From IMG/VR virus record IMGVR_UViG_3300027538_000185, positions 1-42,265 of that record: 42,265 bases of DNA; one strand, 5' to 3'. Both the position numbers and the translations under genes were made by a program. Below, piece by piece: positions 1 through 42,265 of the stretch (positions are counted from its first letter, which is position 1; each line of letters begins with the position of its first letter). This DNA is from a virus. A model generated the notes under the pieces. That model saw only the letters and a program-made list of their open reading frames with translations, ran no database searches and was not told the origin of the DNA.

Positions 1-428
1 TTAAATACAAAGCAGTGCCCGCTGCTCATCCCACAGTAATGGCGTGCCAGAAGCCAGATCGAACAAGGTGACGTGGTCCGGCAATGACTCGTCCAAGATG
101 GCAGCCACGATGTCAGGTGCCAGCGTGGTGAGGTTCACCATCCGACTTACGTAGGCCCGGTCCATCCCCTCCATCTCTGCAACCTCGGCGAGGTTCCGCG
201 CCTTGCCAGACTCCAAAATGGCCAGCCATCGATGCCCACGGACCAAGGCCAACTGCATCTGGGTGGGCTGGTTATCCCACGCACGCGGTTGCACGGAAGT
301 GCCGTCCGGCAAGGTCACAGCCTTGCGTCGGCCGCGTCGGATGATCTTGATCGGGATGGTCACGTTCATGCTGCCATTGCTGGCGCTGACCACATCGGCC
401 TTCCCGGTCGCCTTGATCGTGATCTCGT

Positions 429-432
<4 letters not shown>
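1..432 (-). CDS. small HTH protein downstream of the serine recombinase
   Basis: A 143-residue protein whose middle (about residues 80-106) reads as a helix-turn-helix, with LAEVAEMEGMDRAYVSRMV and then the LAPDIVAAILD segment often seen in small ParB/KorB-like proteins beside phage serine recombinases. The basic stretch RRGRRK lies near residue 32. Its ATG overlaps the recombinase stop as ATGA (429-432), so the two are translationally coupled. The stop TAA is bases 1-3, so the gene is complete. It probably binds DNA and may help control recombination direction, but that role is inferred only from position and HTH content. Confidence 0.75.
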
Positions 433-1780
<1,348 letters not shown>

Positions 1781-1784
<4 letters not shown>

Positions 1785-2281
1785 TTGCGTGCTCCCTTCT
1801 TCGCGGCTGGCTTGGACGGTGCGTTGGCCTTCAGTCCAAAGAAAACGGGGCCGGACCATGCCGTGCCGGTGATCTCCTTGGCGATGCGCGAGAGGCTGCG
1901 GTACGGGCGCCCCTCGAATTCATACTGGCCGTCGACCGTGGCCATGACCTGGTATTCCTTGCCCTGGTACTCGCGGGTGAGGAGCGTGCCAGCCATTAGA
2001 TGGAAGTCGCGTTCCAGTTTCTTGTTCTGGCCCGAATCCATGATCGCCTGGATCCGGCGCTTGTTGCGGTCGACCATGTTGCGATCGATCTTGCGGAACT
2101 CGATTTCCTGCAGCCGGAAGGCCAGGCGGCGCTCTAGGAACTGGCGGTTGTGGGTCGGCGTGTCTTTGCCGAACAGGTCTTTCCAGAGCGCCTTAATGTC
2201 GATCATCGACAGGTCGGGCAATCCGGCGATTTGCGCCAGCACCGAGGGCGACGTGACGTAGGGTGATTGCGTGGTGGTCAT
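1781..2281 (-). CDS. DUF2924 family protein
   Basis: A 166-residue protein matching the DUF2924 family, which is regularly encoded directly upstream of phage serine recombinases. Recognisable pieces are the early LPDLSMIDIKALWKDLFG segment, the Arg/Glu-rich RRLAFRLQEIEFRK helix, and the C-terminal YEFEGRPYRSLSRIAKEITG motif, which resembles DNA-associated Lys/Arg-rich domains. A Lys/Ala-rich tail ends the protein. The start ATG 2281 overlaps the stop of the upstream small gene as ATGA. Function is unknown in the family; the constant neighbourhood suggests an accessory role in integration or excision. Confidence 0.85.
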
Positions 2282-2493
2282 TTGGACTCCGTGACTTTGG
2301 TTGACGGGTCCGTATGAACGCTCTGGTGGCCGGAATAGCCAAGTCCTAAATGGCTCTTGGAGGCCGCATTTGCGGACTTCGCGACAGATTGATCCCACAC
2401 ACGGGAAATGCCCCTTGCCAGCAGGGCAGCCACCTCGTCCATGCGCTCTGAGACGGTCATGGATTCGGGCGGGCGGCGTTTGATTTCTTGCAT
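2278..2493 (-). CDS. small ORF upstream of DUF2924
   Basis: A 71-residue protein beginning MQEIKRRPPESMTVSERMDEVAALLARGISR. The core TVSERMDEVAALLARGISR resembles small companion proteins found before DUF2924 in other elements. ATG 2493 has AAGGA about 11 bases upstream. A longer open frame runs back to 2739 but would cross the divergent repressor promoter, so the shorter start is preferred. The last third overlaps a DNA element that is duplicated near 17324-17386. Function is unknown. Confidence 0.6.
   Translation of the reverse strand: MQEIKRRPPESMTVSERMDEVAALLARGISRVWDQSVAKSANAASKSHLGLGYSGHQSVHTDPSTKVTESK
2282..2342 (-). promoter_or_regulatory. leader element, copy A (matches copy at 17324-17386)
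   Basis: The 61 bases before the DUF2924 start match the region before the minus-strand gene at 17323. The plus-strand core CGTATGAACGCTCTG (2311-2325) is identical in both, flanked by shared GGTTGA and GCCAAG segments, and lies 30 versus 31 bases from the start codon. The match keeps third codon positions of the overlapping small ORF, which suggests DNA- or RNA-level constraint. It may be a shared operator or 5' leader. Confidence 0.45.
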
Positions 2494-2640
2494 TGGTTGC
2501 CAGTCCTTGATGTTCAACGATCGAAGGAAAAAATTGTCTCCAGGGGGCCATGGCAAGGCCAGCAGGAGGTTTCGGACATGTGCGGAAGGTTGAGGGCAAT
2601 TGCCAAAAACAAACCAAAAGTTCACTCCGAATGCCATCGG

Positions 2641-2669
2641 TTGCATGGAGAACGAACGTTCTCTACAAT
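2641..2669 (+). promoter_or_regulatory. sigma70-type promoter of the repressor gene
   Basis: A -35 hexamer TTGCAT (2641-2646) and a -10 hexamer TACAAT (2664-2669) are separated by exactly 17 bp. The match to consensus is 4/6 and 5/6. Transcription would start near 2676-2677, on or next to the GTG codon of the repressor, implying a leaderless or nearly leaderless mRNA. The candidate ATG at 2668 overlaps the -10 box. Confidence 0.65.
2648..2663. promoter_or_regulatory. palindromic operator in the repressor promoter
   Basis: GAGAACGAACGTTCTC has two perfect 7-bp arms (GAGAACG and CGTTCTC) around a 2-bp centre and fills the spacer between the -35 and -10 boxes. It contains GAAC-N4-GTTC, the layout known for Gram-positive type LexA boxes. 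Its position fits autorepression by the adjacent S24/LexA-like protein. Confidence 0.65.
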
Positions 2670-3264
2670 GGGTGCCGTGAAGAAAGCCATCAACGACCAC
2701 GAACACCTCGCCACGCTGCAAAGCTACTACGCCGAGCACCGGGTGCTGCCGTCTTACGCCCGTCTGATGAGCCTGCTTGGATTCGCATCCAAGTCGGCCG
2801 TCAAGAAGGTGTTGGAGCGGCTGGAGGGCATGGGCATGCTGGAGCGCACCCCCGATGGGGACTGGGCACCAAGCGAACGATTTTTTGATCGTGCCATTGC
2901 GACCCAGCCCGTGCCGGCCGGTATGCCAATTTCAGCCGACAGCGATGTTCATGAGCAGATCACCATCGATCGCTTCCTGATTCAGCAGCCCAACAAGACG
3001 GTGCTCATTCGGGTCAAGGGCGACAGCATGGTGGACGCCGGAATTCATGACGGCGATCTGGCCGTCGTGGAGCGCAAGACCGAAGCCACGCAGGGAGATA
3101 TCGTGGTCGCGGTCGTTGATGACCAATTCACTCTAAAAACACTTGCACGAGACAAAGACGGATATCACCTGTTGCCTGCCAATCCGAATTACCCAGTGAT
3201 TCGGCCCAACGGCAAGCTCGAGATTTTTGGCGTCCTGGTTGGCCTTGTGCGCAAGTACCAATGA
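2668..3264 (+). CDS. LexA-like repressor, S24 autopeptidase
   Basis: A LexA/UmuD-type self-cleaving repressor of about 198 residues. An N-terminal winged HTH (LPSYARLMSLLGFASKSAVKKVL, about 27-49) precedes an S24 peptidase domain. Visible features are the Ala84-Gly85 cleavage bond in PVPAGMP, the catalytic serine in KGDSMVDAG (about 120) and the lysine in FTLKTLA (about 157). ATG 2668 overlaps the predicted -10 box, so GTG 2677, three codons later, may be the real start. It should hold the prophage silent and be inactivated by RecA during DNA damage. It heads a unit with the two following genes. Confidence 0.9.
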   Translation: MGAVKKAINDHEHLATLQSYYAEHRVLPSYARLMSLLGFASKSAVKKVLERLEGMGMLERTPDGDWAPSERFFDRAIATQPVPAGMPISADSDVHEQITIDRFLIQQPNKTVLIRVKGDSMVDAGIHDGDLAVVERKTEATQGDIVVAVVDDQFTLKTLARDKDGYHLLPANPNYPVIRPNGKLEIFGVLVGLVRKYQ

Positions 3265-3276
3265 GGACCCATCACT

Positions 3277-4515
3277 TTGAAAATCTTTTCTCCAGCCCAC
3301 TTTCTGCGCCATGTCTCGATGCCCACGCTGCGCGAGTTCACGGACGCGCATCCGATTGCCCCCCGCCTGACCATTGACTGGAATAGTCCGCCCGAGACCT
3401 TGCCTGCCATGGTCAATGCGGCTATCGAAGCACTGCATGCGTCGATGGGTGCAGACGGCATGTCCGACGAGGAAATGTCCGCGCTTGGACAAGACTTGCA
3501 CCTTTGGCATGACGACCTGCGACGCGTGCATCTGCTGTCAAATGATCTGGCCAGCAATGAATTTCATACGGCATGCGCTGCGGATCAGGAGGCGCTGGAT
3601 GCTTTTGCCAGTCGTGACCCACGCGAACAGGCGCTGTGGGTGTTTCACGCCCGTGATCACTTGTTCCGTGACGTCGAGTTGCATCTGGCCTTCCAGGCGA
3701 AGGCCAACGGCAAGTATTGGAAGAAGCACCGCATCGATGCTGGCCTGGACCTGACCAACGAGCGGGAGAAGTTGGAGGCGTTCAGCCATGAGGTGGCCAA
3801 GCTCTTCGAAAAATCTGGCGCTGGCAAAAGCACCCACATTGAGCAGAGCGTCCATGCTGCTGATGGCAGTGTGCAGCTGACCATCTATGTGGAAGGCCCG
3901 ATCACGGCGCTGGCGCACTTCACCGAAAACAAGTTCAACCGGCAGACCACACGCATCGCCTTGGAAACGGCCCTTGTCTACCAACCGGCCACCGGCGTGA
4001 TCGAAAGCGTGGTCAAGGGTGGTTCCAAGAACCACCAGACCGTGCTGCAGCTGTTCGGCAAGCATGTGGTGGGCCGTGAAATCCAGCCCGAGGAAATTGA
4101 GAAGACCCGCTTTAAGCTCAATGAACTGCGCGAAGGCCTGGAGACCTTCGATGACCTGTCGCCCCTTGGGGTCGAGAAAATCCGTCTGCGCCGCGCACAG
4201 TTCCGGCCACGCGGCAGCACGGGCGTTGCCATTCGTATTGAGGCATCGGCAGAGCAGGATCAGGATGACGCGATCGAACTGGCCCGCAAGACGCTCAAGA
4301 TCCAGCATTCATTCGAGACCGAGTACAACCTCGACGGGGCATCGGTCATCGTGTACCTGGCACCGGTGGATGGCCAGAAGCCCAAGCGTTTCAGCTTCGA
4401 CCTGTACTCGACCGGGTCGTCCACCATCAAGAACCTGTCCGAAAAAAATCAGCCCATCGCCAATGCCGTGTTGCAGTCGCTCAATGTGATCGAAGCTGAG
4501 GAGGCAGCAGTTTGA
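3277..4515 (+). CDS. unrecognised protein in the repressor operon
   Basis: A 412-residue protein that I do not recognise. It starts at TTG 3277 with GAGGA about nine bases upstream, 12 bases after the repressor stop. There is no signal peptide or membrane segment. The N-terminal half is rich in charged helices (DDLRRVHLLSNDL, HARDHLFRDVELHLAF). The middle (about 190-260) reads as beta-strand-rich (SVQLTIYVEGPITALAHF) and the C-terminal part alternates strands and helices. It overlaps the next gene by 4 bp at a TTGA junction, so the two products are probably made together. Co-transcription with a LexA-like repressor points to a lysogeny-expressed function such as superinfection control or host defence, but nothing in the sequence proves it. 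Confidence 0.7.
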   Translation: MKIFSPAHFLRHVSMPTLREFTDAHPIAPRLTIDWNSPPETLPAMVNAAIEALHASMGADGMSDEEMSALGQDLHLWHDDLRRVHLLSNDLASNEFHTACAADQEALDAFASRDPREQALWVFHARDHLFRDVELHLAFQAKANGKYWKKHRIDAGLDLTNEREKLEAFSHEVAKLFEKSGAGKSTHIEQSVHAADGSVQLTIYVEGPITALAHFTENKFNRQTTRIALETALVYQPATGVIESVVKGGSKNHQTVLQLFGKHVVGREIQPEEIEKTRFKLNELREGLETFDDLSPLGVEKIRLRRAQFRPRGSTGVAIRIEASAEQDQDDAIELARKTLKIQHSFETEYNLDGASVIVYLAPVDGQKPKRFSFDLYSTGSSTIKNLSEKNQPIANAVLQSLNVIEAEEAAV

Positions 4516-5474
4516 GCGAAAAGCTGGTCAATGCCACGGGAGTGCTTTGCCGCCTGCTGGAGCAATCGAAACCAACGATCAACGGCGCGGCATTGCTCGG
4601 TGGAGAATTCGGCGAGGGTGGCCACGAGCTTGTTCGTGAACGCCTGCTGGTGCTCGGGCCTGCACTTTCCTACGTCACTTGCCCTGACTGCGGGATCGAG
4701 ATGGCCCGCGTCGTCCGTTCCGTGGGTGTCGACCAGGTCCTGCTTTATTGCGATGAGTGCGGTGAAGTCGACGCCGATCGCGCGCTGCTCCAGACCTACA
4801 CGGTCAGCCTGTCACGCTTTATCGATCGCATGGTCAGCAGCTTGGAATTGACGCCGTCCAATCGCAAGGCCATCGACAACGACATCTCGTGGCGCCTGGG
4901 TGTGCAGGAGCACAAGCGTGGCAAAGCGCAGACATGGTATTTCGCGCGGCACTTGAATGACCACACCGTGGCGCGTCACCTGGTGGATCAGATCCGTTCC
5001 GACAATGCCGCCCAATCCGCCAAGATCATCACCAGCACCGATGTGCCTTTGCCAGATGGCTCTCCGCTGGTGGGATACGACATCAAGAATCTGGCCGCCA
5101 TTGCGCGGATGTCGCAGAACGTGTTCCTCTTCTTCGATGACAGGGCCGAGGTCACAGTTGCTCAGCCCGAGGAAGAACCGGCGCCAGTCACATCGTTGCG
5201 TCATGTCCGTCACAAGGGGTGGGCCTATGTGGATGGCGAGAAGTACGAACTGGAAGGAATGCAGCAGAAGATTCTGTTGGCCTTGATGGATGCTCACGCC
5301 CATCGCCTGGAAGGCAAGGTGATCGCCGATCGATGCGGCTCCGATGCATTTCCGTTTCAGCCGGCCAAGTATTTCGGCCGGAACAACGAGGTCTACAAAG
5401 CCTTCGTCAGGTATGTGCCCGGCGACAAGGTCTACGAGTTGATCATTCACCCTGAAGACGCGGACCTATTCTGA
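4512..5474 (+). CDS. unrecognised zinc-ribbon protein in the repressor operon
   Basis: A 320-residue protein with a clear zinc ribbon near residues 57-84: CPDCG, about 20 residues, then YCDECG. The middle section is helical. After an acidic linker (AQPEEEPAP) the C-terminus (about 230-320) looks like a winged-helix domain, with KGWAYVDGEKYELEGMQQKILLALMDA and later strands. That layout fits a DNA- or RNA-binding protein. The TTG start overlaps the upstream stop. A strong terminator follows 30 bases after the stop, closing the three-gene unit. I do not recognise the family. Confidence 0.7.
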   Translation: MSEKLVNATGVLCRLLEQSKPTINGAALLGGEFGEGGHELVRERLLVLGPALSYVTCPDCGIEMARVVRSVGVDQVLLYCDECGEVDADRALLQTYTVSLSRFIDRMVSSLELTPSNRKAIDNDISWRLGVQEHKRGKAQTWYFARHLNDHTVARHLVDQIRSDNAAQSAKIITSTDVPLPDGSPLVGYDIKNLAAIARMSQNVFLFFDDRAEVTVAQPEEEPAPVTSLRHVRHKGWAYVDGEKYELEGMQQKILLALMDAHAHRLEGKVIADRCGSDAFPFQPAKYFGRNNEVYKAFVRYVPGDKVYELIIHPEDADLF

Positions 5475-5504
5475 CCCGCTAAATCTCTCCCATCCCATCC
5501 CCAG

Positions 5505-5539
5505 AACCCGGTTCCTGTCCGCAGGAAGCCGGGTTTTTT
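5505..5539 (+). terminator. rho-independent terminator of the repressor operon
   Basis: The stem AACCCGG-TTCCTG pairs with CAGGAA-G-CCGGGTT around a TCCG loop, and six T residues follow (5534-5539). It lies just after the 4512-5474 gene and separates the lysogeny unit from the early operon. Confidence 0.85.
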
Positions 5540-5566
5540 GCATTTTGTTCGCACGAATTTGGTTTG

Positions 5567-5609
5567 CAGAACCTGTCTGCCGAATCTGCCGAACGGGTTC
5601 CAGAACCTG
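5567..5609. repeat. short repeats and inverted repeat before the early operon
   Basis: CAGAACCTG occurs at 5567-5575 and 5601-5609, TCTGCCGAA is repeated in tandem (5576-5593), and GGTTC-CA-GAACC (5596-5607) forms an inverted repeat. The cluster lies in the 151-base gap between the terminator and the first early gene. It is a plausible operator region for a Cro-like or HTH regulator. I see no convincing -35/-10 pair next to it. Confidence 0.4.
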
Positions 5610-5690
5610 CCTTGAAAAACTGCAAGCACTGGTTAGCGCGGCTCCCAAGCCGCACGAAACAGAGCCTTTTTCACCTTCAAGGAGATTCAA

Positions 5691-5915
5691 TTGCAACCCT
5701 CAGAACCCGTCCGTCATCTCAACCAGCGGCAGCTTGCCGAACGTTGGGATTTGAGCGAGGCCACCCTGGAGCGCTGGCGCTCCGAGGGCATCGGTCCCGT
5801 CTTCCTCAAACTGCAAGGCCAGGTCCGCTATCGGATCGAAGACATCGAAGCCTTCGAAGTCGACAGCCTGCGTCGGAGCACATCCACGCGTGAAGTGATC
5901 GGAGGTGCGGCATGA
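5691..5915 (+). CDS. small HTH regulator (AlpA/MerR-like)
   Basis: A 74-residue protein made almost entirely of a winged HTH: LNQRQLAERWDLSEATLERW, then the wing GPVFLKLQGQVRYRIEDIEAFE, as in AlpA/excisionase-like DNA-binding proteins. The start is TTG 5691, chosen because AAGGAG (5679-5684) stands six bases before it and no ATG is available. The stop overlaps the next ATG as ATGA. Being first in the early operon, it could act as an early regulator or as an excisionase. These cannot be told apart here. Confidence 0.8.
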   Translation: MQPSEPVRHLNQRQLAERWDLSEATLERWRSEGIGPVFLKLQGQVRYRIEDIEAFEVDSLRRSTSTREVIGGAA

Positions 5916-6391
5916 GCACCGATCTGACCTTCACGCCCGAACAGGTGCTGGCCACCCCGGCAGGCACGTTAGCGCAGCAACCGGCTGAACTGCTCTTCAG
6001 CATCAAGAACGCCGCCGCTGATTTGTTGGCCGCTGGCAAAGCCCTGAGTGATCACATTGATCAGGCCATCGACTTCAAGTGGGGCGAGCGCGCTCGCAAC
6101 CTGCGCCACGACGCTGGCAAGGACACCGGGGTCGTGCATTTCGATGACGGCGATGTGCGCATCACCGCAGATCTGCCCAAGAAAGTCGAGTGGGACCAAA
6201 CCCGCCTGGCCGACATGACGCGCCGTATCACCGAGAGCGGTGACGACCCCAGGCAGTACGTCGAGATCACCTATCGCGTGAGCGAGACCAAGTTCAACGC
6301 TTGGCCTGAAACCCTCAAGTCTGCCTTCGAGGCTGCCCGCACGGTCAAGACCGGCAAGCCCTCGTACCGCCTCGCCCTCATGAAGGAGTAA
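5912..6391 (+). CDS. hypothetical phage early protein
   Basis: A 159-residue soluble protein with no domain I recognise. The N-terminal half has a helical stretch (LFSIKNAAADLLAAGKALSDHIDQAIDFKWGERARNL, given here only as its location, about 28-65), followed by a strand-rich centre (VVHFDDGDVRITADLPKKV). It is translationally coupled to the upstream HTH gene and is followed within 5 bases by the next gene, so it belongs to the replication/recombination operon. It carries no catalytic motif that I can see. Confidence 0.75.
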   Translation: MSTDLTFTPEQVLATPAGTLAQQPAELLFSIKNAAADLLAAGKALSDHIDQAIDFKWGERARNLRHDAGKDTGVVHFDDGDVRITADLPKKVEWDQTRLADMTRRITESGDDPRQYVEITYRVSETKFNAWPETLKSAFEAARTVKTGKPSYRLALMKE

Positions 6392-6396
6392 TTGCC

Positions 6397-6714
6397 ATGT
6401 TCTTCAAAAAGAAAACCACTGTCCAGAAGCTGCGTGAGCGTCCCGAATGGTACGTGCGCGAGCTGCCTGAAGAAATCTTTGTTCCGGCGCTTGATGGCCA
6501 TCGTCCCGATGACATGACCGTCGCGCTCGAGGACGCCACGCTGGACGACCTAGCCTTTGCCATCGTCGGCATCGAAGCCCAGGTTGCCAAGGCACGTCGT
6601 GGCTTGAGTGGGCTGCGTGAACTGTATGAACAGGCGCGCAAGCGTGGCGCTGCTGGGACCAACACCGTGGCCGAGGTGTTCTTTAGTGATGAGTTCGAGG
6701 AGGTGTCGAAATGA
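6397..6714 (+). CDS. hypothetical phage early protein
   Basis: A 105-residue protein starting MFFKKKTTVQKLRERPEWYVRE. Most of it is predicted helical, with a charged segment LDDLAFAIVGIEAQVAKARRGL suited to a coiled coil. No recognisable domain. It lies between another unknown gene and the RecA-like ATPase, and its stop overlaps the ATPase start by 4 bp, which suggests a role alongside that enzyme. Confidence 0.75.
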   Translation: MFFKKKTTVQKLRERPEWYVRELPEEIFVPALDGHRPDDMTVALEDATLDDLAFAIVGIEAQVAKARRGLSGLRELYEQARKRGAAGTNTVAEVFFSDEFEEVSK

Positions 6715-7607
6715 GCCTTCCCATCATCACCGCTGACCAACGCCTGGCTGAGCGCCGTGGCGTCAAGGGCGTGCTCGTTGGCAAGTCCGGCATCGGCAAG
6801 ACCTCCCAGCTCTGGACGCTGCCACCGGCATCCACGTTGTTCTTCGATTTGGAGGCGGGCGATCTGGCCGTCGAAGGCTATGCCGGCGACACCATCCGTC
6901 CCCGCACCTGGCAGGAATGCCGCGACTTCGCCGTGTTCATCGGCGGCCCTAATCCGGCGCTCCGTGAGGACCAACCTTACAGCGAAGCCCACTACCAAGC
7001 GGTATGCCAGCGCTTCGGTGATCCGGCCGTTCTGGACAAGTACGAAACAGTCTTCGTTGACTCGATCACCGTGGCCGGCCGTCTGTGCCTGCAATGGTGC
7101 AAGGGGCAACCGCAGGCCTATTCCGAAAAGACCGGCAAGCCCGACAGCCGTGGCGCCTACGGCCTGATGGGCCAGGAAATGATCGGCTGGCTGACCCATC
7201 TGCAACACACGCGTCGCAAGAACGTTTGGTTCGTCGGGATCCTCAACGAGGCCCTGGACGATTTCAACCGTCGGGTTTTCACGCTGCAGATCGATGGCTC
7301 AAAGACCGGCTTGGAGTTGCCCGGCATCGTCGATGAGGTCGTCACGCTGGCTGAAGTGAAAGCCGATGACGGCAGCAGCTACCGCGCCTTCGTGTGCCAC
7401 ACGCTCAACCAGTGGGGCTATCCGGCCAAGGACCGCTCCGGTCGCCTGGACCCTGTAGAGGAGCCCAACCTCGGGCGGCTCATGCAGAAGATCGCCGGCC
7501 CCGCACGTCCCGCCAGCGAGCGCCTGGACTTTGCCCGTCCGCAGGCAGCCATCGCCGAGCCCACCACCTCCGCCACCTCGGCATCCACTTCCTCTCAGGA
7601 GTCCTGA
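6711..7607 (+). CDS. Sak4-like RecA-type ATPase (AAA_24)
   Basis: A 298-residue phage ATP-binding protein of the AAA_24/Sak4 type. The Walker A loop GKSGIGKT is at residues 24-31, LFFDLEAGDLAV follows as an early strand-acidic motif, and the Walker B-like strand ETVFVDSITV comes near residue 105. Sak4 proteins are RecA-core single-strand annealing recombinases. The next gene, a probable ssDNA-binding protein, and the downstream helicase and Cas4-like nuclease fit a recombination module. The last 40 residues are Ala/Ser/Thr-rich and probably disordered. It overlaps its upstream neighbour by 4 bp. Confidence 0.85.
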   Translation: MSLPIITADQRLAERRGVKGVLVGKSGIGKTSQLWTLPPASTLFFDLEAGDLAVEGYAGDTIRPRTWQECRDFAVFIGGPNPALREDQPYSEAHYQAVCQRFGDPAVLDKYETVFVDSITVAGRLCLQWCKGQPQAYSEKTGKPDSRGAYGLMGQEMIGWLTHLQHTRRKNVWFVGILNEALDDFNRRVFTLQIDGSKTGLELPGIVDEVVTLAEVKADDGSSYRAFVCHTLNQWGYPAKDRSGRLDPVEEPNLGRLMQKIAGPARPASERLDFARPQAAIAEPTTSATSASTSSQES

Positions 7608-7609
7608 TC

Positions 7610-8218
7610 ATGACCTTTTTCGATTTCAATTCTGCCGCCGAGCAGTCCAGCTACGACCTCATCCCCAAAGGCACGGTGGTACGTGTGCGCATGACCATCA
7701 AGCCAGGCGGCTATGACGACCCGTCCCAGGGCTGGACCGGCGGTTATGCCACCCGCTCCCTGAGCACCGGATCGGTGTACCTCAATTGCGAGTTCGTGGT
7801 GCTCGACGGTCCGTTCGCACGCCGCAAGATGTGGTCGCTCATTGGCCTGTACAGCGCCAAAGGTGCCGAGTGGACCAACATGGGCCGGACCTTCATCAAG
7901 GCCATCCTGAACTCCGCACGCGGCATCAATCCGAACGACAGCAGCCCGGCAGCGCAGAACGCCCGACGCATCAGCGGCTTCGCCGACCTGGAGGGCATCG
8001 AGTTCGTTGGCAAGGTGGACTGGGACAAGGACCAGAACGGCCAGGACAAGTGCGTCATCAAGTCGGCCGTCACGCCTGAGCACAAGGACTACGCCGCTCA
8101 CATGAATGGTGCGCCAGCGGGGGCAGCCAGTGCGCCGGCCAGTAGTGGTGGTGCCAATGCCTATGCGCAGGCCACCGGTCGCGCGCCGGTGCCGTGTCGC
8201 CCCAGCTGGGCGCAGTAA
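7610..8218 (+). CDS. probable ssDNA-binding partner of the Sak4-like protein
   Basis: A 202-residue protein that is beta-rich through residue 165 (KGTVVRVRMTIKPGGYDD, SVYLNCEFVVLDGPFARRKMWSLIG) and ends in an Ala/Gly/Ser-rich tail from about 170. Its order, directly after a Sak4-like ATPase and before a helicase, matches phage modules where this slot encodes an SSB-like protein. The OB-fold assignment is inference. The start ATG 7610 lies 2 bases after the ATPase stop. Longer upstream frames would overlap the ATPase and are rejected. Confidence 0.75.
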   Translation: MTFFDFNSAAEQSSYDLIPKGTVVRVRMTIKPGGYDDPSQGWTGGYATRSLSTGSVYLNCEFVVLDGPFARRKMWSLIGLYSAKGAEWTNMGRTFIKAILNSARGINPNDSSPAAQNARRISGFADLEGIEFVGKVDWDKDQNGQDKCVIKSAVTPEHKDYAAHMNGAPAGAASAPASSGGANAYAQATGRAPVPCRPSWAQ

Positions 8219-8230
8219 GGGGGAATTGCC

Positions 8231-9919
8231 ATGATTCTTCGCCCCCGCCAAGCCCTGCTTGTGCAGAGGACCCTCGCGGCCCTCGGCGAGCATGGCAATA
8301 CCCTGGCCGTTGCGCCCACCGGATCGGGCAAGACCATCATGCTGTCGGCCGTGGCCGGCAGCCTGTTGGCTGAACCCGATGCCAAGGCATGCATCCTGGC
8401 CCATCGCACCGAATTGACCGGCCAGAACCGCAGCAAGTTCGAGCGCGTCAACCCGGGCCTCAAAACGTCGGTGTTCGATGCCAACGAGAAATCGTGGGAC
8501 GGCAATGCCACCTTCGCGATGGTGCAGACCCTCTCGCGAAAGACAAACCTGGACCAGCTGCCCACCCTGGACCTGTTGGTCATTGATGAAGCGCACCATG
8601 CTGCTTCGCCCAGCTACCGGGAGGTGATTGACCAGGTGCTGGTCAAGAACCCGAAGGCGGCCATCTGCGGTTTGACCGCCACCCCGAACCGGGGTGACGG
8701 CAAGGGGCTGCGTGAGGTGTTCAGCAACGTGGCTGACCAGATCACGCTGGGCGAGATGATCGCCAGCGGCCACTTGGTGCCGCCACGGACCTATGTGATC
8801 GACGTTGGCACGCAGGAGGCGCTGCGCAAAGTGCGCCGCACCGCGATCGACTTCGACATGAATGAGGTCGCCAACATCCTCAATAAGACGCTGGTCACCG
8901 AGTCGGTGATCAACAACTGGAAGGCCAAGGCACGCGACCGCAAGACAATCGTGTTCTGCTCGACAGTCGAGCACGCCACGGATGTGTGCACTGCCTTCAA
9001 TCAGGCAGGTATTGAGTCCGTCCTGATCCACGGCGAGTTGTCCGATGGCGAGCGCAAGGAGCGTTTGGCCGCGTATGAAAACGGCGACGCCCAGGTCGTC
9101 GTCAACGTGGCCGTACTGACCGAGGGCTACGACTACACGCCCACCTCGTGCGTGGTCCTGTTGCGCCCCAGTTCCTACAAGTCCACCTTCATTCAGATGG
9201 TGGGCCGTGGCTTGCGCACAGTCGATCCGCAGGAGTTTCCGGGCGTGGTCAAGACCGACTGCATCGTTCTGGACTTCGGCACGGCAAGCCTGATGCATGG
9301 CGCACTGGAGCAGGAGGTCAACCTCGATGGCCATGACAACCTCGGCGATGCCCCCACCAAGGAATGCCCGGAGTGCGGTGCCACGGTGCCGATGGCCGTC
9401 ATGGAGTGCCCGCTGTGCGGCCATGTCTGGGAAAAGCAGGACAACCCATCGCGCGGGGTGCTCGATCACTTCGTGATGAGTGAGATCGATCTGCTCAGCC
9501 GATCCAACTTCCGCTGGTGCGACCTCTTTGGCAGTGACGACGCGCTCATGGCCACCGGCTTCAATGCATGGGGTGGCATCTTCTTTCTCAACGGGCGTTG
9601 GCACGCCGTGGGCGGTGCCAAGGGGCACACCACGCAGCTGCTTGCCGTTGGCGAACGCACCGTCTGCATGGCCAAGGCCGATGACTGGCTCAACGAGCAT
9701 GAGTCGGAGGACTCGGCGCACAAGACGCGGCGCTGGCTCAACGAGTCGCCCACGCCGAAGCAACTGCAGTACTTGCCGCCAGAACTGCGGGCCGACTTTG
9801 GCCTGACGCGCTACCAGGCTTCGGCGCTGCTGTCCTTCCGCTTCAACCGCAACGCCATCGTGCGGCTGGTCAATGCGGCCAATGACGCCCACGCCCACCA
9901 AGTTCTGGAGGCTGCGTGA
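8231..9919 (+). CDS. DEAD/DEAH-box superfamily 2 helicase
   Basis: A 562-residue SF2 helicase. Motif I APTGSGKT lies at 28-35, motif II DEAH at 119-122, motif III TATP near 149-152, and motif VI QMVGRGLR at 322-329. The domains are ResIII-type followed by Helicase_C. A C-terminal zinc ribbon follows (CPEC at 379-382, CPLC at 393-396). The remaining 160 residues are specific to phage relatives. It should unwind or remodel DNA in phage replication or recombination. It lies 12 bases after the SSB-like gene and overlaps the next start as GTGA. Confidence 0.93.
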   Translation: MILRPRQALLVQRTLAALGEHGNTLAVAPTGSGKTIMLSAVAGSLLAEPDAKACILAHRTELTGQNRSKFERVNPGLKTSVFDANEKSWDGNATFAMVQTLSRKTNLDQLPTLDLLVIDEAHHAASPSYREVIDQVLVKNPKAAICGLTATPNRGDGKGLREVFSNVADQITLGEMIASGHLVPPRTYVIDVGTQEALRKVRRTAIDFDMNEVANILNKTLVTESVINNWKAKARDRKTIVFCSTVEHATDVCTAFNQAGIESVLIHGELSDGERKERLAAYENGDAQVVVNVAVLTEGYDYTPTSCVVLLRPSSYKSTFIQMVGRGLRTVDPQEFPGVVKTDCIVLDFGTASLMHGALEQEVNLDGHDNLGDAPTKECPECGATVPMAVMECPLCGHVWEKQDNPSRGVLDHFVMSEIDLLSRSNFRWCDLFGSDDALMATGFNAWGGIFFLNGRWHAVGGAKGHTTQLLAVGERTVCMAKADDWLNEHESEDSAHKTRRWLNESPTPKQLQYLPPELRADFGLTRYQASALLSFRFNRNAIVRLVNAANDAHAHQVLEAA

Positions 9920-10335
9920 AATGTGCCGTCTGCCATCGCAAAGCCAAGGGGTACGGCTGGTTCAACCCGCGTGTGCCCCGCTCGGACCCATCCCGTCACA
10001 ACGACAAGTGGGTGTTCTGCAGCCGTCCCTGTCAGGAGGCCTTCTCCAAGCTCATGAACAAAACGGAGGGACACATGATTGATCCCAGCGATATGGAAAT
10101 CGCCGCCATGCAGTCCTGCCTCGGCCCTCTGGGGGAGTACGTCGGCTCCATCGGCATGCAGCGGCCACTGGCCGACTACAGCCGGAACGAGGTGCTCATG
10201 CTCATTGATGTGGTCGTCACCCGGTACCAGGACAGCATGCTCGAGGAACACGAGCGCATGGCCGCTCGCGACCGGCAGTTTCTGGAACAGCGCATCGCCA
10301 TCCAAGCCGCAGGCCGGCAGCAAGGACGGTCGTGA
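9916..10335 (+). CDS. DUF6511-like small zinc protein
   Basis: A 139-residue protein whose N-terminus has paired cysteines, CAVC at residues 3-6 and FCSRPC near 34-39, a treble-clef-like zinc site. The rest is helical, with MQSCLGPLGEYV, NEVLMLIDVVVTRY and an Arg/Gln-rich end. It resembles the DUF6511 proteins of phages. The start is GTG 9916, which overlaps the helicase stop (GTGA). The product may assist the adjacent helicase and nuclease in DNA binding. That role is only inferred. Confidence 0.7.
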   Translation: MKCAVCHRKAKGYGWFNPRVPRSDPSRHNDKWVFCSRPCQEAFSKLMNKTEGHMIDPSDMEIAAMQSCLGPLGEYVGSIGMQRPLADYSRNEVLMLIDVVVTRYQDSMLEEHERMAARDRQFLEQRIAIQAAGRQQGRS

Positions 10336-11090
10336 TGCTGGACTTCAATCACCGTCCGAAATTTCATGAGCAGATCGGTGCGCTCATCGATGACGCGCTG
10401 GCGCTGGAGCGCGATGGGCAGACGCCGCGCGACTATCTGGGCGCATCCCGGCTGGGTGTGGCGTGTGAGCGCGCGCTGCAGTTTGAGTACACCCGCACGC
10501 CGGTGGATCCGGGGCGCGACTTCTCCGGCCGCGCGCTGCGCATCTTCGAGGTGGGCCATGTACTGGAAGACCTGGCCATCCGCTGGTTCCGACTGATCGG
10601 CTTTGACCTCTACACCCGCAAGGCCCATGGCGGCCAGTTTGGCTTCTCCGTGGCTGGCGGCCGCATCAAGGGTCACGTCGACGGCATCCTGAACGCTGGT
10701 CCCTCGGAGCTGGGCATGCGCTACCCGGCGCTGTGGGAGTGCAAGACCATGAACGACAAGTCCTGGCGGGACACGGTCAAGAACGGTGTGTCCAAGTCCA
10801 AGCCGGTCTATGCCGCGCAGATGGCCATCTACCAGGCCTACATGGAAGGCGGCATTCCCGGGATCTCGGAGAACCCGGCGCTGTTCACGGCCATCAACAA
10901 GGACACCCAGGAAATCTGGTTCGAGTTAGTGCCCTTCGATGGTGGGCTCGCGCAGCGCATGTCCGACCGGGCGGTGCGCGTCATCAGCGCCACCGATGCG
11001 GGCGAGGTGCTGCCCCGTTTTTCGACCACGCCAACCCACCAGGAGTGCCGCTTCTGTTCATGGCAGGAACGCTGCTGGGGTGGGACCTGA
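10335..11090 (+). CDS. Cas4-like PD-(D/E)XK exonuclease with Fe-S ligands
   Basis: A 251-residue nuclease of the PD-(D/E)XK fold. The active site is D116 in GHVDG and E135-C-K137 in WECKTM. Four cysteines suited to a [4Fe-4S] cluster are present as in Cas4/AddB proteins: C44 in GVACERAL and C238, C241 and C247 in CRFCSWQERC. It is likely a 5'-to-3' exonuclease feeding the Sak4-like recombinase. ATG 10335 overlaps the previous stop; a GTG stands one codon earlier. Confidence 0.88.
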   Translation: MLDFNHRPKFHEQIGALIDDALALERDGQTPRDYLGASRLGVACERALQFEYTRTPVDPGRDFSGRALRIFEVGHVLEDLAIRWFRLIGFDLYTRKAHGGQFGFSVAGGRIKGHVDGILNAGPSELGMRYPALWECKTMNDKSWRDTVKNGVSKSKPVYAAQMAIYQAYMEGGIPGISENPALFTAINKDTQEIWFELVPFDGGLAQRMSDRAVRVISATDAGEVLPRFSTTPTHQECRFCSWQERCWGGT

Positions 11091-13279
11091 TGCACGAGTC
11101 CAGCTACTTTGACTTCAACGATGCAGCAGACAGGACCACCGGGGCAGTCGAGGACGTCGAGACCCTGCGCCAGGCGCTGATCGACAGGCTCGAGTCGGTC
11201 CTTCTTTTCCTGTTCCCCCAGGGGCGTATCCGTGGGGGCAAGTTCTATGTCGGCGACATCGACGGCTCTGCAGGCAAAAGCCTCGTGGTGGAGATGGAAG
11301 GATCGCGACGAGGCCTGTGGTTCGATTTCGCCACCGACATGGGCGGTGATGTGTTCGATGCCTGGGCCATGTCGCGCAACCTGTCGGTCAGGACCGACTT
11401 CCCACGCCTCCTGGATGAAGTGCGCCAGTGGTGTGGCGTGGCGCCGCCCATGGCCTCCAACCGTCGGCGCGAGGTCCGGTCACAGCCGGTGGATGAACTA
11501 GGGCCGTACACGGCCACCTGGGACTATCAGACCCACCTGGGCGAATTGATCGCCCGGGTATACCGCTACGACCCCGAGCCTGGCCGTAAGGAGTTCAGGC
11601 CCTGGGATGTCCGCGCCCGCATGTGGCGTGCGCCCGATCCGCGTCCGCTTTACAACCAGCCAGCCATGGCGACTGCTCGCCAGGTGGTGCTGGTGGAAGG
11701 TGAAAAGTGCGCCCAGGCCCTCATCGAGCAAGGCATCGTGGCCACCACCGCGATGAACGGCGCGCGCGCACCGATCGACAAAACCGACTGGTCCCCTCTG
11801 CGTGGCAAGGACGTCGTGATCTGGCCTGACCGCGATCCGCCGGGCTGGGACTATGCCGAGGCAGCTGCCAAAGCATGTGTGGCTGTGGGCAGTCGTTCAG
11901 TGGTGATCGTCATCCCACCCGAAGGCAAGCCGGATAAGTGGGATGCGGCCGATGCCATCGACGAGGGGTTCGACTGCAAGGCATTCATTGAGCGTGGCGA
12001 GCGCATCACGGTGAAGGCCAGCGCGGCTGTCCTGCCGGCTTTCACGATGGGCGAGATGCTCGACGACGACACACCGCTGCCGATCGACCTGGTGTCGGGC
12101 CGGATCATCACGACCGGCGGCATCGCGATCTTTGGCGGGGCGCCCAAGGTGGGCAAGAGCGACTTTCTTCTGTCATGGCTGGCGCACATGGCAGCCGGCC
12201 TGCCGTTCCTGGACATGGTGCCAGCACGCCCTTTGAAGGTTTTTTACCTCCAGGCCGAGGTGCAGTACCCGTACCTCAAGGAGCGGATGAAAGCCATCCG
12301 TCTGCCCAAAGAGGCGCTCAGGCTCGCCCGGCGCAATCTGGTGGTGACGCCCCAGTTGCACCTCATCCTTGATGAGGAAGGGCTGGAGAAGTTGATCCAA
12401 ACCATCAGTGCGCAGTTCGGTGGCGAGCCGCCGGACATCATCGCCATCGACCCGATCCGCAACGTGTTCGACGGTGGCGGATCCGGTGGTGAGAACGACA
12501 ACGACGCGATGATGTTTTTCCTCACGCGCCGGGTGGCCAAGCTGCAGCAGCGGGTCAATCCTGACTCGGGCGTCTTGCTGGTCCATCACACCAAGAAGAT
12601 GACCAAGCGCCAGTTCGAGGAGGACCCGTTCCAGGCCTTTGCGGGTGCCAGCAGCCTGCGCAGTTTCTATACCTCCGCCATGCTGCTGCACCGGCCGGAC
12701 GAGTTGTCCACGGTGCGGCAGTTGTACTTCGAACTGCGCAACGGTCCAGGCCTTGCCCCCCGGTACGTCGACAAGGTCGATGGCCAGTGGACCGTCGTCA
12801 ATGACAGCGAACGTCTGGTCAACAAGGATTACGGGAAGCGGCTCGATGCCGAGCGACGGCGCAAGACCGACGTGATCCTGCAGATCCTCTTTGATGAGGG
12901 CCTGAAGGGCAATTTCTACACCGCCAACCAGTTCGCCGAAGCCTTCGAGGGCAAGGCAGGACTGGGCGGCGAGCGCTCGATCCGCGAGCGCCTGTCGGCC
13001 CTGGCCACGCAGGGCTACATCAAGTATTTCCGCAACGCTGCGGACTACGGGCTGCCGCCATTTGGCCGCTCCAAGTTTGGCTACATGTGCGTCGAGGGCA
13101 TGGTCCACAACCGGCCCAAGGGCGAGCCCGATCCGGACACCGGTGAGGTGCCCATGACGTCCCTGTGCGTGCTGCCCACCCACTACAAGTGCCCGCTTTC
13201 CGGGGCGGCGATGCCCGTCGAAAACCCGGAGGTGTGGGTCTATCCCGAAAACAGCAACGACCCACAGGAGTCCGAATGA
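11090..13279 (+). CDS. Toprim primase fused to a RepA-like helicase
   Basis: A 729-residue replication protein. After an N-terminal region, a Toprim domain has VEGEK (202-206) and the acidic WPDRDPPG (about 245-252). A RecA-like/AAA_25 helicase domain follows with Walker A GGAPKVGKS (349-357), the strand IIAIDPI and the sensor-like LLVHHTKK. The C-terminal part looks like a winged helix (ERSIRERLSALATQGYIK). It probably primes and unwinds at the phage origin. Its start overlaps the nuclease stop as ATGA, and its stop overlaps ATG 13276. The frame continues upstream to 10733 inside the nuclease gene, which I reject. Confidence 0.9.
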   Translation: MHESSYFDFNDAADRTTGAVEDVETLRQALIDRLESVLLFLFPQGRIRGGKFYVGDIDGSAGKSLVVEMEGSRRGLWFDFATDMGGDVFDAWAMSRNLSVRTDFPRLLDEVRQWCGVAPPMASNRRREVRSQPVDELGPYTATWDYQTHLGELIARVYRYDPEPGRKEFRPWDVRARMWRAPDPRPLYNQPAMATARQVVLVEGEKCAQALIEQGIVATTAMNGARAPIDKTDWSPLRGKDVVIWPDRDPPGWDYAEAAAKACVAVGSRSVVIVIPPEGKPDKWDAADAIDEGFDCKAFIERGERITVKASAAVLPAFTMGEMLDDDTPLPIDLVSGRIITTGGIAIFGGAPKVGKSDFLLSWLAHMAAGLPFLDMVPARPLKVFYLQAEVQYPYLKERMKAIRLPKEALRLARRNLVVTPQLHLILDEEGLEKLIQTISAQFGGEPPDIIAIDPIRNVFDGGGSGGENDNDAMMFFLTRRVAKLQQRVNPDSGVLLVHHTKKMTKRQFEEDPFQAFAGASSLRSFYTSAMLLHRPDELSTVRQLYFELRNGPGLAPRYVDKVDGQWTVVNDSERLVNKDYGKRLDAERRRKTDVILQILFDEGLKGNFYTANQFAEAFEGKAGLGGERSIRERLSALATQGYIKYFRNAADYGLPPFGRSKFGYMCVEGMVHNRPKGEPDPDTGEVPMTSLCVLPTHYKCPLSGAAMPVENPEVWVYPENSNDPQESE

Positions 13280-13436
13280 ACACGATTTGCCAAGATAGAG
13301 ACATCACGGCCGGCGTCTTTGAACACGCTGGCATTGACCCGCACGGGCACGCTTTGGCCCGCACGCGACGGGCATTGGACAAAGCCCGTAATGGTCCGCA
13401 TCGGTGCGATCGCGCACACATTGGCGCGCAGCAGCA

Positions 13437-13584
13437 AGTTGGCAAAAACACCCCTGGAAGTTGGCAAACTTTTGCCAACTGGATTCAGTTGGCAGACCGT
13501 TTCCAACTTGATTCCGTTGTAAATCAACAAGTTACGTCGAAGTTGGCAAGATGGCAGGAAGGCAGATCTGCCAACTTGCCAACT
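13437..13584. repeat. iteron-like cluster of seven AGTTGGCA copies
   Basis: The octamer AGTTGGCA occurs at 13437, 13459, 13487 and 13541, and its inverse TGCCAACT at 13473, 13569 and 13577, seven exact copies in 148 bp. Most copies extend to AAGTTGGCAAA. The pair at 13459-13480 forms the inverted repeat AGTTGGCAAA-CT-TTTGCCAACT, and the last two are tandem. A degenerate copy (AGTTGTCG) lies near 13626. The position next to a primase-helicase suits a replication origin or a cooperative operator. Confidence 0.7.
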
Positions 13585-13639
13585 GAGCTAACTCATTGTT
13601 TTTGTTCAGTTTCTACCCTTGACCAAGTTGTCGGAGACT

Positions 13640-13694
13640 CCCCCTCCTACTACGTAGGAGAGGGGGCTAAAGCCCTCTCTCCGTTACGTAGGGG
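13640..13694. repeat. nested hairpins with TACGTAGG repeats
   Basis: CTCCTAC (13644-13650) pairs with GTAGGAG (13654-13660), extended by a C-run and a G-run. A second, competing hairpin pairs GAGAGG-GGGC with GCCCTCTC around TAAA (13658-13679). TACGTAGG appears at 13651-13658 and 13685-13692. It could be an attenuator or a protein site before the RuvC-like gene. Confidence 0.5.
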
Positions 13695-13740
13695 AGATGC
13701 CTGCCCGGTCGATCCGGTGCCTGCATCGCGCACCGTGGTC

Positions 13741-14190
13741 ATGGCCATCGACCTGGGCACCACGACCGGCTGGGCCATGCGAACGATGGATGGTCAGATC
13801 GGGCACGGCTTCGCGAGCTTCCGGCCCAGCCGCTATGAGGGCGGTGGCATGCGCTCCCTGCGCTTCAAGCGGTGGCTCTCCGACATGCGCCACCTGGCCA
13901 CCGACATCCACGCCGTGTACTTCGAGGAAGTGCGTCGCCATGCAGGGGTGGACGCAGCCCACGTCTACGGCGGCCTGATGGCCACGCTCACCGCTTGGTG
14001 TGAGCACCACAACCTGCCGTACCAGGGTGTGCCGGTGGGCACGATCAAAAAGCACGCCACCGGCAAAGGCAACGCCAGCAAGGACGAGGTCATCCAGTCC
14101 ATGCGGGCACTGGGCCACCCGGTGACCGATGACAACGAAGCGGATGCCCTGGCGCTGTTGCACTGGGCTTTGGACACACAGGAGGGATGA
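13741..14190 (+). CDS. RuvC-like crossover junction endodeoxyribonuclease
   Basis: A RuvC-fold nuclease of about 149 residues in its core. The first strand has MAIDLGTTTGWAM with the catalytic aspartate, the second acidic motif is in YFEEVRRHAGVDAAH, and the C-terminal acid is in DDNEADALALLHW. The spacing and the AHVYGGLMATL segment match phage RuvC-like Holliday junction resolvases. The start is uncertain: ATG 13741 begins at the conserved core but has no clear ribosome site, while ATG 13276 would overlap the primase stop in the style of this operon and add 155 unmatched residues. It probably resolves branched DNA before packaging. Its stop overlaps the next ATG. Confidence 0.85.
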   Translation: MAIDLGTTTGWAMRTMDGQIGHGFASFRPSRYEGGGMRSLRFKRWLSDMRHLATDIHAVYFEEVRRHAGVDAAHVYGGLMATLTAWCEHHNLPYQGVPVGTIKKHATGKGNASKDEVIQSMRALGHPVTDDNEADALALLHWALDTQEG

Positions 14191-14585
14191 ACATGGTTGC
14201 AGCAACACTCGAATGGACGACGGAAGACGTCGCCAACTGGCTGATCGAAGCGGCGCGCACTGCGCATCGCCTGCCACCGGTCAGGGTGCAAGGCCACTTC
14301 AACTGCTGGCCCACCATCGTGCGATCGGAGTACGAACGCATGGCCAGCGACGATGCGCCGGTCTACCGCTACCCACCCACGCCCGCCGAGGTTGAGCGCA
14401 TGCTCGTGGTCATGCAGTGGGTGCAGTGCCTGCGCACCGATCAACGCAAGCTGGTGTGGATGCGAGCCGAGCGGTGGCGCTGGCACGACATTGGCAAACG
14501 CTTCGGTGTGGCACCCCGTACCGCGCAGCGCCACTGGGAAGTCGCAATCCAGGTCATCACCGACCATCTTTCGCAGGGAGGTTGA
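14187..14585 (+). CDS. DUF6362-like HTH protein
   Basis: A 132-residue protein resembling the DUF6362 family. The C-terminal third reads as a sigma-factor-like HTH: LRTDQRKLVWMRAERWRWHD followed by IGKRFGVAPRTAQRHWEVAI. An ATGA overlap couples it to the RuvC-like gene. It is the last gene of the early operon and could be the switch to late transcription, a role that would fit its HTH and place. This is inference. A second in-frame ATG follows at 14193. Confidence 0.75.
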   Translation: MNMVAATLEWTTEDVANWLIEAARTAHRLPPVRVQGHFNCWPTIVRSEYERMASDDAPVYRYPPTPAEVERMLVVMQWVQCLRTDQRKLVWMRAERWRWHDIGKRFGVAPRTAQRHWEVAIQVITDHLSQGG

Positions 14586-14640
14586 TAGACGTTTCGGGGT
14601 GCAGCGAAGCCATGCCTACCAATGCGGACAGATGCGAAAG

Positions 14641-14668
14641 AAACGCGATTTTGAGGGTGTCGCGTTTT
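14641..14668 (+). terminator. probable terminator of the early operon
   Basis: AAACGCGA (14641-14648) and TCGCGTTT (14660-14667) are perfect 8-bp arms around an 11-base loop, and the distal arm ends in a run of four T (14665-14668). It lies 55 bases after the DUF6362-like gene. Confidence 0.6.
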
Positions 14669-14696
14669 GCCCGGATTCACGATAAATTCTGTCTAC

Positions 14697-14721
14697 GGTC
14701 GCGAGAGATGCGTCTCCGACC
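14697..14721 (+). other. leader hairpin before the methyltransferase gene
   Basis: GGTCG-C-GAGA pairs with TCTC-CGACC around a GATGCG loop. It lies between the early terminator and a second terminator-like hairpin, so any transcript entering here carries a structured 5' leader. I find no convincing -35/-10 pair in 14669-14735; GATAAA (14681) is the best -10 candidate. Confidence 0.5.
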
Positions 14722-14735
14722 ACATTAACTTCAAG

Positions 14736-14777
14736 AACCCGCCCGGTGGCCCATGTGGCATGACCTGGCGGGTTTTT
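14736..14777 (+). terminator. terminator-like hairpin just before the methyltransferase start
   Basis: AACCCGCC (14736-14743) pairs with GGCGGGTT (14767-14774), followed by a T-run to 14777. The start codon at 14792 is only 15 bases further on. Similar hairpins precede the starts at 22718, 35841 and 41421. Confidence 0.65.
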
Positions 14778-14791
14778 CACTTCTGGTCCCC

Positions 14792-16036
14792 ATGAACCCC
14801 ATCCACATCGAGTACCGCCAGGTCGAGGCGTTGATCCCCTATGCCCGCAATGCCAAGCAGCATTCGGAGGCACAGGTGGCCCAGATCGCGGCCAGCATCC
14901 GTGAGTTCGGCTGGGGCGCACCGATCCTGATCGACGGCCAGAACAACGTGATCGCCGGTCACGGCCGTTTGCTGGCAGCGCGCAAGCTCGGTCTGCCCGA
15001 GGTGCCTGTTGTGCCGCTGGACCACTTGTCTGACACCCAGCGTCGCGCCCTGATCCTGGCCGACAACAAGATCGGCGAAAACGCATCCTGGGAAGACGAA
15101 CTGCTGGGCATCGAGTTGGCCGACCTGAAGGATGCCGGATTTGACCTGGGCCTGACCGGCTTCTCGCAAGAGGAGTGGGAGGCCCTGATCGCTGGCGAGG
15201 AAGCCACCAAGGATGGCCTGACCGATGAGGACGCTGTGCCCGAGGTCAGTGAAACGCCCATCTCCAAGACGGGCGATGTCTGGATCCTGGGCGAGCACAA
15301 GCTGCTCTGTGGTGATGCCACTAAGGCCGATGACTTCAAGGTCCTGCTGGGTGATGAACTGGTGGACATGACCTTCACCGATCCACCCTACAACGTGAAC
15401 TACGCCAACACGGCCAAGGACAAGATGCGCGGCAAGAACCGCCCCATCATGAACGACAACCTGGGCGACGGTTTCGGCAGCTTCCTGACGGACGCCTGCA
15501 CCAACATCCTCACCCACACCAAGGGCGCTGTCTACATCGCCATGAGTTCGTCGGAGCTGGACACGCTGCAATCGGCCTTCCGTGCAGCAGGCGGTCGCTG
15601 GTCCACGTTCATCATCTGGGCCAAGAACACTTTCACGCTCGGACGCGCGGACTACCAGCGTCAGTACGAGCCCATCCTGTACGGCTGGCGCGACGGTGCC
15701 GATCACTTCTGGTGCGGTGCCCGAGACCAGGGCGATGTCTGGAACGTTAAGAAGCCGGCCAAGAACGACCTGCATCCGACGATGAAGCCGGTGGAACTGG
15801 TGGAGCGTGCTGTGCGCAACAGCAGCAAGACCCGTGACCTGATCCTCGATCCCTTCGGTGGCTCGGGCTCCACGTTGATTGCCTGCGAAAAATCAGGACG
15901 CCGTGCCCGGCTCATCGAACTTGATCCAAAGTACGTCGACGTGATCGTCAAGCGTTGGGAGGAGTTCACCGGGAAAAAGGCAGTGCGGGTCGGTGACCAG
16001 GTGCCGGAGCAGGAACCCGCTCTGGAGCCTGTTTAA
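14792..16036 (+). CDS. ParB-domain / DNA methyltransferase fusion
   Basis: A 414-residue fusion. Residues 1 to about 110 are a ParB/Srx-like nuclease-fold domain (NAKQHSEAQVAQIAASI, VIAGHGRLLAARKLG with GHGRL at 56-60). Residues 160-400 are a DNA methylase with DPPY at 197-200 and the SAM-binding DPFGGSGST near 353-361. That order (motif IV before motif I) is the beta class of N6-adenine or N4-cytosine methyltransferases. It probably protects phage DNA from host restriction or marks it. ATG 14792 is preferred over an earlier ATG at 14753 inside the hairpin. The stop TAA is shared on opposite strands with the convergent gene ending at 16033. Confidence 0.93.
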   Translation: MNPIHIEYRQVEALIPYARNAKQHSEAQVAQIAASIREFGWGAPILIDGQNNVIAGHGRLLAARKLGLPEVPVVPLDHLSDTQRRALILADNKIGENASWEDELLGIELADLKDAGFDLGLTGFSQEEWEALIAGEEATKDGLTDEDAVPEVSETPISKTGDVWILGEHKLLCGDATKADDFKVLLGDELVDMTFTDPPYNVNYANTAKDKMRGKNRPIMNDNLGDGFGSFLTDACTNILTHTKGAVYIAMSSSELDTLQSAFRAAGGRWSTFIIWAKNTFTLGRADYQRQYEPILYGWRDGADHFWCGARDQGDVWNVKKPAKNDLHPTMKPVELVERAVRNSSKTRDLILDPFGGSGSTLIACEKSGRRARLIELDPKYVDVIVKRWEEFTGKKAVRVGDQVPEQEPALEPV

Positions 16037-16392
16037 CCCAGCCTAGCCACGTACCTCGGATAGTCCCCGCCAGACGGGTCGATAAACAGGTAGGGCCGAC
16101 CAGGCGCGTGGATTTCCACGCACAGCCGGCCCTGCATGAAGTAGCCACCCTTGCCTTTGAGCCAGTCGCGCGACTTGGAGAGGTTCTTGGCGAAGCCATC
16201 GAATTCCTCCGTTTCCATTTCCCGGGTCTCGGTGACATAGACCACGTAATCACCCGTGGCGGCGATGTCGGTGATGTCAGCGGGCTTGCGTCCAAAGGGC
16301 AGTCGGATGCTCAACTCTTCAACCTGCATCTCCTGGCCATCAAACGTGATGGTCAGAGGCTTGCGATCGATTGTGATGGTCATTGTTTTCAT
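16033..16392 (-). CDS. unrecognised small protein
   Basis: A 119-residue protein beginning MKTMTITIDRKPLTITFDG. The N-terminal half is beta-rich and the middle (VEELSIRLPFGRKPADITDIAATGDYVVYVTE, about residues 27-58) has no family I recognise. The C-terminus carries KGGYFMQGRLCVEIHAPGRP. ATG 16392 is chosen because AGGAG stands seven bases before it. It is the last of four minus-strand genes, and its stop lies within the stop of the convergent methyltransferase gene. It has no signal peptide or membrane segment. Confidence 0.7.
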   Translation of the reverse strand: MKTMTITIDRKPLTITFDGQEMQVEELSIRLPFGRKPADITDIAATGDYVVYVTETREMETEEFDGFAKNLSKSRDWLKGKGGYFMQGRLCVEIHAPGRPYLFIDPSGGDYPRYVARLG

Positions 16393-16406
16393 GGCTTGGC
16401 TCCTGG

Positions 16407-16886
16407 TCAGGCGACTCGGTAAATCCGCTGTCCACCAACCTCCTTCGTCGAGGTGATCTCCAGGCCGAGCTTCTTCTTGAAGGCGCCGGCAAACGTGCCC
16501 CTGACCGTGTGGGCTTGCCACTGAGTGACCTCGCAGATCTGTTCGATCGTGGCGCCCTCGGGACGCTTGAGCATCGCGATCACCTGCGCTTGCTTGCTGT
16601 TGTCGCGCATCCGAGGTTTCGCAGCTGTCGCTGCCTCGATGACCTCGTCGATGGCTTGGGCGCTCACAGGCGCTTTGCGTGGCACACCTAGGGCCTCGTA
16701 GCCCTCAGCGGCCACGAACCAGTCCTTGCCGTCGTAGGTGATCAGGGTGCGTTTGAACAGGCCATCGATCACTTTCTGGCGCGCACCGCCTTTGATGTTC
16801 TCAGGGAACCAGGCGATCTTGCCCTCGGTGTGCTGATGGGCATGGGTCAGGATGGCTTGCTGGGTGGGGGTGAGTTGGATGGTCAT
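16407..16886 (-). CDS. DUF3489 family protein
   Basis: A 159-residue protein whose C-terminal half is a clear DUF3489 domain: RDNSKQAQVIAMLKRPEGAT then EQICEVTQWQAHTVRGTFAGA, reading as a winged-helix fold. The N-terminal half has LTPTQQAILTHAHQH, also HTH-like, and an Ala-rich linker lies between. The family is common in proteobacterial phages and islands with no proven function; the folds suggest DNA binding. It sits between two other small minus-strand genes with 12-14-base gaps, so all four are probably one transcript. Confidence 0.85.
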   Translation of the reverse strand: MTIQLTPTQQAILTHAHQHTEGKIAWFPENIKGGARQKVIDGLFKRTLITYDGKDWFVAAEGYEALGVPRKAPVSAQAIDEVIEAATAAKPRMRDNSKQAQVIAMLKRPEGATIEQICEVTQWQAHTVRGTFAGAFKKKLGLEITSTKEVGGQRIYRVA

Positions 16887-16898
16887 GGTGGGCTCCGA

Positions 16899-17117
16899 TC
16901 AGGATTGGGTGTGAGTGGGTGTGGTTTTGGTTTGAGCGGTTTGACGTGCTGCGTTAAGGCCGGCCTCGTAGGCGGCTTGCAACGCGGCCTTGACGCCCCA
17001 GACGCTCACGTCGTGGAAGTCGAGCCGGTCGCTGCTTTGGGTTTTCAGGGTGTCGATGAACAGGTACTGCTGGGCGATCTGCTCAAGCAGTTGGTTGAGC
17101 TTCTTGCTGGTCTTCAC
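16899..17117 (-). CDS. DUF6900-like small protein
   Basis: A 72-residue protein starting at GTG 17117, which overlaps the stop of the upstream gene as GTGA. The sequence LLEQIAQQYLFIDTL, then SSDRLDFHDVSVWGVKAALQ, matches the small DUF6900 family, where the DFHDVxVWxVxxAL core is conserved. The fold is mostly helical, and the C-terminal Thr/Gln-rich tail is low complexity. No function is known. Confidence 0.75.
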   Translation of the reverse strand: MKTSKKLNQLLEQIAQQYLFIDTLKTQSSDRLDFHDVSVWGVKAALQAAYEAGLNAARQTAQTKTTPTHTQS

Positions 17118-17323
17118 TTGGCAGCCTCCACTTGGTGGATCTGGCGGGCGCGATCGAAGCCAACCCAATTGCCTTCGCGATCCAGGCCTCGCGAGGCCAT
17201 CTCCTCGCGGGCCAGGCGGTTGAGGTCCAACTCGCCGCGTGCTGCGGCGGCGAGGACTTTGTTGAGCGCGGTCTGGATGAAGCCCAGCTCGTCGACGGTG
17301 AATTCGGTGTTTCGGTAGGTCAT
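17114..17323 (-). CDS. small protein heading the minus-strand cluster
   Basis: A 69-residue protein, MTYRNTEFTVDELGFIQTAL onward, with a helical core (NKVLAAAARGELDLNRLAREEMASRG is at about 21-46) and no domain that I recognise. ATG 17323 follows AAGGAA by about eight bases. It is first in the four-gene minus-strand group and is preceded by a DNA element that also stands before the DUF2924 gene at 2281. Confidence 0.7.
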   Translation of the reverse strand: MTYRNTEFTVDELGFIQTALNKVLAAAARGELDLNRLAREEMASRGLDREGNWVGFDRARQIHQVEAAK

Positions 17324-17386
17324 CGGCGATTCCTTTGGTTGGTTGATGGTGTTCGTATGAACGCTCTGTTCCCAGAGGAAGCCAAG
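17324..17386 (-). promoter_or_regulatory. leader element, copy B (matches copy at 2282-2342)
   Basis: The 63 bases before ATG 17323 share CGTATGAACGCTCTG (17354-17368), GGTTGA (17341-17346) and GGAAGCCAAG-like flanks with the element before the DUF2924 gene, at nearly the same distance from the start. This copy holds GTTC-N4-GAAC (17351-17362), the mirror layout of the repressor operator. It may be an operator or a shared leader. Confidence 0.45.
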
Positions 17387-17439
17387 CGGAATCTCCGAAG
17401 CAGTTGCTTCTTTCTTGAATCAGTTGGAAACCTCGCGAA

Positions 17440-17823
17440 ATGCCCCGCAGCGCACCCACTCCCTGTCGGTACCCAGGGTGCGCCGCCGTGGTGGAAACGC
17501 CTGGGTTTTGCGAGGCGCACAGGCCGTTGATCCACCGCGATTACGGGCGTGCGCGGCGCGGTTTTGATGCCGAGGTTGGCTTCTACCAATCACGGCAGTG
17601 GCGCTCGGTGCGAGCGGCCTTCCTTCGTGAGCACCCGCTGTGTGGCGCCTGTGGTGCCAAGGGCCTACTGGTGCCAGCCCGTGTCGTGGACCACGTACAG
17701 CCAATCAAGGACGGTGGCGCACGGTTTGATACGGCCAACCTGCAGTCGCTGTGCGTGCCCTGTCACAACAGCAAGACCGCACGCGAGTCAGCGGCGCGGT
17801 CAGGTCCCCCCAGGGGGGGATGA
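17440..17823 (+). CDS. HNH endonuclease
   Basis: A 127-residue HNH nuclease. The zinc-binding CGAC (68-71) and CVPC (105-108) pairs flank the catalytic DHVQPIKDGG (84-93), and the later NLQ (about 100) and CHNSKT complete the HNH motif. A further CRYPGC and FCEAH near the N-terminus suggest an extra zinc site. Phages of the HK97 type often carry such an HNH gene just before the terminase, where it assists specific cleavage at cos. ATG 17440 begins the usual MPRxAPxPC start of the family. Confidence 0.9.
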   Translation: MPRSAPTPCRYPGCAAVVETPGFCEAHRPLIHRDYGRARRGFDAEVGFYQSRQWRSVRAAFLREHPLCGACGAKGLLVPARVVDHVQPIKDGGARFDTANLQSLCVPCHNSKTARESAARSGPPRGG

Positions 17824-17932
17824 ATCTCTACGGTTGGCAGGCCGCGATGCGCGCGCCAGCTCAAATTTTTGCGCGTGCAAATTGAACTAGGGGGGGCTCC
17901 CCCTCCCCGGCCCCTCTGTGCGTCTTCGCACA
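17806..17932. other. candidate cos / packaging-initiation region
   Basis: Between HNH and small terminase lie CCCCCC-A-GGGGGGG (17806-17819), TTTGC-GCGT-GCAAA (17868-17881), the G-run/C-run GGGGGGGCTCCCCC (17890-17903) and TGTGCG-TCTT-CGCACA (17917-17932). This cluster of short inverted repeats in the gene order HNH-terS-terL is where cos sites of related phages are found. The cut position cannot be read from sequence alone. No gene lies in 17824-17998. Confidence 0.4.
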
Positions 17933-17998
17933 CAGCATTTACCGATTTATGTGCGGCAACACACATTCACGGCACCTTGAGTGCGAACTGGAATAAAG

Positions 17999-18460
17999 AT
18001 GGCTGGACGAAAACCACTCCCCACCAAGGTAAAGCAGATCAAGGGGACCCTGCAAAAGTGCCGTACAAACCTTAGAGAGCCCAAGCCGACTGGCGACCTG
18101 GTGGACCCGCCTGATTACATGCCCGAAGGAGCCAAGGCGGCTTGGCGATATGCACTTGAGTGTGCGCCACCGCACTTACTCAGGCGACTGGATATGTCAG
18201 TCCTCGAGGTTTGGGCTTGCGCCGCCGACCTGTACCGAAAGGCACAAGCAGGTATCGCGAAGACAGGGTTGCTCGTGAAAGCACCCAACACCGGCGTGCC
18301 AATGCAGTCGCCATATTTGGCCATTGCCAACAAGCAGGCACAAATCATGACCAAAGCGGCCACGGAGATGGGGTTCACACCCGCATCCCGATCCCGTGTC
18401 ACCTTGCCTATGGAAGCGGCGGACGATGACTTGGACCCTTGGGCCGATATTGCAGGATAA
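17999..18460 (+). CDS. terminase small subunit, P27 family
   Basis: A 153-residue small terminase of the P27/Terminase_4 family, starting MAGRKPLPTKVKQIKGT with the typical basic GRKP...KxxKGT N-terminus. It continues with WRYALECAPPHLLRRLD and the helix YLAIANKQAQIMTKAATEMG followed by TPASRSRV, all family hallmarks. It recognises the packaging site and recruits the large subunit. ATG 17999 is chosen over an upstream ATG 17981 because the family begins at MAGRKP. Confidence 0.9.
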   Translation: MAGRKPLPTKVKQIKGTLQKCRTNLREPKPTGDLVDPPDYMPEGAKAAWRYALECAPPHLLRRLDMSVLEVWACAADLYRKAQAGIAKTGLLVKAPNTGVPMQSPYLAIANKQAQIMTKAATEMGFTPASRSRVTLPMEAADDDLDPWADIAG

Positions 18461-18465
18461 GTTCA

Positions 18466-20178
18466 ATGGCTCAAGACAGTTATGCGGACATTGCCAAGAT
18501 GTACGCAGAGAGGGTCGTGGCCGGAGAGATTCTCGCGTGCAAGTGGGTCAAGGCGGCCTGCCAGAGGCAGCTCAGTGATCTGAAGAAGTACAAGGGCAAG
18601 ACCAGTCCCTACCGGTTCAATCCCAAGCTCACAAGCAAGAGCGGCAAGACCTACTACCCGGCGGACAATCTGTGCGCTTTTATTGAGCGGCTGCCGCACG
18701 TCAAGGGGCCGCTTGCGGGAGAGCCCATCACGCTGGAGCCGTGGCAGGTGTTCATCCTCACGACGGTTTTCGGATGGGTCAAGGCCGATGGGACGCGGCG
18801 CTTTCGCCGCTCATACATCGAGGTTCCACGAGGCAATGCCAAGTCCACCCTGTCGTCTGCGGTAGGCCTGTACATGTTGGCTGCCGATGGTGAGGGAGGT
18901 GCCGAGGTGTATTCGCTGGCCACCACCCGTGACCAGGCTCGCATCGTGTTTGGTGATGCCCAGACCATGGCGCGCCGCAGCCCGGGGTTTCGCAACCGGT
19001 TTTCGGTAAACGTCGGGGCGCACAACATGAACGTGTTGTCGTCTGGGTCAAAGTTTGAAGCACTCTCAGCCGAAGGTTCCACGCTGGACGGTCTGAACAT
19101 TCATTTTGGTTGCGTCGACGAATTGCACGCGCACAGGACCCGCACGGTGTACGACGTGGTCGAGACCGGCACCGGCAAGCGGGACAACTCGCTCTTGTGG
19201 GTGATCACCACGGCAGGCAGCAACCGCGCGGGCATCTGCTACGAGGTCCGCTCGTTCGTGACCAAGCTGCTTGATGGCGTGTTCGAGGATGACACCCAGT
19301 TCGGAATCATCTACGGGCTTGATGATGGAGATGACTGGACAACTGAAGAGTCGCTGATCAAGGCCAACCCTAACTGGGGCATTTCGGTGAGGTCCGAGGT
19401 GCTCGGGCCGCTGCAGGCCAAAGCCATGCAACTGCCCAGCGCCGTCAACAACTTCAAGACCAAACACCTCAATGAATGGGTGAACGCCGACACGGCCTGG
19501 ATGGACATGCGCTCCTGGGATGCCTGTACCGAGCACGGGATGTTCATTGAGCAATTCGAAGGCCAGCCCTGCTGGATTGGCCTGGACCTGGCCAGTAAGA
19601 CTGATATTGCTGCCTTGGTGGCGGTGTTCCGGCATCCTGAGATTTCGGATGCCTACGTGACCTTTGGCAAGTACTACCTGCCCGAGGACACGGTCAACGG
19701 CGCAGGCAACAGCCAGTACGGCGGCTGGATGCATTCGGGGCGGCTCATCGTCACCCCGGGCAACGTAATCGACTTTGGCTGGATCGAGTCGGATTTGCTG
19801 GACATGGCAACCCGTTACGAGATTCAAGCGGTGGCCTTCGACCCGTTCCAGGCCACTCAGCTTTCGACTCGGATGCTGGCCGAGGGTCTGCCCATGATCG
19901 AGGTGCGCCCCACGGTGCTGAACTTCAGCGAACCGATGAAGACCCTGGAAGCGCTAGTCCTGCAAAAGAAGCTCGTCCATGACGGCGACCCGGTACTGGC
20001 CTGGATGGCCAGCAACGTGGTGGCGCATCTGGACGTCAAAGACAACATCTATCCACGCAAGGAGCGAGCAGAAAACAAGATAGACGGCATCGTTGCACTG
20101 ATCATGGCCCTCTCAAGGGCGATCAAACCGGGGGACTCGGTTGTGCTCGGATCCGACTATGAGTTGATGGTGCTCTGA
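18466..20178 (+). CDS. terminase large subunit (HK97-type)
   Basis: A 570-residue packaging ATPase-nuclease of the Terminase_1 family. The Walker A variant PRGNAKST is at 121-128, Walker B IHFGCVDELHAH at about 212-223, and the nuclease acids are in WIGLDLASKTD (D374, D380) and AFDPFQATQL. It cuts concatemeric phage DNA and pumps it into the prohead through the portal. ATG 18466 lies five bases after the small-subunit stop. The N-terminal residues MAQDSYADIA agree with relatives. Confidence 0.95.
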   Translation: MAQDSYADIAKMYAERVVAGEILACKWVKAACQRQLSDLKKYKGKTSPYRFNPKLTSKSGKTYYPADNLCAFIERLPHVKGPLAGEPITLEPWQVFILTTVFGWVKADGTRRFRRSYIEVPRGNAKSTLSSAVGLYMLAADGEGGAEVYSLATTRDQARIVFGDAQTMARRSPGFRNRFSVNVGAHNMNVLSSGSKFEALSAEGSTLDGLNIHFGCVDELHAHRTRTVYDVVETGTGKRDNSLLWVITTAGSNRAGICYEVRSFVTKLLDGVFEDDTQFGIIYGLDDGDDWTTEESLIKANPNWGISVRSEVLGPLQAKAMQLPSAVNNFKTKHLNEWVNADTAWMDMRSWDACTEHGMFIEQFEGQPCWIGLDLASKTDIAALVAVFRHPEISDAYVTFGKYYLPEDTVNGAGNSQYGGWMHSGRLIVTPGNVIDFGWIESDLLDMATRYEIQAVAFDPFQATQLSTRMLAEGLPMIEVRPTVLNFSEPMKTLEALVLQKKLVHDGDPVLAWMASNVVAHLDVKDNIYPRKERAENKIDGIVALIMALSRAIKPGDSVVLGSDYELMVL

Positions 20179-20182
20179 GGCA

Positions 20183-21667
20183 ATGGGACTTTTCACATTC
20201 ATCGATCGATTCAGAGCCTCGAGCAGTGACCGATCCCCTTGGGGAGACTTCTTCTTTGAACCGGTGTCGGTGCGCAGCGCCTCAGGCATGCGCGTCTCGC
20301 CTGACGGGGCGTTGCGGCTCGCGGCGGTGTATGCCTGTGTGCGCATCCTGTCGGAGACCATGGCATCTCTTCCGGTGGTGGTTTACCGCCAGCGCAAGGA
20401 CGGAGGCAAGGATCGGGTGATCGATCACTGGCTCTACGGCCTTCTGGCCCGCAAGCCCAACCGGTTCCAGAACCCATTCGAGTGGCGCGAGATGCTGCAG
20501 GGGCACCTGGCTTTGCGAGGCAATGCTTTCTGCCAGATCATCTCCAACCCCAAGGGAGAAATCACCGAGCTCATGCCGCTTCACCCAGATCGGGTGCGCA
20601 TGGAGGTTATGGACAGCGGGGACTTCCGATACCGGGTTCGCATGCAAAACGGGGATGAAACCGTATTCCCACGTGGGCAGATCTGGCACCTGCGCGGCCT
20701 GTCCTCGGACGGTCTGATGGGCATGAGCCCCATCGAGTTGGCCCGTGAGAGTCTGGGCATGGCGCTGGCCGCTCAGGACTACGGGGCACGGTTCTTCACG
20801 AACGACGCCAAACCCACGGGTGGCTGGATTGAGTTTCCGGGCACTTTCAAGGACCCTGAGGCCAAGCGGGTGTTCAGGGATTCCTACCAGGCGGCGCAGT
20901 CCGGCTCCAACCGGGGCAAAGTTTTGGTGCTGGAAAACGGCATGAAGTTCCATGAGGTGGGGGTCACGAACAAGGACGCCCAGTTCCTGGAGCTGCGCAA
21001 GTTCCAGATCACGGATATCGCCCGGCTGTTCCGGGTGCCTCCACACATGATCGCGGACTTGGATCGAGCGACATTCTCGAACATCGAGCAGCAGAGCCTG
21101 GAATTCGTCATGCACACCATGACGCCTTGGGCCGAGCGCTGGGAGGCCTCGATCGAGTCGGACCTCATGCTCGATGGTGACCAACTGGAAGTCGAGTTCG
21201 ACTTTGCCAACCTGATGCGCGGGGATGCGGCAAGCCGCTCAGCCTACTACCAAAGCGGCATCCAAAACGGCTGGCTCACCCGCAACGAAGCACGGATTGC
21301 AGAAAACCTCAACCCGCTGCAAGGCTTAGACCAACCCCTTCGCCCGCTGAACATGGTGGAAGAAGAGGACGCCGAAGAGGCCGAGCAGGAAAACGAACCC
21401 AACGACTCAGAGCCCAACGAGAACGATGCACCCTCTGGTGATCAGGAGATGAGCATGCGCTTTCGCAAGCTGGTGCAGTCAAACGCAAGCCGATTGGGCA
21501 GGCGAATTGCACGCAAAGGCGTCCTTGATACCAATGAGATCCATCTGATCTCCCAGGCCTTTGGGCTCAATGAGAGCCATGTGCGTACCTGGGCTCAACA
21601 GCAAATACAGCCCTTTGAGGAAAACGCACTGGCTGCTTCCCTGATTCAACTTGGAATGAACACATGA
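20183..21667 (+). CDS. portal protein (HK97 family)
   Basis: A 494-residue portal protein of the HK97 type. Diagnostic stretches are ALRLAAVYACVRILSETMAS near residue 48, LYGLLARKPN, the FSNIEQQSLEFV helix and TPWAERWEASI. It forms the dodecameric channel at one vertex. After the family core (about 1-400), a low-complexity acidic linker (EEEDAEEAEQENEPNDSE, about 391-408) and a further C-terminal domain of about 80 residues follow. The start lies 4 bases after the large terminase stop, and the end overlaps the S49 protease start. Confidence 0.95.
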   Translation: MGLFTFIDRFRASSSDRSPWGDFFFEPVSVRSASGMRVSPDGALRLAAVYACVRILSETMASLPVVVYRQRKDGGKDRVIDHWLYGLLARKPNRFQNPFEWREMLQGHLALRGNAFCQIISNPKGEITELMPLHPDRVRMEVMDSGDFRYRVRMQNGDETVFPRGQIWHLRGLSSDGLMGMSPIELARESLGMALAAQDYGARFFTNDAKPTGGWIEFPGTFKDPEAKRVFRDSYQAAQSGSNRGKVLVLENGMKFHEVGVTNKDAQFLELRKFQITDIARLFRVPPHMIADLDRATFSNIEQQSLEFVMHTMTPWAERWEASIESDLMLDGDQLEVEFDFANLMRGDAASRSAYYQSGIQNGWLTRNEARIAENLNPLQGLDQPLRPLNMVEEEDAEEAEQENEPNDSEPNENDAPSGDQEMSMRFRKLVQSNASRLGRRIARKGVLDTNEIHLISQAFGLNESHVRTWAQQQIQPFEENALAASLIQLGMNT

Positions 21668-22590
21668 ACAAACAACTTCTGCTCTCCGAATTCCTGACCA
21701 CGCCCTGGGCGCTGATGCCCGAGCGTTTGCAGGCCATGTCCGGCATCCTGACGCGCTGGTCTGTGGGCGAGCCGCCCAGCGACGAAACCCTGTTTCAGGT
21801 CAATACCGATCGCCTTATCCGTGACACCCGAAAACAAATGGCGGCCGCCAGCACGGGCACGGGCATCGCGGTGCTACCCCTGTACGGGGTGGTGACGCAG
21901 CGCGGCAACATGGTCGATGACATTTCCGGGCCGGGCAGCACCAGCACCCAGCAGTTCACTTCGGTCCTGCGCCAGATGTTGACCGATGATACTGTGGGCC
22001 AGATCCTGATCGACATCGACAGCCCTGGTGGCAGTGTCTATGGAGTCAGTGAGCTGGCCAGCGAAATCGTCAAGGCCCGTACCCAAAAGCCGGTCATTGC
22101 CGTGGCCAACAGCCTGGCGGCGTCTGCTGCTTATTGGATTGGCTGTTCGGCCAGCGAGTTCTATGTCACCCCGGGTGGCGAGGTGGGCTCAATCGGTGTG
22201 TGGCAAGCCCACTTCGATTATTCGAAGGCTCTGGAAGAAGAAGGGGTCAAGCCCACCCTGATTTCAGCGGGCAAATTCAAGGTCGAAGGCAACCCGTATG
22301 TTCCGCTCGACGAGCAGGCACAGGCCTTCATGCAATCCCGTGTGGACGACTACTACAACGCATTCGTTGAAGCAGTTGCCGTTGGAAGAGGAGTCTCGAT
22401 CAGCGATGTCAGAGATGGAATGGGCGAAGGTCGCGTGCTTGGCGCTGATGCAGCTTTAGCAATGAATATGGTCGATGGAATTTCAACCTTCGATGAAGTC
22501 CTAGCCAAGATGCAGTCCAGCATCAAGACCTCTGTGCCACGCGGTCAATTGCGGTTGAAGCAAGCGCGAGACGCACTCGCCTTGATCTGA
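21664..22590 (+). CDS. S49/SppA-like prohead protease
   Basis: A 308-residue S49-family peptidase. The fold hallmark IDIDSPGGSVYGV is near 116-128, the catalytic serine is S154 in NSLAASAAYWIG, and the general-base lysine is in SAGKFKVEG (K204 or K206). In HK97-like phages this protein cleaves the capsid N-terminal delta domain and itself during head maturation. It overlaps the portal gene by 4 bp (ATGA). A 127-base gap with a hairpin separates it from the capsid gene. Confidence 0.92.
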   Translation: MNKQLLLSEFLTTPWALMPERLQAMSGILTRWSVGEPPSDETLFQVNTDRLIRDTRKQMAAASTGTGIAVLPLYGVVTQRGNMVDDISGPGSTSTQQFTSVLRQMLTDDTVGQILIDIDSPGGSVYGVSELASEIVKARTQKPVIAVANSLAASAAYWIGCSASEFYVTPGGEVGSIGVWQAHFDYSKALEEEGVKPTLISAGKFKVEGNPYVPLDEQAQAFMQSRVDDYYNAFVEAVAVGRGVSISDVRDGMGEGRVLGADAALAMNMVDGISTFDEVLAKMQSSIKTSVPRGQLRLKQARDALALI

Positions 22591-22664
22591 TTCATTTCAT
22601 TTTCATTGCATCCCTCCGTTGAGGGGTGTGCCCACCTGCGACCCGTTGGTTGCAAACCCTGTCG

Positions 22665-22697
22665 CCGCCTTGAGTCATTTCGACCAGGCGGTTTTTT
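22665..22697 (+). terminator. terminator-like hairpin before the capsid gene
   Basis: CCGCCT (22665-22670) pairs with AGGCGG (22686-22691), with an inner GTC/GAC pairing, and six T residues follow. The capsid ATG (22718) comes only 20 bases later, after a TGGAGA ribosome site. As the capsid must be transcribed from upstream, this is more likely an RNA-processing, stabilising or attenuating element than a full stop. Confidence 0.65.
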
Positions 22698-22717
22698 CAT
22701 TTCTGGAGAACCAATCC

Positions 22718-24034
22718 ATGAGTAAGCAACTCCGAGAGCTTCAGTCTCGCAAAGCAACCCTGGTCAAGGACGCTCGCTCCCTGACCGACATCGCTGCCGC
22801 TGAGCAGCGTGACATGAATGAGGAAGAAATCAGTGCTTTTGAAGCCCTGAAATCAAAGATCGAGGCAACTTCTGCTGCTATCGATCGAGAGGCAGCCTTG
22901 ATCTCAGAAGAAGCGCAGATGAACTACACGGCTCAACTGCCCCATGCTTCTGTGATCACAGTTGTGGATAACGCAGCCGCAGACCTCAAGCATGGCTTCA
23001 AGAGCGTTGGCGAATTCCTTAAAACTGTTCGCCATGCACAAAATCCTGGTGCCTCGATTGATGAGCGTCTGCTCATCGGCATGAACCGAGGTGCCGTGGC
23101 TCCAAGCTCCTTCGGCAACGAAGGTTCTGCCCAAGATGGCGGCTTCTTGGTTCCTCCTCAGTTCGCACAAGAGATTTTCCAGCTGTCGCTGGGCGAGGAC
23201 TCCCTCTTGCCTATGACCGACAACGTGGAAATCACAGGCAACACGATGGCGTTTCCCAAGGATGAGACCACGCCTTGGGGTACCAACGGCATCCGGGCCT
23301 ATTGGCAAGGTGAGGCAGCTTCGGCGATTGGCACCAAACCAGTGCTGGGCCTGTCGACCCTGCGCCTTAAAAAGTTGATGGCGCTCGTGCCTGTGACTGA
23401 TGAGTTGTTGGACGACACCAATGCGTTGTCCACCTATCTGCCCGACAAGATTGCGACTTCTATCCGCTGGAAGACCAATGAGTCGATCCTGTTTGGCTCC
23501 GGCACTGGCTTGCCTGTTGGCTGTATGACCAACGCAACGACCGTGACTGTGGCCAAAGAGTCGGGGCAAGCAACGCAGACGCTTTTGGCACAAAACCTGG
23601 CCAAGATGATCTCGCGCCTGCCACCCGGTTCATTTGGCAAGGCCGTCTGGATCGTGAACAACGATGTGCTGCCTGCACTGTTCACCCTCACCTTGGGCAA
23701 CTACCCGATCTACCTGCCTACTGGCATGAATCCGGGAGGCATTCAGGTCTCGCCTTACGGCACCTTGCTCGGTCGTCCTGTATTTGTCTCTCAGCACGCC
23801 AACACTTTCTCCGCTGCGGGCGATGTGTTGCTGGCTGATCTGTCTTACTACCAGACGATCACCAAGGCAGGTGGCATGCAAACAGCAACTTCCATGCACC
23901 TGTATTTCGATGCGGATCTCACTGCATTTCGCACGACATTCCGCATGGATGGCCAATCCAAGATCGCTGCGCCGATCTCCCCCGCTAAGGGCAGCACGAC
24001 CATGTCGCCCTTTGTCCAACTTGGCGCACGTTGA
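22718..24034 (+). CDS. major capsid protein (HK97 gp5 family)
   Basis: A 438-residue HK97-fold major capsid protein. The first 100 or so residues form a charged coiled coil (LRELQSRKATLVKDARSL, ISAFEALKSKIEATSAAI), the scaffolding-like delta domain that is removed by the S49 protease. The capsid body starts near GGFLVPPQFAQEIF and includes VPVTDELLDD and MNPGGIQVSPYGTLLGRPVFVS. ATG 22718 follows TGGAGA. The frame is open 33 codons further up, but that stretch crosses the hairpin and is rejected. Confidence 0.95.
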   Translation: MSKQLRELQSRKATLVKDARSLTDIAAAEQRDMNEEEISAFEALKSKIEATSAAIDREAALISEEAQMNYTAQLPHASVITVVDNAAADLKHGFKSVGEFLKTVRHAQNPGASIDERLLIGMNRGAVAPSSFGNEGSAQDGGFLVPPQFAQEIFQLSLGEDSLLPMTDNVEITGNTMAFPKDETTPWGTNGIRAYWQGEAASAIGTKPVLGLSTLRLKKLMALVPVTDELLDDTNALSTYLPDKIATSIRWKTNESILFGSGTGLPVGCMTNATTVTVAKESGQATQTLLAQNLAKMISRLPPGSFGKAVWIVNNDVLPALFTLTLGNYPIYLPTGMNPGGIQVSPYGTLLGRPVFVSQHANTFSAAGDVLLADLSYYQTITKAGGMQTATSMHLYFDADLTAFRTTFRMDGQSKIAAPISPAKGSTTMSPFVQLGAR

Positions 24035-24063
24035 TCGTCGCCTGAACCATAAGGAGAACTTTG

Positions 24064-24513
24064 ATGTTTCCCAATGCAAAAGGCAGCGAACTGTTTTCGG
24101 TTCTGGCCACCCTCGACCCCGTCAGTCAAGCTGCGGGCACTGCAACGACAGGTTGGGTCTCTGCAGGCAACCATCACAACCTGCTAGCGCTGATTCAAAG
24201 CGGTGTCCTTGGCACTGGTGCCACGCTGGACGCGAAGATTCAGCAGGCAACGGATGCTTCTGGCACCGGAGCGAAGGATGTGACTGGAAAAACCATCACG
24301 CAATTGACTCAGGCTGGTAGTGGCTCTGCAAAGCAGGCCATCATCAATCTGCGTCCTGAGGATCTAGATGTCACAAACGGCTATGCCTACGTTCGCCTCT
24401 CGGTGACTGTGGGCGTTGCCGCCAGTCTGACTTCTGCACAGCTGCTCGGATTCAATCCCCGGTTCGCACCGGGCGATGCAAGCAATCAGGCTGCAGTCGC
24501 GCAAATCGTCTGA
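24064..24513 (+). CDS. probable capsid decoration or head protein
   Basis: A 149-residue protein directly after the capsid gene, with AAGGAG eight bases before ATG 24064. It is rich in small residues (Ala, Gly, Thr, Ser) and short strands (VRLSVTVGVAASLTSAQLLGF near the C-terminus), as expected for a structural beta-rich protein, without Cys or membrane segments. Position between capsid and head-tail connector suggests a decoration or cement protein. I do not recognise the family with certainty. Confidence 0.65.
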   Translation: MFPNAKGSELFSVLATLDPVSQAAGTATTGWVSAGNHHNLLALIQSGVLGTGATLDAKIQQATDASGTGAKDVTGKTITQLTQAGSGSAKQAIINLRPEDLDVTNGYAYVRLSVTVGVAASLTSAQLLGFNPRFAPGDASNQAAVAQIV

Positions 24514-24534
24514 TCCTGAGGGGAGACCAATCGC

Positions 24535-25158
24535 ATGCCCATGCAATTGATCACCCCTCCCGCAGGTGAGCCCGTCTCTCTTCAAGAGGCCAAGGCTCAT
24601 CTGCGGGTGGATTTCGATGATGACGATGGGTTGATCCAAGCATTGATCGCTGCAGCACGACAAGCAGCAGAGACCATCACCAACAGGCAGTTGATGTCTG
24701 CACGATGGAAGCTGGTTATGGATAGCTTTCCTGGACCAAGCCTCATGGGTGTGCCCGCTGGACAGCCTTTCTCATTGCCTGGGCATGCCATCCTCATCCA
24801 TAAGTCACCCGTCTTGAACGTGGTGTCCATTAACTACCTCGACATGGCAGGCGTACTCCAGTCTATGCCTGCGAGTAATTACACGGTCGACGCAGCTTGT
24901 GAGCCAGCGAGGATCACACCTGTGTTCGGTCAGATCTGGCCGATTGCTCTTCCTCAAATTGGCGCGGTATCCGTCACCTTCGACGCTGGATATGGGGCGG
25001 CGGCATCGGTTCCCGAGGGGATTAAGAGCTGGATCAAGCTCAGAGTTGGCAGCCTGTATGCGCATCGCGAGGAAGTGGCAGCACTCTCCCGTGGACGTAT
25101 TGAGCCGTTGCCTTTTGTAGATGGGTTGCTTGACCCTTTCAAGGTTTCCTTCATATGA
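24535..25158 (+). CDS. head-tail connector (HK97 gp6-like)
   Basis: A 207-residue adaptor of the gp6/YqbG type. The helical N-terminus has PVSLQEAKAHLRVDFDDDD then LIQALIAAARQAAETITNRQL, the family signature, and the C-terminus has IKSWIKLRVGSLYAHREEV. It makes the ring under the portal that receives the tail. The unusually long loop with LPGHAILIHKSPV between strands is normal for the 200-residue subgroup. Its stop overlaps the next ATG. Confidence 0.85.
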   Translation: MPMQLITPPAGEPVSLQEAKAHLRVDFDDDDGLIQALIAAARQAAETITNRQLMSARWKLVMDSFPGPSLMGVPAGQPFSLPGHAILIHKSPVLNVVSINYLDMAGVLQSMPASNYTVDAACEPARITPVFGQIWPIALPQIGAVSVTFDAGYGAAASVPEGIKSWIKLRVGSLYAHREEVAALSRGRIEPLPFVDGLLDPFKVSFI

Positions 25159-25505
25159 ATCCAATCAGCGCAGGCATGCTCACACGGCGCATCAAAATCC
25201 AGCGCCCCAGCACCATCAAAGATAGTGTCGGGGCACCATGCAGATCCTGGCTTGATGTTGCGACTGTGTGGGCGGACATCCAACCGCTGTCTGGAAAAGA
25301 AGCCGTAATTGCCAACCGGATCTCAGCGGAGTTATCGCATCAGATCATCGTCCGGTACCAGAGCCTGTTTGACAACCCTCAACAGGTGGCACAGATGCGA
25401 GTGCTTTACAAGGCACGGATCTTCAACATTCATTCGGCACTCAATGAGGATGAAAAGCGCACGCAGATCATCCTGCTGGCGTCGGAAGGGCTTGACGATG
25501 GCTAA
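25155..25505 (+). CDS. head closure protein (head-tail joining)
   Basis: A 116-residue head closure protein of the Phage_H_T_join/SPP1 gp16-like family. Typical features are MNPISAGMLTRRIKIQRPS at the N-terminus, WLDVATVWADIQPLSGKE, and IIVRYQSLF followed by VLYKARIFNIHSAL. It seals the connector after DNA packaging. The gene overlaps its upstream neighbour by 4 bp and its downstream one by 8 bp. Confidence 0.88.
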   Translation: MNPISAGMLTRRIKIQRPSTIKDSVGAPCRSWLDVATVWADIQPLSGKEAVIANRISAELSHQIIVRYQSLFDNPQQVAQMRVLYKARIFNIHSALNEDEKRTQIILLASEGLDDG

Positions 25506-25986
25506 GCATGAAACGGTCAAAGTCGAAGGGCTAGCCGAGTTGGCCAAGGCACTCCGTGAGCTACCTGATCGAGTTGCCAAGAACGGGTTGCGAGTGTCCG
25601 TCTACGCGGGAGCAAAAGTCATTCGAGACGAGGCAAGACTGCGTGCTCCCAGGGCGGCTCAGTCGCTGGGACCCAATCAGCCTCCACCAGGAACGCTCAA
25701 GCGCTCAGTGATCATGAAACACATCCCTGAGCTTTCAACCCTGACCCGACAGACATTCTTTGTGACCGTGCGTCATGGAAAAAAGTACCGCGAGCAAGGC
25801 AAGAAAGGCACCCTTTCGCAGGATGCCTGGTACTGGAGATTTCTGGAATTCGGCACGCGAAAGATGAGAGCACAGCCTTTCCTTCGACCAGCCCTTGAGG
25901 CTAAGCGACACGAATCTGTCCAAGCAATGAAAGACCGCCTGTCAGACCGCATCGAACTTGAGGCCAAAGCGCTCAACAGAAAGTAA
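25498..25986 (+). CDS. HK97 gp10-family tail completion protein
   Basis: A 162-residue protein of the HK97 gp10 family. VKVEGLAELAKALRELPDRV opens the domain, GLRVSVYAGAKVIRDEARLRAP is the conserved amphipathic helix, and WYWRFLEFGTRKMRAQPFLRPAL is the signature. It completes the head-tail interface. ATG 25498 overlaps the previous gene by 8 bp. The upstream-open frame from 25309 belongs to the shadow of that gene. Confidence 0.9.
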   Translation: MAKHETVKVEGLAELAKALRELPDRVAKNGLRVSVYAGAKVIRDEARLRAPRAAQSLGPNQPPPGTLKRSVIMKHIPELSTLTRQTFFVTVRHGKKYREQGKKGTLSQDAWYWRFLEFGTRKMRAQPFLRPALEAKRHESVQAMKDRLSDRIELEAKALNRK

Positions 25987-25988
25987 TC

Positions 25989-26324
25989 ATGCAGGACTTC
26001 TACAACGCCATCAAGGATTTGGCGGCTGGCGAGGTCTATGCGCTTGTTGTCGCTCAAGACGCACATTACCCAGCCATCGTCTATACGCCCATCATGCAAG
26101 AACATATCTTCGGCATTGATGGTCCTCACGGCTTGCAGCGCGTGCGCGTGCAGGTCGACACCTATGCCAGAACGTATCAAGAGGCCTTGTTGCTTCAAGA
26201 CCAAGTCTTGGATGCACTCTTGGCAGACAAGAGCACCGTCGCCGATGTGCGCATGGGGCTCTCAGATTTTGAAGAACAGGCCCGGCTGTACCGGGTAAGC
26301 GTTGACTACACCTACCACCGGTAG
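25989..26324 (+). CDS. DUF3168 tail completion / terminator protein
   Basis: A 111-residue protein of the DUF3168/gp17-like group: MQDFYNAIKDLAAGEVYALV, GPHGLQRVRVQVDTYARTYQEALLL and the final RLYRVSVDYTYHR strand. It terminates tail-tube growth and joins tail to head. It lies 2 bases after the gp10-like gene and 30 bases before the tube protein. Confidence 0.88.
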   Translation: MQDFYNAIKDLAAGEVYALVVAQDAHYPAIVYTPIMQEHIFGIDGPHGLQRVRVQVDTYARTYQEALLLQDQVLDALLADKSTVADVRMGLSDFEEQARLYRVSVDYTYHR

Positions 26325-26354
26325 AGAGTCCGCATCACAAACAGGAGCTAACGC

Positions 26355-26768
26355 ATGAGCAGCACTGCGATTACCGCACAAGGCATCACGATCGCCAGAT
26401 TTGGCACAACAACCTTTGAAACCATCCCCAACGTGGTCTCGTTTCAGGGGCCTGGCGGGCAGGCCGCTGTGATTGACGTCACCAATCTGGCCTCTACCGC
26501 CAAGGAAAAGCGCGTGGGTCTGCGTGACGAGGGGCAGTTGTCTCTGACCCTGCACTACAACCCCGACGATCTGGTGCACCAAGGCCTGAGAACCGATCGT
26601 GCCAACCGGGTACGACGTCAGTTCAAGATCACTTTTACCGATACCACTCCATTTGCAACGTGGTCCTTCTATGGCTATGTCACGCAGTTCAGCGTGCAGG
26701 GTGGCGTTGACGCCGTGGTCGAGGCCAGCGTCACGATTGAAATCGATGGCGACATCACGGAGGCATGA
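26355..26768 (+). CDS. tail tube protein
   Basis: A 137-residue tail tube protein. AQGITIARFGTTTFETIPNV, DVTNLASTAKEKRVGLRDEG and the closing VEASVTIEIDGDITEA strand match short siphovirus tube proteins. RBS AGGAG is present before ATG 26355. Stacked hexamers would make the tail conduit around the tape measure. Its stop overlaps the start of the tail assembly chaperone gene. Confidence 0.88.
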   Translation: MSSTAITAQGITIARFGTTTFETIPNVVSFQGPGGQAAVIDVTNLASTAKEKRVGLRDEGQLSLTLHYNPDDLVHQGLRTDRANRVRRQFKITFTDTTPFATWSFYGYVTQFSVQGGVDAVVEASVTIEIDGDITEA

Positions 26769-27118
26769 AGCATATGAACATTCTTTCCAAAGACGCCATC
26801 TTGGCTGCCGAAGATCTTCCGCGCGAAACAGTCAGTGTTCCAGAGTGGGGAGGCCAAGTCCTGGTGCGCACCATGAGCGGCACCGATCGTGATGCCTTTG
26901 AGGCTAGCCTCCTTGCAAAAGATGGTCGCATGGAGAACGTGCGTGCCCGGTTGGTGGCACTGACTCTTTGCGATACCGAGGGCGATCGTCTGTTTGACGA
27001 CAGCGAGATCACGGCGCTGGGGCGCAAGAGTGCTCGTGCGCTCGATCGCGTCTTCTCCGTGGCCCAGCGGCTCAACGGCATCGGTGTCGATCAGGTAGAC
27101 GTTGCAAAAAAGGGCTAA
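26765..27118 (+). CDS. tail assembly chaperone, G-like product
   Basis: A 117-residue tail assembly chaperone in the slot of lambda gpG. It has EWGGQVLVRTMSGTDRDAFEASL and LVALTLCDTEGDRLFDDSEI, typical of the family, and ends GVDQVDVAKKG. The last codons carry a slippery heptamer (27106-27112) that would redirect a share of ribosomes into the T frame. ATG 26765 overlaps the tube stop; a second ATG is at 26774. It should coat the tape measure before tube assembly. Confidence 0.88.
   Translation: MKHMNILSKDAILAAEDLPRETVSVPEWGGQVLVRTMSGTDRDAFEASLLAKDGRMENVRARLVALTLCDTEGDRLFDDSEITALGRKSARALDRVFSVAQRLNGIGVDQVDVAKKG
27106..27112 (+). promoter_or_regulatory. programmed -1 frameshift site
   Basis: The heptamer A AAA AAG lies in the reading frame GCA AAA AAG just two codons before the G-like stop. 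Slipping by -1 continues as GGG CTA AAG from 27112 without a stop into the T frame, ending at 27447. An AGG at about 27093 lies ten bases upstream and could act as a stimulatory Shine-Dalgarno. This is the G/GT arrangement known in lambda-type tails. Confidence 0.85.
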
Positions 27119-27447
27119 AGGCCAACCCATTTCGGCGTTCGATCTTTCGGCTGGCACTCGCTCTAGGCATGCCAGTTCGTGAGTTGCTGGCCCGTGTGGG
27201 GTCGGATGAGCTGACCGAGTGGATGGCCTTTTACCAGCTGGAGCCCTTTGGCGAAGTGCGTGCCGATCTGAGAAGCGGCGTGGTTGCTGCGACCTTTGCC
27301 AACGCCCATCGCACCAAGGACGCCAGGGCATTCACGCCTGAGGATTTCATGCCCTTCATAGAACGATCAGCGCCCCAAGGCAACGCGCGCCTGAATGTCG
27401 CCCGCTTCAAGGCCCTGTTCTCTCATAAGGTGAAAAAAAATGGCTGA
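27112..27447 (+). CDS. tail assembly chaperone, T extension made by frameshift
   Basis: The T-like domain (DUF4035-type). After the slip the sequence reads GLKANPFRRSIFRLALALGM, then PVRELLARVGSDELTEWMAFYQLEPFG, which is the conserved family motif. Because the conserved RLALALGM part lies before the first ATG (27169), the domain is complete only as a frameshift fusion spanning 26765-27447. A free product from ATG 27169 would lack it. The stop overlaps the tape-measure start by 8 bases. Confidence 0.85.
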   Translation, partial: GLKANPFRRSIFRLALALGMPVRELLARVGSDELTEWMAFYQLEPFGEVRADLRSGVVAATFANAHRTKDARAFTPEDFMPFIERSAPQGNARLNVARFKALFSHKVKKNG

Positions 27448-29902
27448 TTTAGGCTCCCTGGTCGTCAAACTTTCGGCTGAAACTGCCGAGTTTCGTGAAG
27501 ACTTGGGACGCACAGCCCGCCTGCTGGATCGCCACGCCAATGACATGAAGGCGTCGATGCAGCAAGTGGCCAGTGTGGCCAAGACGACCTTTGCCGTGGT
27601 CATCGGGGCCACCTCCGTTGCAGCCTTGAGGGACTTTGTCACCCACACACTGGAGGCGGCTGCGGCCCTACAGGGCCTGTCAGAGCAGACAGGCGCGAGC
27701 GCTGCGGCACTCTCGGGATTTGCACCGGTTGCGACCATCTCAGGCACGGCAATGGAGGCCATTGGCGCAAGCCTGGCCAAGCTGTCCAAGGGGCTGGCGG
27801 GGGTTGATGACGAAACGGCCGGTGCGACCAAGGCCCTTCAGTTCCTGGGAGTGCGTGCCAAGGATGCTAGCGGCAACCTGCGTGATCCCGCGGAGGTCAT
27901 GAACGATGTCGCACTCAAACTGGCCGAGTTTGAGGACGGCGCTGGCAAGACAGCCATCGCCATGGAGCTATTTGGAAAGTCCGGGGCAACGATGCTCCCC
28001 TTCCTCAAGGATCTGGCGGAGAACCAGGACCTCAATATTCGACTGACGTCCAAGCAGATCGAGGAAGCCGACCAGGCCTCCAAGGCCATGGGCCGTATGC
28101 GTGCCGAATCGAACTTTGTGGCGCAGACCCTCGTTACCGCCGCAATCCCCTCGCTGTCGGTGCTGTACCAAGAGCTCAAAAACGTGGTCTTGGGAACGGA
28201 CAACGCAGTTGATGGCGTACAGCGCCTGCGCTCTGAGGGCACGCTCACCAACTGGGCTGAAAAGACGGCCTACGCCATCGCGGTTGTCATCGATGCCTTG
28301 CGGGGAATTGGTCACACCATCAAGTCGGTGATCGGCAGCTTCTCTGCTGTCTGGGCCGACATCGAACTTGCCGGCACTTTCTTGGCGGGTGGCAAGGGCT
28401 TGAACCCGTTCTCAGAGGAAAACCGCGCACGTCTGCAAGCTGCCCTAGAGAAGCGCAATGCGATCGTCGCTCAGGCCAACCAGAACTACGTTGACCTTTG
28501 GGATATGCCGCTGCTGGCCGATGCGGTCACGCGAAGATTCGAGGACATTCGCAAGGGTACTGAGGCCTCAAACGCCGTCACGCAAGCGTCCACGCCCAGG
28601 AAGCGCCTGAACTACAGCACGGCAACTGGCGCCGTCACTGCGAACGCCATGGCAGGCATAGACAGTGAAATTAAGCGCTTACAGGGGCAGGTGGATGTGG
28701 AGAGTGCCATCCTCAAAGACCGGCAGCGCATCATCGACCTCTATGAAAGCCAGGGCTACATCAGCTTCAAGGAGGCGACCGAGGCCCGCCTGGCTGCCCA
28801 GGAAGACTTCACCGAAAGGCTTCGGGCACTGACGGATGAGGAGGAAGCGATTCTGCGTCGTGGGCTTGAGTCGGTGGCCAAGACCACCCAGGACAAGCTC
28901 AAGCTGCAAGACCGTCTTGCAGAGATTCTCCTCAAACGCCAGAGGCTGGAGCGTGAGGCCCAACAGTCCAATCTGGAGCGCCAGATCAGGCTCCCCGGCG
29001 AGACCATGAAGGATCTAGCTGAGCAGGCCGCGCGGGGACAAAGCGAACTTCGTGTGATCGAAGAGCAGATCAAGACTCTGCGTGAGACGGGCGCCATCAG
29101 TGAACTGGACTCCCTGCGTCGCCTTGCAGCAGCCCGCCGGGATAGCGCCAATCAACTGGCCACGCTGGCGGCTCAGGCCCGCGAGTTGGTAGAGGCCGCC
29201 CCGGGTAATGAAAAGCTGGCCGATGCGCTGAAAAAGATCGAGGAATCCGCCCGCCAAGCTGCTGATGGAGCCACCTTGCTCAATCAGCGCGTCAAGGAAC
29301 TGGCGGACCCAGAGGCTGGTTTTGCCAAGGGGCTGCGCTTGGTAGCTGAAGAGGCCGAGCAGATTGGCAAGCAGATGGAGTCGGCCACGGTGCGTGCCTT
29401 CAACGGGATGACGGATGCGCTGGTGAACTTTGTGATGACAGGCAAGCTCGACTTTCGGTCACTCGCCAACTCCATCATTTCAGACCTCATTCGTATCCAG
29501 ATTCAGCGCGCTATCACGCTGCCCCTGGCTCGGGCCATGAGCAGCTTCTTTGGGTTTGCCGATGGAGGCGTAATGACTTCAGCCGGTCCCATGGCGCTGC
29601 GCACCTACGCCTCCGGAGGCATTGCCAACTCCCCACAGCTGGCTCTCTTTGGCGAGGGCAGTAAGCCCGAGGCCTATGTGCCGCTGCCAGACGGCCGATC
29701 CATTCCGGTCACGATGAGCGGTGGCGCGTCCGCAGGGGACGTCTTCAACATTTCGGTCAGCGTCTCCGATGCTGGCGCGTCCAGCCGTGGGGATGACCCA
29801 GGCGGACGTGATCTTGGCCGGGCGATAGCCAGTGCTGTACGTCAGGAGTTGCTTGCCCAAAAGCGCGCCGGTGGTTTGCTTGACGGCCGGAGGGCGGTGT
29901 AA
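27440..29902 (+). CDS. tail tape measure protein
   Basis: An 820-residue tape measure of the lambda-like type. The start MADLGSLVVKLSAETAEFREDL and the early Ala-rich segment are typical. Residues 430-690 form long charged helices (IEEQIKTLRETGAISELDSL, ARRDSANQLATLAAQARELV). The C-terminus has the conserved MTDALVNFVMTGKLDFRSLA, FFGFADGGVMT and EGSKPEAYVPLPDGRSIPV elements. By the usual rule of about 0.15 nm per residue the tail would be roughly 120 nm. It sets tail length and passes into the host envelope at injection. Confidence 0.95.
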   Translation: MADLGSLVVKLSAETAEFREDLGRTARLLDRHANDMKASMQQVASVAKTTFAVVIGATSVAALRDFVTHTLEAAAALQGLSEQTGASAAALSGFAPVATISGTAMEAIGASLAKLSKGLAGVDDETAGATKALQFLGVRAKDASGNLRDPAEVMNDVALKLAEFEDGAGKTAIAMELFGKSGATMLPFLKDLAENQDLNIRLTSKQIEEADQASKAMGRMRAESNFVAQTLVTAAIPSLSVLYQELKNVVLGTDNAVDGVQRLRSEGTLTNWAEKTAYAIAVVIDALRGIGHTIKSVIGSFSAVWADIELAGTFLAGGKGLNPFSEENRARLQAALEKRNAIVAQANQNYVDLWDMPLLADAVTRRFEDIRKGTEASNAVTQASTPRKRLNYSTATGAVTANAMAGIDSEIKRLQGQVDVESAILKDRQRIIDLYESQGYISFKEATEARLAAQEDFTERLRALTDEEEAILRRGLESVAKTTQDKLKLQDRLAEILLKRQRLEREAQQSNLERQIRLPGETMKDLAEQAARGQSELRVIEEQIKTLRETGAISELDSLRRLAAARRDSANQLATLAAQARELVEAAPGNEKLADALKKIEESARQAADGATLLNQRVKELADPEAGFAKGLRLVAEEAEQIGKQMESATVRAFNGMTDALVNFVMTGKLDFRSLANSIISDLIRIQIQRAITLPLARAMSSFFGFADGGVMTSAGPMALRTYASGGIANSPQLALFGEGSKPEAYVPLPDGRSIPVTMSGGASAGDVFNISVSVSDAGASSRGDDPGGRDLGRAIASAVRQELLAQKRAGGLLDGRRAV

Positions 29903-30241
29903 GTGGCGACCTTTACCTGGACCCCTTCGGTTGGAGCCAACCTGTCGATGCGGCCCAGCGTTCGCCGTGTGGCCTTTGGCGACGGCTATGAGCAGCGTTT
30001 GGCCTTCGGCATCAACACTCAGCCCCAGGTCTGGTCGTTGGAGTTTCGGGGGCGAACCAGCACCGAGGCGAGCGCAATCGATGCGTTTTTGCGCTCACGG
30101 GGTGCCGTGCAGGCCTTTGACTGGACTCCTCCTGGTGGAACTGCTGGCAAGTTCGTGTGCGAGGAGTGGAGCCGATCAGTGGATGAGCCCAATGTCGAAA
30201 CGGTGCGGGTTACCTTCAAACAGGTATTTGATCTGTCATGA
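29903..30241 (+). CDS. minor tail protein M-like
   Basis: A 112-residue lambda gpM-like tail tip protein: FTWTPSVGANLSMRPSVRRV, FGDGYEQRLAFGINTQPQVW, then AFDWTPPGG and FVCEEWSRSVDEP. The start is GTG 29903, directly after the tape-measure stop. It forms part of the distal tail complex below the tube. Its stop overlaps the gpL-like start. Confidence 0.9.
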   Translation: MATFTWTPSVGANLSMRPSVRRVAFGDGYEQRLAFGINTQPQVWSLEFRGRTSTEASAIDAFLRSRGAVQAFDWTPPGGTAGKFVCEEWSRSVDEPNVETVRVTFKQVFDLS

Positions 30242-30942
30242 CAGTAGCTGCGATTACCTCCGAAATCCAGAAGCTTGCCCCCAGCAGCGTGATCGAACTT
30301 TTTGTGCTGGATCTGGCACTGTTTGGCCAAGGGCCGGTTCGCTTTCATGCCGGAACCAATGCCTTGCAGCAGCGGGTTGTCTGGCAGGGCAACGCCTATG
30401 AGGCATTTCCCATTGAGGTTGAAGGCTTCGAATTCAACGGCAACGGCCAGGTACCTCGGCCGCGCCTGCGGGTAGCCAATGTCACGGGCGCCATCACGGC
30501 GCTGGTGCTCACCTACCAGGACCTCGTGGGCGCCAAGATCACACGCAAGAGGACGCTTGCGAAATACCTCGATGCGGTGAACTTTGAGGGTGGTGTCAAT
30601 CCGACAGCCGACCCCTCGGCCGAATTCGCTGATGACGTGTACTACGTCGACCGCAAGTCCAGAGAAACGCGGGATGTGGTCGAGTTTGAGTTGGCCGCAT
30701 CGTTTGATCTGGAGGGGGTCACACTCCCTCGTCGGCAGATCGTTCAAAACGTGTGCCCCTGGCGCTACCGTGGGGCAGAGTGCGGTTACACCGGTACGTT
30801 CTACCTAGATGCCAATGACCAGGCGGTTGGCTCAAGCAGCCTGGATGTCTGCGGCAAACGTCTGTCATCGTGCAAGGCCCGGTTTGGGCAGAGCGCTGAG
30901 TTGCCCTTTGGTGGCTTTCCGGCAGCTGGGCTGATTCGTTGA
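30238..30942 (+). CDS. minor tail protein L-like, Fe-S binding
   Basis: A 234-residue lambda gpL homologue. The N-terminal part has LAPSSVIELFVLDLALFG and RPRLRVANVTGAITAL. The C-terminal domain has NVCPWRYRGAECGYTG and later VCGKRLSSCKARFG, four cysteines in the places that bind a [4Fe-4S] cluster in lambda gpL. It is a tail-tip hub component. Overlaps of 4 bp on both sides keep it in register with M- and K-like genes. Confidence 0.9.
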   Translation: MTVAAITSEIQKLAPSSVIELFVLDLALFGQGPVRFHAGTNALQQRVVWQGNAYEAFPIEVEGFEFNGNGQVPRPRLRVANVTGAITALVLTYQDLVGAKITRKRTLAKYLDAVNFEGGVNPTADPSAEFADDVYYVDRKSRETRDVVEFELAASFDLEGVTLPRRQIVQNVCPWRYRGAECGYTGTFYLDANDQAVGSSSLDVCGKRLSSCKARFGQSAELPFGGFPAAGLIR

Positions 30943-31673
30943 TGCTGCCTGAGAACCAAGCCCTGGCGCTCGATCACGCCCGGCAGGCGTATTCAGGGCC
31001 AGACGGTCCGCGCGAGTCGTGCGGGCTGCTCGTGATCCGAAAAGGTCGGGAGGTTTACTGGCCGTGCCGAAACCTGGGTGTGGGAACCGATCAGTTCGTG
31101 ATTCACCCCGAGGACTACGCCAAAGCCGATGAGCAGGGCCAGATCGTTGCCGTGGTGCACAGCCACCCCGGTCTGCCGCCCGAGCCGAGTCAGGCTGACC
31201 GGGTGGCGTGTGAGGCCAGTGGCTTGCCTTGGCACATCGTGAGTGTCCCAAGCGTCGCCTGGGCAAGTATCGAGCCGTCGGGCTATGTCGCCCCGTTGGT
31301 AGGCCGCGAATGGTCTCACGGCGTGCTCGACTGCTACGCCCTGGTGCGCGACTGGTTCCGAGCAGAGCGCGGGGTGGAATTGCCCAACTTCGCGCGCTTT
31401 GACGACTGGTGGAAGCGCGGGGAGAACCTCTACCTGGAAAACTTTGCCCAGGCTGGCTTCTTCCCGGTGGATGCCGATGAACTAAAGGTTGGGGACTGCT
31501 TCCTGATGCAGGTGGCATCCCCTGTACCGAATCACGCAGCGATCTATCTTGGAGACGGGCTGATCCTTCATCACTTGCAGGGGCGTCTTTCCAGTCGAGA
31601 TGTCTACGGCGGCTATTGGCAAAAAGTCACAACACACATCCTCAGACATGGTCACAATCATTCTTCTTGGTGA
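30939..31673 (+). CDS. tail tip K-like protein (JAMM plus NlpC/P60)
   Basis: A 244-residue protein with two enzymatic domains as in lambda gpK. The N-terminal Mov34/MPN domain has the JAMM motif E26, H74-S-H76, S84 and D87 (VVHSHPGLPPEPSQAD). The C-terminal NlpC/P60 peptidase has catalytic C132 in LDCYAL, H199 in NHAAIYLG and H211. It likely cuts peptidoglycan peptides during infection or processes tail assembly. Confidence 0.93.
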   Translation: MMLPENQALALDHARQAYSGPDGPRESCGLLVIRKGREVYWPCRNLGVGTDQFVIHPEDYAKADEQGQIVAVVHSHPGLPPEPSQADRVACEASGLPWHIVSVPSVAWASIEPSGYVAPLVGREWSHGVLDCYALVRDWFRAERGVELPNFARFDDWWKRGENLYLENFAQAGFFPVDADELKVGDCFLMQVASPVPNHAAIYLGDGLILHHLQGRLSSRDVYGGYWQKVTTHILRHGHNHSSW

Positions 31674-32241
31674 ACTTGGACGCCGGTTTGGCCGCAGGCA
31701 TAGCCTGGCCATCTCATCGGCTGGCGAGGCCATAAGAGCGCTGGCGGCCAATTTCCCGGCTTTTGAGCGGGAACTGGTGGCCTCAGGAGAGCGTGGTGTG
31801 GGCTACCGCGTGCTGGCTGGTCGTGAGGCGTTGACACTGGATCGTCTGCATGAGCCGACAGGACAGAGCCGCATCACCATTGCCCCGGTGGTCTCTGGTG
31901 CAGGTGGTAATGGCCTCGGTCAGATCTTGCTGGGTGCAGCCTTATTGGCAGTCGCTTGGTGGAACCCGTTGGGCTGGGCGGCGTCGGGCGCGTTTTTGTC
32001 ACAGGCCACGCTCTACTCGGTAGGCACAGCCATGATTCTTGGTGGCGTGGCGCAGATGATTGCGCCTACGCCGAAGGCCACGGAGCCCTCAGAGCGCCCA
32101 GAAAACAAGCCAAGCTACAGCTTCAATGGTGCTGTCAACACCACCGCCCAGGGGCATCCCGTGCCGGTGGGTTACGGCCGATTGATTGTGGGCTCAGCGG
32201 TGATCAGCGCCGGCATTGACGTGGATGAGATTGCCGCATGA
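31648..32241 (+). CDS. tail assembly protein I-like
   Basis: A 197-residue lambda gpI-like protein. ATG 31648 (MVTIILLGELGRRFGRRH) starts inside the last codons of the K-like gene, as in lambda. The N-terminus is a ubiquitin-like fold, then a Gly/Ala-rich hydrophobic stretch (LGQILLGAALLAVAWW, about 91-106) and the conserved end FNGAVNTTAQGHPVPVGYG, IVGSAVISAGI. It acts in tail-tip assembly and is usually not kept in the virion. Confidence 0.9.
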   Translation: MVTIILLGELGRRFGRRHSLAISSAGEAIRALAANFPAFERELVASGERGVGYRVLAGREALTLDRLHEPTGQSRITIAPVVSGAGGNGLGQILLGAALLAVAWWNPLGWAASGAFLSQATLYSVGTAMILGGVAQMIAPTPKATEPSERPENKPSYSFNGAVNTTAQGHPVPVGYGRLIVGSAVISAGIDVDEIAA

Positions 32242-35200
32242 AAAAACACGCCATGACTGAACTCATCATTGGTGCGGGCGGTGGCGGCAAAGGCGGTGGA
32301 GGTAGCGCTCGTGTGGCGCAGGAGGCTCCCGACAGCCTGCGTTCCAAAGCCTATGCGCGAGTGGTTGACCTCATTTCCGAGGGTGAGATCGAGGGGCTGG
32401 TCGACGGCCTGCAATCGGTTTACCTGGACGACACGCCGATTCAGAACCCTGATGGCTCGACCAACTTCTCAGGCGTCACTCTGGAGACCCGTAACGGCAG
32501 CCAGCAGCAAAGCTATGTGCCCGGGTTCTCGTCCGTTGAGAACGAGGTGGTCGTCGGAGTAGAGGCCAAGGCGAGCCAGCCGGTGGTGCGCTCCATCACC
32601 GACCCGGATGTGGACGCCGTTCGGGTCAAGGTGAGCGTGCCGCAGTTGACCAACCAGGACACGACCAATGGCGATCTCAATGGCAGCACGGTGAACTTTG
32701 CGATCGATCGCCAAGTGAACGGCGGTGGGTTCGTGGAGATGATCAACGACACGATCTCTGGCAAGACTACGACCAAGTACCAGCGCAGCTACTACGTGCC
32801 TCTCACGGGTAGTGGCCCCTGGGATATCCGAGTGCGCCGGATCACGGCGGACTCCACGTCAAGTGCGATCCAGAACAAGACCTTTGTGGAGTCCTACACC
32901 GAGGTCATCGAGAGCAAGCTGCGCTACCCCAACAGTGCCCTGGTAGCGCTTCGGGTCGATGCGTCCCAGTTCTCAAGCATCCCGCGGCGCAGTTATGACA
33001 TGAAGTTGCTGCGGGTTCGCGTTCCTGTGAACTACGACACCGCCACGCGCGCTTACAGCGGTGTGTGGAATGGCACTTTCAAGATCGCCTGGACCGATAA
33101 CCCTGCCTGGTGCTTTTACGACCTGGTGACCAGCACCCGCTATGGCTTGGGTGGCTACATCCCTGAAGCCCAAGTCGACAAGTGGGCGCTCTACCGGGTG
33201 GCTCAATACTGCGACCAGTTGGTTCCCAACGGGCTGGGCGGTTTTGAGCCGCGTTTTGCTTGCAACCTGTACCTCCAGACGCGGGAGCAGGCCTACAAGG
33301 TCGTGCAGGACATGGCCTCAATCTTTCGGGGCATGGTGTACTGGTCCGGTGGCGCAATCACGGTCACGCAGGATGCGCCCGCCGATCCGGTCTACCAATT
33401 CGCCCCTAGCAACGTCGTGGACGGAGAATTTGCGTATCAGGGGTCTTCGGCGAAGGCGCGGCACACGGTGGCCTTGGTCACATGGAACGACCCCGAAGAC
33501 TTTTATCGCCAGAAGGTGGAGTACGTCGAGGACGCCGCCGGCATCGCCCGCTACGGTATCGTGCAGAGCGAAGTGGTGGCCCTGGGATGCACCTCTCGGG
33601 GTCAGGCGCACCGGGTGGGTAAGTGGCTCTTGTATTCCGAGCAGTCGGAATCTGAGATCGTCACCTTCCGCACGGGCCTGGAGGGGGCCGTGGTGCGTCC
33701 GGGGGATATCATCAAGGTTGCTGATCCAGTTCGAGGGGGCATGCGCCTTGGGGGCCGGATCGCTGCGGCATCTGCCAGCACGGTCACCTTGGATCAGGAC
33801 CTGCCAGCGGATCTCCCATGGCGGCTATCGGTGATTCTGCCCACTGGGGTGGTTGAGGAGCGGCTGGTAGGTCCGATTTCGGGTCGAGCCCTGACGGTGA
33901 CGATCCCCTTCAGTGCGGTGCCGCAGGCTGGCGCCATTTGGGTGCTTTCCTCGTCTATCATCGAACCGCAACTCTTTCGGGTGGTTGCGGTCGCCGAGCG
34001 GGATCCTGGGGTGCACGAGGTCACCGCACTCGCTCACAACCCGAGCAAGTTCGATGCGATTGAAAAGGGGCTGGCTTTGCAGCCCCGATCGATCACCGTC
34101 CTGTCGGATATGCCACCAGCACCGACTGGGCTCTCCATGCAGGAGAGCTTGTACCGGGTCAAAGACCAGGCCCAGGTGCTGGTTCAGGTGTCCTGGAACG
34201 AGGTGCAGACCGCTGTTGCGTACCGGCTCTCCTACCGGGTGGCAGGCGGCAACTTCGTGAGCCTTCCGCTCACCAGTGCCAACTACGTCGAAATCCGGGA
34301 TGCGCAAGAAGGCGCGTATGAATTCAGCCTGCGTGCGATCGGGATCACGCGCAAGGAGAGTGTTCCTGCGACACTGAGCACAACGGTTCTGGGCAAGACC
34401 CTGCCGCCGTCGGATGTCACGGGCTTTTCGGTCCAGCGCCGAGTCTCCGATCTGCTGATTTCTTGGGATGAACTCCAAGATGCAGACCTTTCGGGCTACG
34501 AGGTCCGTGTAGGAACTGGCTGGGATAACGGCCAGTTGGTGGCAAAGACCGCGGGCACGCAGATGGTCCACGACCAGAGCGCGGCTGGCCTTTACCCGTA
34601 TCACATTCGGGCCTACGACACTTCGGGCAATTACAGCGCCCACGTCACAACCTTTGTGCTGAGCCTACAAGCGCCCTCGACCGTGCGTCAGTTCGATGTG
34701 GTTCAGTCGGCCAACCGGCTAGAGTTTCGGTGGCAGCCCAATCCTGAACCCGAAGTTGTCGGGTATGAGCTTCGTGAGGGCGCGGCCTGGGATGCCTCGC
34801 TCTTTGTGGCTGAGGTCAAGTCCACCAGCTACACGCTGCCCTCAGGGTTTGATGGAGAGCGCAAGTTTTGGATCAAGGCGATTGCGTCCCCAGGCATCTA
34901 CAGTGACACGCCGACCTTTGTGTCGACGGTGGTTGCTCAGCCGCAGAACGCCAATTTGATCTTGGCACGTGATGAGCAGGCGCTGGGATTCCCTGGCACT
35001 AAGCACTTCGCTTCGGTCGTCTCGGTCAACGGTCGAAACGCCCTGCGTATGAGCACCGGTGCACAGACGGCTGAGTACCTCTTTGAGGTGGATCTTGTTT
35101 CACCCATCCGCGCCCAGAACACGCTGCTCAATAGCCTTGGGGCCTCGGTTGATGACCGGACCACATGGCTGGAGGCGAATTTCCCTTGGAGCAGCGATGC

Positions 35201-35753
35201 TGCGAGGCGCCAGTGGGCCTATGACGGCGCGATTGCCAACGTGGATGCGCGGTTTCAAATCGCAAGGGAAGACGCACTGCAAGCCGGCGAAGTCTACGGA
35301 TGGCGTCTGAACGGTTCTACCGCGGGGCTAGGAAATCCAGTCTCGAGCCAGGCGGCAGGCGTCGCCTATGCCGCCGGCCGATATGGCGACGGTCTCATGG
35401 TCAAAGACACCACCCGCGTGGCTTGGACGGTGAGCATCCCATCGGTGTTTCACACCTCCTTTTGGTTCATCCCGTCAGAGGTCACAACCTGCGTGATCTG
35501 GGTGGCTCTTGGCACCGCAGGATCGCTCCTGGTGGGCTATGACGCCACGACGGGTGCGTTCTTTCTCGAAGACCAACTGTCCAGACGAGTGAGCGTGCCT
35601 TTTGGCATTTCGGTAACTGATCGCGTTTGCATCGGCGTGTGCCAGACCGCCACCGAGCGACGGCTATTTGTCGGTCGGATGGGCGGTGATGTGGACTCAG
35701 CCAGTTCGGCACTTGCGCCAATCGGAGCCGTTACCAGCTTGCGTCTGTACTAG
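32238..35753 (+). CDS. central tail tip / host specificity protein J
   Basis: A 1171-residue protein aligning with lambda gpJ in order: ARVVDLISEGEIEGLVDGLQ, RQVNGG, ESYTEVIESKLRYPNSALVAL, WCFYDLVTSTRYGLG and VALGCTSRGQAHRVGKWLLY. Three fibronectin-III-like domains follow (about 625-900). The last 170 residues look like a LamG/concanavalin-type domain (WRLNGSTAG to TSLRLY), a likely receptor-binding end. The start is ATG 32238 (overlapping the I-like stop) or ATG 32253, where MTELIIGAGGGGKGG begins. It should form the tail tip that contacts the host surface. Confidence 0.93.
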   Translation: MKKHAMTELIIGAGGGGKGGGGSARVAQEAPDSLRSKAYARVVDLISEGEIEGLVDGLQSVYLDDTPIQNPDGSTNFSGVTLETRNGSQQQSYVPGFSSVENEVVVGVEAKASQPVVRSITDPDVDAVRVKVSVPQLTNQDTTNGDLNGSTVNFAIDRQVNGGGFVEMINDTISGKTTTKYQRSYYVPLTGSGPWDIRVRRITADSTSSAIQNKTFVESYTEVIESKLRYPNSALVALRVDASQFSSIPRRSYDMKLLRVRVPVNYDTATRAYSGVWNGTFKIAWTDNPAWCFYDLVTSTRYGLGGYIPEAQVDKWALYRVAQYCDQLVPNGLGGFEPRFACNLYLQTREQAYKVVQDMASIFRGMVYWSGGAITVTQDAPADPVYQFAPSNVVDGEFAYQGSSAKARHTVALVTWNDPEDFYRQKVEYVEDAAGIARYGIVQSEVVALGCTSRGQAHRVGKWLLYSEQSESEIVTFRTGLEGAVVRPGDIIKVADPVRGGMRLGGRIAAASASTVTLDQDLPADLPWRLSVILPTGVVEERLVGPISGRALTVTIPFSAVPQAGAIWVLSSSIIEPQLFRVVAVAERDPGVHEVTALAHNPSKFDAIEKGLALQPRSITVLSDMPPAPTGLSMQESLYRVKDQAQVLVQVSWNEVQTAVAYRLSYRVAGGNFVSLPLTSANYVEIRDAQEGAYEFSLRAIGITRKESVPATLSTTVLGKTLPPSDVTGFSVQRRVSDLLISWDELQDADLSGYEVRVGTGWDNGQLVAKTAGTQMVHDQSAAGLYPYHIRAYDTSGNYSAHVTTFVLSLQAPSTVRQFDVVQSANRLEFRWQPNPEPEVVGYELREGAAWDASLFVAEVKSTSYTLPSGFDGERKFWIKAIASPGIYSDTPTFVSTVVAQPQNANLILARDEQALGFPGTKHFASVVSVNGRNALRMSTGAQTAEYLFEVDLVSPIRAQNTLLNSLGASVDDRTTWLEANFPWSSDAARRQWAYDGAIANVDARFQIAREDALQAGEVYGWRLNGSTAGLGNPVSSQAAGVAYAAGRYGDGLMVKDTTRVAWTVSIPSVFHTSFWFIPSEVTTCVIWVALGTAGSLLVGYDATTGAFFLEDQLSRRVSVPFGISVTDRVCIGVCQTATERRLFVGRMGGDVDSASSALAPIGAVTSLRLY

Positions 35754-35783
35754 CTCTCAGCTTTTCAACCCATCTCCAACCGT

Positions 35784-35817
35784 GGCGCTGCTCTCGAAAG
35801 AGACAGCGCCATTTCTT
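35784..35817 (+). terminator. terminator-like hairpin after the J-like gene
   Basis: GGCGCTG-C-TCTC pairs with GAGA-CAGCGCC around a GAAA tetraloop (35784-35810), followed by a T-rich tract. The next start codon is at 35841, after ACGAGGA. It may reduce, rather than end, transcription into the fibre genes. Confidence 0.7.
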
Positions 35818-35840
35818 TTTCCATTTCACGAGGACTTTTC

Positions 35841-36287
35841 ATGATCGACGAATCCATGCAGCTTCACGGTGCAATGACCCTGATCCTTCGCCGCGCAAGC
35901 GGTGAGGTCGAGACGGTCCACAAAGACAACATCATCGTCAACGTCGGCTTTGACTTCATTGCTGACGCCATTGGCAAAGCCGCCAGCCGACCCGCCGTGA
36001 TGGGCTTTATTGCGCTGGGCACCGGCACGACAGCGGCGGCTGCAACCCAGTCGGCGCTGGTGACCGAAATTGACCGAAATGCTGCGACCTACGCGCACAC
36101 GGCAGGCACCAAGACCTTCACCTTCAGCGCGGACTTCTTGGCGGGCGACAGCACCGGCGCTCTGACCGAAGCCGGGGTATTCAACGCAGCGACCGGGGGC
36201 ATCATGCTCGATCGGGTGGTGTTTCCAGTGGTCAACAAGGGCGCAGATGACAGCCTGACCGCGGTCTTCACCTTCACGATGAGCTGA
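35841..36287 (+). CDS. phage tail-associated protein
   Basis: A 148-residue beta-rich protein. FDFIADAIGKAASRPAVMGFIALGTGTTAAA and the C-terminal AGVFNAATGGIMLDRVVFP (about 111-129) are features of small tail or fibre-attachment proteins in siphophages. There is no signal peptide. It follows the J-like gene and leads the fibre group, so it may link fibres to the tip. The exact family is not certain. Confidence 0.7.
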   Translation: MIDESMQLHGAMTLILRRASGEVETVHKDNIIVNVGFDFIADAIGKAASRPAVMGFIALGTGTTAAAATQSALVTEIDRNAATYAHTAGTKTFTFSADFLAGDSTGALTEAGVFNAATGGIMLDRVVFPVVNKGADDSLTAVFTFTMS

Positions 36288-36292
36288 TCGAG

Positions 36293-37645
36293 ATGCCCGA
36301 CACGGTGACGGTCAGCGAGACCCAGGGTGCAAGGTACACCTGGGCGTCGGCTGGCTTTACATGGTCGAGCGCCAGCGCCGGAAAGAACTGGACCACAGCC
36401 TATCCGGCGGTCTACAACGTCGCTGTTGCGGTGACGCTGGCCTTCGTTGAGGCCACCGGCAGACAGTGGACCAAGCGCTCGAATGAAACGCTGGCCATTG
36501 CAGAAAAGCTCGCCAAGCAATTGATCCTGCGCGAATCAGAAGCAATCGGGTTTGGGGAAACCTACTCAGACCTGATCGCCTATGTACTTCGTTGGGTGGA
36601 AACGATGTCCTTTGGCGAGGCTCTCGGGAAAGCCAGTCGCAAGGAGGTGCAGGAGTCCTTCCAGGCATCCGACTACCTAACCCGAGTGCTGACAAAGACC
36701 GCTACGGAGAGCCTAGCCTTGAGCGACGTGATTCGCCAGGGAAGTGTTAAGCGCCTGGCCGAAAGCCTGCCGATGTCGGAGACGCCTCAACGGGGGGTGA
36801 CCAAGAACGCATTCGAAGCCTTCGAGCTAGGTGACGACTTGGATCGGCATATGACCAAGCGCATATCAGAGGCCGTCGCGTTTGCCGAGACCTATACCGA
36901 TCTGATCGCATTCATCTTGCGAATCAGCGAAGGCCTGGGCGTGAGCGACTTGGGGGCCAAGCAACTCCGAAAACCCTTCTCCGAGGCCTTTGGTACGACC
37001 GACAAGGCTGCAAGGCAGACGATCAAGCGCGTCGCTGAGGCGGTCGCTATAGGCGAGGCACTGGGACGCACGGTGGCCTATCGCCGAAATCTGACCGAGG
37101 GCTTTGCGGTATCGGATGCGCTGCGTAAAGCAATCAGACTGACCGCGCAGGAGGCCTTGGTGCTTGCCGAGCAGTACCGCAGGCATGCCAACGGCGTGAT
37201 CAGCGACATGATCGTTGGCAGCACCGAGATCACCGAGCTGGACTTTGCTGCCATCGTCGAGGCCGGTCACCCGCCCGGGTACACCGACTTCCGGGATTTC
37301 ATCCAAGGCGACTACACCTACCGTCGCGCGCTTTTCCGAGCCATTCTGAATTCGCGCAACTCTGACCGAGCCTTCATTGACGCATTGCGGGTGACGGTTG
37401 ACGTCCCTGACATCTTCGACCGAGGTACTGCCCAGATCACCGATCCAGCGGCCGGAGCCTCGATCTACTTCTCGCGCAGCTTTAGGGTCGCGCCTGAGGT
37501 GACCATGACCCACAAGGGGGGCTCCGCCGTGGCCATCCCTCGGCTGCTAGGCGCAGTTACCACGACTGGCTTCACCGCCGTCCTCGAAAACAGTTCCGGC
37601 TCCCGCGTGACCGGCTCCTTCACCTGGATTGCACAGGGGTACTAG
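36293..37645 (+). CDS. fibre protein with 13 tandem 18-20-residue repeats
   Basis: A 450-residue protein with three parts. After a 60-residue N-terminus, residues 61-300 contain about 13 repeats of 18-20 residues with the pattern E-[ASG]-x-x-[FLV]-[GSA]-[ED], for example ESLALSDVIRQGSVKRLA, EAVAFAETYTDLIAFIL and EGFAVSDALRKAIRLTA. The C-terminal 150 residues end in a beta-rich lectin-like domain (IYFSRSFRVAPEVTMT to FTWIAQGY). This suggests an extended shaft tipped by a binding domain. It directly abuts the Cys-rich fibre gene. I do not recognise a named family. Confidence 0.8.
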   Translation: MPDTVTVSETQGARYTWASAGFTWSSASAGKNWTTAYPAVYNVAVAVTLAFVEATGRQWTKRSNETLAIAEKLAKQLILRESEAIGFGETYSDLIAYVLRWVETMSFGEALGKASRKEVQESFQASDYLTRVLTKTATESLALSDVIRQGSVKRLAESLPMSETPQRGVTKNAFEAFELGDDLDRHMTKRISEAVAFAETYTDLIAFILRISEGLGVSDLGAKQLRKPFSEAFGTTDKAARQTIKRVAEAVAIGEALGRTVAYRRNLTEGFAVSDALRKAIRLTAQEALVLAEQYRRHANGVISDMIVGSTEITELDFAAIVEAGHPPGYTDFRDFIQGDYTYRRALFRAILNSRNSDRAFIDALRVTVDVPDIFDRGTAQITDPAAGASIYFSRSFRVAPEVTMTHKGGSAVAIPRLLGAVTTTGFTAVLENSSGSRVTGSFTWIAQGY

Positions 37646-38605
37646 ATGCAAAACTTCACCGATATACCGTCGTCCAGAACGCTGTCCGATTCTCTGATCG
37701 AGATTCTTAACAACGATAAGACGGCCATTTCATGCAACAGCGGCACCACCTTCCCGACGACCAACCTTCAGATCGGGATGCTGTGCTACCGCACTGACCA
37801 GTTGAAGCTCTACCAGTTGATCGGGACCAACCCGGATAACTGGCGCTTCATCATGGATTTGGCAAGCGGCATTGATACGCAGTTCGCAGCCAAGCTCAAT
37901 GCCTCGAGCTACACGGCAGCCGATGTTCTGGCGAAGTTGCTGACAGTGGATGGTGCAGGTACTGGACTGGATGCCGACCTGCTCGATGGTCAGCATGCGA
38001 GCGCTTTTGCTGCGAGCACACACAACCACAACGCCGCCTATCTCGGCATCAGCGCCAAGGCCGCCGATGCTGACAAGCTCGATGGCTATGACTCCACCGC
38101 GTTTGTGAGGTCGGTCAACGGTGCCGGGCCTGATGCCGCTGGCAATGCGACGGTCAACATTGACCTGTCGAGCCGGGTCGCAAAGACCGGCGACACGATG
38201 ACGGGGAATCTGACGATTCAGAACACCGCCCCAACTATCAATATGCAGGACACGGACAACGTGACCCGCTATCTGCATGTCAACAGCAACCTGATGGGCT
38301 TTTTAAAGTCCGATGGCAACTGGGACATGTACATGAACAACAGTGGATCTATGTGGACCGCGAACTACGGGTGGTTGCATGACTACTTTTTCAGCACCAT
38401 CGCCAACTGTTTTGTTGGCAACTGCCCGGGTAATACAGGCAACTGCAGCCCGGTGGGCAACAACGCAACATCCGTAGTTTCTAACTGCGGCAGCGCATCT
38501 TTTGTGCGCGATGAGCTGGTGGACAACGGCAGCCAGATTTCTGTCCGAAGAACACAGTACAACTTCAACTGCAATTGCAACTGTGCTTGCGACTGCTGCT
38601 GCTGA
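37646..38605 (+). CDS. tail-fibre-like protein with Cys/Asn-rich C-terminus
   Basis: A 319-residue fibre protein starting directly after the repeat protein's stop. The middle has tail-fibre repeats (LDADLLDGQHASAFAAS, DADKLDGYDSTAF) and an HNHN stretch. The C-terminal 68 residues hold 11 cysteines at 255, 260, 267, 281, 309, 311, 313, 315, 317, 318 and 319; seven are preceded by Asn. The protein ends NFNCNCNCACDCCC. Such a tail is unlike a structural fibre and resembles a RiPP core or a metal-binding tail. Its stop overlaps a start (TGATG) of the next gene, which is followed by an oxygenase and a radical SAM enzyme. It is the best candidate substrate of those enzymes; this is inference. Confidence 0.85.
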   Translation: MQNFTDIPSSRTLSDSLIEILNNDKTAISCNSGTTFPTTNLQIGMLCYRTDQLKLYQLIGTNPDNWRFIMDLASGIDTQFAAKLNASSYTAADVLAKLLTVDGAGTGLDADLLDGQHASAFAASTHNHNAAYLGISAKAADADKLDGYDSTAFVRSVNGAGPDAAGNATVNIDLSSRVAKTGDTMTGNLTIQNTAPTINMQDTDNVTRYLHVNSNLMGFLKSDGNWDMYMNNSGSMWTANYGWLHDYFFSTIANCFVGNCPGNTGNCSPVGNNATSVVSNCGSASFVRDELVDNGSQISVRRTQYNFNCNCNCACDCCC

Positions 38606-38616
38606 TGGGGGCGACC

Positions 38617-39396
38617 ATGAAAGTCATTGCAGTACGCAACCCGCTTCTTCATCCCTATGCATTCCATCAAGTCTCCATCTCGCGCGAGTTGCAAAGCAGG
38701 TCGTTGATCGTTCGATACCGGTTGGCCAGAACAAATCATGCTGAAGAGGATCCTGTCTTTGATGCAGAAGAACAGGAGGTGCGGGTCAATCTGGCAGCGC
38801 TCAGAAACCGCCCCGACTGGTGCGACCACCAGTGCTATTTCGTGTCGCTCAAGGATGGGCGTTTGGGGCCGCTTTTCTCCCTCTTTGTGGCTACGCTTCC
38901 TGCCCGTCTTGCTGCAACTGAGTTTGCAACGATGTCGCAGCAGAGTTTGATTCTGGGAATCAATGTGCAGTTTGCCGACGCCACGGACGACGAGCTGTTT
39001 CTGACCGTCAACATGAACCAGCGATGCCGCGACGCTGATATCTCAGTTGACGGTGATTTGGCTCTTGAGTGGAGCCAGGCGGCTTCAAGCGGAACACACA
39101 GAACCTTATTGCTGCCGCACCTGCGCTTGTCGGCTCCGTCAACCATCGCAGCCGATGGCCAGGCAACGATCACTATTCAGCTTGAGGACGCTGCTGAACA
39201 CCCGATTGAAAGGCAGGCAACCGTCTATCTGGAAGCGGTCTCAGGTGTATTACCTCGGGCCAGGGTCACCACCATTCAGGGCACTGCCGCCGTCCCTGTA
39301 TTTGCCACTGGTTTGAGCCCAGGTGAGCAGGTTCGCATCAAAGCAGGCTGGAAGTACTTTCCCGGCGTGGACGACATCACGATTGAGGTTGTCTGA
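38617..39396 (+). CDS. Ig-like-domain protein of the fibre operon
   Basis: A 259-residue protein without a recognised enzyme motif. The last 85 residues look like a bacterial Ig-like (Big_1/invasin) domain: LSAPSTIAADGQATITIQLED, ATVYLEAVSGVL and VRIKAGWKYFPGVDDITIEV. The N-terminal part is beta-rich, with RPDWCDHQCYFVSL and VNMNQRCRDADIS. ATG 38617 follows a GGGGG stretch; an in-frame ATG 38605 overlaps the fibre stop and could also be used. It may attach to the fibre or present it to the modifying enzymes. Its stop overlaps the next start as TGATG. Confidence 0.75.
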   Translation: MKVIAVRNPLLHPYAFHQVSISRELQSRSLIVRYRLARTNHAEEDPVFDAEEQEVRVNLAALRNRPDWCDHQCYFVSLKDGRLGPLFSLFVATLPARLAATEFATMSQQSLILGINVQFADATDDELFLTVNMNQRCRDADISVDGDLALEWSQAASSGTHRTLLLPHLRLSAPSTIAADGQATITIQLEDAAEHPIERQATVYLEAVSGVLPRARVTTIQGTAAVPVFATGLSPGEQVRIKAGWKYFPGVDDITIEVV

Positions 39397-39953
39397 TGCT
39401 CCAAGCGCTGTTTGCGGTCCCAGTCCTCGTAACAGAACTGGGCATATCTGAACGCGAACGCAGCGTTCTCTGCGAGTGTGCCCTGGCCGCATACCGGGCC
39501 AACAACACGAACGGGAAACCCTGGTCTAGAGCTAACCGGGAGTCTCTGGCAGTCCAAGAGCCGGTTTTTGAGGCTCTCTTTGCCATGGTCGCTAGGGCGG
39601 CAGAAGTTGCATTTGGGGTCCGTGTCGTATCCATCACCGGTCGCGAACTGGTTCAGTTTGATGGCGATTTTGTCCCTCCGCATGTTGAGCCATCTATGCT
39701 GTCTGCCATCTACTGGATAGATGCCGCAGCTGAACCCAAGCATGCGTGTGGGGATCACAACGGATCGCTGGTCCTTCAAAGCCCAGTGGGCCCCTTTGGC
39801 ACCAAGGTACTGCCAACTGAGGAGAGGGTTCGGTTCATCGATCCGATGCCTGATCGCCTACTGGTTTTTCCAAGCCATCTGGTGCACTTTGGCCACGTCT
39901 ACCGTGCGCCGACACCAAGCGTCGAGGTTCACTTCGAAATGGAGATTGCGTGA
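39396..39953 (+). CDS. 2-oxoglutarate/Fe(II) oxygenase-like protein
   Basis: A 185-residue protein with the core of the 2OG-Fe(II) oxygenase fold (PF13759-like). The proximal ligands are H96-x-E98 in PPHVEPSMLSAIYWID, the distal histidine is within FPSHLVHFGHVY (H161, H164 or H167), and R170 or a later basic residue could bind 2-oxoglutarate. GSLVLQSP is the conserved strand between them. Typical substrates of relatives are amino-acid side chains such as Pro, Asp or Asn. The setting between a Cys/Asn-rich fibre and a radical SAM enzyme suggests side-chain hydroxylation of the fibre. The ligand set H-x-E is less common than H-x-D, so activity needs proof. Confidence 0.75.
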   Translation: MLQALFAVPVLVTELGISERERSVLCECALAAYRANNTNGKPWSRANRESLAVQEPVFEALFAMVARAAEVAFGVRVVSITGRELVQFDGDFVPPHVEPSMLSAIYWIDAAAEPKHACGDHNGSLVLQSPVGPFGTKVLPTEERVRFIDPMPDRLLVFPSHLVHFGHVYRAPTPSVEVHFEMEIA

Positions 39954-39979
39954 TGCGCGCAGTCAATTTCTACCAATAG
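39953..39979 (+). CDS. eight-codon mini-ORF (low confidence)
   Basis: ATG 39953 overlaps the oxygenase stop (TGATG) and reads MRAVNFYQ before TAG at 39977-39979. The radical SAM start lies seven bases later. It may only keep ribosomes near the next start, or be chance. Confidence 0.2.
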   Translation: MRAVNFYQ

Positions 39980-39985
39980 GAAACC

Positions 39986-41353
39986 ATGAGTACTTTTGTC
40001 ATTCATACCGTCATTCCGGGCGGACCAGCTGGTCCAACCCTCCGATACGACAACCAGACCTCGGAACTCACCAACCTGCAAACCGGGCAGCCGGTTGTGA
40101 GGTCCTTTGCGGCCGTCCAGCCCGCAAGTCAACCTTTCGCCACCAGCAAAGACACCCCGGCTCGAAAAGATTCGCCTCGGGTCTTGAAGATCTCTCTTGG
40201 CCTGTCATGCAATTACGAGTGTGAGTACTGTTCTCAGCGCTTTGTGCCACGCGCGGCTGAGACGAATCCTGCTGAAGTTCACGCCTTCGTTGCGGGGCTA
40301 GATGGATGGGTGACCGTGCCGCCAGAGCGTATTGAGTTCTGGGGCGGGGAGCCCCTGGTTTACACCAAGACCCTGCGTCCGCTCGCTAACGCCCTTCGTC
40401 GTAAGTATCCAGACGCTGGCTTTTCAGTGATCACCAACGGATCACTGCTGAACGCCGACATCAATCAATGGCTGGATGACATGGGCTTTAGTGTTGGCAT
40501 CTCTCACGATGGTCCGGGGCAGCATGTGCGAGGGCCTGATCCACTTGATGACCCTGAAAAGCGCGCAGCGATATTGGATCTTTATCGGCGACTCGCACCG
40601 AAGAGGCGTGTGAGCTTCAATGCAATGCTCAACCGCGCAAACATCTCCAGGGCCGCGATTCAGCAGTTCTTCACCGATCTGACCGGAGACCTGGACGTCA
40701 TGATCGCCGAGGGCGCATTTGTTGATGCTTACGACCCGGGTGGCTTGGCGCTGTCTCTGCCTTCTGATGAAGCGCAAGCATTTCGTCGGACGGCCTTCCA
40801 GGAGATCCGTCAGGGCAAGGCGGACAGGGTTTCCGGTGCAAGGGATCGGGTTGCCTCCTTCGTTAACTCCATCCGCCTACAACGTCCTGCATCCAGTGTG
40901 GCGCAAAAGTGTGGCATGGATCACACCGATTCGATAGCGGTTGATCTTCGCGGCAATGTGCTGACCTGCCAAAACGTTAGCGCTCAGTCAATCGCTCCAA
41001 ATGGCGAGAGTCACCGAATTGGACATGTCAGCGATCTTGCGTCGGTGGCGCTGCGCACCTCAACGCATTGGTCCAAGCGCGAAGACTGTCCAAAGTGCCC
41101 TGTGCTTCACATCTGCAAAGGGGCATGCATGTTCTTGGAAGGGTCGCTTTGGGAGGCGTCCTGCAATAACGCGTACTCAGATGCGTTGCCGATCTTTGCT
41201 GCGGGGATCGAATTTCTGAGTGGGCTGGTGCCGGTCTACATAGAAGGCGACCTACCTGAACTCCGAAAGGACGTTTTCGGATTTTCTGAGCAGGTGAAAC
41301 CATATCGGGAAAGACCGCCTAGGGTTTTTCCGATCCCGGTCGTCGCAGCCTGA
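39986..41353 (+). CDS. radical SAM/SPASM peptide-modifying enzyme
   Basis: A 455-residue radical SAM enzyme. The [4Fe-4S] motif CNYECEYC has C75, C79 and C82; WGGEPL (119-124) and the ITNGSL strand (149-154) follow. The C-terminal SPASM domain has C309, C328 (in RGNVLTC), then C368-x2-C371-x5-C377-x3-C381 and C393, a full seven-Cys set for two auxiliary clusters. Family members form thioether or C-C cross-links, or oxidise Cys/Ser to formylglycine, in protein substrates. The first 60 residues are extra; I see no clear RRE domain. ATG 39986 follows AGGAAA. The Cys-rich fibre encoded 1.4 kb upstream is the obvious substrate candidate. Confidence 0.93.
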   Translation: MSTFVIHTVIPGGPAGPTLRYDNQTSELTNLQTGQPVVRSFAAVQPASQPFATSKDTPARKDSPRVLKISLGLSCNYECEYCSQRFVPRAAETNPAEVHAFVAGLDGWVTVPPERIEFWGGEPLVYTKTLRPLANALRRKYPDAGFSVITNGSLLNADINQWLDDMGFSVGISHDGPGQHVRGPDPLDDPEKRAAILDLYRRLAPKRRVSFNAMLNRANISRAAIQQFFTDLTGDLDVMIAEGAFVDAYDPGGLALSLPSDEAQAFRRTAFQEIRQGKADRVSGARDRVASFVNSIRLQRPASSVAQKCGMDHTDSIAVDLRGNVLTCQNVSAQSIAPNGESHRIGHVSDLASVALRTSTHWSKREDCPKCPVLHICKGACMFLEGSLWEASCNNAYSDALPIFAAGIEFLSGLVPVYIEGDLPELRKDVFGFSEQVKPYRERPPRVFPIPVVAA

Positions 41354-41377
41354 ACTGACCGTACCGTTTTGTAAACC

Positions 41378-41409
41378 GCCGCCATGGTTCGCCCTGGCGG
41401 CTTTTCTTT
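41378..41409 (+). terminator. terminator-like hairpin before the lysis genes
   Basis: GCCGCCA (41378-41384) pairs with TGGCGGC (41395-41401), followed by TTTTCTTTT. The holin-like start is at 41421, after GGAGTAACGA. It lies between the radical SAM gene and the lysis genes and may tune lysis-gene expression. Confidence 0.75.
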
Positions 41410-41420
41410 TGGAGTAACGA

Positions 41421-41804
41421 ATGCCAGAACCTACAAGCAGTGGGGTCGCCGGGGCAGCGGTGGCCTACAAAGCATTTGGTGGAGCCGCCGCAGCGGCTGC
41501 CAGCGGAGCTACCCTTGCTGCAGTGGTGGTCATGTTGATGACGCCACCTCGCAACAAACGGGAGTGGGCCGTTGGACTGATCAGTACCGTTGTGTCCAGC
41601 ATCGGCGGTGGCGCCATGACCGTCGAGCACTTTGGACTTCACCATTGGGCCTTCTCAACCATGGGTCTGTGCGCCCTGGGTGGGTTGATCTTTGCATGTG
41701 GTCTACCGGGTTGGGCCTTGGTTCGCTGGACGTTTGCCTTCATCGATAACCGCCGTGACGACTCAATCGACCAAGTGGCCAAAGACGTGAAGGAGCTACT
41801 GTGA
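41421..41804 (+). CDS. holin-like membrane protein
   Basis: A 127-residue protein with three hydrophobic segments: residues 19-40 (GGAAAAAASGATLAAVVVML), about 48-64, and 77-101 (FSTMGLCALGGLIFACGLPG). A charged C-terminus follows (FIDNRRDDSIDQVAKDVKELL is at about 107-127). Size, topology and position directly before an endolysin fit a class I type holin that forms holes in the inner membrane to release the endolysin. The stop overlaps the endolysin GTG start. Confidence 0.8.
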   Translation: MPEPTSSGVAGAAVAYKAFGGAAAAAASGATLAAVVVMLMTPPRNKREWAVGLISTVVSSIGGGAMTVEHFGLHHWAFSTMGLCALGGLIFACGLPGWALVRWTFAFIDNRRDDSIDQVAKDVKELL

Positions 41805-42265
41805 ATCCCAGTGAATTCATCATGCGGCTCACCAAGGCCGCCGTATCGTCAGCCAAAACCTCTGGTGTTCCTGCCAGCATCACGATCGCACAAGCTGCTC
41901 TTGAATCCGCTTGGGGGGAGTCTGGTCTGGCCAGGAATGGCAACAACCTTTTTGGGATCAAGGCTGACAGCCGTTGGAGGGGGGAGACTTTGACTCTCCC
42001 AACCAAGGAATTCATCAAAGGGCAATGGGTGGTTGTACCTGCCAAGTGGCGCAAATACGAAAGCTGGCAAGCCAGCATTGATGACCACGCCGCGTTTCTG
42101 AGGCGCAACCCCCGCTACAAAGATTGCTTTGCTTGCACCACTGCGCAGGCTTTTGCCAAGGCGCTATCGCAGGCGGGTTATGCGACCGATCCCGCTTATT
42201 CGGACAAGGTCATTGGTCTGATCAAACAGCACAATCTGCTGGCCTTGGACGGAGAAGCTCCATGA
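41801..42265 (+). CDS. endolysin, FlgJ-like N-acetylglucosaminidase (GH73)
   Basis: A 154-residue glucosaminidase. The catalytic glutamate is E35 in AQAALESAWGESGLAR, followed by GNNLFGIKADSRW, the glucosaminidase signature seen in FlgJ. The C-terminal part has RKYESWQASIDDHAAFLRRN and ALSQAGYATDPAYSDKVIGLI. It has no signal peptide, so release needs the holin. It starts at GTG 41801 in the holin stop and ends with TGA at 42263-42265; an ATG at 42262 suggests that a further gene follows beyond the window. Confidence 0.92.
   Translation: MNPSEFIMRLTKAAVSSAKTSGVPASITIAQAALESAWGESGLARNGNNLFGIKADSRWRGETLTLPTKEFIKGQWVVVPAKWRKYESWQASIDDHAAFLRRNPRYKDCFACTTAQAFAKALSQAGYATDPAYSDKVIGLIKQHNLLALDGEAP

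Follow-up and report, generated by a model that had tools for sequence, protein, structure and literature searches.

A radical SAM gene between tail fibre and lysis genes

The best-known work of radical SAM/SPASM enzymes is the making of peptide natural products and of certain enzyme cofactors. The virus genome analysed here (the window, all 42,265 nucleotides of IMG/VR record IMGVR_UViG_3300027538_000185) encodes one between its tail fibre and lysis genes. The locus (37646-41353) consists of four ORFs, all on the + strand, in the tight order described in our first-pass annotation. It follows a tail fibre gene (P0005, 36293-37645, +) with a weak H-type lectin or gp53-like C-terminus, which scores 20 bits against Pfam H_lectin, under the 24-bit cut-off. 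Downstream lies a gene for a small membrane-type protein (41421-41804, +; PHROG 1024), holin-like by appearance only, immediately before the endolysin gene (41801-42265, +; PHROG 3513, 1.9e-59). The P0001/P0002 and P0002/P0003 junctions are TGATG overlaps in the DNA, as had been noted, and a 32-nt gap separates P0003 from P0004.

The first ORF, P0001 (37646-38605, +), encodes a tail fibre of 319 aa that matches PHROG tail fibre families (best 5.7e-10) and is 36-41% identical in alignment to the fibres of Achromobacter phages JWF and 2-1; a Pfam scan of P0001 found no match. The Cys/Asn-rich end already recognised in this gene is an alternating Asn-Cys tail, and the last 12 residues are NCNCNCACDCCC (38567-38602, +). 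This tail is the proposed modification site and P0001 the proposed substrate of the radical SAM enzyme.

Similar tails were found in 150 deduplicated systems; they contain a median of 5 Cys, and the ORFs that they terminate span 64-631 aa (stop to stop). The P0001-type Cys-rich tail occurs beyond chance. Among 3073 distinct ORF ends (at least 150 aa, any frame) from the loci then fetched, mostly because they hold such systems, 77 carry at least 4 Cys within the final 14 residues, and just 8 of these 77 lack the pattern [NDAS]C[NDASTQ]C. Different synonymous DNA sequences encode the identical tail peptide, so what has been retained is the protein rather than a DNA repeat. Across 121 unique tail contexts the residue preceding Cys is N in 447, D in 70, A in 56 and C in 55 of 665 positions, and the first Cys is preceded by N in 115 contexts, counts to be read knowing that the search itself selected for N/D. 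The counts of N-x-x-C spacings are an automatic consequence of (NC)n. Single-linkage clustering sorts the fibre bodies into 15 families, one of which holds 127 of the 150 systems, and the presence of (NC)n tails on unlinked bodies suggests a portable tag that might serve in enzymatic protein stapling.

The tail and the enzyme are linked in both directions

Across very different phages, the Asn-Cys tail and the radical SAM enzyme show a near-exclusive two-way gene linkage. Starting from the enzyme, an (Asn-Cys)n fibre lies upstream in 92 of 93 loci with at least 3.5 kb of upstream DNA, near-duplicates included; 83 of these were recognised by regular expression, 6 more by eye, and 3 were resolved beyond the Ig gene where the first-fetched DNA ended. 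In a further 21 loci the upstream DNA extends for just 12-2721 nt, and 17 of these have no tail within it. Starting from the tail, with DNA patterns blind to the enzyme, a radical SAM gene follows within 3.5 kb on the same strand in all 53 distinct C-terminal (NC)n ORFs among the matches listed, which are distinct by sequence and not phylogenetically independent. As controls among the same matches, a radical SAM gene lies on the other strand in 0/53 and upstream in 1/45. When more than 14 residues follow the (NC)n run, the enzyme is found downstream in only 6 of 12 cases among the matches listed; L124, a 482-aa ORF, is an anomalous case in this group. Fifteen ORFs below 60 aa were dropped from the tail-led scan, 14 of them without the enzyme and seemingly non-coding frames.

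In 142/150 systems the start of the next called gene falls within -37 to +19 nt of the tail gene's stop. The number of genes between tail gene and enzyme ranges from 0 to 6, and 8/150 systems have no gene of at least 70 aa in between. Relatives of P0002, the Ig-domain protein, are found in 109/150 systems and relatives of P0003, the oxygenase, in 89/150. Our initial view of a four-gene cassette as a conserved unit was rejected on these counts. The other half of that view, an enzyme dedicated to a Cys-rich fibre, is strongly supported by the two-way linkage: relatives carrying the radical SAM gene and no Cys-rich fibre, which had been named in advance as the finding that would speak against it, came to a single locus in the 93 (L011). 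The conserved unit is the fibre tail plus the radical SAM enzyme, with the Ig protein and the oxygenase common but dispensable.

The radical SAM/SPASM enzyme

P0004 (39986-41353, +) matches PHROG 1802 (2.9e-59, 202 bits over residues 58-410) and belongs to both the radical SAM superfamily (Pfam Radical_SAM, 30.6 bits, cut-off 29.5) and the SPASM group (TIGR04085, 32.9 bits, cut-off 27). The CxxxCxxC motif (C75, C79 and C82; 40208-40231, +) and the seven SPASM cysteines (C309, C328, C368, C371, C377, C381 and C393; 40910-41164, +), both picked out in the first reading, are invariant in 61 aligned sequences, P0004 included. A seven-Cys SPASM regular expression is matched by 140 of the 150 system enzymes; several of the other ten are cut by contig ends, one looks frame-disrupted, and three distant enzymes (S080, S082 and S112) have another SPASM-type pattern or none. 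Clustering of the radical SAM enzymes gives 97 groups at 90%, 53 at 70% and 21 at 50%. Relatives in IMG/VR number 407.

The nearest solved structure to P0004 is the thioether-forming CteB (Foldseek E 4.6e-13; VIA Z 24.3 over 360 residues), closely followed by ChlB (Z 21.3), anSME (20.6) and TigE (19.1). Since all four lie within about 5 Z units, the chemistry cannot be ranked from the fold alone. At the N-terminal end, where RiPP maturases have their leader-binding RRE domain, residues 1-58 of P0004 comprise three strands and coil, with no helices and no full RRE recognised; CteB nonetheless aligns from residue 1. At 1e-10, the NCBIfam model of the ranthipeptide maturase PapB matches 61/61 aligned sequences and that of QhpD 46/61, and models with other chemistry or targets match too (viperin family, 58/61; geopeptide maturase, 57/61; sulfatase maturase, 30/61). 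P0004 scores 56.5 bits against the PapB equivalog (NF047865, cut-off 340), 41.6 against QhpD (cut-off 453) and 36 against sulfatase_rSAM (cut-off 349), so far under the cut-offs that the chemistry is not readable from homology.

Known systems nevertheless offer parallels. Like P0004, the ranthipeptide maturases PapB and CteB (SCIFF) combine a radical SAM domain with a seven-Cys SPASM domain, and their Cys-rich substrate is encoded next door. Unlike theirs, the substrate proposed here is the tail fibre of a phage and has the motif at its C-terminal end; instead of an adjoining short leader-core precursor peptide, the locus offers the 319-aa P0001. PapB is reported to accept Cys-Xn-Asp with n=0-6, showing -2 Da (PMC9413430). 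The ranthipeptide NxxcA is reported to join Cys23 to Asn20 (PMC8326336), with the acceptor Asn three positions ahead of the donor Cys, a spacing that recurs along (NC)n tails; it differs in being a small peptide with a single Cys-Asn C-beta thioether, whereas the tails have a median of 5 Cys and belong to a virion protein. QhpD, the maturase of quinohemoprotein amine dehydrogenase, is reported to be a radical SAM enzyme that makes Cys-Asp/Glu thioethers in a non-RiPP substrate (PMC8326336), similar to the role proposed for P0004; the differences are that QhpD is a bacterial and not a phage enzyme and has a different substrate.

A proposed maturation of the fibre tip

From gene order and motifs, we consider it very likely that the enzyme acts on the tail. 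It is probable, with somewhat less assurance, that P0004 serves as a maturase dedicated to the alternating C-terminal Asn-Cys tail of P0001, most likely building a thioether ladder; for the product taken by itself, we put the prospect of a thioether at about even. P0004 would work on the tail in the host cytoplasm, during phage assembly, most likely taking hydrogen from a carbon of Asn, Asp or Ala and bonding this carbon to the sulfur of a Cys, as happens in ranthipeptides and with QhpD. The outcome would be a ladder of short thioether rings, at -2 Da per link. The overlapping N-x-x-C spacings inherent in (NC)n would fit such a ladder, having the spacing of the Asn-Cys thioether of NxxcA. The rings could make the distal tip of the fibre trimer stiffer or staple it together, or form a protease-proof binding knob; a stabilised receptor-binding tip is our tentative suggestion for their function.

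That the enzyme acts on the tail with some other chemistry is a serious possibility, short of probable: Cys could be converted to formylglycine in the manner of anSME, or the product could be a C-alpha thioether, a C-C cyclophane, an epimerised residue, or a metal-binding or adhesive tip. The enzyme anSMEcpe is one of the closest solved structures (Z 20.6; profile E 8.3e-15), one record of phage JWF annotates the radical SAM gene as an anaerobic sulfatase-maturating enzyme, and metal binding is another conceivable use for dense CxC ladders. Sulfatases are modified at the motif C-x-P/A-x-R; by eye, the P0001 sequence has no such motif, and the sulfatase-maturase reading of P0004 was rejected on this absence together with the low model score. 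Against formylglycine chemistry also stands the wider reach of the PapB and QhpD models over the sulfatase maturase model among the 61 sequences.

It would be improbable for the tail to be a plain disulfide or metal-binding tip while the enzyme modifies another virion protein of the block, for example the Ig protein. The latter is encoded beside the fibre and often lies between tail gene and enzyme; against this, in this clustering 41/150 systems have no Ig relative in that interval, the eight systems with no intervening gene of at least 70 aa leave no such protein there, and the enzyme is the partner in every counted tail-led case among the matches listed. The region between tail and lysis genes is also a usual cargo site, and the locus sits there. 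A radical SAM gene carried as metabolic or defence cargo would have a precedent in the metabolic reading, in a 2010 report, of the radical SAM genes of Campylobacter phages, whose presence was noted there as a puzzle (PMC2853527). The two-way exclusivity, the fixed order and strand, and a tail common to unlinked fibre families are unlike random cargo; we regard cargo as very improbable and rejected the metabolic version on the two-way linkage.

Many phages encode Asn-Cys-tailed fibres followed by a radical SAM gene whose product probably modifies the tail, which suggests that the tip of a virus can be finished in a way so far undescribed. A literature search found no description of an (NC)n fibre/radical SAM system in the titles and abstract openings among the matches listed. 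More broadly, and again tentatively, tailed phages of many lineages may share a radical SAM/SPASM maturation of the virion in which an (Asn-Cys)n tail is turned into a polycyclic thioether that caps the receptor-binding tip; cultured phages of Salmonella, Erwinia and Campylobacter also encode Cys-repeat proteins close to radical SAM genes, and these would then be convergent versions. If so, the mature tips of many fibres would differ from their gene sequence, with bearing on structure prediction, phage therapy and host-range models, and receptor binding would involve post-translational chemistry invisible to gene-based prediction of phage host range. Such a role would account for these genes in many phages, and enzymes dedicated to viral structural proteins would extend the use of radical SAM/SPASM chemistry to virion assembly.

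Accessory proteins and related loci

P0002 (38605-39396, +), with TGATG overlaps at both ends, has a beta-rich N-terminal part and an Ig domain. The Ig assignment made earlier holds by fold, residues 170-263 of the predicted structure forming an intimin/Big_1-type Ig fold (pLDDT 96.3), and does not hold by Pfam score (Big_1, 16 bits, cut-off 34.9). The fold search covered residues 170-263; searching the PDB with a profile built from the family of this Ig protein gave no relative. This protein may be an accessory part of the virion or a scaffold.

P0003 (39396-39953, +) resembles 2OG-Fe(II) oxygenases, as its motifs had suggested. It carries the HxD/E...H iron triad (H96-x-E98 and H164), with H96 and H164 invariant in 33 aligned sequences and HxH in place of HxE in some relatives. 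It matches PHROG 81 '2OG-Fe(II) oxygenase' (1.3e-7), scores 18 bits against Pfam PF13759, below the gathering score of 27, and has PDB profile matches to 3bvc (1.2e-6) and the PKHD hydroxylase 3dkq (0.0033). As an accessory enzyme it could add further hydroxylation.

A Hint-like segment follows the tail in 10 of the 121 unique tail contexts. In Pfam searches of 39 fibre representatives, Hom_end_hint was found in 4 and Vint in 4, such domains being confined to relatives of P0001. Self-cleavage of a Hint domain placed after the tail would expose the same C-terminal tail.

Three 'Bacteriophage sp.' records from human faeces, among those with distant enzyme matches, were inspected and carry a short ORF resembling a SCIFF precursor; these three are therefore probably bacterial DNA, and no record of this kind enters a count.

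Among bacterial isolates, Limnohabitans Rim28, 2KL-1, II-B4 and 15K each have a single uninterrupted gene for the enzyme, in prophages. The enzymes of Achromobacter phages JWF and 2-1 belong to PHROG 1802 like P0004, are 47-49% identical to it and follow an NC-tail fibre in the same order. Unlike the present locus, these phages have a Hint domain after the fibre tail and a different intervening gene (c2), with no oxygenase in between. Directly upstream of their NC-tail fibres, a C-terminus resembling that of P0005 was seen by eye (L002:5310-5783 and L003:3324-3791).

Linkage between the (NC)n tail and the radical SAM enzyme

We examined the association from both directions. The enzyme-led set comprised 114 loci: the best 80 of 407 IMG/VR relatives of the radical SAM/SPASM enzyme (P0004), 31 from genome contigs, and the window with Achromobacter phages JWF and 2-1. 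In 93 of them the enzyme has 3.5 kb or more of upstream DNA. A regular-expression search of these 93 loci located an ORF ending in alternating Asn-Cys, the (NC)n tail, upstream of the enzyme in 83, at distances of 0.5 to 5.4 kb where it matched. Six of its ten misses were recovered by eye, four with a Hint-like segment after the tail (L002, L047, L061, L113) and two with a shorter or irregular tail (L028, L093). For three others (L038, L050, L063) the first-fetched DNA ended at the Ig gene, and DNA farther upstream gives tails YNCNCNCACTCK, YNCNCNCACTCK and TNCNCNCNCNCGK, respectively, bringing the total to 92/93, a count in which near-identical loci (e.g. the window, L006 and L086) remain. 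No (NC)n fibre is found on the 7-kb contig L011, where an NlpC/P60-like gene (by eye) precedes the oxygenase. The remaining 21 loci have less than 3.5 kb upstream, with a tail in 4 and none in 17 (12-2721 nt upstream).

Conversely, the tail-led search retrieved IMG/VR DNA encoding NCNCNC[NDTA]C (at least 120 stretches) or NCNCDCNC (57 stretches). The matches listed gave 169 loci (L117-L285), in which 173 ORFs (25 aa or longer) contain such an NC run. We left out 15 ORFs below 60 aa, mostly odd-looking frames (enzyme nearby in 1, absent in 14); the other 158 reduce to 100 distinct ORFs. The enzyme was scored as an ORF above 150 aa with CxxxCxxC...GGE, and the main count took runs at most 14 residues from the stop with at least 3.5 kb of downstream DNA. 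Among the matches listed, all 53 such ORFs, which are distinct sequences rather than independent lineages, have a same-strand enzyme ORF downstream; an opposite-strand enzyme ORF occurs in 0/53 and an upstream one in 1/45. Where more than 14 residues follow the run, the enzyme is downstream in 6 of 12, the misses being L278 (enzyme upstream), L196, L220, L225 and L244 (resembling non-coding frames) and L124 (ORF of 482 aa). For the remaining 35 distinct ORFs the downstream DNA is too short to count. From this linkage we infer that the enzyme probably acts on the tail.

In L134, L239 and L278 the NC run is internal, with at least 25 further residues, and the radical SAM gene lies upstream instead of downstream.

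Breadth of the tail-plus-enzyme systems

Pooling both searches gave, among the matches listed, 196 tail-plus-enzyme pairs (tails of three or more XC units, including N or D), or 150 systems after deduplication by sequence context only. Single-linkage clustering of their enzymes gives 97, 53 and 21 groups at 90, 70 and 50% identity, and a few (L228, L135, L187, L129) share only 23-27% identity with P0004 over part of their length. The fibre proteins fall into 15 single-linkage families, one of which holds 127/150. The PHROG families that 39 fibre representatives match most often (at most 6/39 each) mostly carry the label tail fibre or collagen-like minor tail protein, while some are unnamed and one is labelled DNA polymerase; Pfam matches include collagen repeats, a carbohydrate-binding module, a shufflon N-terminus and Hint domains. 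An identical tail peptide is written in several synonymous DNA forms, and three tail genes precede one enzyme in L177, L192, L204 and L216, two in L148. Five Limnohabitans isolates and one Burkholderia, picked because they had given loci, each carry one uninterrupted enzyme gene at E ≤ 1e-40.

The number of called genes (at least 70 aa) separating the tail gene from the enzyme ranges from 0 to 6, with none in 8/150 systems among the matches listed. In the same systems, Ig protein relatives occur in 109/150, oxygenase relatives in 89/150, both in 77/150 and members of a third family, resembling JWF gp029, in 17/150; in 142/150 the start of the next called gene lies -37 to +19 nt relative to the stop of the tail gene. 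The Ig protein P0002 is modelled at pLDDT 96.3, with residues 170-263 forming an intimin/Big_1-like Ig domain (Z up to 13.1) that a phage Chi neck protein also matches (Z 11.2). All 33 aligned oxygenase sequences retain H96 and H164, and the family's likeness to a PKHD-type hydroxylase is weak (0.0033, profile search).

Some cassettes are more elaborate. Those of L028 and L046 are extended, to about 4 kb, by several additional genes between the Ig and radical SAM genes; these include a protein whose His boxes resemble those of fatty-acid desaturases (by eye) and further shared families (clusters c5, c11 and c12). L110 (Phaeospirillum MAG) and L113 (Magnetospirillum MAG) each have two different radical SAM genes, the one of cluster c16 lying after the Ig-type protein and before the P0004-type enzyme; the main enzyme of L113 seems frame-disrupted.

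The gene block in the window

The window (42,265 bases, IMG/VR record) encodes an integrase, terminase, portal, head protease, capsid, tape measure and gpJ-like protein, most likely marking a temperate siphovirus. The P0004 gene recurs at 100% identity in a contig assigned to a Limnohabitans MAG. The ORFs between the tail fibres and the endolysin bear out the four genes of the first-pass annotation (37646-41353, plus strand): the P0001 fibre (319 aa, ending in NCNCNCACDCCC), P0002 (263 aa), the 2OG-oxygenase-like P0003 (185 aa) and P0004 (455 aa, 39986-41353). The TGATG reported at junctions 1 and 2 is present; junction 3 is a 32-nt gap. The upstream fibre P0005 (36293-37645) appears by eye to be built mostly of repeated short segments of the 'ESLALSD...' type.

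Family and fold of the enzyme

P0004 belongs to PHROG 1802 (2.9e-59). When it is aligned with 60 relatives of 34-83% identity, the 3 radical SAM and all 7 SPASM cysteines are invariant across the 61 sequences. The closest fold to its predicted structure (pLDDT 91.6) is the thioether-forming maturase CteB (Foldseek 4.6e-13; VIA Z 24.3, rmsd 4.5, 360 residues), followed by ChlB, anSMEcpe and TigE (Z 21.3, 20.6 and 19.1). A PDB search with a profile from alignment A3 (63 rows, L002 and L003 among them) ranked TigE (9.6e-21), anSME (8.3e-15) and CteB (2.3e-13). At 1e-10 or better, the NCBIfam PapB ranthipeptide model matches 61/61 family sequences, viperin 58, geopeptide maturase 57, QhpD 46, anaerobic sulfatase maturase 30 and SCIFF 8; the equivalog scores of P0004 itself, among the best 25 of 44 matches, all lie far below their cut-offs. 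Together, the model matches, the sub-cut-off scores and the CteB-like predicted fold place P0004 in a family of its own among the SPASM maturases, with a thioether former as the nearest structure. The JWF homologue is annotated 'anaerobic sulfatase-maturating enzyme' or 'radical SAM domain-containing protein'.

Tail composition and proposed chemistry

In 121 unique tail contexts among the matches listed, Cys is preceded by Asn in 447/665 cases, Asp in 70, Ala in 56 and Cys in 55, and the first Cys by Asn in 115/121 contexts; these shares are partly built in by a search that favoured N and D. The median is 5 Cys. In ten contexts among the matches listed, a Hint-like segment starting at Cys follows the tail (e.g. 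NCNCDCNCNCSCFPAGT in JWF), and Pfam confirms Hint families in some fibre representatives. Hint domains self-cleave. Such cleavage would leave a mature fibre ending in the same kind of tail, which, if it occurs, supports the tail as the functional C-terminus.

Sections of PMC8326336 describe NxxcA, in which Cys23 is joined to Asn20, and Cys linked to Asp by QhpD and in freyrasin; part of PMC9413430 describes PapB tolerating Cys-Xn-Asp (n=0-6) with nested links of -2 Da each. The NxxC spacing of NxxcA also occurs in (NC)n tails, where overlapping N-x-x-C spacings arise by construction and their count is no independent evidence. By analogy with these links, a ladder of C-beta thioethers joining Asn, Asp or Ala to Cys along the tail would be chemically reasonable; the type of bond is suggested by relatives below whose family cut-offs P0004 scores. 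Our guess is that the fibre tip might thereby be stabilised or bind a receptor. SPASM maturation of Cys-rich substrates is known; in the open-access literature searched we found no description of (NC)n tails, of phage fibres modified by radical SAM enzymes, or of virion fibre tips as SPASM substrates. Our evidence throughout is sequence and predicted structure.

Parallel Cys-repeat arrangements

Three phages kept out of all linkage counts carry radical SAM enzymes weakly resembling P0004 or its relatives. In Salmonella phage SPN3US (L004:3094-3907) and Erwinia phage Asesino (L005:3130-3929), a pair of radical SAM genes is preceded, at a distance of about 1.2-1.3 kb and with one gene between, by small ORFs that carry long Ser/Gly-Cys repeats (CSxxCSGSCSA...), in what looks like a parallel arrangement; SPN3US gp100 is annotated over one repeat ORF in another frame. 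Campylobacter phage CP220 gp140 (L286:3137-4762; 534 aa), whose (NYCTCDC)n repeats coincide with the annotated 21-bp repeats, adjoins a gene annotated RNA ligase and tail fibre attachment catalyst and lies about 2.2 kb upstream of the radical SAM gene gp136. Passages of PMC2853527 term Campylobacter phage radical SAM genes highly unusual and take them as metabolic.

Three human faecal 'Bacteriophage sp.' records (L287, MT835472; L288, MT836984; L289, MT835702) have a short ORF ending like KGGCGECQTSCQSACKTSCTVGNQTCEHCK before a radical SAM gene. This ORF resembles a SCIFF peptide, and the records are therefore probably bacterial DNA.

Follow-up and report, generated by a model that had tools for sequence, protein, structure and literature searches.

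Many freshwater phages carry, to judge from their sequences, a tail fibre ending in repeated Asn-Cys pairs, and a dedicated phage radical SAM/SPASM maturase acting on the fibre tip very probably uses these dyads as its substrate units. This points to a chemical modification of the viral tip that has so far gone undescribed. The case is comparative, built on a dyad that is conserved, variable in copy number, C-terminal and almost always found upstream of, on the same strand as and near members of one enzyme family, whatever the scaffold that carries it. The proposed maturase would act after translation, on the dyads of the distal C-terminal fibre tip. Radical SAM/SPASM enzymes have so far been associated with small peptides and with a handful of cellular proteins. 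In the present case, one is linked to the part of the virion that contacts the receptor, in many phages and prophages, which, if true, would amount to a new kind of virion maturation by radical chemistry. No description of a radical SAM enzyme paired with a Cys-rich phage fibre was found in the open-access PMC literature, which is a weak form of absence.

The window, a virus record of 42,265 bases, has the gene order of a tailed phage. The fibre (P0001, 319 aa) is encoded on the + strand at 37646..38605 and is a candidate receptor-binding tip with Asn-Cys dyads at its C-terminus. It matches tail fibre families in a PHROGs profile search (best 5.7e-10) and lies downstream of a 1171-aa tail-tip ORF (32238-35753) that looks J-like on reading its sequence, and this combination of fibre-family homology and gene order identifies it as a predicted phage tail fibre or receptor-binding protein. 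DNA positions 38399-38605 translate into residues 252-319 and the stop codon, and the protein ends ANCFVGNCPGNTGNCSPVGNNATSVVSNCGSASFVRDELVDNGSQISVRRTQYNFNCNCNCACDCCC. There are 11 Cys in this segment (255, 260, 267, 281, 309, 311, 313, 315, 317, 318 and 319), seven of which (255, 260, 267, 281, 309, 311 and 313) directly follow Asn. These counts are exactly those of the first-pass annotation, as are the DCCC end and the 27 residues that separate the two groups. The first group consists of four isolated dyads (N254-C255, N259-C260, N266-C267 and N280-C281; 38405..38488, + strand) and the second is a tandem cluster, NCNCNCACDCCC, which occupies residues 308-319 (38567..38602, + strand) and thus the very end of the protein, while the remaining two Cys of P0001 (C30 and C47) have no Asn in front. 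Seven or more pairs were obtained in 51 of 200,000 composition-preserving shuffles of 68 residues with 12 Asn and 11 Cys. Together with the homologue counts given below, this rules out a chance origin, related sequences being handled in the shuffle and pair statistics by simple redundancy filters. A 41.5-kb contig from a Limnohabitans MAG (L168) encodes the same C-terminus of the fibre and an enzyme with 100% identity, which makes Limnohabitans or a close relative the probable host. No near match to the DNA of the region was found among 50,697 phage records, nor any match to a short NC query, such sequence being masked or absent there.

Viral contigs scanned both with the fibre and with the downstream enzyme gave ~160 loci, to which later scans added more. 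Choosing substrates by Cys density alone was dropped because it picked many out-of-frame ORFs, in favour of homology to the N-terminal part of the fibre and of an independent scan by DNA pattern. Homologues were thus selected by fibre residues 1-235 only, excluding the Cys region, and 189 of the 198 complete proteins contain three or more NC. In 36 nonredundant homologous tails, Asn precedes 77/90 isolated Cys (86%) and 95/157 clustered Cys (61%), for an Asn content of 11% in the tails compared, and it stands before Cys in only 23/852 cases in other, unrelated ORFs at these loci. The dyads are kept although tip sequences diverge strongly among phages. The first-pass annotation had proposed aligning homologous fibres to see whether the Asn is conserved and the copy number varies, and the outcome went its way on both points: Asn before Cys is not freely replaced, and the dyad is retained while its number ranges from 2 to 19 per protein. 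The rule is looser in the tandem run, where Ala, Asp, Gln or Cys takes the place of Asn in about 40% of cases.

The dyad is conserved as a unit. The nonsynonymous share of changed codons is 40% for the Asn of NC and 37% for Cys (88% for other Asn and 61% for other residues), in a pairwise comparison whose pairs are mutually dependent and in which misalignment raises the first two figures. Since 74 distinct homologous tails use both Asn codons (AAC 303, AAT 163) and both Cys codons (TGC 371, TGT 95), a DNA-level repeat is ruled out and selection acts on the motif as protein. Information near isolated Cys amounts to 2.32 bits at position -1 and to 0.41 at most at every other position, values computed on a set selected for NC density (the unbiased figure is the above proportion of isolated Cys that follow Asn). 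Because information is almost confined to -1, the Asn-Cys code reads as a bare dyad.

The proposed maturase (P0002, 455 aa; 39986..41353, + strand) is encoded by a gene that begins 1.4 kb downstream of the fibre gene. Profile matches to Pfam Radical_SAM (30.6 bits, above the cut-off), to SPASM TIGR04085 (32.9 bits for a cut-off of 27) and to phrog_1802 in PHROGs (2.9e-59, residues 58-410) place it among radical SAM/SPASM proteins and in phrog_1802. The radical SAM cluster motif C75-X3-C79-X2-C82 (40208..40231, + strand) is invariant in 36 diverse relatives. The seven Cys of the SPASM motif C309-X13-G-X4-C328 ... C368-X2-C371-X5-C377-X3-C381 ... C393 (40910..41164, + strand) are 97-100% conserved in an alignment of P0002 relatives (alignment A2). 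Besides these ten cluster Cys, none is present in more than 30% of sequences per column among the 36 relatives (down to 26% identity), and alignment A2 offers no candidate for an eighth Cys ligand of the SPASM clusters. The AlphaFold model is confident (pLDDT 91.1), and its nearest solved fold is that of the thioether-forming CteB (5why, E 5e-12), followed by anSME, ChlB, SkfB and others at 14-18% identity, with EpeE also among the neighbours. Because these are peptide or protein maturases with varied chemistry, the modelled fold alone does not fix the reaction of P0002. No RRE/PqqD domain was matched by Pfam, and the model shows just three short N-terminal strands in its place. All the profile matches shown to named maturase families are under their cut-offs, the best being PapB (56.5 vs 340 bits).

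A strong argument in favour of the dyad as the substrate unit is its genomic linkage to this enzyme. Enzymes fell into 85 clusters, and 69 nonredundant loci with at least 5 kb of upstream DNA were counted. In 60/69 of them, an NC-dense ORF occurs no further than 6 kb from the radical SAM gene and on its strand, as against none of the 80 control loci. The position of such ORFs is almost invariably upstream (62, as against 3 downstream). The nine loci with no qualifying ORF count against our preferred reading, at least three of them being near misses (an overlapping start in L074, and two dyads each in L278 and L298). A second scan, blind to the enzyme, looked for the DNA pattern of NCNCNCNC in viral contigs and found it inside an ORF at no fewer than 66 loci. 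Among the matches listed, 26 have at least 5 kb of downstream DNA and are therefore testable, and in 25 of these 26 there is a radical SAM gene of the P0002 family on the same strand, a few of these enzymes having weak or partial profile scores. The ORF of the one locus without it (L392) is probably spurious. In a control scan with GCGCGCGC, none of the 15 testable loci among the matches listed has such an enzyme. The pairing spans unrelated scaffolds and enzymes down to ~30% identity and, in genomes of alpha- and betaproteobacteria or in their prophages, is seen at 30-45% enzyme identity. Fibre homologues in the Pseudomonas phages Itty13 and Dolphis end, on reading their sequences, in an S74-like chaperone domain and have no dyads, and no radical SAM gene is annotated within 4 kb of them. 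The suggestion in the first-pass annotation that Asn-Cys might be a unit recognized or cross-linked by a radical SAM enzyme has thus gained substance, in that one specific SPASM family is genomically linked to the motif.

These data bear directly on the most conservative scenario, a plain disulfide-rich tip with a compositional bias for Asn, in which the link to the enzyme would be mere synteny within a single phage lineage. Tips rich in Asn and Gly are common in fibres and many of the loci are closely related, both of which would suit this idea. It is nonetheless very improbable: the dyad exceeds compositional expectation, other Asn of the same tails are not conserved, and the link holds with unrelated scaffolds, with enzymes at 30-45% identity and in the enzyme-blind scan, so that synteny within the fibre lineage alone is ruled out.

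Unrelated scaffolds take several forms, fibres with a Hint domain among them. Partners of the enzyme that have no fibre homology include proteins of 125-173 aa with up to 19 dyads (L071-L081) and, in Thalassobacter, proteins of 94-96 aa. In Parasutterella, the partner of an enzyme ~30% identical to P0002 is a protein with an Mtd_N domain (major tropism determinant) in which Cys follows Tyr, Gln, Val and others, and also Asn. At this locus in Parasutterella muris (L233:5033-6058), two adjacent Cys-rich proteins, one with Mtd_N, carry HCSYCSYCTYCSQC repeats near the radical SAM enzyme, and the residue before Cys departs from the Asn code. Four other loci (L335, L394, L329 and L370) have ORFs of 67-79 aa (...HTHLFYDDYSTNCNCNCNCACGRGSC) and enzymes with weak or partial profile matches, possibly a separate subfamily. 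In one locus (L171:6735-7778), the fibre frame is shifted ahead of the NC cluster (tail GGSPTCKDGK...), possibly a broken copy or an assembly error.

Of 198 distinct proteins within the fibre family, 173 have a cluster that ends no more than six residues before the C-terminus. A Hint-like CF directly follows it in 12 of the 198, and in a few further proteins (L082-L084) it precedes another C-terminal domain. The fibres of the Achromobacter phages JWF and 2-1 contain NCNCDCNCNCSCFPAGT and NCNCDCNCSCFPAGT, and Pfam detects a Hom_end_hint domain in the former phage. In both, the NC cluster abuts a Hint autoprocessing domain (JWF, L001:2503-3954; 2-1, L002:2635-4077), and a similar arrangement is seen in L046, L194, L224, L225, L227, L228 and L231. 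From what Hint chemistry would predict, this domain may cut at its first Cys in some phages, which would leave the NC tail as a new C-terminus.

A second alternative is that the Cys column binds a metal or an Fe-S cluster in a trimeric tip, Asn being structural only and the enzyme having another target. The tip of T4 gp37-type fibres, in which HxH repeats coordinate a column of iron, is the obvious parallel. HxH is absent from the translated tip of P0001, which has NC repeats instead, so the comparison fails on this point, but HxH-like stretches do occur beside NC in several tails (the L058 family). An alternating NCNCNC beta strand would present all its Cys on one face and, although the predicted structure of P0001 is poor (pLDDT 51), the low-confidence model has a beta hairpin running into the Cys cluster. 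What metal binding leaves unexplained is why isolated Cys beyond the tandem run also require Asn, and why there is a near-obligate link to one enzyme family over unrelated scaffolds, which makes it improbable in our opinion, if less so than plain disulfides.

If P0002 is indeed the maturase of the dyads, which reaction does it catalyse? A Cys-Asn thioether is the likeliest chemistry, by analogy with characterized systems, and we would rate it at just short of an even chance. It is favoured because Cys and Asn are equally constrained, SPASM Cys number seven, the fold is closest to CteB, epimerase-type Cys are missing and there are precedents in NxxcA and enteropeptin. An open Aux I site binds the substrate Cys in CteB, while anSME closes Aux I with an eighth Cys (PMC6231123), and in seven-Cys sactisynthases a free site able to bind the substrate Cys has been proposed and, for CteB, demonstrated (PMC6231123). 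The Cys sulphur might be joined to the alpha carbon of the neighbouring Asn, which would produce a six-membered thiomorpholinone like that of enteropeptins, or to its beta carbon, as in NxxcA, which has a Cys-Asn beta-thioether (PMC8326336). Enteropeptin, a thiomorpholine sactipeptide in which a six-membered ring connects Cys to the residue immediately before it (PMC12395415), is relevant because an adjacent dyad would need its ring geometry. It differs from the fibre in having N-methylornithine as acceptor, one ring and a short peptide. NCNCNC might thereby become a stiff, reduction-proof tip, which, if true, could explain the resistance of fibre tips to reduction and proteolysis. The fullest version, in which every dyad is closed into a Cys S-Asn ring, tandem NCNCNC tails are covalently laddered rigid tips and repeat number is a tunable length code, we consider rather unlikely. 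Several points weigh against the preferred explanation: seven SPASM Cys are also found in enzymes with other chemistry, Aux I could be closed by a non-Cys ligand that escaped detection, the frequent Asn replacement in the tandem part means that not every Cys can link to Asn, and Pfam finds no RRE-like recognition domain.

Alternatively, the enzyme could act on the dyads by another chemistry, such as epimerization of Asn or Cys, Cys oxidation as in anaerobic sulfatase maturation, or a C-C bond. This is a variant of the preferred explanation, compatible with its first half, and we regard it as a serious possibility that nevertheless falls clearly below even. The chemistry of SPASM enzymes is varied, the structural neighbours of P0002 include anSME and EpeE, alternating D,L residues would likewise give a rigid tip, and 2OG oxygenase-like genes are present at some loci. 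Radical SAM epimerases, however, require an extra catalytic Cys (PMC8326336), and none outside the clusters, as in EpeE/PoyD, was found among P0002 relatives in alignment A2. Moreover, Cys is conserved as much as Asn, which fits a Cys that is a bond partner, and the CxPxR sulfatase-type context was not found around dyad Cys.

Among known systems, the closest are ranthipeptide/SCIFF maturases (CteB, PapB and NxxcB), which share with P0002 a radical SAM plus SPASM make-up, CteB being the best solved fold and PapB the best NCBIfam profile by E-value. The NxxcA precursor joins Cys to Asn (PMC8326336), but the dyad in P0001 is adjacent rather than CX3D or NxxC. Unlike ranthipeptide or sactipeptide precursors, the candidate substrate is a large phage structural protein with no leader peptide. 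Because of this large leaderless fibre, of the undetected RRE and of scores that fall far short of family cut-offs, we do not file the system as ranthipeptide or sactipeptide, although it may still work like one. If the proposal is true, it would provide enzymes for simple, tandem, leaderless two-residue motifs, useful in protein stapling. In the maturation of quinohemoprotein amine dehydrogenase, the radical SAM/SPASM enzyme QhpD forms Cys thioethers in a protein subunit. P0002 has a weak match to the profile used for this comparison (TIGR03906, 6e-11), but the QhpD substrate is a bacterial enzyme subunit, its acceptors are Asp/Glu and there is no phage context. The family of P0002 itself, phrog_1802 ('radical SAM domain-containing protein'), is annotated only under the category 'other', and the open-access PMC literature searched proposes no substrate for it. 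It has members in the Achromobacter phages JWF and 2-1, which have the same arrangement with fibres showing NCNCDCNCNCSCF or NCNCDCNCSCF ahead of the Hint domain. These isolated phages and cultured Limnohabitans strains make the idea directly testable.

Two genes lie between fibre and enzyme. P0003 (259 aa; 38617..39396, + strand), which has weak similarity to a bacterial Ig-like domain (Big_1, Pfam), is found beside many, not all, such fibres. P0004 (185 aa; 39396..39953, + strand) is 2OG-Fe(II) oxygenase-like (phrog_81, 1.3e-7; PF13759, 0.0038, below the cut-off), has no tblastn match among the 50,697 phage records and is a possible accessory modifying enzyme. Similar oxygenase genes lie between fibre and radical SAM gene in L022, L092 and L149 (two in the latter). 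Limited to a subset of loci and not general, they may add a second modification.

Finally, the Erwinia phage Asesino (L003:12364-13157, record positions 144363-145156) has two Cys-rich proteins of 155 and 127 aa with 20-21 Cys, mostly in SC/GC (CSGCSGSCSGG), near the radical SAM genes gp180-181. This is perhaps a second phage pairing of radical SAM enzyme and Cys-rich protein, with a different residue before Cys.
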